A DNA stretch of 33,460 nucleotides from Bacteroidales bacterium (lineage in GTDB: Bacteria > Bacteroidota > Bacteroidia > Bacteroidales > UBA12077). Position 1 is the first letter of the stretch, and every line of letters starts with the position of its first letter. The notes under the pieces are model-generated. The model ran no database searches. It had not been told where the DNA came from and worked only from the letters and a program-made list of their open reading frames with translations. Positions 1 through 33,460 of the stretch are shown here, piece after piece. The position numbers were made by a program, and so were the translations under genes. Where the stretch lies: contig DAOUTQ010000017.1 of the NCBI GenBank assembly GCA_030668615.1, positions 1 through 33,460 on the forward strand, read 5' to 3'.

Positions 1-1930
1 TTCCCCATCTTACATCTGAAATAATTAAATCATCTTTTTCTTTTGATAAATCGTACTTATGTAATCCATCTTCAGCACCATAAAGGATTCCTCCTTCAAC
101 AGCATCAAGATATCTATAATTTCCATCAGCAATTGGTAAATCCATTATTCTGTCTTCAATACCATCAAAATCTATTTTGATATTTAATTCATCTTTTTTA
201 GGTTGTTCTTTATCTTTCTTATCCTTTTTGTCTTTTGATGAATCATCAGCTTTTTCTTCAGTCTTAACAGCTACAACATCATTTTTAAATTTAAACAGTT
301 TTGGACTATCTTTTCTTAGTGCCAATGCATAAATTCGGGTTGCCTTGTCGTATAGATATGTAAACTCAAAGCTTGAAAAATTAAGATTAAAATCACGATT
401 TGATAAGAAGAAAATATAATCTCCACACGTTGAGAAAACAGGAGAATTATCGTTAAAAGTATCGTTAGTTACTTTATGATTTTGACCTGTAGCAAGATTA
501 TAAACCCACACAGAGCTATTACTATTCTCGCTGTTATTTGTGTAAATTACCCATTTAGAATCTGGCGAAAAATTATAATCTCTGATTTCATCTGAATAAG
601 CATCTGCAATATTCTTTTCAACTCCAGTAGCTATGTCAATATACTTTAGCTTTAAGGTACGATCTGAATAAAGTAAATATTTACTATCCGGCGACCATGT
701 TGGGTCATATTTCCATGCTTTAGAGTTAAACGTGATTTGTTTTGCTTTTGCTCCTTCTTTATTTTCTAAAAGATAGATTTCGTATTCACCTGTTGCGTCA
801 GAAAGGTAAGAAATGTATTTTCCATCAGGAGACCAACTTGGCGACATTTCACGAACACCTTGTGTTTTAGTGAGGTTTACAGTAAAACCATTTTCGGCTG
901 GTACTGAGAAAATATCACCACGAGCATCGAATAAAGCACGTTTTCCACTTGGTGAAATTGAAGCGCTTTCAATGTTATCTTTAACATTTTTGAAATAAGG
1001 AAGAATGTTTGGATTGTCGAAACTAATATTTACTGTTACTTTTTCAGTTTTTCCAGTTTCAGCATTAAGCTTATATATGTGTCCTCCATTTTCGTATGCT
1101 ATCATTCCGTTTTCTCCAGAAGGCCACATAACATCAAATTCAGTATGATTTGTAATCTTCTTTGTTTCTTTAGTATCTAAATCATAACTGAATATATTTA
1201 AAGTTAAATCTCTGTCCGAAGCAAAATATATTTTATTCTTATACCAAACAGGAATTTGATCTGTTCCAACAAAATCAGTTATTTTTTCCGATACATCTTT
1301 ATTTAGGTCATAAATCCAAACGTCAGAAGCACGTCCGCCTTTATATCGTTTCCATGTTCTAAATTCTCTACTAATAGGAGTATAAGCAATTTTTGATGCA
1401 TCAGGAGAAAGTACTCCAAAACCGCCATCAGTTATTTGTAATGATTTTTCAAAACCACCTTCGATACTTACTAAATAGTATTTTCCATTTCTTTCACCAA
1501 AAGGAGTTCTATTTCCTCTTATCATAATATTTTTACTATCAGGAGTCCAATCAAGAATTACATTATCGTAACCACCACGTGGAGCCATTTCTCCTACATC
1601 GTTATAATAAGTTAGTTGTTGAGGTGTACCTCCTGTAGAAGGCATTACATAAACTTGTCTGCTACCAGAATATTCTGCAGAAAAAGCAATCCAGTTTCCA
1701 TCAGGAGAAATTCTTGGGAATAATTCTAATCCTTTATGAGATGTTAATCTTATAGCATCTCCACCATTTGCATTAACTGTCCAAATATCTCCGGCATATA
1801 CAAATGCTATTAAATCATTATTAATATCAGGAAATCGCATTAAGCGAGCATCCTTTTGAGCCTTAACGGAAAATGCTGAAAAAACAGCAAATAAGGCTAA
1901 TACTGAAAGTGAAATTCTAATTTTTCGCAT
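1..1930 (-). CDS. Tricorn protease-like / S41 family peptidase, N-terminal beta-propeller part (runs off window edge)
   Basis: Minus-strand frame opens at ATG 1930: MRKIRISLSVLALFAVFSAFSVKAQKDARLMRFPDINNDLIAFVYAGDIWTVNANGGDAIRLTSHKGLELFPRISPDGNWIAFSAEYSGSRQVYVMPSTGG...; signal peptide followed by WD40/TolB-like propeller repeats. It is absent from the ORF track because its stop lies outside the window. Confidence 0.85.
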   Translation of the reverse strand, partial: MRKIRISLSVLALFAVFSAFSVKAQKDARLMRFPDINNDLIAFVYAGDIWTVNANGGDAIRLTSHKGLELFPRISPDGNWIAFSAEYSGSRQVYVMPSTGGTPQQLTYYNDVGEMAPRGGYDNVILDWTPDSKNIMIRGNRTPFGERNGKYYLVSIEGGFEKSLQITDGGFGVLSPDASKIAYTPISREFRTWKRYKGGRASDVWIYDLNKDVSEKITDFVGTDQIPVWYKNKIYFASDRDLTLNIFSYDLDTKETKKITNHTEFDVMWPSGENGMIAYENGGHIYKLNAETGKTEKVTVNISFDNPNILPYFKNVKDNIESASISPSGKRALFDARGDIFSVPAENGFTVNLTKTQGVREMSPSWSPDGKYISYLSDATGEYEIYLLENKEGAKAKQITFNSKAWKYDPTWSPDSKYLLYSDRTLKLKYIDIATGVEKNIADAYSDEIRDYNFSPDSKWVIYTNNSENSNSSVWVYNLATGQNHKVTNDTFNDNSPVFSTCGDYIFFLSNRDFNLNFSSFEFTYLYDKATRIYALALRKDSPKLFKFKNDVVAVKTEEKADDSSKDKKDKKDKEQPKKDELNIKIDFDGIEDRIMDLPIADGNYRYLDAVEGGILYGAEDGLHKYDLSKEKDDLIISDVRWG

Positions 1931-2049
1931 ATTATTTTTATTTTGATTTGTTTATATAGACTCATTTAAATTAAAATCGATTAATCTGAAAAATGAAAGT
2001 TTAAAAAAAATAGTACATTCGAAACTTCAATTTGTTTAAAAATATTGTG

Positions 2050-2382
2050 ATGGACGATAAAATAACGAACGAAATTAAGGAAAAAATCATTACGGAAATT
2101 GATAAAACAGAAAAATCAATTGTTGAATATAAAGAAATTACTAAACCTATTGAGCCAGATTGTGCAATAGGAAGAGTTTCTAGAATGGATGCAATTAATA
2201 ATAAAAGTGTAAATGAAGCTGCTTTAAGACAAGCAGAGGAAAAACTTGAGAAATTGAAATACGTATTATCAAAAATAGATGAAGATGACTTTGGTTTATG
2301 TGCCAAATGCAAGAAGCCTATCCCGATCGGTCGAATTTTATTAATGCCACAAAGCAGGCATTGTGTTAATTGTGCAAATTAA
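2050..2382 (+). CDS. DksA/TraR family C4-type zinc finger protein
   Basis: ORF ends FGLCAKCKKPIPIGRILLMPQSRHCVNCAN (CxxC...CxxC zinc finger plus preceding coiled coil). ATG at 2050 is preferred over the track's TTG at 2032. Confidence 0.9.
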   Translation: MDDKITNEIKEKIITEIDKTEKSIVEYKEITKPIEPDCAIGRVSRMDAINNKSVNEAALRQAEEKLEKLKYVLSKIDEDDFGLCAKCKKPIPIGRILLMPQSRHCVNCAN

Positions 2383-2397
2383 AAACAAAGTTTGATT

Positions 2398-2703
2398 TTA
2401 GCGATTACAAACTTTCCTACACAAATCAATAAAAAGGCAAGAGCTAACAATATTAATTTTTCTCAGATATTTATAAATAATTGAGCCCAGTTTTTGTCCA
2501 ATGAAAAAAGCAGCTACAATAAAAAGGTAAGTATACCATCTAAATCCTATTTCAAAAAAGACTCTTAAAGCTACGATAAATGGAACAGGAATATGTATTG
2601 ATAAATACCATTGAAAAGAGAATCTTTTTACGTTTGCTCTCCAATATCCAAATGGAATATTAAATATTACAACAAGTATGCTTATTATAATTAATCGGAT
2701 CAT
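2398..2703 (-). CDS. Small integral membrane protein, conserved hypothetical
   Basis: 101 aa, strongly hydrophobic with several TM segments (MIRLIIISILVVIFNIPFGYWRANVKRFSFQWYLSIHIPVPFIVALR...). Confidence 0.6.
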   Translation of the reverse strand: MIRLIIISILVVIFNIPFGYWRANVKRFSFQWYLSIHIPVPFIVALRVFFEIGFRWYTYLFIVAAFFIGQKLGSIIYKYLRKINIVSSCLFIDLCRKVCNR

Positions 2704-2808
2704 TATTATAGTAATGTATGATAATGTAATACCAATTCTTCTTCAAAATGTCGCATATAATGTGATGTCTTGAAGATTAGAATGGTTAATGCCGTTATAT
2801 ATTCAATC

Positions 2809-2831
2809 CATATTTGTTTTTCACAAATATG
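2809..2831. repeat. Short hairpin (9-bp stem, 5-nt loop)
   Basis: CATATTTGT (2809-2817) / ACAAATATG (2823-2831). Confidence 0.5.
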
Positions 2832-2854
2832 ACAACTTGAATAATAAACGGTAT

Positions 2855-3010
2855 AATTAACGAAATTAAGGAAAAAATCATTTGGAAAATCGATAAAACA
2901 TATAAATTGATCATATAAATAGATTATGAGAAAATAAAAAAACAAATTGCACCTGTAAATTCTATTGGCATAGTATCTCAAATGGATGCCAATATATAAT
3001 AAAAGAATAA
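2855..3010 (+). pseudogene. Degenerate second copy of the DksA-like gene
   Basis: 23 nt identical to the intact gene (2860-2882 = 2069-2091, ACGAAATTAAGGAAAAAATCATT). Interrupted translation NEIKEKIIWKIDKTYKLII*IDYEKIKKQIAPVNSIGIVSQMDANI**K aligns with NEIKEKIITEIDKTEKSIVEYKEITKPIEPDCAIGRVSRMDAINNK of the intact gene. Confidence 0.8.
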
Positions 3011-3055
3011 AATGTAGCCGTAGGAATATTACTACATACAGAAAATCAGACAAAA

Positions 3056-4972
3056 ATGTCTTTTTTAAAAACTTATGGATACGAGGAAAAAGAAATTTCC
3101 GGAAAGAATATGAATAAGTTTGATTCATCCAGAAATAGTCCAGGATTGAAGAAACATATTTTGGAGGAAACACTAAAAGGTGGTTGGCAAGGAGAATTGT
3201 GGAATAAACGTAGAAATGGAAGTGAGTTTCAGATTTCGCTTTCAACGTCTATAATAAAAGATAATGAAGAAAATTTACTCGCTTTGGTTGGTGTTTCTAA
3301 CGATATTACCGAACGTAAACGTGCCGAATTATTACAAAAAATTATTTACAATATTTCACAGGCAGCAAATACGGCAAAAGGGCTTGATGAATTAATCGAA
3401 ATTATAAAAGACCAACTTCAACTAATCATCGACGTGAAGAATTTTTATGTTGCGTTTTATAACGAGGATGACAATACATTTTCTTCACCATACATGCTTG
3501 ATGAAAAAGATAAATTTGTTACATGGGATGCGGGAAAAACGTTTACAAATTATGTTTATAGATCTCAAAAACCAGCATTACTCACAAAAAATGATGCAAA
3601 GAGGCTTGAAAAGCTGAGAGAAGTTGAATTTGTTGGGACTTTACCAGAAGTTTGGCTTGGTGTTCCTTTAAAAGTTAAAGGAGAAACCTATGGTGTTTTT
3701 GCTGTTCAGAATTATGAAAATAAAGACGCATACACCGAAAAGGATTTAGAGGTGCTTGAATTTGTATCGCACCAAATGAGTATTTCTATTGAGAGGAAAA
3801 AGGCTGAAAGCGAACTAAAAATCGCTTTTGAAAAGGCCATGGAATCGGATCGTTTAAAGTCTGCTTTTTTGGCAACTATGTCACATGAACTAAGAATGCC
3901 ACTCAATGCAGTTATTGGGTTTTCCGATTTAATAAAGGGAAAGCTTACAATGGATAAAGTAATGAATTTTGCGGGTATTATTAATAGCAGTGGTCGTCAT
4001 TTACTTGAGATTGTAGAAGAGATTTTCGATGTTACTTTACTTGAGGTTGGAGAGGTTAATATTGTCAAAGAGAAGTATTCTTTAGCTCCAATAATGCAAA
4101 ATATTAAAGAATTAATACAGGCCGAGCAAACAAAAATTGATAGTAAATTAGAACTTATTTATAAACCTTCTAAGGATGAAAATGAAATTTTAATTTATAC
4201 TGATAAATCAAAGTTTAAGCAAATACTTACAAATCTTTTAAAAAATGCTTTAAAGTTTACCCACGAAGGTTTTATTGAATATGGCTTTGAAAAGATTGAA
4301 GAAAACGGTACTCCATTTCTTAGGTTTTATGTTAAAGATACAGGAATTGGTATTGCAAAAGATAAACAAGACATTGTTTTTAATATTTTCCGTCAGGTTG
4401 ACGAAACATTTACAAGGTATTATGGTGGAACAGGAATAGGTTTGTTTGTAGTAAAAAGGTTTACTGATATTCTTGGAGGTAAAGTTGATTTGGAATCAGA
4501 AGAGGGAAAAGGTTCAACATTTTATGTTACATTACCATATATTGAATCAGAAAAATCAAACGAAGATAAAAAGCAGGAAACTAAAATTGAAAATACATCT
4601 ACTTTTTCAGGAAGAACAATTCTTATTGCTGAAGATGATGAAGTAAGTATTGAGCTTTTGATAGAAATATTAAAAGAGCTAAAAACAAATTACATAACTG
4701 CTAAGAACGGGAATGAAGCCGTTAAATACTGTTCTGAGAACCCTAATATCGATTTAGTTTTGATGGATATTAAAATGCCCGATATGAGTGGCTACGAGGC
4801 AACTAAACTTATTAAGAAAGAGCGACCTGAATTAAATATTATTGTTCAGACAGCACTTGCTGTTACTGGCGATAGAGAAAAAGCATTAAAAGCAGGTTGC
4901 GACAATTATATTACAAAGCCAATTCAGAAAGATGAATTAATTGGGATTATTCAGGAATTATTTAAAGTGTAA
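3056..4972 (+). CDS. Hybrid sensor histidine kinase/response regulator (partial PAS - GAF - HisKA - HATPase_c - REC)
   Basis: PAS C-terminal part ending in GVSNDITERKRAE, GAF-like region, MSHELRMPLNAVIGFSDL (H box), DTGIGIAKDKQDIVFNIFRQ and GGTGIGLFVVKRF (N/G boxes), REC domain ILIAEDDEVS...LVLMDIKMPDMSG...QTALA...YITKP. Confidence 0.92.
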   Translation: MSFLKTYGYEEKEISGKNMNKFDSSRNSPGLKKHILEETLKGGWQGELWNKRRNGSEFQISLSTSIIKDNEENLLALVGVSNDITERKRAELLQKIIYNISQAANTAKGLDELIEIIKDQLQLIIDVKNFYVAFYNEDDNTFSSPYMLDEKDKFVTWDAGKTFTNYVYRSQKPALLTKNDAKRLEKLREVEFVGTLPEVWLGVPLKVKGETYGVFAVQNYENKDAYTEKDLEVLEFVSHQMSISIERKKAESELKIAFEKAMESDRLKSAFLATMSHELRMPLNAVIGFSDLIKGKLTMDKVMNFAGIINSSGRHLLEIVEEIFDVTLLEVGEVNIVKEKYSLAPIMQNIKELIQAEQTKIDSKLELIYKPSKDENEILIYTDKSKFKQILTNLLKNALKFTHEGFIEYGFEKIEENGTPFLRFYVKDTGIGIAKDKQDIVFNIFRQVDETFTRYYGGTGIGLFVVKRFTDILGGKVDLESEEGKGSTFYVTLPYIESEKSNEDKKQETKIENTSTFSGRTILIAEDDEVSIELLIEILKELKTNYITAKNGNEAVKYCSENPNIDLVLMDIKMPDMSGYEATKLIKKERPELNIIVQTALAVTGDREKALKAGCDNYITKPIQKDELIGIIQELFKV

Positions 4973-5184
4973 TAATAAAACCTCATTTTAAATTCTTTGC
5001 GACCTTGACGTATTTTGATATCGTAGAGACATTGTGATCTATGTGGTTAAAAAATACTTATAGATTTATGATAATCTCGTTTAAAAAAGTGAAATGTAAC
5101 TATATACTAAAATTAATATGTATTAAAAGAATTATATATGATAGGTTTGTATTTAATTATTTTATAGAAAAACAAGTCTAAATG

Positions 5185-5216
5185 TTTGATTTACAGCTAT
5201 TATTTTTGTAAATTTG
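5185..5216 (+). promoter_or_regulatory. Candidate Bacteroidota primary-sigma promoter for the DsrE-like lipoprotein
   Basis: TTTG (5185-5188), 20 nt spacer, TAAATTTG (5209-5216), matching TTTG-N19-20-TAnnTTTG. Confidence 0.55.
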
Positions 5217-5247
5217 GTATGTGTGTTATAAACCTAATACTTCAGAC

Positions 5248-5713
5248 TATGAAAATGCTAAATCTTTTATTAATTGCATTTCTACTGACATTTACTTCTT
5301 GTCAAAATGCTGAAAAGCCTGAAATAGCTGATCTGGTTAAACCTTCACAGCAAACTGTTAAAGATGGTGTGTTTTTACATATTAGCAGTGGATATGAAAA
5401 TCCTAAAAAAGTTTTAATGGCCTTAAACCTTGCGGTTAAAATGGTTGAAACAAAGGACGTATGCCTCTTCTTCGACATAGAAGGAGTTAAGCTCTTAACA
5501 AAAACAGCTGAAGATATACAAATGGAAAACCTTATGTCTTTGCATGAAGCTATAAATAAATTAACCGAACAAAATGTTTTGATTATTACTTGTCCTATAT
5601 GCACAAAAGCAGCAGGAATAAGTCCAGAGGATTATAAGGAAGGAGTTATTATAGATGAAAAAGAGAATTTTTTTGATTTCACAAAAGGCCGAATTTTATC
5701 ACTTACTTATTAA
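5248..5713 (+). CDS. DsrE/DsrF-like family lipoprotein
   Basis: Start at ATG 5248 gives a lipoprotein signal MKMLNLLLIAFLLTFTSCQN; the body (VFLHISSGYENPKKVLMALNLAVKMVETKDVCLFFDIEGVKLL...ITCPICTKAAGI) has a DsrE-like pattern. Confidence 0.7.
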
Positions 5714-5736
5714 AAAAGATATTTTTAATTTTAATT

Positions 5737-5772
5737 AACTTCCGAAGTAATAAAGCTTCGGAAGTTTTTTTA
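5737..5772 (+). terminator. Intrinsic terminator downstream of the DsrE-like gene
   Basis: AACTTCCGAAG (5737-5747) / CTTCGGAAGTT (5756-5766): 11-bp perfect stem followed by a T run. Confidence 0.9.
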
Positions 5773-5817
5773 GTATTTATTATGAAAAAAGCTATAGTTT
5801 AAGTTATGAGTAGTTAT

Positions 5818-5848
5818 TTTGATTTTGAGTTTTTTAAATTTACATTTG
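5818..5848 (+). promoter_or_regulatory. Candidate promoter for the asnA leader transcript
   Basis: TTTG (5818-5821), exactly 19 nt spacer, TACATTTG (5841-5848), matching Bacteroidota TTTG-N19-TAnnTTTG; lies about 20 nt before leader ORF 1. Confidence 0.65.
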
Positions 5849-5868
5849 TTAAATAAATTTCTGAAGAA

Positions 5869-5943
5869 ATGATTCAAATTACTAATAATAATCTTTTAAA
5901 TAATTCTGTAAATAATTATATACAGACAAGAAGGCTATTGTAG
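5869..5943 (+). CDS. Asn-rich leader peptide 1 of the asnA attenuator (MIQITNNNLLNNSVNNYIQTRRLL*)
   Basis: 24-codon ORF with 7 AAT (Asn) codons, positioned between promoter and terminator 1 upstream of asnA; not in the ORF track because of its size. Confidence 0.8.
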   Translation: MIQITNNNLLNNSVNNYIQTRRLL

Positions 5944-5977
5944 TAATTAAAGATATAACGTTAAAATCAAAGCCTTC
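5930..5977 (+). promoter_or_regulatory. Antiterminator pairing 1
   Basis: GAAGGCT(A)TTG (5930-5940, last codons of leader 1) is complementary to CAAAGCCTTC (5968-5977), i.e. the 5' arm of terminator 1; one bulged A. Confidence 0.75.
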
Positions 5978-5998
5978 CCAAACCGGAAGGCTTTTTTT
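5971..5998 (+). terminator. Attenuator terminator 1
   Basis: AGCCTTCC (5971-5978) / GGAAGGCT (5985-5992) followed by TTTTTT. Confidence 0.9.
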
Positions 5999-6014
5999 GT
6001 TTAAATCAGTTATA

Positions 6015-6077
6015 ATGATAAATAAAATACAAATTAATAATATCAATAATAATGGTCCTCCTCTGCAGGGAAGGTAA
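6015..6077 (+). CDS. Asn-rich leader peptide 2 of the asnA attenuator (MINKIQINNINNNGPPLQGR*)
   Basis: 20-codon ORF with 6 AAT (Asn) codons immediately after terminator 1 and before terminator 2. Confidence 0.75.
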   Translation: MINKIQINNINNNGPPLQGR

Positions 6078-6109
6078 TAATCTCGTTATGTTTATTTAAC
6101 CCTTCTCTG
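6066..6109 (+). promoter_or_regulatory. Antiterminator pairing 2
   Basis: CAGGGAAGG (6066-6074, last codons of leader 2) pairs with CCTTCTCTG (6101-6109, 5' half of terminator 2): 9 consecutive pairs including one G.U. Confidence 0.72.
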
Positions 6110-6132
6110 ATATTCAGTTGAAGGGTTTTTTA
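6098..6132 (+). terminator. Attenuator terminator 2
   Basis: AACCCTTC (6098-6105) / GAAGGGTT (6120-6127), inner stem CTGA/TCAG, followed by a T run. Confidence 0.9.
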
Positions 6133-6163
6133 TTTATATGTTTAACCCTTAAATTTAATTAAA

Positions 6164-7144
6164 ATGTTAACAACAATTAAAACACATCAACCGATTCCTG
6201 CTGGAGTCGAAACAGAAAAGGTCATTTTTGAATTGAAAGACTATTTCAAAAAAAGTTTATCTCAAAATCTAAATTTAATGGAAGTGATGTCCCCATTATT
6301 CGTAACTTCAGGTACAGGAATTAATGATGACCTTAATGGAATTGAAAAGCCGGTAAGGTTTATAGCAAAATCATTTCCAGACAGAAAACTGGAAATTGTG
6401 CAATCTTTGGCAAAATGGAAGAGAATAAAATTAGGAGAGATGAATATCCCACATGGTCAAGGGATTATAACAGATATGAAAGCGTTAAGACCTGATGAAA
6501 TCGTTAGCCCTATTCATTCAATTCTGGTTGATCAGTGGGACTGGGAAAAAAGAATTTCTGAAAAGGAAAGGAGTTTAGATTATTTAAAATTTGAAGTCGC
6601 TAAAATTTATAATGCAATAAAAAAAACAGAGGAATATATAGCTAAATTATACCCAAAAATGAAAATGTTTTTACCTGATGAAATAACTTTTATTTATTCT
6701 GAAGATTTGCAATACAGTTATCCAAAACTAACTCCAAAGGAGAGAGAAAATCTTGTTGCAAAAGATTATGGAGCTGTTTTCATTATGGGTATCGGACACG
6801 AATTAGCAGATGGAGTTCCTCACGATTTACGTGCTCCTGATTACGACGATTGGTCGACATCTACAACTGAGAGATATAAAGGATTAAACGGAGATATTAT
6901 TGTCTATAATCCGGTTTTGAAAGATGCGTTTGAAATTTCATCCATGGGAATAAGAGTTGATAAAAAAGCGCTTTTGAAGCAATTAAAATTAACAAATACT
7001 GAAAGTCGCACAGAACTATCTTTTCACAAGAAATTACTAAATGACGAATTACCCTTTTCAATTGGTGGTGGAATAGGACAATCGAGGTTAGCAATGCTTC
7101 TTCTACGAAAAAAGCATATTAGTATAGTTCAGGCGGAAATTTGA
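6164..7144 (+). CDS. asnA: Aspartate-ammonia ligase (asparagine synthetase A)
   Basis: 326 aa, class II aaRS-like AsnA signature segments: HGQGIITDMKALRPDE, HSILVDQWDWEK, GHELADGVPHDLRAPDYDDW, LPFSIGGGIGQSRLAMLLLRKKHI. Confidence 0.95.
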   Translation: MLTTIKTHQPIPAGVETEKVIFELKDYFKKSLSQNLNLMEVMSPLFVTSGTGINDDLNGIEKPVRFIAKSFPDRKLEIVQSLAKWKRIKLGEMNIPHGQGIITDMKALRPDEIVSPIHSILVDQWDWEKRISEKERSLDYLKFEVAKIYNAIKKTEEYIAKLYPKMKMFLPDEITFIYSEDLQYSYPKLTPKERENLVAKDYGAVFIMGIGHELADGVPHDLRAPDYDDWSTSTTERYKGLNGDIIVYNPVLKDAFEISSMGIRVDKKALLKQLKLTNTESRTELSFHKKLLNDELPFSIGGGIGQSRLAMLLLRKKHISIVQAEI

Positions 7145-7185
7145 ACTTTTAAATAGAAAAGAAGCTATTAGATACAAATTAGTAT

Positions 7186-7205
7186 AGAGAGCTTGAAAGC
7201 TCTCT
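7186..7205. terminator. Hairpin between convergent asnA and SGNH hydrolase genes, possible terminator
   Basis: AGAGAGCT / AGCTCTCT; no strong T tract on either side. Confidence 0.4.
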
Positions 7206-7216
7206 TCACTAATTAA

Positions 7217-8344
7217 TTATTTAATGCATTGCATCTTTTTTAACTGGCAGTTCTCGTTTGTTTTTAAATTATACAAATATATACCACTTTGTAGTTTACT
7301 TCCATCAAAACTAAAAGAGTGTATACCAGCCTTTTGTTGTTCAGTAAATGTAAAGTGTTTTTTTCCTGTAAGATCAAAGATTTCAATTTTTACAAAACCA
7401 TCATTTTGCAGTTCATATTTAATTTGTGTATACGAATTAAATGGATTGGGATAATTCTGGTATAAAAATGTTTTGTTTTTATTTGAATAATCTGGGATAT
7501 TTGTTGTGCTATCCGTACTAGCTAAAGTTGTATCATTATAAGTTGAAATTTTCCATAAAGTTGTATCGCTAAGAACTATATTACTTGCAATATTTTGAAA
7601 ATATTTTGCATCGCTTTCGGCTAATTCTGCATAATAAGATATTTCTTCAGTACTTTCAATAAAAATACTTGAGTAAATTGCGCAGGCCATAAGATATGAA
7701 CCTTTTAATGAAGGATGATTCCAGTCGCTCATATGTAGGTAATGAAGCGGATAATCTTTTTCATCTAAAACCTGATACCATGCCCAACCTACGGGTGCAA
7801 TGGTGAAACCAATTTCATCTGAATATTGAATAGTTTTATCGTAAATAATATTTTGCATGTCTTCATAAGTGTCCGTCCATCCTTCAACCCAGGTCATACC
7901 ATCTTCAAATGCCCATGGTAGGCAAAATATCATACGTGTTGATTCGCAATTTTCATGAATTTTTTCTTCAAACTCAACAAGAGCTGGATATGCCTGATGT
8001 TGAGCGTAAAAATCAGGATATGCAATTGTTACTCCAACACCTTGTATAATAATATAATCCCAGTTTCTTTCATTAATTTTTTCTTCAACTAAATCAAGGC
8101 TTACAAGTTGATCCAGTAATAATCCAACGCGATTATATGATCCTATATAAACATCTTTCCCTGAATTATTAGCCATATTTTCTACAAGACTCGGAAGATC
8201 ATTATAATTAAAATAGCTACTACCAATAAATAAAATTTCAAGGGGATTATCATCAACGGCATTTGCACTTTCCCGTGAAACTATGACGAGTATAACTAAT
8301 AAGAAAACAGTTTTAAAATACCTGTTCTTCAGAAACTTAATCAT
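7217..8344 (-). CDS. Secreted SGNH/GDSL-like hydrolase with T9SS type A C-terminal sorting domain
   Basis: Signal peptide, ILFIGSSYFNYNDLPSLVENM N-terminal block, HMSDWNHPSLKGSYLMAC C-terminal block, then FLYQNYPNPFNSYTQIKYELQNDGFVKIEIFDLTGKK...GIYLYNLKTNE...KKMQCIK (por sorting domain). Confidence 0.85.
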   Translation of the reverse strand: MIKFLKNRYFKTVFLLVILVIVSRESANAVDDNPLEILFIGSSYFNYNDLPSLVENMANNSGKDVYIGSYNRVGLLLDQLVSLDLVEEKINERNWDYIIIQGVGVTIAYPDFYAQHQAYPALVEFEEKIHENCESTRMIFCLPWAFEDGMTWVEGWTDTYEDMQNIIYDKTIQYSDEIGFTIAPVGWAWYQVLDEKDYPLHYLHMSDWNHPSLKGSYLMACAIYSSIFIESTEEISYYAELAESDAKYFQNIASNIVLSDTTLWKISTYNDTTLASTDSTTNIPDYSNKNKTFLYQNYPNPFNSYTQIKYELQNDGFVKIEIFDLTGKKHFTFTEQQKAGIHSFSFDGSKLQSGIYLYNLKTNENCQLKKMQCIK

Positions 8345-8451
8345 TCTATAGGTTTAATTCAAAGTCTAAAGTAGACATAATATATATGGATAAATTATTA
8401 AATCTACGAAATGATGAAACCAATATACGAACTGAAATTTCTACTATATTT

Positions 8452-9078
8452 TTATGGGAGAGCGTTTAATTTAACCCAAACTATAAATGGCATTGGAACT
8501 ATTTCACTTCCTGTTAATCCTGTTTTCTGAAGATCTCTCTCTTGCACAAATCCATGTTTTTCAGTATCAAAGCCGTTTATTCTATACCCCATATTGTTCA
8601 AAAATTCATTTAATGGTTCATAAACATTTTGTTCCAGCATAATGTTTCTTATTAGATTAACATCTAACGTTTTACCATATTGAATAGTATGATTTTTCCA
8701 TTTTTCTGAATTAATAAAGGCATTAGCTTGATTCTTGAGAATGTCTGAATAGTACATTGGATAACCAATGTTAAAAGATTGTAGATTGAATGTAATACTG
8801 TCTTTAGCAATCTCCCACAGTTGATTAATTGCATTTATTTCATCTTCTAAATTCTTTTCAGATAAAGTATTGTTAAAATCAGATACTGAATATTTAACTG
8901 AAGTGTATATAGTTGAGTCTTTATCTTTCCAAAATGTTAAGATCCTTAAGATACTGTCTTTTTCAATTTTTATTGAATAATCAACTTCTGATTTGCTTAC
9001 AGTAACCTGACTAAATATAGCTTCTGAAGCAAATAGTATAAATATGAATGATAAGATAATATGAAATCGATAATTCAT
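8452..9078 (-). CDS. Secreted hypothetical protein
   Basis: 208 aa ORF with N-terminal signal peptide MNYRFHIILSFIFILFASEAIFSQ. Confidence 0.65.
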   Translation of the reverse strand: MNYRFHIILSFIFILFASEAIFSQVTVSKSEVDYSIKIEKDSILRILTFWKDKDSTIYTSVKYSVSDFNNTLSEKNLEDEINAINQLWEIAKDSITFNLQSFNIGYPMYYSDILKNQANAFINSEKWKNHTIQYGKTLDVNLIRNIMLEQNVYEPLNEFLNNMGYRINGFDTEKHGFVQERDLQKTGLTGSEIVPMPFIVWVKLNALP

Positions 9079-9167
9079 AATTTTAAATTTTTAATTCTTA
9101 ATTTATCGATAAGATTGATAGAATTTTCGGCTATTTCAATTCCTGTACTAATTGGATCTGTCATAAT

Positions 9168-9581
9168 TTATTTTTTTATAAGATATTTTTTGCTAAAAAT
9201 CCATAATCCAAGAAGGAATAGTAGCCACCCAATTCTAAAATGCTTGCCTTGAAATGTCCCGTTTAAATCTTCAAGAATGCTTGTAAATTCAAAGAAAGTA
9301 ACAATAATAGCAATTCCCGTGAAAATTAAAGCTGATTTAAATATAGCAGGAGATTTTGTTTTGTTTGTGTTGATTATACCAAAAATTACAAAAACTAAAT
9401 AACCTAATATTATTGATGTTAAAAAAAGTTGAGATGATGCTTTTCCAGCATAATCAGCTATTGGGAGTAATTTGAACGAAACGCTATGTATTTCGAATCC
9501 ATTATTGAGATTGAAAGTAAGCACAATAAGCTGTCCGGAAATTAAACCCAAAATAAGCAAGGCAAGAGATAATTTCTTCAT
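9168..9581 (-). CDS. Hypothetical membrane protein
   Basis: 137 aa, four hydrophobic segments. Confidence 0.6.
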   Translation of the reverse strand: MKKLSLALLILGLISGQLIVLTFNLNNGFEIHSVSFKLLPIADYAGKASSQLFLTSIILGYLVFVIFGIINTNKTKSPAIFKSALIFTGIAIIVTFFEFTSILEDLNGTFQGKHFRIGWLLFLLGLWIFSKKYLIKK

Positions 9582-9667
9582 TATACAATTATTTATTAGT
9601 CGAAATTACTAAAAATAATCGAAAAGATTTTGGATAAATTTTGGTCTCCTTTTTTTAATTATTAGAA

Positions 9668-11200
9668 CTATTTTATTTCATAGTAATCCAGATAAGAATT
9701 AATGTCCAGAGCTTTGCCTGTGCCTTTTTCAAGCCTTTTATTCCAATCGTAATATTCTCCTTTGCTGTAGAAGTGTTGTATTAAATACGCTCCAACTTCC
9801 TTATTAAATGCATAGTCTTTTCCGAATTTTTCTTCCAATGTATTATGGATCTGACATGCAACAATATCTGCTAATAAATAGTTTTGAAGATAAAGTGGAT
9901 ATGATACATAAATAATATTTTTTAAGCCTTGTGTCCTGAATTTTTCAGAATCAATTAGAAAATATTTCTTGGCTAATTCTTTTTGAATTTCATCGTAATC
10001 TTTTTCAGGATTTAGGTACAATTCTGTTTCACGCATGAAATTATATAAATGATACCTTATAAATGCCGGAGCATACTTATTTGCTATTAATTTTCTTTCA
10101 TTTATTTGTACTTCAGTAAGATTAGTATATTTTTTTTGCCATTCAATATTTCTGGAAAACCAAGCACTTGTTTCAGCCATACCTTCAGCAAAAGATGCAT
10201 TTGCGTTTCCAGGAATCCATTCATATCCTTCTAAAATAGGAGTGTTTATTGAGTTAAAAAGACCATGTAAACCATGACCCATTTCGTGCATCCATACAGA
10301 GATGTCCATTCCTAATGTCATAACCGCACGAAAATCATTTGGAATGTTAATCATTAATCCTTGGCCTCCAACACCATCTGGAAGTTTCATTTCAACCAAC
10401 TTTGCAGGTAGTTCATCGTAATTAATTCCAATATTATTTAAGGATATTTTAACAAGTTCAATATTATCTTTTGTTTTTACTTTTATCGGATCGTTATTTC
10501 CATAAAACTGTCCAATAAACTGAAATAAATTCCTTTGTTCAAAATCTTTTGTATTGTTCTCGTCTTTAACTTTTTCAACTAAATTATTATATGGAGCATA
10601 GGTCAATTTTCCCATTTGATTTACAAAATCCATAAACCACTCATAGCCTAAACCATTAGTTTCAAAACTTAAATGCACATAGTTATCATATCCTAATTCA
10701 ATCGATTTTTGGTTTCGTAATTTTATAAGTTCCAGCATTTTTCCATCAAAATCATAATTGGAATTATCTTTCTCTCCTGAAACTTCCATCATTTCTTCTA
10801 ATTCATTTCTTAATTCCATTACTTCTTTGTCATACTCAACACTTGCAGATAATAAAACAAGATGCCATTTCTCTATTCTGCGCTGAAGAATTGTATCTGT
10901 AATTTCATTACGTTTTGGGTACCAAGTGTTTATCAGAGTGTTTAACGTGTCGTTATGAAGTAAATTATAGAATTTTTGCTTGGGTGATTTCAAATCAGCT
11001 TCAGCCTCCGCAGAATAAAAGTTCCAATATGCATCACCAATTTCAAATGCAATTTCCTCATATTGGATTTCTTTTTTTGTTAAGAAATTATTTAGGTCAT
11101 TCTCAGGATTACTACACGCAATATTTATAAATATAAATAACGAAAAGCTTAATAACAATATGTTTTTCATTTTGAATTTATTCACTGAGTATTTCTTCAT
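9668..11200 (-). CDS. M2/M3-type zinc metallopeptidase, lipoprotein
   Basis: MKNILLLSFSLFIFINIACSN lipobox; MHEMGHGLHGLFN (HExxH) and downstream ASFAEGMAETSAWFSR glutamate motif. Confidence 0.85.
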   Translation of the reverse strand: MKKYSVNKFKMKNILLLSFSLFIFINIACSNPENDLNNFLTKKEIQYEEIAFEIGDAYWNFYSAEAEADLKSPKQKFYNLLHNDTLNTLINTWYPKRNEITDTILQRRIEKWHLVLLSASVEYDKEVMELRNELEEMMEVSGEKDNSNYDFDGKMLELIKLRNQKSIELGYDNYVHLSFETNGLGYEWFMDFVNQMGKLTYAPYNNLVEKVKDENNTKDFEQRNLFQFIGQFYGNNDPIKVKTKDNIELVKISLNNIGINYDELPAKLVEMKLPDGVGGQGLMINIPNDFRAVMTLGMDISVWMHEMGHGLHGLFNSINTPILEGYEWIPGNANASFAEGMAETSAWFSRNIEWQKKYTNLTEVQINERKLIANKYAPAFIRYHLYNFMRETELYLNPEKDYDEIQKELAKKYFLIDSEKFRTQGLKNIIYVSYPLYLQNYLLADIVACQIHNTLEEKFGKDYAFNKEVGAYLIQHFYSKGEYYDWNKRLEKGTGKALDINSYLDYYEIK

Positions 11201-11273
11201 AATTATTGGTTTTGTTTTTTTGATATCAATTTGTAGTTAGATTTCATGTATATGAAAGAGTTTAATACATACA

Positions 11274-12641
11274 TTAAAATATTAGTGTAAAAGTAGTTTC
11301 TTTTATAGGTTCTGATTTTACAGAAATACTACCACCATGCAAACGCATTATTTGTCGTGAAAGACTTAATCCGATTCCGGAACCATTTTCTTTGCTTGTG
11401 AAAAATGGTATAAATATTTCTTCAATAAGATTTTCAGGTATGCCATTCCCGTTATCTTTAATACTTATTGTTGGATGCCGATCATTATTTATCCAACTCT
11501 TTATCTCAATATTTTTACTTTTAGGTAGAACATTACTATTAACAGCATCTGTAGCGTTATTTATTAGGTTTAAAAGCACATGTTCTATAAGACTTTTGTC
11601 ACATAAAATATTTATATCTTCTTGATCAACATGGGATTTAAAAGAAATTTCTTTTTTGGCAAGCTCATCTTTTTTTAGAAACACAATTCCCTTAATTATA
11701 TCAGCAAGATTAACTTCTTCAAATTTTGGAGTAGGAAGTTTTGTGAGACTTCTGAATTTATTCACAAAATCAAGTAATGCCTTGCCTCGTTCTTCTATTA
11801 GCTCAAGACCTGTAACAGTCTGTTGAATGGTGTTGTCTGAAATATCGTTGGCAGTAACTAATGTGCTATTCGTTTTGAAAAAACCTGCAATAGTACCTGT
11901 TAATGATGTAACTGGTGTCACTGAATTAATAATTTCGTGGGTAAGTACTCTGATCAATTTTTGCCACGAATCCATTTCTTTTTCGTCCAGCTCATTTTTG
12001 ATATCCTGAAAAGAGATTAATTTGATTTCTTTCTGAGCAATTTTAAATATTGACATTTTAATAGCCAAATGTTGTATTTCTTTTCCTGAATTTAACACAA
12101 TTACTTTTTGCTCATTAAAACTCATCTTCTTCACGATGTTGGTTAAGCCTAATTTAACTTTATCCAAAACATCAATTGAGTTTAATACTTGTAAATTCAG
12201 AATATCTTTAGCTGCTTGATTTACAATTTCAACTTTCCCGGTTTGATCAAAAGCAAGTAATCCAATTCCAACATGCTGAACGATATATTGTGTATATCTA
12301 AGCTGATTTTCTTTATCTATTCTTACTTCTCTTACAATATCACCAATCTCATTAAGAAAATATCCTAATTCATTAAACGGATAAACTCTTGATGGGGAAA
12401 AATACATAGTTGGATTGTTATCTTTAATATATTCAAGCATTCTTTTTAAATCATCTCTTCTTTTAAGAATATATTTAATTAGGTTCCATGTTTGTATAGA
12501 AACAAGAATAAAAAGGGAAGATATGCAATATAAATAATTCGTTTTAAACGATAAAAATGCAAATAGTAAAGAAGATAATACGATAAGTATTACCCTAACA
12601 ATAATCCCATAATAATATTTATTAGAGTTCATATTTTTCAA
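11274..12641 (-). CDS. NtrY-like sensor histidine kinase (module 1)
   Basis: Two N-terminal TM segments, PAS-like region, LIRVLTHEIINSVTPVTSL H box, LLNLINNATDAV, DNGNGIPENL, GSGIGLSLSRQIMRLHGGSISVKS. Confidence 0.93.
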   Translation of the reverse strand: MKNMNSNKYYYGIIVRVILIVLSSLLFAFLSFKTNYLYCISSLFILVSIQTWNLIKYILKRRDDLKRMLEYIKDNNPTMYFSPSRVYPFNELGYFLNEIGDIVREVRIDKENQLRYTQYIVQHVGIGLLAFDQTGKVEIVNQAAKDILNLQVLNSIDVLDKVKLGLTNIVKKMSFNEQKVIVLNSGKEIQHLAIKMSIFKIAQKEIKLISFQDIKNELDEKEMDSWQKLIRVLTHEIINSVTPVTSLTGTIAGFFKTNSTLVTANDISDNTIQQTVTGLELIEERGKALLDFVNKFRSLTKLPTPKFEEVNLADIIKGIVFLKKDELAKKEISFKSHVDQEDINILCDKSLIEHVLLNLINNATDAVNSNVLPKSKNIEIKSWINNDRHPTISIKDNGNGIPENLIEEIFIPFFTSKENGSGIGLSLSRQIMRLHGGSISVKSEPIKETTFTLIF

Positions 12642-13998
12642 TTTTATTGTAAAGGGTTTTTCTGGTTATTCCAAGTTCTATTGCTGTTTTATTTATATTA
12701 CCCTTATTTTTAAAAAGTGCTTCTTTAATTGTTAATTTTTCTACATTATTAAGGTTTAGTGATGCTGTAAATGTCGGTTCGCCTAATTTAATATTGCCTG
12801 TAAACTGAAGGTTTTCGGGTTTTATTATATTATCTTCAGTCATAATTACAGAATTTTCAATCATATGCTGAAGTTCCCTTACATTACCGGGCCATTTGTA
12901 TTGTTTTAACCTGTCTATAGCATTACCGGTAATTTTAATATTGGGTTTATCATATTTTTTCCCATAAATTTTTAAAAAATGTTCAGCTAATAAAAGAATA
13001 TCATCTCCTCGCTCTCGTAGAGGAGGAATCTCAATTTGCACTGTATTAATTCTGAACATAAGATCTTCTCTAAAGAGATTATCTTTAATCATATTTGACA
13101 ACGATTTGTTGGTTGCAGTAATTAATCTTACATCAATAGGTATTGTTTTATTTGATCCAACAGGGATTATATTTCTATTTTGCAATACAGTTAATAATTT
13201 CGATTGAAGTGATATCGGAAGATTCCCTATTTCATCGAGAAACAGACTTCCTCCCGAGGCAGTTTCAAAGCGACCAATTCTATCTTCTTTAGCATCTGTA
13301 AAAGCGCCTTTTCGATGTCCGAAAAGCTCGCTTTCGAATAATGTTTCTGATAATGAACCAAGATCAACACTAATAAAAACATCATTTGCTCGATTCGACT
13401 GTCTATGAATTTCTCTGGCTATAAGTTCTTTACCTGTTCCATTTTCACCCAGAATAAGTATGTTAGCATCGGTTGGAGCAACTTTTCTTACAACATCCAA
13501 AACTTCCATCATTACAGGTGAATTGCCAATTAATGTTGTGTATTTTTTTTCAAGTTCTTCAGAAAGATGTTTTTGTGTATGAATAAGCTTAGTAACTTTA
13601 AGTTTAGATTGCCTAAGCTGATAAGCGGATTTTACGGTTGATATTAACTTAATTGGATCAAAGGGTTTCTGAATGAAATCTGTGGCACCTTCTTTCATAG
13701 CTTTTACGGCAAGTTCAACATCACCGTAGGCAGTAATTAATATTATTACAGCATTTAGATCGCTTTTTAAAATCTCCCTAAGCCAGAATATTCCTTCATT
13801 CCCGGTATTTATTCCTGCTGTAAAATTCATATCCAGAAGAATAACGTCAAATGTTCCTGAATGTAGTTGAGAAGTACATTTTGCAGGATTCTTTATAGTA
13901 ATAACCTCTTCAAACTCTTGTCTTAGAATAAAAGAAAGCGATTTTAATATTCCTTCATTATCATCAATAACCAGTATTTTTCCTTTAAGCTTCGACAT
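12622..13998 (-). CDS. NtrC-family sigma54-dependent response regulator (module 1)
   Basis: REC (DVILLDMNF), AAA+ with GENGTGKELIAREIH, ESELFGHRKGAFTDAKEDRIGRFE (GAFTGA variant GAFTDA), Fis-type HTH TAIELGITRKTLYNKIEKYEL. Overlaps the HK start by 20 bp. Confidence 0.95.
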   Translation of the reverse strand: MSKLKGKILVIDDNEGILKSLSFILRQEFEEVITIKNPAKCTSQLHSGTFDVILLDMNFTAGINTGNEGIFWLREILKSDLNAVIILITAYGDVELAVKAMKEGATDFIQKPFDPIKLISTVKSAYQLRQSKLKVTKLIHTQKHLSEELEKKYTTLIGNSPVMMEVLDVVRKVAPTDANILILGENGTGKELIAREIHRQSNRANDVFISVDLGSLSETLFESELFGHRKGAFTDAKEDRIGRFETASGGSLFLDEIGNLPISLQSKLLTVLQNRNIIPVGSNKTIPIDVRLITATNKSLSNMIKDNLFREDLMFRINTVQIEIPPLRERGDDILLLAEHFLKIYGKKYDKPNIKITGNAIDRLKQYKWPGNVRELQHMIENSVIMTEDNIIKPENLQFTGNIKLGEPTFTASLNLNNVEKLTIKEALFKNKGNINKTAIELGITRKTLYNKIEKYEL

Positions 13999-14190
13999 AT
14001 TTAAATGATTATTAATCAGTTAGTGATTTGCTCTTCTTTTAAGCTTTACATTCCATATTAAGCGAGTATTATCAAAATTACAAAAAAGTGGATACTTATT
14101 GTACGTAGTGTATAAAAATTAAACACTTTTTAAAAGAATAAAATATTAAAAATGCAGTTAAGACACAGAAAATGAGGCGAATGAGTTAGT

Positions 14191-14206
14191 TGGCACTGGG
14201 ATTGAA
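14191..14206 (+). promoter_or_regulatory. Candidate sigma54 promoter (-24/-12) for permease 1
   Basis: TGGCAC-tggga-TTGAA; GG-N10-GA, adjacent to a divergent sigma54 activator gene. Confidence 0.65.
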
Positions 14207-14263
14207 TAAAAGTAATCAGATAGATAAATTGATTTTAATAATAATTATAAATAATTTTCAATT

Positions 14264-16681
14264 ATGAAAACATTCCTAAAATTTTTCTTCCGAGTTAACT
14301 CGCGAAATAAAACATTTATGTTCTTAAATACTATGGGACTTGCTATTGGAATGGCAGGTTTTATAATGATAATGCTTTGGGTAAAAGACGAAATGTCTTA
14401 TGATAAATACAATGAAAATGCTTCTCGTATTGTTAGGATTAAACTTGATTACAGTATTATGGGAGAAGATGATAATGCAATAGTTTGTCCTGCACCAATG
14501 GCGGCAGCATTAATAGCTGATTTTCCCGAAGTGGAGAATGCAGTTAGATTCAGAAATTATGGAAGTAGTACCATAAAATACGAAGATAAAAGCTTCAAAG
14601 AAAATCGAATTATCTTTGCTGACTCAACGGTATTCGATGTATTTACAATTCCCTTTGTTAAAGGAAACTCTAAAACAGCCCTTGTTGCACCAAAAACAAT
14701 TGCAATTAGTGAATCGATGGCTAAAAAGTATTTTGGTGATGAAGATCCGATTGGAAAGCTTCTTAAATTTAATAATAGAACTGATTTTGAAATTACTGGA
14801 GTTTACAAGGACATTCCATCAGCTTCACATTTTCATTTCGATTTTATAGCTTCAATATATACTTATAATGAATGTTATCAGCCTGTTTGGGTTAGTTTTA
14901 ATTTTATGACATATGTTTTGTTAAAAGAAGGGGTAAATCATAAAGATTTCGAAAGTAAACTATCCTTATTGGTAGAAAATTATATGGCTACCCAAATGTC
15001 ACAGTGGATGGATTTGTCCTGGGAAGAAATACAAAAGAATGGTACATGGATGGAATTTAAAATACAAGAACTTGCTGATATTCATTTATATTCACATCAT
15101 GACGATGAGCTTTCCGTCAATAGTGACATCATGTATATTTATATTTTCTTAGTTATTGCTTTGTTTATATTGTTTTTAGCATGTATCAACTTCACAAACT
15201 TGTCTACTGCAAAAGCAATTGCACGTTCCAAAGAGGTTGGTATGAGGAAAATTTTTGGAATAAGAACCATTAAACTTGTACGTAACTTTCTTTTAGAATC
15301 ATTTATTGTTGTATTTATTGCTCATATTATAGCAATGATTTTGGTCGAAGTATCCTTACCATATTTTAATGAACTTTCAAGAAAATCACTCTCAATTAGT
15401 TATTTGGATCCTTCAATATTAATTGGTTTAATTGCATTAATAATAATAACCAGCCTTTTTGCAGGGAGTTATCCTGCATTTTATCTTTCATCATTCAAGC
15501 CTATTTCGGCTTTGAAAAATCAAGTTACTTCAGGCAAAAAGAAAACAAGATTTCGAAGTATTTTGGTAGTTGGGCAGTTTGTAATTTCAATCGTTTTACT
15601 AACTTCAACTTTGGTGTTAAATAAGCAGATGAGTTATATTCAGAATAAGAATATGGGTTTTGAAAAAGAAAATATGATTGCATTAAGAAATACGTATTTA
15701 ATTGGCAATAGTATTGAAAGTTTTAAAGCAGATTTATTAAATAGTCCGGATATTAAAAAAGTAAGTATATCTAGCTTTCTTCCCATACCAAATAGTAGCA
15801 GTTCAAATACAGTTCTGTTTAAAGATGGAATTAAAACTCCAGAAATTGCAGCATACGAAGTTTGGAATATAGACTATGATTATGTGAGTACTTTAGGATT
15901 GAAAATTATTAAAGGAAGAGACTTTTCTAAAGATTTTTTGACAGATTCCACTTGTGTTTTAATTAATGAGGCAGCAGCAAAATCGTTTGGATGGGATGAC
16001 CCAATTGGACAAATTGTTGGATTATCTACAGATGTTAATACCGAATTGGAAAACTACACAGTAATTGGTGTAATGGAAGATTTTAACTTTGAATCAGTTC
16101 ACGATCCAATTAAGCCACTTGTTTGTTTTTTAAATAGAAGCAGGGGAGCAATGTCTATTAGAATGGAAGCTAATGCTGATATTCGATCTACCATAAAGTT
16201 TTTGGAAAAAAAATGGAAAGAGTATGCTCCAGATCAACCTTTTGAATACGATTTTTTCGATGAAAGTTTAAATCAAATGTATGCATCTGAAGTGAGGCTG
16301 GGAAGAATTCTTGTATCTTTTACAATCCTTGCGTTTTTAGTTTCTTGTCTTGGTTTGTTTGGATTAGCTTTATTCTCAACCGAACAACGTAAAAAAGAAA
16401 TTGGAATTCGAAAAGTGAACGGAGCAAGTATTTCCCAAACTGTGATGCTTCTTTCGTATGATTTCACAAAGCTGGTTATTATCTCCTTTATTATTGCAGT
16501 TCCAATATCTTATTATGCAGTGAGCAAGTGGCTGGAAAACTTCGCTTATCGTACTAATATTTCGTGGTGGATCTTCGCAATTACAGGCTTGCTAAGCTAT
16601 ATTGTTGCCATGATAGCTATTACATACCAGTCGTATAAGGCTTCAGCAGCCAATCCTGTAGATACATTAAGAGATGAATAA
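14264..16681 (+). CDS. MacB/FtsX-type ABC transporter permease 1
   Basis: Two MacB_PCD-FtsX halves; FLNTMGLAIGMAGFIMIMLWVKDEMSYDKYNENASRI..., C-terminal QRKKEIGIRKVNGAS...NPVDTLRDE. Confidence 0.93.
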   Translation: MKTFLKFFFRVNSRNKTFMFLNTMGLAIGMAGFIMIMLWVKDEMSYDKYNENASRIVRIKLDYSIMGEDDNAIVCPAPMAAALIADFPEVENAVRFRNYGSSTIKYEDKSFKENRIIFADSTVFDVFTIPFVKGNSKTALVAPKTIAISESMAKKYFGDEDPIGKLLKFNNRTDFEITGVYKDIPSASHFHFDFIASIYTYNECYQPVWVSFNFMTYVLLKEGVNHKDFESKLSLLVENYMATQMSQWMDLSWEEIQKNGTWMEFKIQELADIHLYSHHDDELSVNSDIMYIYIFLVIALFILFLACINFTNLSTAKAIARSKEVGMRKIFGIRTIKLVRNFLLESFIVVFIAHIIAMILVEVSLPYFNELSRKSLSISYLDPSILIGLIALIIITSLFAGSYPAFYLSSFKPISALKNQVTSGKKKTRFRSILVVGQFVISIVLLTSTLVLNKQMSYIQNKNMGFEKENMIALRNTYLIGNSIESFKADLLNSPDIKKVSISSFLPIPNSSSSNTVLFKDGIKTPEIAAYEVWNIDYDYVSTLGLKIIKGRDFSKDFLTDSTCVLINEAAAKSFGWDDPIGQIVGLSTDVNTELENYTVIGVMEDFNFESVHDPIKPLVCFLNRSRGAMSIRMEANADIRSTIKFLEKKWKEYAPDQPFEYDFFDESLNQMYASEVRLGRILVSFTILAFLVSCLGLFGLALFSTEQRKKEIGIRKVNGASISQTVMLLSYDFTKLVIISFIIAVPISYYAVSKWLENFAYRTNISWWIFAITGLLSYIVAMIAITYQSYKASAANPVDTLRDE

Positions 16682-16685
16682 TGAA

Positions 16686-18038
16686 TTAAAATGTTAAAGT
16701 GAAAGTGGTTTTTTCTTCGGGAACTGATTGAACCGATATACTTCCTCCATGCAATCGCATAATCTGTTGAGCAAGGCTTAGACCAATTCCTGAGCCTTGT
16801 TCTTTTGTTGTAAAGAATGGGATGAAAATTTGATCAATAATGTCATCTGAAATTCCAATTCCATTATCACTAATCTCAAGAATCAATTTTTCTTTTTCGT
16901 TTTGAAATGCTTTTAAAGTAATAAGTCCTGTGTTTGATTGAATAGCATCAATAGAATTCTTAAGTAGATTAATAAATATTTGTTCAATATAATTTTTATC
17001 GGCATTTAGTTCTAAATCAATAGGTTTGATGTCGTTTGTAAGTTTGATGTTTTTCTCATTAAGCTTTTCTTTCATCAGTAATTCAATATTGTAAAATAGT
17101 TCAGCAATTTTAAATTTTACGAAATTCATTTTCTTTAGCGACGAAATACTTCTGTAGTTATTTACAAATTCCATCAAACCTTCGCCTCTTTGCGATATGA
17201 TATGCAAGCCTTCATATGTTTTTTCAATAATTTGATTAGAGATGTCTTCTTTTGAAATGGTAGCATTGGATTCTTTTTTGTAAAGTTTTTCCAATGATCC
17301 GGATAACGAAGTTATAGGCGATATGGTGTTATTTATTTCATGAGTTAGTACACGAATTAACTTATGCCACGATTCTATTTCTTTCTCTTCGAGTTCCGAT
17401 TGGATATTTTGAAAAGAAACGAGCTTAAACTTATTTTGTTTTTGTTTAAACTCTGAAATTCTTATGGATAAAGGAATTGCTTTTGTCTTTCCTTTTATCA
17501 TGATAGATTTTTCAACTCCTGCCAATTCATTCAGTAATATTTGGTAAAAATTTGGATGAATGTTTTCAAGTGCTTTAATATTGGAAATCCGATTTATATT
17601 TAAGAGTTCTAAAGCACTTTTATTTATTACATCAATGCGTCCTTTTTCGCCAATTGTAATAATTGCAGTTTGTGCGTTTTCTATTACCGATTTAAAATAG
17701 GATTGTTGAATCTCTTTTAACTCGGTTATGCTAAATAACTGATTTCGAATATATGAAATATCATTTCTAACTTTTTCGGAGATATACGGAAATATTTTAT
17801 CGTGAAAAGCGAACGATGCGTCATTTGTTTTTAAAGCAGAAAAAAAGTCAGCAACTTCTGTATTGAATCTGTTTATATATTTTAATAACACATATATTTG
17901 TATGATTACTAAAATGATTAAGCTAATGACTGTAAACAATCGTTCGTCTGATTTTAAAAAGGGAACAAAGCCAATGCAGGTAGTTAGAATAATTAATATT
18001 CTAATAATTACCTGTATATAAAATTTTCTGCTTAGCAT
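16686..18038 (-). CDS. NtrY-like sensor histidine kinase (module 2)
   Basis: LIRVLTHEINNTISPITSLSGS, LLKNSIDAI, DNGIGISDDI, GSGIGLSLAQQIMRLHGGSISVQS; N-terminal TM segments. Confidence 0.93.
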   Translation of the reverse strand: MLSRKFYIQVIIRILIILTTCIGFVPFLKSDERLFTVISLIILVIIQIYVLLKYINRFNTEVADFFSALKTNDASFAFHDKIFPYISEKVRNDISYIRNQLFSITELKEIQQSYFKSVIENAQTAIITIGEKGRIDVINKSALELLNINRISNIKALENIHPNFYQILLNELAGVEKSIMIKGKTKAIPLSIRISEFKQKQNKFKLVSFQNIQSELEEKEIESWHKLIRVLTHEINNTISPITSLSGSLEKLYKKESNATISKEDISNQIIEKTYEGLHIISQRGEGLMEFVNNYRSISSLKKMNFVKFKIAELFYNIELLMKEKLNEKNIKLTNDIKPIDLELNADKNYIEQIFINLLKNSIDAIQSNTGLITLKAFQNEKEKLILEISDNGIGISDDIIDQIFIPFFTTKEQGSGIGLSLAQQIMRLHGGSISVQSVPEEKTTFTLTF

Positions 18039-18040
18039 AA

Positions 18041-19402
18041 TTACAGTTTGTATTTTTTTAGCTTGTTATACAAAGTTTGACGAGTCAGACCAAGCTCTTT
18101 TGCTGCATCAACCATTTTTCCAGAATTGTTAGCCAAAGCTCTTTCAATAGCTATTTTTTCTATCTCATCAAATTTCAAGGGCCAATCCGATTGTTTGCTT
18201 ACTTGTTTTAGCATAAAATCATCGGGTTGTAAAGTGTTACCCGAACTTAAAATTACTGCTTTTTCAATAGTATGTTTTAATTCTCGAATATTTCCAGGCC
18301 ATTGATAAGCTAACAATGTGTCAAGGGTATTGCTGCTGAATTTCAAGAGTGGTTTTTCGTATTTTAAAGCAAATGTTTTAAGATAATATTCTGCAATTTG
18401 AATAATATCATCTTTTCGCTCTCGTAACGGAGGAAGTTCAATTTGAACCGTATTTATTCTATAAAAAAGGTCTTCTCTGAATAAGCCTTGGTGTATGAGC
18501 TCATCCAAATTTTTATTAGTTGCTGTAATTAACCTGATATCAATTGGTATGGGAATATTACTTCCTATTGGAATTATTTCTCTTTTTTGTATGGCAGTTA
18601 ATATTTTGGATTGTAAAGAAACAGGAATGTTTCCAATCTCATCTAAAAACAATGTTCCCCCCGATGCAATTTCAAATCGACCTGTTCGATCTTCTTTTGC
18701 ATCGGTAAAAGCGCCTTTTTTATGTCCAAATAATTCGCTTTCGAACAATGTTTCCGTGATGGTTCCTAAATCAATACTGATCATGGGTTTTGAAAATCGT
18801 TTTGATTTTTTGTGAATTTCTTTGGCAATAAGTTCTTTTCCTGTTCCGTTCTCGCCCAATATTAATACATTCGCATCGGTTGTTGCTACTTTATCAATTA
18901 AAGAATAAATCTTATTCATTGATGGAGATGATCCTATAATCCTTTCGGCTGATTTGTTTATTTCGGCACTTAGCGATTCTTTTTCCTTGCCCAGTTTTTT
19001 AATTTCGAGTTGCGATTGACGAATTTTTAGTGCTGATTTTAAGGTTGAAATTAATTTTTCGTTATTCCAGGGTTTGATAATAAAATCGGTGGCGCCTTCT
19101 TTAATTGTTCTTACAGCTAAATCCACGTCGCCATAAGCTGTAATCAGAATAATTACAGCATTATTATCGATTTTTAAAATTTCGTTTAACCAAAATATTC
19201 CTTCGTTTCCGGTGTTTAAGCCACCCGAAAAGTTCATATCCAGCAAAACGATATCATAGTTTACTTTTTGATATTCCGATAGTATTATATTGGGATTTGA
19301 AATGGTTTTAATAATTTCAAATTCGTTTTCTAAAAGTATGTCGAGCGATCGAAGAATGCTTTTATCATCATCAACTATTAAAATTTTCCCTTTACTTTGC
19401 AT
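18041..19402 (-). CDS. NtrC-family sigma54-dependent response regulator (module 2)
   Basis: REC, GENGTGKELIAKEIH, ESELFGHKKGAFTDAKEDRTGRFE, HTH AAKELGLTRQTLYNKLKKYKL. Confidence 0.95.
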   Translation of the reverse strand: MQSKGKILIVDDDKSILRSLDILLENEFEIIKTISNPNIILSEYQKVNYDIVLLDMNFSGGLNTGNEGIFWLNEILKIDNNAVIILITAYGDVDLAVRTIKEGATDFIIKPWNNEKLISTLKSALKIRQSQLEIKKLGKEKESLSAEINKSAERIIGSSPSMNKIYSLIDKVATTDANVLILGENGTGKELIAKEIHKKSKRFSKPMISIDLGTITETLFESELFGHKKGAFTDAKEDRTGRFEIASGGTLFLDEIGNIPVSLQSKILTAIQKREIIPIGSNIPIPIDIRLITATNKNLDELIHQGLFREDLFYRINTVQIELPPLRERKDDIIQIAEYYLKTFALKYEKPLLKFSSNTLDTLLAYQWPGNIRELKHTIEKAVILSSGNTLQPDDFMLKQVSKQSDWPLKFDEIEKIAIERALANNSGKMVDAAKELGLTRQTLYNKLKKYKL

Positions 19403-19530
19403 TAATGTAAGTTAATTGTGAGTTTTTATGTAAAATAATTTAACCTAAATGTAAAATATTTTTACATAATAAAAAATTTTATCTGAATTGATTTGTGTTA
19501 ACTAATTGCAATACAGTGAATAATGTTTAT

Positions 19531-19546
19531 TGGCACTTTTCTTGGC
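19531..19546 (+). promoter_or_regulatory. Candidate sigma54 promoter for permease 2
   Basis: TGGCAC-ttttc-TTGGC (followed by A); about 54 bp before the start codon. Confidence 0.65.
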
Positions 19547-19584
19547 ATTCCACAGGAAATATGTCAAATTAAAAAAATAAAAAT

Positions 19585-22014
19585 ATGTTACGCAATTTCT
19601 TCAAAGTATCCATTCGAAATTTAATAAGGAATAAAACTTATTCTGTTATTAATATATTAGGATTATCCATAGGGATGGCCTGTAGTATTATCATTTTTCT
19701 TTTCATTTTTGATGAACTAAGTTATGATAAATTCAACAAAAAAGCCGATCAAATTTATAGAGTAGGTATTGATGCCGAAATGCAAGGACGTCGGACAAAG
19801 GGTTTTATCACGGGAGCTCCTGTTGGTAGAACATTTGTAACAGAAATACCGGAAGTGAAAAATTCTACCAGAATTATAAAAGCTCCAATGGGGCAGGATG
19901 AAGCGGTTGTAAAATACGGTGATAAGAAGTTTGTTGAAGAAAATGTGGTTTTCGTTGACAGTTCATTTTTTAATATTTTTGATGTAGAGTTTGTTGAGGG
20001 TTACGCCAAAAGCATTCTAAACAATCCTTACCAGGTTGTTATCACTGAAAGTATAGCTAAAAAGTATTTTAATGATCAAAATCCTGTAGGAAAATCATTA
20101 ACCATTTTGGAAAACGAATACCTTATTCAGGCAGTAGTAAAAGATTGCCCATCTAACACTCATTTTCACTATAAAATATTGGCATCACTGGTATCACTGC
20201 CTATAGCGGAAAGTCAAGGATGGATAATTAATAATAATTTGTATACCTATTTATTACTTGAAAAAGGGGTGGATACTAAACAGGTAAAAAATAAAATGCT
20301 TGAAGTTGCTTTTAAATATATTGAGCCCGAGCTACAGAATATAATTGGTGTCAGCATAGAGCAATTTAAAAATGCTGGTAATACTTATGATTATATTCTT
20401 CAACCTTTGACCGATATACATCTAAAATCGCATACTAATTATGAGATCGAAGCAAATTCAAGTATAGTGTATGTTTATATTTTTTCAATAATAGCAGCCT
20501 TTATTTTATTTATTGCAATTATCAATTTCATGAACTTGTCAACTGCCCGATCTGCTACCAGGGCAAAGGAAGTTGGTTTGAGAAAAGTGATTGGAGCCCA
20601 ACGAAGAAACTTGTTTTATCAGTTCCTTTTTGAATCAATTATATTGAGTTTAATTTCATTAATTGTTGCAATGGTTATAACAGAATCGGTACTAGGAGTA
20701 TTTAACAGTTTTACATTAAAAGATTTATCCATTGGTTATTTGTCAAATTTTTATGTTTTACCATCATTATTGTTGTTAGCTATTGTTGTTGGAGTTATTT
20801 CTGGATTATACTCAGCAAGTTATTTATCATCATCAAAAATACTAAATGTATTAAAAGGAAAAGTTTTATCAGGAGGTAATAACAGTTGGTTCAGAAGTGC
20901 ATTGGTCATATTTCAATTCTCTATTTCAATAACCTTGTTCATATGTACATTTGTAATTTATAGTCAGTTAAATTTACTTCGAAACAAAGATATTGGCTTT
21001 AATAAGAAAAATATTGTTGTAATTGAGAAGTCAAATGCTTTAGGAGAATCCATGGAGTCTTTTAAACATGAATTAGAGTCAAATCCGTTTGTAAAAAGTG
21101 TAACTGCATCAAGTACATTACCTGCACGTGCGTTTGGAAACTTGCCTCTTACCGTTGAAGGAGAGAAAGATAATAAATCATATGTACCATGCGTGATATC
21201 TGTTGATCCTGATTTTGCTAAAACTTATCAACTAACAATAAAAGAAGGTAGGTTTTTTTCAGATGATTTTGCATCAGATACTTTTGCTGTAGTTTTAAAT
21301 GAATCAGCTGTTAAGGAATTTGGATTACAGGAGCCTGTCGTAGGAAAAAGATTGATAACATCAATCTATGGACAAACCTATCATTGGGAAATAATAGGTG
21401 TTGTAAAGAACTTTAATTTTAGGTCTTTACATCAGGATGTTAATCCTTTAGTATTGGCAAGCCCATTTATAAGGGGAACAAATCTTATTTCTGTAAAATT
21501 GAAAGATGGAATTAGCAAAGAGTCATTGGATTTTATACAGGAAAAGTGGAATAAATTCGTATTAGATACGCCTTTGGATTATTCCATCATGGAAGATAAT
21601 TTTAATAATCTACATAAAGAAGAATTTAGAACTGGTGATATTTTTACAATATTTTCGATTCTGGCAATATTTATAGCATGTTTAGGATTATTTGGTTTAG
21701 CATCATTTATTACCGAACATAAAACAAAAGAGATCGGAATTCGAAAAGCGATGGGAGCTGAAACATTTAAAGTTGTGGGTTTGTTATTGAAACAATTCAC
21801 AAAATGGGTTATTTGGGCTAATGTAATTGCATGGCCTGTAGCATATTTTTTAATGAAGAAATGGTTGATGAATTTTGCTTACCAAGTAGAAATAAAATGG
21901 TGGATTTTTATCGTATCTGCAATTCTGGGCTTGTTAATTGCGATCTTTACAGTGAGCTTTCAGGCAATTAAAGCAGCCAGAGCTAATCCTGTAGATAGTT
22001 TAAGATATGAGTAG
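19585..22014 (+). CDS. MacB/FtsX-type ABC transporter permease 2
   Basis: Paralog of permease 1; VINILGLSIGMACSIIIFLFIFDELSYDKFNKKADQIYRV..., HKTKEIGIRKAMGAE...NPVDSLRYE. Confidence 0.93.
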   Translation: MLRNFFKVSIRNLIRNKTYSVINILGLSIGMACSIIIFLFIFDELSYDKFNKKADQIYRVGIDAEMQGRRTKGFITGAPVGRTFVTEIPEVKNSTRIIKAPMGQDEAVVKYGDKKFVEENVVFVDSSFFNIFDVEFVEGYAKSILNNPYQVVITESIAKKYFNDQNPVGKSLTILENEYLIQAVVKDCPSNTHFHYKILASLVSLPIAESQGWIINNNLYTYLLLEKGVDTKQVKNKMLEVAFKYIEPELQNIIGVSIEQFKNAGNTYDYILQPLTDIHLKSHTNYEIEANSSIVYVYIFSIIAAFILFIAIINFMNLSTARSATRAKEVGLRKVIGAQRRNLFYQFLFESIILSLISLIVAMVITESVLGVFNSFTLKDLSIGYLSNFYVLPSLLLLAIVVGVISGLYSASYLSSSKILNVLKGKVLSGGNNSWFRSALVIFQFSISITLFICTFVIYSQLNLLRNKDIGFNKKNIVVIEKSNALGESMESFKHELESNPFVKSVTASSTLPARAFGNLPLTVEGEKDNKSYVPCVISVDPDFAKTYQLTIKEGRFFSDDFASDTFAVVLNESAVKEFGLQEPVVGKRLITSIYGQTYHWEIIGVVKNFNFRSLHQDVNPLVLASPFIRGTNLISVKLKDGISKESLDFIQEKWNKFVLDTPLDYSIMEDNFNNLHKEEFRTGDIFTIFSILAIFIACLGLFGLASFITEHKTKEIGIRKAMGAETFKVVGLLLKQFTKWVIWANVIAWPVAYFLMKKWLMNFAYQVEIKWWIFIVSAILGLLIAIFTVSFQAIKAARANPVDSLRYE

Positions 22015-22019
22015 TTACT

Positions 22020-23366
22020 TTAAAAAATTAAAGTAAATGAAGTGCCGGTTTTAGGAATCGATTGAACCGAAATACTTCCACCATGCAAACGCATAATTTG
22101 TTGAGCAAGGCTTAGACCAATTCCTGAGCCTTGTTCTTTTGTTGTGAAAAAAGGAAGAAAAATTTCTTCTATAAGTTCTTCAGAAATCCCGATTCCGTTA
22201 TCTGTTAACTCAATGATTATTTTCCCAAAATTATTTTCAGAAGCAGTAATTGAAATTTCTGTACATTCTGCTTCTATTGAATTTTTAATCAGATTAATAA
22301 TAACTTGTTCAATCTGATTCTTGTCAATATGTGTATCCTGAATTTGCCCTTCAATATTTGATTTGAATTTTATATTTCTTTCTTTAAGTTTTTCATTCCA
22401 AAACAATTCAATATTGGAAAATAAATCCTTCATATTTACTTTTTTCAAATTGGGCTTTGGTATTCTTGACAAGGATCTGAATTTGTCTATAAACTCCTGA
22501 ATACCAATATTTCTTTCTTTAATAATTCTTAAACCCGAAGAAATGTCGAGAAGCATTTCATTATTTAGATCTTTTAATTCGCGAGTTTTATTAGTCGAGG
22601 GATTTGTAATAATTTCATTTAAAGTGTCAATAGTAGATGAAATCGGACCAATAGAATTCATTATTTCGTGACGTAAAATCTGCACTAACTTTTGCCACGA
22701 TTCCAGTTCTTTCTGATCAAGTTCATTCTTTATATCTTGTATTGTAATTAGTTTAAGATTTTGATCTTTTGTTTTAAAATTGGTTGCTCTAATTATTAAT
22801 TGTGTTATTTTATTATTGTAATTTATTTTTAAAAGCTTTTGATCCGAAGGTTCAATTCCGTTTAAGATAGATTCAAATTCAGGATTGATTGCATTTAATT
22901 TAGATATTTTAGATAAGCTATCAATATTAAGAAGTTCCCTGAAAGCTTTATTACACAATTTAACTTTTCCATTTTCATCAAAACCCAGTAAGCCAACTGT
23001 TGCATGCTCTGTAACTGTTTTAAAATAGATATCCTGCTGAATATTTTGCTCTTTAAGTCTAAGGATTTCTTTATTAACATTCTGCAGCCGTTTACTTAGT
23101 CTAAAATAATCCTGATTTTGAAATTCATTACTTAATATTATAGATGAATCATCATATTTTATAGAATCGAAAAATGATATGAGATCTCTATTAACGAAGT
23201 TTAATCTGCGAATTAAAAAAATTATTTGTAATAAAATAAAAACCAGAATGTTGATATTGATTATAATGTCATGGTATTTATTATTAGCAATGGGTAATAA
23301 TAAACAGCTTCCGGATAAAAGAAGCGTGCGAAAAATTAAATTGAAATAGAGATTTTTAAATATCAT
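22020..23366 (-). CDS. NtrY-like sensor histidine kinase (module 3)
   Basis: LVQILRHEIMNSIGPISSTIDTL, LIKNSIEA, DNGIGISEEL, GSGIGLSLAQQIMRLHGGSISVQS. Confidence 0.93.
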   Translation of the reverse strand: MIFKNLYFNLIFRTLLLSGSCLLLPIANNKYHDIIININILVFILLQIIFLIRRLNFVNRDLISFFDSIKYDDSSIILSNEFQNQDYFRLSKRLQNVNKEILRLKEQNIQQDIYFKTVTEHATVGLLGFDENGKVKLCNKAFRELLNIDSLSKISKLNAINPEFESILNGIEPSDQKLLKINYNNKITQLIIRATNFKTKDQNLKLITIQDIKNELDQKELESWQKLVQILRHEIMNSIGPISSTIDTLNEIITNPSTNKTRELKDLNNEMLLDISSGLRIIKERNIGIQEFIDKFRSLSRIPKPNLKKVNMKDLFSNIELFWNEKLKERNIKFKSNIEGQIQDTHIDKNQIEQVIINLIKNSIEAECTEISITASENNFGKIIIELTDNGIGISEELIEEIFLPFFTTKEQGSGIGLSLAQQIMRLHGGSISVQSIPKTGTSFTLIF

Positions 23367-24723
23367 ATTTTTCTATTTTTCGATATAAAGTTTGTCGGCC
23401 TACCTTTAGTTCCTTTGCAGCTTCACTTATATTCCAGTTATTTCTGCCCAAAGCTTTTTTAATAATAATTTTCTCTGCTTCTTCCAACGAAAGAGGTTTA
23501 TTAAAATCAGAATCTGCTTGAGATGTTTTATCGAACATAAAATCTTCTACTGTTAGTGTAGTGGTTTCCGATAAAATTATTGCTTTCTCAACCGTATGTT
23601 TTAATTCACGAATATTTCCGGGCCATTTGTAAGATAAAATTTTATCCATGGCTTGGTTGTTTATTTTTATTCCGGGTTTATTATATTTATTTGAGAATAA
23701 GAGCAAGTAATGATTTATTAATGGTGCAATATCATCAGTTCTTTCCCTTAAAGGAGGTAATGTAATTTTTACTGTGTTTATTCTGTAAAGTAAATCTTCT
23801 CTAAATAAGTTTTCCGAAATAAGTGAGTTTATATCTTTATTTGTTGCTGTAACCAATCTAATATCAATTGGTATTGGCTTATTTGATCCCATTCGGGTAA
23901 TTTCACGTTTTTGCAAAGCCGTTAGGAGTTTTGCTTGCATCATGTAAGATAAGTTTCCAATTTCATCTAAAAACAAAGTACCTCCATTTGCAGCTTCAAA
24001 TTTACCAATACGATCTTCTTTTGCATCTGTAAATGAGCCTTTGGTATGACCAAAAAGCTCGCTCTCAAAAAGATTTTCGCTTAATGATGCCATATCAACA
24101 GATAAGAAAACTTCATTTTTTCGATTTGATAAAGCATGGATTTTTTGAGCAATGAGTTCTTTCCCTGAGCCATTTTCTCCTAAAATCATAATGTTAGCAT
24201 CAGTTTTTGCAACTTTAGCCACAGTTTTTATAATTTTATCCATTTCTGCTGACTTATAAATTAGCTGTGCCTCATTAAAAGTATTTTGGTTTAGAGCCGT
24301 TTTCTGATTTTCAAGCTCTTTTACTTTTAAATTTGATTTTCTTAACTCAAGAGCCGCATGAATAGTTGCTAAAAGTTTTTCATTATTCCATGGTTTCTCA
24401 ATAAAATCAAATGCTCCCAATTTAATTGCTTTTACAGCTAACTCAGAATCACCATATGCTGTAATCATTATTACAGGAATATCTTTTAAACGCTTTTTAA
24501 TTTCTGATAACCAAAAAAGTCCTTCATTACCAGAATTAACCCCCGCCGAGAAATTCATATCTAACAATATAATATCGAATTCCTTACGTAATATTATTGT
24601 TGTAATTTGATTAGGATTACTTAGAGTAGTAATTTCCTGGAACTTGTATTTTAAAAATAATTTTAGTGAATCTAATACACTTTGATTATCATCGATTATT
24701 AATACTCTTCCTTCTTTGTTCAT
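23356..24723 (-). CDS. NtrC-family sigma54-dependent response regulator (module 3)
   Basis: REC, GENGSGKELIAQKIH, ESELFGHTKGSFTDAKEDRIGKFE, HTH AAKELKVGRQTLYRKIEKYDI. Start at MNKEGRVLIIDD (24723) preferred over the track's 24741. Confidence 0.93.
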   Translation of the reverse strand: MNKEGRVLIIDDNQSVLDSLKLFLKYKFQEITTLSNPNQITTIILRKEFDIILLDMNFSAGVNSGNEGLFWLSEIKKRLKDIPVIMITAYGDSELAVKAIKLGAFDFIEKPWNNEKLLATIHAALELRKSNLKVKELENQKTALNQNTFNEAQLIYKSAEMDKIIKTVAKVAKTDANIMILGENGSGKELIAQKIHALSNRKNEVFLSVDMASLSENLFESELFGHTKGSFTDAKEDRIGKFEAANGGTLFLDEIGNLSYMMQAKLLTALQKREITRMGSNKPIPIDIRLVTATNKDINSLISENLFREDLLYRINTVKITLPPLRERTDDIAPLINHYLLLFSNKYNKPGIKINNQAMDKILSYKWPGNIRELKHTVEKAIILSETTTLTVEDFMFDKTSQADSDFNKPLSLEEAEKIIIKKALGRNNWNISEAAKELKVGRQTLYRKIEKYDI

Positions 24724-24883
24724 CTTTTTATAACTTAACACTCAAAATTAAGAAGTATAATTTTATATTCAAAATGAATTGTATGATTATGGAACACTTG
24801 TTGTATGATTTTGGTGCAAGAGTATAAGGTTAAAAGAATGCATATTGAATATAATAATCAGGAAATCAGGCGTGTAAAAGTTT

Positions 24884-24899
24884 TGGCATGTTTATGGAA
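24884..24899 (+). promoter_or_regulatory. Candidate sigma54 promoter for permease 3
   Basis: TGGCAT-gttta-TGGAA (GG-N10-GA). An alternative TGGAAC-acttg-TTGTA lies at 24790-24805. Confidence 0.45.
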
Positions 24900-24929
24900 T
24901 AAATAAGTCGAAACTAAAAAATAAAGGAT

Positions 24930-27296
24930 ATGTTCATAAAGAATTTTATATTAACAATAAGATTGATGTTAAGAAACAAATTATTCTCAACACTAAATAT
25001 TGTAGGATTATCTTTTGGATTGGCTTGTACAATCCTTTTATATCTATGGATTAAAAATGAAGTAGGGTATGATTCATACCATAAGAAAATAGATCGAATT
25101 CATCTGGTACAACATTGGCAGCATCATGGTAATGATAGGAGCGCAATTTCGGTTACTGAGGCTCCATTGGCACCAGCTTTTAAGGAAAAGTATCCTGAAG
25201 TTGAATTAACGGCAAGATATTTTACGAGTTATGGAAAGCAAATAAGTTATGAGGATAAGAAGTTAGTAAAACATCTTCGCAGGGCGGATCCCGATTTGTT
25301 AGATATTTTTACATGTCAGTTCATTTATGGAAGCAAAGACGGTTTTACTAATGGAGTAAAAAACATAATCATCTCCGAGAGTATTTCAAAACAATTTTTT
25401 GGAGATATTAATCCGGTAGGTAAGGTGTTAATGTTAGAAAATAAATTCGCTTATACAGTTCAAGGGGTATTTGAAGATTTTCCGGATAATGTAACTTTTT
25501 CATTTGAATTAATGGTTCCGTTTGAAGATAACACGGATTTTGGTCAATATTGGGGTGATTGGGGTACTAATTGGTGTTATACCTTTGCTCTTTTAAAAGA
25601 AGACGTAGATTATACCGATTTTGGGGAAAAAATTGTTCATTTTTTAGAGGATAGTAAAAATAATCCGGAAGGTTATAAAGACGAAGTGTTCTTACGTCCA
25701 TTAAAACGCTTATATCTGTATGATATTGATGGTGGAGGTCCAATTGAAATGGTAAGGTTATTCGGGATGATTGCTATTTTTATAATATTAATTGCATGTT
25801 TTAATTATACAAATCTTGCAACAGCAAGGGCTGAGGGTAGGGCAAAGGAAATTGCTCTTCGAAAAGTTTTAAGTTCATCAAAAGGAAGATTAATTCGACA
25901 ATTTTTGGGTGAATCTTTCATCTTTACTTTTTTGGCGCTTAATTTTTCTCTCATAATAGTTAGGCTAATGTTGCCATTGTTTAATTCAATGTCGGGAAAA
26001 AATTTATCATTAAATTATTTAAACCCAAGCATATTGATTAGTCTGTTGATAGTATGGATATTTACCAGTTTTGTTGCAGGATTATATCCAGCATTTGTTC
26101 TGTCATCTTTCAAAATAACAGATACTTTAAAAGGAGCAAAAGCTCAAGGAGTAAAAGGAGGCCTTTTAAGAAAGGTACTTGTAATTATTCAGTTTTCATT
26201 ATCCATTGGATTAATTATTAGTTCAATTGTTGTAAACGAACAGTTAAATTTTCTTAAAAATAAAGAGCTTGGCTTAGAAAAAGAAAACTTGATTTATATG
26301 ACGATTAAAGGAGAGGTAGCAGACAAATACGATATTATAAAAAATGAACTACTTTCAAATAATAATATAGAAAGTATAACAAGAACATCTCATGATCATC
26401 CTTATGCAATAGGACGTTCAGGTGCAGGCCTGGAATGGGAGGGGAAAGATCCTGATGTTGATCCTTCAGTATATTATATGGACACTGACGAAGATTTCAT
26501 TAATGCATTTAAAATTAAGCTTTTAAGTGGGAGGTATTTTTCACCTGAATTTGTTTCTGATTTAAATGTGGAAGAGACAAATATCCATAATGTGGTAATA
26601 AATAAAACCTTTGCAGAAATAATAGGCACAGATGCAATAACCGAAAAGATATTATCATGGGGAAATATGAAATGTCCAATTATTGGAGTTGTTGATGATT
26701 TTCTTTTTTTACCAGCTGATCGGGAAATGCATCCATTAATTATTTTCTATCAAGAACCTATTAGATATATCTATATTAGAATTTCTGGAAATGAAACTTC
26801 TTCAACCATAAGTTATATTAAATCCGTTTTTGAAGAACATAACCCAGCATTTGCATTCGATTATGGATTTCTAGATGAGAGTTATGATACTTTATATAGA
26901 GATGAAGAAAAAGAAGGTAAGATAATGAAGTCATTTACTATTTTCGCAATATTTATATCTTGTTTAGGATTATTTGGTTTAGCTGCATTTTCTGCCCAGA
27001 AAAGAACTAAAGAAATCGGTATACGAAAAGCCCTGGGAGCTCCTGTAAAAAGTATTATCTTGATGCTTGCAAAAGAAATGACAAAGTGGATTCTCATTTC
27101 AAACATAATTGCATGGCCTATTGCTTACTATTACATGAATAACTGGTTAAATAATTATCCATATCATTATGAACTTACTATATGGGTATTCGTATTTGCT
27201 GGAGTAGCAGCATTTATTTTGTCTTTATTAACTGTTATTTTTCAAGCATTGGTTGCGTCAACCAAAAATCCTGTGGAAAGTTTAAGATATGAATAA
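24930..27296 (+). CDS. MacB/FtsX-type ABC transporter permease 3
   Basis: LNIVGLSFGLACTILLYLWIKNEVGYDSYHKKIDRIHLV..., KRTKEIGIRKALGAP...NPVESLRYE. Confidence 0.93.
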   Translation: MFIKNFILTIRLMLRNKLFSTLNIVGLSFGLACTILLYLWIKNEVGYDSYHKKIDRIHLVQHWQHHGNDRSAISVTEAPLAPAFKEKYPEVELTARYFTSYGKQISYEDKKLVKHLRRADPDLLDIFTCQFIYGSKDGFTNGVKNIIISESISKQFFGDINPVGKVLMLENKFAYTVQGVFEDFPDNVTFSFELMVPFEDNTDFGQYWGDWGTNWCYTFALLKEDVDYTDFGEKIVHFLEDSKNNPEGYKDEVFLRPLKRLYLYDIDGGGPIEMVRLFGMIAIFIILIACFNYTNLATARAEGRAKEIALRKVLSSSKGRLIRQFLGESFIFTFLALNFSLIIVRLMLPLFNSMSGKNLSLNYLNPSILISLLIVWIFTSFVAGLYPAFVLSSFKITDTLKGAKAQGVKGGLLRKVLVIIQFSLSIGLIISSIVVNEQLNFLKNKELGLEKENLIYMTIKGEVADKYDIIKNELLSNNNIESITRTSHDHPYAIGRSGAGLEWEGKDPDVDPSVYYMDTDEDFINAFKIKLLSGRYFSPEFVSDLNVEETNIHNVVINKTFAEIIGTDAITEKILSWGNMKCPIIGVVDDFLFLPADREMHPLIIFYQEPIRYIYIRISGNETSSTISYIKSVFEEHNPAFAFDYGFLDESYDTLYRDEEKEGKIMKSFTIFAIFISCLGLFGLAAFSAQKRTKEIGIRKALGAPVKSIILMLAKEMTKWILISNIIAWPIAYYYMNNWLNNYPYHYELTIWVFVFAGVAAFILSLLTVIFQALVASTKNPVESLRYE

Positions 27297-27316
27297 GCTA
27301 TTTATTTAATTTATAT

Positions 27317-27345
27317 AACCAGCAATAACAATTGCTGGTTATTTT
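27317..27345 (+). terminator. Intrinsic terminator after permease 3
   Basis: AACCAGCAAT (27317-27326) / ATTGCTGGTT (27331-27340), 4-nt loop, followed by ATTTT. Confidence 0.75.
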
Positions 27346-27389
27346 ATGCACGAAAATGTACATGAATGTACATTTTCGTGCATAAAATA
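27340..27389. repeat. 24-bp perfect inverted repeat with 2-nt centre
   Basis: TATTTTATGCACGAAAATGTACAT (27340-27363) GA ATGTACATTTTCGTGCATAAAATA (27366-27389). Confidence 0.95.
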
Positions 27390-27439
27390 TTTAAGGTGAA
27401 TTCCGCTAAGATAAAGATTGTTAATGGTTTATGTGTTTG

Positions 27440-27455
27440 TGGCACAATGTATGAT
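27440..27455 (+). promoter_or_regulatory. Weak candidate sigma54 promoter for permease 4
   Basis: TGGCAC-aatgt-ATGAT (GG-N10-GA). Confidence 0.4.
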
Positions 27456-27639
27456 AAATTTATCTTTTGTTAGTTGTAATTTTTTAAACGAGAAACTAAC
27501 TTATAATAACAAATAAAGTTGAATTGGATCATTATAAATACTTTAACATTTCTTTAACTAAATGGTTATTGATTTTAATAATAATTAGTAATAAGTTTGT
27601 ACGAACGATTTCGTAGAAAAACAAATTAAACCAAATATT

Positions 27640-30024
27640 ATGTTTAAAAACCTTATTAAAACAGCTTTCCGAAATATTTTAAAAGACTTTGGATATAGTG
27701 GTCTAAATATTTTAGGACTTACACTGGGAATAGCCAGTGCTTTATTCTTGATAATTTATATCTCTAACGAGCTTAGTTATGATAAATACCATGAAAATGC
27801 AGAACGTATTTATCGTGTAGCATCACATATTAAAGAAACAGATGATGAGTTTACATGGATTGTTGCTCAAGTTCCATTTGCACCTCAGGTGGTTGTTGAT
27901 TATCCTGAGGTTGAACATGCTGTTCGATTTATTGATGCTGGAAGAGAATTGTTTAAGTATGAAGATAAGGAGTTTTATGAGGAAAGCTTCTATTATGTTG
28001 ACTCAAATGTTTTTGAAGTCTTTACTTACGAATTAATAAAAGGAAATTCTGCTGATGCTTTATTAGAGCCAAATACAATGGTTTTAACTGAAACTGTTGC
28101 TGCAAAATATTTTGGTAAAGAAGACCCAATTGGAAAAACTCTGGTTAACGGAGAGGATACATATAAAGTTACTGGTATTATAAAGGATGTACCTTACAAT
28201 TCTCATTTTCGATTTGATGGTTTATTATCAAGAAGCAGTTTACCAAAAGATTTTGGAAATAGCTGGGGAAATTTTGGTGTTTATACATACATAATGTTGC
28301 CTGAAGGATTAGACTATAAACAGTTTGAATCAAAAATTCAGGAAATGTATGGTAAATATATGGCAGAAATATTCGAAAGTATGGGAATAAGTATCGAATA
28401 TATTTTAGATCCAATACTTGATATTCATTTAAAATCAACAAGTTCCGGTGAACCCGAACCAACGGGTAGTTATGCATATGTATTAATTTTTGCAATTGTT
28501 GCTTTATTTTTCATTTTAATTGCAGCCATGAATTACATGAACCTGGCAACAGCCAGATCAACAAAACGAGCTCGGGAAGTTGGTCTTCGAAAAGTAGTAG
28601 GTTCACATAGAGGAAGTTTGATAATTCAGTTTATAACAGAGTCTGCTTTATTTACATTTATTTCATTAATTCTGAGCATAGTGTTGGTAGTATTACTTCT
28701 GCCACAGTTTAATCAACTAGCCGGAAAATCATTTGAAATTAGCGTTCTTTTAAGTCCTGTAATTATTGCAAGTGTTATAGGTGTAATTGTTGTTATTGGA
28801 ATATTCGGAGGAAGTTATCCTGCTTTTTATTTATCCAAATTTAGCCCATTAATAGTAATGAAAGGTGAAATTACGAAGGGCTCTTCTGGTAGTTTATTCA
28901 GAAAAGTGTTGGTAGTAATTCAGTTTACTATTTCTGTTGCAATGATTGTTTCTACTCTGGTTGTATTTAAACAGTTAAATTATCTGAAAACAAAAGACTT
29001 GGGTTATGATATGAATAATGTCATTAGTCTTCAGTTTACAACAAGAGACATGATTGAAAAATATCCAGTTTTAAAACAAGCTTTACTCGAAAACCCAAAT
29101 GTAAAATATGTTAGTTCTACTGGCACTAGAGTTGGAGACGGTTCCGGAAAAATAATAATGAATGTTGAAACTGATGATGGAATGCAACAACGAGGTGTTA
29201 ATTTAGCAGGAATTGATCACGATTTCATTGAAACATTAGGAATAACAATGATTAAAGGGCGAGATTTTCAGGAAGATATGCCATCTGATACTTTACTTGG
29301 AGTAATTGTAAATGAAACAATGGCAAAGAGATTAAATTGGACTGACCCAATTGGTAAGAGGGTTGAATTACAGGGACGAAATGGTCAGGATTTTTTAAGA
29401 GCTACAGTTGTTGGAGTTATGAAAGATTATCACCAAACAGGCATGTATAACGAGATTGAAACACTATTGTTCTATTACAGAATGAATAATAGATTGGTTT
29501 ATGCAAAACTTAATGGTCAGGATGTTCAGGAAACTATACGATATATAGAAACCCGATGGAATGAAATTTTTCCACAGCAGCCATTTGAATACTCATTCTT
29601 ATCAGATCGTTTTAATGAACAATTTGGTGCAGACGAAAAACGCGGGTTTATTTTCACTTTATTTACAGTCTTGGCAATCCTAATTGCCTGTTTAGGTTTA
29701 TTCGGACTAGCTTCTTACACTGTTGAACAAAGAACCAAAGAAATTGGAATTAGAAAAGTTGTTGGTGCATCAGAAGGTACAGTTGTAAAGTTAATTTCAA
29801 AGGAATTCTTAATATTAGTTTCGATCGCAATTCTGATAGCGTTTCCACTGTCTTTTTATTTTATGAGAGACTGGTTACAGCAATTTGTTTATAGAACCAA
29901 CCTCGGTTTGTTTATATTTATTTTGGCAGGATTAATTACTATAGCAATTACCTTTGTAACAATAAGCTTCCAGGCATGGAAAGCAGCAAATACAAATCCG
30001 GCAGAATCATTAAGAGTAGAATAA
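27640..30024 (+). CDS. MacB/FtsX-type ABC transporter permease 4
   Basis: LNILGLTLGIASALFLIIYISNELSYDKYHENAERIYRV..., QRTKEIGIRKVVGAS...NPAESLRVE. Confidence 0.93.
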   Translation: MFKNLIKTAFRNILKDFGYSGLNILGLTLGIASALFLIIYISNELSYDKYHENAERIYRVASHIKETDDEFTWIVAQVPFAPQVVVDYPEVEHAVRFIDAGRELFKYEDKEFYEESFYYVDSNVFEVFTYELIKGNSADALLEPNTMVLTETVAAKYFGKEDPIGKTLVNGEDTYKVTGIIKDVPYNSHFRFDGLLSRSSLPKDFGNSWGNFGVYTYIMLPEGLDYKQFESKIQEMYGKYMAEIFESMGISIEYILDPILDIHLKSTSSGEPEPTGSYAYVLIFAIVALFFILIAAMNYMNLATARSTKRAREVGLRKVVGSHRGSLIIQFITESALFTFISLILSIVLVVLLLPQFNQLAGKSFEISVLLSPVIIASVIGVIVVIGIFGGSYPAFYLSKFSPLIVMKGEITKGSSGSLFRKVLVVIQFTISVAMIVSTLVVFKQLNYLKTKDLGYDMNNVISLQFTTRDMIEKYPVLKQALLENPNVKYVSSTGTRVGDGSGKIIMNVETDDGMQQRGVNLAGIDHDFIETLGITMIKGRDFQEDMPSDTLLGVIVNETMAKRLNWTDPIGKRVELQGRNGQDFLRATVVGVMKDYHQTGMYNEIETLLFYYRMNNRLVYAKLNGQDVQETIRYIETRWNEIFPQQPFEYSFLSDRFNEQFGADEKRGFIFTLFTVLAILIACLGLFGLASYTVEQRTKEIGIRKVVGASEGTVVKLISKEFLILVSIAILIAFPLSFYFMRDWLQQFVYRTNLGLFIFILAGLITIAITFVTISFQAWKAANTNPAESLRVE

Positions 30025-30043
30025 TTTCTATCATATATTGTTG

Positions 30044-30076
30044 AAAGAGCGACTTTTTTAGGTCGCTCTTTTTTAT
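30044..30076 (+). terminator. Intrinsic terminator after permease 4
   Basis: AAAGAGCGAC (30044-30053) / GTCGCTCTTT (30062-30071) followed by a T run. Confidence 0.9.
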
Positions 30077-30228
30077 TCCCTCTCAATGAGTACATTTTTG
30101 AACAGTTGTGTGCAGTAACGGACACTTTTTACAAGCGTCGAATCATTACAAATGCCAGTATATCAATATTATATAATCTTCGGAATACAATTTGAGTATT
30201 AGTTTTAATAATTATTAAAAACAACAAA

Positions 30229-32641
30229 ATGCTTAAACATAATTTAAAGATAGCATTAAGGAATATTATTAAAAACTGGAAATATTCGCTTATAAATATC
30301 GGTGGACTCGCCATTGGACTGGCAAGTTTCGTTTTGATTGTTTTGTATATAAATGATGAGCTAAAATACGATTTGCATCACGAAAATGCTGAAAATATAT
30401 ATCGTGTAAATAGATTATATAATAGCAATAATGTGGATGAAGATGCAGCGACTGTTTCATTTCCTGCAGGACCGACTTTAGTAATGGATTATCCGGGGAT
30501 CGTAAAAAGTCAGGTTAGGTTCTTTAACCAGTTAAGAAATCAATGGTTTTTTGATTATCATAAAAGCGATGATGAGATAATACGTTTTAACGAACCACGA
30601 TTCATGTTGGCTGATTCTACTGTATTTGATATTTTCACGTTTCCTTTTATTGAAGGAAATCCTGAAACTGCTCTCGACAGACCTAATACAATTGTAGTAA
30701 CGGAATCAACCGCAAAAAGATATTTTGGCAATGAGCCTGCAATTGGTAAGGTGCTTCGGGTTGAGGAAGGGCTTGATTTTGAAATTACAGGCGTAATAGA
30801 AGATCTTCCAACTCAATCTCATTTTAAGATTGATATTTTAGGATCACTTAACACTTTTCGCCAGTTTAATAGAAACGGACAATTTCCTCAAACCTGGATC
30901 TGGAATCCTTGTTGGACTTATGTTCAACTTGAAGATGGAGTAAATCCAAATACTTTGGATGAAAAATTCCCTGAATTTTATCTGAATCATTATATTGACT
31001 TGAAAGATGCTGATGTAACTCTTTATTTGCAATCGCTTACTGATATTCATTTAAAATCACATCATTTATACGAAATGCGACCAAATAGTAACATTGTTTA
31101 TGTATATATTTTATCAATAGTAGCTGCAATTATACTTATGCTTGCATGCATTAACTTTATGAATTTAGCTACAGCAAGTTCAGCAGGAAGAGCTAAGGAA
31201 ATAGGATTAAAGAAAGTGTTTGGTAGTTTAAAAAAGAAATTGGTTTTACAGTTCTTAGGTGAAGCTGTTGTGCAAAGTTTTATTGCAATGCTTATTGCAT
31301 TAATATTGGTTGAGCTTCTATTACCCGGTTTCAATAATTTTACTGGCAAAAACATTATATCAGCTTTTTTAGTTGAGCTAAAAATTGTTGGGTTTATATT
31401 TGCTGTAGCTTTGGTAGTTGGGATAATAGCAGGTGTTTACCCTGCGTTTATTCTTTCATCATTTAAACCATTAAAGGTTTTAAGAGGATCTTTAAGTAAT
31501 GGTGCAAAATCAGGTAAAGCAAGAAAAGTATTAGTGATTGTTCAATTTTCTATTTCAATTAGTCTTATCATAGGTAGTTTAGTTGTATATGCACAATTAG
31601 AATTTCTAAGAAATGCTGAATTAGGATTTAATAAGGATCATATAATAAACATTGAACGAGTTGGTCCCTTATTTAGAAATTATGAGGCTTTTAAGCAAGA
31701 ATTATTAAGTCATAAAGATGTTGAATACGTAACTGGGGCAGAAGACTATTTAGGAATAAATCATAATACGCGTGATTACGAAATTGAAGGCTTAACCTGG
31801 GCAAAGGTTTTATATCCCTGCATTTTTAGTTGATTGGGATTTTGTAGAGACTTTTGATATTAAAGTTGTTGAGGGACGTGCGTTTTCAAGAAAATTTCCG
31901 GGTGATACCATTAATGCTGTTATGATTAATGAAACAATGGTCAGTGATTTAGGATGGACAAACGAAGAAGCAATTGGTAAAAAGATTATTTCTCGTGATG
32001 GTGATGAAAGTGTGATTGGTGTTTATAAAGATTTTCATGCTATGTCATTACATCGTCCGGTAAATAAATTTATATTAGATATGCCAAGACGACCGGTTTT
32101 TGCTTCTCGTGTAATTTCAATCCGATTTAGTTCAAATAATTATAAAGAAGTATTAAAGCACATTGAAAATACTTGGACCGAATTTGTTCCAACTCGCCCA
32201 TTTGAGTATCAGTTTTTTGATCAACAATTGGATGAACTTTACATTGATGAGTTAAGATTTGGTCGATTCTCACTTATGTTAACAATCCTAGCAATTATTA
32301 TTGCCAGTATGGGATTGGTTGGATTAACATCATTTCTTGCAGAGCAACGTACAAAAGAAATTGGAATTAGAAGAGCGTTAGGATCTTCTTCCTGGGCAAT
32401 AATTAAATTAATGGCCAAAGAATTTTTAATACTACTTTTAGTAGCCAATTTAATTTCTTGGCCAATTACATATTATTTCACTAATAATTGGCTGGAAAGT
32501 TATGCAAAACATATTTCAACAAACTGGTGGTTATTTATAATGTCTGGTATATTAACAATGTTTATTGCAATGACAATTATTGCTTATAGAGCTTACAAAA
32601 CGGCCTTGTTAAACCCTGCACAAACTTTGCGTTACGAATAG
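30229..32641 (+). pseudogene. MacB/FtsX-type ABC transporter permease 5, split by a single frameshift (ORFs 30229-31833 and 31922-32641)
   Basis: The N-terminal ORF ends ...WAKVLYPCIFS*; the +1 frame from 31817 continues PAFLVDWDFVETFDIKVVEGRAFSRKFPGDTINAVMINETM... directly into the second ORF, which carries the second FtsX half and ends NPAQTLRYE. Confidence 0.88.
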
Positions 32642-32669
32642 TTTATATATTAAATATCATTATAATGAG

Positions 32670-32715
32670 CCTTTAATTGTTAAAAAAAATCTTTATCGAT
32701 TAAAGGTTTTTTTAT
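32670..32715 (+). terminator. Intrinsic terminator after permease 5
   Basis: CCTTTAAT (32670-32677) / ATTAAAGG (32699-32706) followed by TTTTTTT. Confidence 0.7.
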
Positions 32716-32755
32716 TTAATAACTGACAAAATTTCCGAAAAGAAATAACGGCATA

Positions 32756-32783
32756 TATATTGATATGTAGATTTATCAATATA
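32756..32783. repeat. 10-bp inverted repeat upstream of thioredoxin gene
   Basis: TATATTGATA (32756-32765) / TATCAATATA (32774-32783), 8-nt centre. Confidence 0.75.
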
Positions 32784-32815
32784 AAAATTATTTAAACCAA
32801 TAAAAGAACATTATT

Positions 32816-33166
32816 ATGTTAATGACAAATTTAAACCATGTTGAAAGTGCCGATAATCACAAAAAAATTCTCGAAGAAAATGAAAATGTAATGATATGTT
32901 GTGGTAGAATGGGACCTATGTGCTTACCTGTGTATGATGTTATGGAAGAACTTCAGGAAAAATACACAAATGTAAAATTCTTTGATATGGAGTTTGATAG
33001 TCCGGAAGCACATGTTATTAAAAATGCACCTGAATGTGCCGGATTTATGGGATTACCATTTACTATGTATTATAAAGATGGCAAAGTTGTTCAGGCAACC
33101 ACAAGTATTCAGAACATGGAGCAAGTTGTTTCAGTTTTGGATGAGAAATTCGGAAAACCTGAATAA
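32816..33166 (+). CDS. Thioredoxin-fold protein with atypical CGRMGPMC motif
   Basis: 116 aa; VMICCGRMGPMCLPVYDVMEELQEKYTNVKFFDMEFDSPEA...GFMGLPFTMYYKDGKVVQ (cis-Pro loop GLPF); located directly upstream of trxB. Confidence 0.8.
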   Translation: MLMTNLNHVESADNHKKILEENENVMICCGRMGPMCLPVYDVMEELQEKYTNVKFFDMEFDSPEAHVIKNAPECAGFMGLPFTMYYKDGKVVQATTSIQNMEQVVSVLDEKFGKPE

Positions 33167-33192
33167 TTCAGAAATAATATATTCTGACAGAT

Positions 33193-33460
33193 ATGGAAGA
33201 AATTTATGATGTAATTATATTAGGAGCAGGGCCTGCAGGATTATCTGCAGGCATTTATGCTTCAAGGGCAAAGCTAAAAACTTTACTCCTTAACGAAGGT
33301 ACGGTTGGTGGTCAGGTAATACTTACGCACGAAATAGCTAATTATCCAGGTGTTGAAAAAACAAATGGTTTTCAGCTTATTAATACCATGAAAAAACAGG
33401 CAAAAGAGTTTGGATGTACTATTAAAGCAAACTTAAATATTACTGGCATTAACTTGTCAA
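33193..33460 (+). CDS. trxB: Thioredoxin reductase, N-terminal part (runs off window)
   Basis: MEEIYDVIILGAGPAGLSAGIYASRAKLKTLLLNEGTVGGQVILTHEIANYPGVEKTNGFQL (FAD GxGxxG and ENYPG-like motifs). Confidence 0.92.
   Translation, partial: MEEIYDVIILGAGPAGLSAGIYASRAKLKTLLLNEGTVGGQVILTHEIANYPGVEKTNGFQLINTMKKQAKEFGCTIKANLNITGINLS

Follow-up and report, generated by a model that had tools for sequence, protein, structure and literature searches.

A candidate tandem asparagine-codon attenuator upstream of asnA in a Bacteroidales bacterium

Organization of the asnA leader region

The window analyzed here is a stretch of 33,460 nucleotides from a Bacteroidales bacterium (assembly GCA_030668615.1, contig DAOUTQ010000017.1). 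Its intergenic region at positions 5714 to 6163, with a GC content of about 22%, contains the terminator of the upstream gene, a single promoter-like site, and two units that each consist of an Asn-rich mini-ORF and a terminator, followed by asnA (Table 1). The leader of 383 nt folds 3.5 standard deviations better than its shuffles. The gene 3′ of asnA lies on the opposite strand, and asnA is therefore monocistronic in the window. The small upstream ORF (5186 to 5713) has a lipoprotein-like start and a DsrE-like look; it carries its own strong terminator (around 5737 to 5774) and so lies outside the asnA transcript.

An earlier note on this DNA had described the promoter, the two Asn-rich mini-ORFs with their terminators, and asnA. 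Each of these elements is present in the window, and the leader peptides, Asn counts (7/24 and 6/20), and codons given there are exact. The accompanying statement that every Asn is encoded by AAT is correct within the window (13 of 13 codons) and does not extend to a general feature, as relatives often use AAC (93 of 408 Asn codons).

Table 1. Features of the asnA leader region (positions in the window)
Feature	Position	Strand	Sequence and remarks
Bacteroidota-type promoter-like site	5818..5848	+	TTTG-N19-TACATTTG; TTTG at 5818-5821, then N19, TACATTTG at 5841-5848; sole site found for a unit 1-unit 2-asnA transcript
Leader ORF 1 (type 1)	5869..5943	+	MIQITNNNLLNNSVNNYIQTRRLL, stop TAG; 7 Asn in 24 residues; 34 asnA loci carry Asn-rich leaders of type 1
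Region 1 of unit 1	5877..5897	+	Asn codons plus CTTTT; pairs with region 2 in the predicted fold
Apical hairpin of unit 1	5905..5926	+	TCTGTA...TACAGA, around the last Asn codons; from fold and arm-swap energies
Region 2 of unit 1	5929..5937	+	Arm AGAAGGCTA of the antiterminator, with region 3 as its partner; lies at the end of leader 1; the 1:2 pairing reaches to about 5948
Terminator 1 (regions 3 and 4)	5969..5998	+	AAAGCCTTCC-CAAACC-GGAAGGCTTT plus T run; hairpin itself 5969-5994; compensatory changes
Leader ORF 2 (type 2)	6015..6077	+	MINKIQINNINNNGPPLQGR, stop TAA; 6 Asn in 20 residues; 30 type-2 leaders upstream of asnA
Pro-Pro codons of leader 2	6057..6062	+	CCT CCT, immediately 3′ of the Asn run, with region 2 following closely; proposed brake
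Region 2 of unit 2	6065..6075	+	Antiterminator arm GCAGGGAAGGT; extends to within 2 nt of the last base of the stop codon
Terminator 2 (regions 3 and 4)	6098..6131	+	AACCCTTCTCTGA...TCAGTTGAAGGGTT plus T run; hairpin itself 6098-6127
asnA	6164..7144	+	Aspartate-ammonia ligase, putative regulated gene; Pfam AsnA PF03590, 323.8 bits

Two ATG-initiated ORFs as rich in Asn as these occurred in 0 of 2,000 dinucleotide shuffles of the 450-nt intergenic region, and a single such ORF occurred in 0.15%. A scan of 177 kb of strands from the organism's own genome returned just one further ORF this rich in Asn (L113), which looks antisense to a gene and has no terminator-like hairpin in the next 400 nt. 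No second Asn-leader unit was detected in this genome with model R1, which strongly matches unit 1 of asnA only; the other R1 matches that were inspected look like plain terminators. An artefact of composition was rejected on the strength of the shuffles together with AAC usage, covariation, and the Pro-Pro pattern (see below).

The genome also encodes AsnRS (624 bits). No AsnB over the family cutoff was found in it (assembly 88% complete), and AsnA therefore seems to be its sole recognized dedicated asparagine synthetase at this level of completeness. Regulation of asnA by Asn fits the physiology of such a genome. Across the window's family, 13 of 25 genomes were found to have asnA. Roughly half (window genus G003, G006, G016, and others) are without it, several of them at least 96% complete; most are also without AsnB over the cutoff, and asparagine may perhaps be obtained there by tRNA-dependent amidation or uptake. 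No convincing Asn leader was found on the AsnB-like genes of this family.

Conservation and types of leader units

We collected 172 asnA loci from whole-genome relatives, a named genome collection, a covariance-model scan of the phylum (2 loci), and further genomes of the order (60 loci). Upstream regions were scanned and then inspected by eye; 7 of the 172 are cut by contig ends, which left 165 scorable loci. An Asn leader followed by a terminator lies upstream of 40 of these (24 tandem, including L022 and L032, which are cut within unit 1, and 16 single), and 125 have none. The earlier note had suggested aligning the regions upstream of asnA in related genomes to look for conserved Asn-rich mini-ORFs and terminators; both are kept at these 40 loci, and the lack of conservation that would have spoken against its proposal is not seen. 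The loci with the element belong to the window's family, to other families of the order, and to the Hymenobacteraceae. In the window's family, the tandem form is present at all nine loci with enough upstream sequence, and four with incomplete upstream sequence agree.

The element clusters strongly on the AsnA tree (8 to 11 changes, versus about 41 with shuffled labels), most carriers falling in one subclade that has the Hymenobacteraceae inside it, plus a few other lineages. Many Bacteroidota asnA genes are without the element, and it is absent from the sampled asnA genes of Bacteroides/Prevotella, Treponema, and Lentisphaeria. The leader peptides diverge across lineages yet keep their Asn runs, written with both AAT and AAC: among 56 automatically called leaders, Asn accounts for 31% of residues (315 AAT and 93 AAC codons). 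Two loci show further features. A possible additional single unit, counted as none, lies about 120 nt before asnA of Rhinopithecimicrobium faecis (L041); it consists of MSNIYNSLLNYPCNLAGS and, after it, the terminator TGCCTTTCG/CGAAAGGCA. In a sister-genus genome (L015; G023:C289), an AsnB-like gene (MCGFAVYTG...) lies 23 nt 3′ of asnA on the same strand, so that an asnA-asnB operon may be under the control of the tandem attenuator in this genome; this arrangement was not seen in L013, L014, or L016.

The units fall into two distinct types in a fixed order, the first unit of a tandem being type 1 and the second type 2; the earlier note mentions neither the types nor the Pro-Pro motif of the second. 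In type-1 leaders, the Asn runs are interspersed (e.g., MIQITNNNLSNNSVNNIQTGRLL, MNNLFNNNFSNNSFNNNWKIWEGIV, and MTTLQNNLFNNNSNNNLLRIGKAIV), an apical hairpin encloses the last Asn codons, and region 2, usually GGAAGGCT, comes near the 3′ end of the ORF. In type-2 leaders, the Asn codons form a single compact run, Pro-Pro comes next (MILIKINNNNNNNRPPPQGR, MLQRINNNNNNRPPPPGMVT, and MRINNQNINNNNNRPP-stop), and region 2 directly follows. Of the single units, those of the Hymenobacteraceae and others are type 1, and those of L021, L181, and L187 are type 2. Pro-Pro within 5 codons of the Asn run is found in 26 of 30 type-2 leaders versus 0 of 34 type-1 leaders, and at several type-2 loci the ORF ends in Pro-Pro-stop just before region 2. 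All four third bases are used in the Pro-Pro codons (thinned set: A, 11; T, 10; G, 6; C, 5), and CCNCCN occurs off-frame in just 1 to 2 of the 30 type-2 leaders. The mixed third bases and the in-frame CCNCCN point to selection on the peptide, beyond a C-rich RNA arm. With third codon bases free and the pattern in frame, it is unlikely that Pro-Pro is a by-product of such an arm.

Alternative RNA pairing and the predicted ribosome switch

Owing to gap placement, plain MAFFT alignment with RNAalifold did not recover the 1:2 and apical stems, and we therefore compared duplex energies of each unit's own arms with those of arms swapped between species (20,000 permutations, which ignore species relatedness, so that the figures are a guide). 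Own arms paired more stably for regions 1 and 2 (−11.0 versus −8.7 kcal/mol), for the apical hairpin (−7.4 versus −3.0 kcal/mol), and for regions 2 and 3 in both the 34 type-1 units (−13.4 versus −11.2 kcal/mol) and the 27 type-2 units (−12.8 versus −8.6 kcal/mol); in each case, 0 of 20,000 permutations were as good. RNAalifold finds the terminator in type 1, with compensatory changes at two pairs, and picks the antiterminator itself in type 2.

The variety of arms across deep lineages is a stronger argument, on the sequences compared, than the permutation figures. The arms of the apical hairpin are replaced in relatives by CGAATAA/TTATTCG, TTTCAAC/GTTGAAA, CCAAT/ATTGG, and others. The in-ORF arm changes together with the two terminator arms: CCCGGAGGT with GACCCTCCGG and CCGGAGGGTT in L183, AGGCGGT with AAGCCCGCC and GGCGGGCTT in L021 and L181, and AGCAGGCTA with AAAGCCTGCA and TGCGGGCTTT in L176. 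Mutually exclusive 2:3 and 3:4 stems were thus found, with compensatory change and with the region 2 arm lying within the ORF or at its end. The 2:3 pairing or the stems are weak in a few units (L184, L185, and unit 2 of L188), as is terminator 1 of L018.

We then folded transcripts lacking region 4 with 27 nt blocked by a ribosome. The predicted capture of region 3 by the leader was 0.82 with the ribosome in the middle of the Asn run versus 0.31 with the ribosome at the stop codon for type 1, and 0.77 versus 0.39 for type 2. In the window, unit 1 switched from 0.86 (Asn stall) to 0.20 (stop codon), and unit 2 switched weakly in the simulation (0.77 versus 0.48). Without any ribosome, region 3 was often captured too (0.60 to 0.73, intermediate to high), and leader translation would therefore be needed for efficient termination. 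In full-length RNA at equilibrium, the terminator still wins in most units despite an Asn stall, so the switch would have to be kinetic, decided cotranscriptionally as in classical attenuators.

The promoter-like motif TAnnTTTG lies 38 to 49 nt before the first Asn codon at 14 of 34 type-1 loci and 52 to 61 nt before it at all three type-2-only loci. At none of the loci scanned does it occur in the stretch separating the units or in that from unit 2 to asnA. The lack of a visible TAnnTTTG between the units, noted earlier for the window, extends to every locus scanned, and without an internal TAnnTTTG, a single transcript would pass two checkpoints in series.

Proposed mechanism, alternatives, and related systems

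Together, these results suggest, with a probability that we put at roughly 0.9, that asnA is controlled by a tandem, Asn-specific, ribosome-mediated transcription attenuator. The earlier note had proposed that a shortage of charged tRNA-Asn is read at two serial attenuation steps, and this is supported by the conserved leaders and terminators, the alternative stems, and the blocked-ribosome folding. The features themselves (Asn-rich ORFs, terminators, covarying alternative stems, serial layout, and Pro-Pro conservation) are seen by comparison across loci; leader translation, stalling, kinetics, multiplication, and the brake are steps that we infer. One promoter would give an RNA whose first 300 nt hold both Asn-rich leader ORFs. 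When charged tRNA-Asn is plentiful, the ribosome would run to the end of the leader and cover region 2, leaving region 3 to pair with region 4; transcription would then end at terminator 1, or at terminator 2 once the first has been passed. When charged tRNA-Asn is scarce, the ribosome would stall in the Asn run upstream of region 2, regions 2 and 3 would pair, and RNA polymerase would read through. Because both units must be passed, basal leakage and induction would each multiply, a multiplied induction ratio being the logical consequence of the series layout.

Polyproline and Pro-stop contexts slow ribosomes. In unit 2, the Pro-Pro after the Asn run, or at the stop codon, would probably slow the ribosome over region 2, keeping region 2 covered and making termination more reliable in Asn-replete cells; an Asn stall a few codons before Pro-Pro would leave region 2 free. 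We suggest tentatively, giving the idea somewhat less than an even chance, that unit 2 is an attenuator subtype with a built-in ribosome brake and that, placed after the brakeless type 1, it forms a two-stage cascade for the same signal with differently tuned checkpoints.

Only one of the two units might be an Asn attenuator, the other being a relic or answering to another signal, which for unit 2 could be slow translation at Pro-Pro and hence charged tRNA-Pro or EF-P activity. Either type can do without its partner, given the 16 loci with a single unit of one type or the other; Pro-Pro is confined to type 2, and the mgtCBR leader provides a precedent for two signals (PMC3641672). However, at every tandem locus the leaders of both units are Asn-rich, and the coupling of regions 2, 3, and 4 is preserved in nearly all of them. 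Moreover, Pro-Pro follows the Asn run beside region 2, where a stall would favor termination, the opposite of what an inducer responding to Pro starvation would do. We therefore consider a one-unit attenuator unlikely.

It is much less probable still that the AAT-rich stretches are an untranslated AT-rich spacer, with the hairpins serving as ordinary terminators or RNA stability elements and Asn arising as a by-product of base composition. DNA of about 22% GC readily yields AATAAT runs, and the leader ORFs are predictions from sequence. Such a spacer does not account for two Asn-rich ORFs absent from all 2,000 shuffles, for Asn runs that persist with AAC in G+C-richer relatives (L013, L014, and L016), for the in-frame conservation of Pro-Pro, or for a region 2 arm within the ORF that tracks the terminator arms. 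T-boxes in Firmicutes control amino acid biosynthesis genes of the same sort as asnA, and the leader RNA is structured, both of which would suit direct sensing of tRNA-Asn or asparagine by a T-box-like or riboswitch-like element with incidental ORFs. We regard this as scarcely credible: no T-box or riboswitch match was found in Rfam at the gathering score or at E ≤ 5, the attenuator stems account for the structured parts, and the peptides stay Asn-rich while the remaining sequence diverges.

Leader-peptide attenuation of amino acid operons is classical, and the proposed tandem attenuator is of this known kind. Like the enterobacterial trp, his, thr, phe, and leu attenuators, it combines an ORF rich in codons for the end product, 1:2, 2:3, and 3:4 stems, an intrinsic terminator, and a biosynthetic gene downstream; unlike them (Rfam Trp_leader, His_leader, Thr_leader, Phe_leader, and Leu_leader), it has Asn codons, two serial units, Pro-Pro in unit 2, and a Bacteroidota host. 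None of the Rfam leader families (Trp, His, Thr, Leu, Phe, and Bacteroid-trp RF01692, the last listed in PMC2864571) matched the window at the gathering score. The best match at relaxed thresholds was Phe_leader (30.7 bits, versus a gathering score of 55) at 5945 to 6000, covering terminator 1, and the T-box covariance model had no match in the region. The closest tandem is that of Salmonella mgtCBR (mgtM and mgtP), whose leader RNA likewise combines two short ORFs and their attenuators. Those attenuators read two signals, ATP and charged tRNA-Pro, and have been termed a singular example (PMC3641672), whereas both asnA units are Asn-rich, with the Pro-Pro of unit 2 leaving a second input possible.

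Within the phylum, leader-peptide attenuation has been inferred for amino acid operons of Flavobacterium psychrophilum, likewise at amino acid biosynthesis genes, with no asparagine case named in the main text (PMC9723704), and B. thetaiotaomicron is reported to have leader-like sORFs (PMC7366714). Neither asparagine nor asnA figures among the cases in the main text of a survey of premature terminators (PMC2965389). We found no earlier Asn leader attenuator or same-signal tandem in the open-access PMC papers searched, and Asn specificity and the same-signal tandem are apparently not described before. If the proposal is correct, asparagine joins the amino acids sensed by leader-peptide attenuation, the locus provides a conserved case of two same-signal attenuators in series, for which the layout predicts quantitatively that readthrough multiplies, and the Pro-Pro motif of unit 2 would add a new component to the known attenuator repertoire. 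It would also place a detailed attenuator in the Bacteroidota, a phylum in which this type of control, though inferred, has seldom been analyzed in depth.

In other Bacteroidota (L134, L138, L141, L142, L143, L144, L154, and L155; around locus position 1500), the phylum scan with the unit-1 covariance model also picked out leaders for Thr, Ile, and Ile/Val in front of cognate genes; these are single units as far as inspected. Examples are a Thr leader (MNFIITTTTISTTTTISSCRKVCL) before an aspartokinase-like gene, an Ile leader (MSNLNNIIIVINIIAIQQ) before an ilvA-like gene, and an Ile/Val leader (MMQISIIITSVVVVNVIHTSASGML), the downstream genes being named from their sequences only. Like the asnA element, these have a short codon-biased ORF, an in-ORF arm, a terminator, and a cognate biosynthesis gene; the amino acids differ. 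Judging by these matches, leader-peptide attenuation looks widespread in the phylum, with asnA as its Asn, tandem version.

Elsewhere in the window, positions 11274 to 32641 hold a long array of large membrane permeases (about 790 to 810 amino acids, FtsX/MacB-like by eye), interleaved with three opposite-strand pairs of a sensor kinase (about 450 amino acids) and an NtrC-like regulator (about 455 amino acids). The array looks like one module repeatedly duplicated. One of its permeases appears to be split at 31833 to 31922 into two ORFs (30229 to 31833 and 31922 to 32641), possibly by a frameshift or as a pseudogene.
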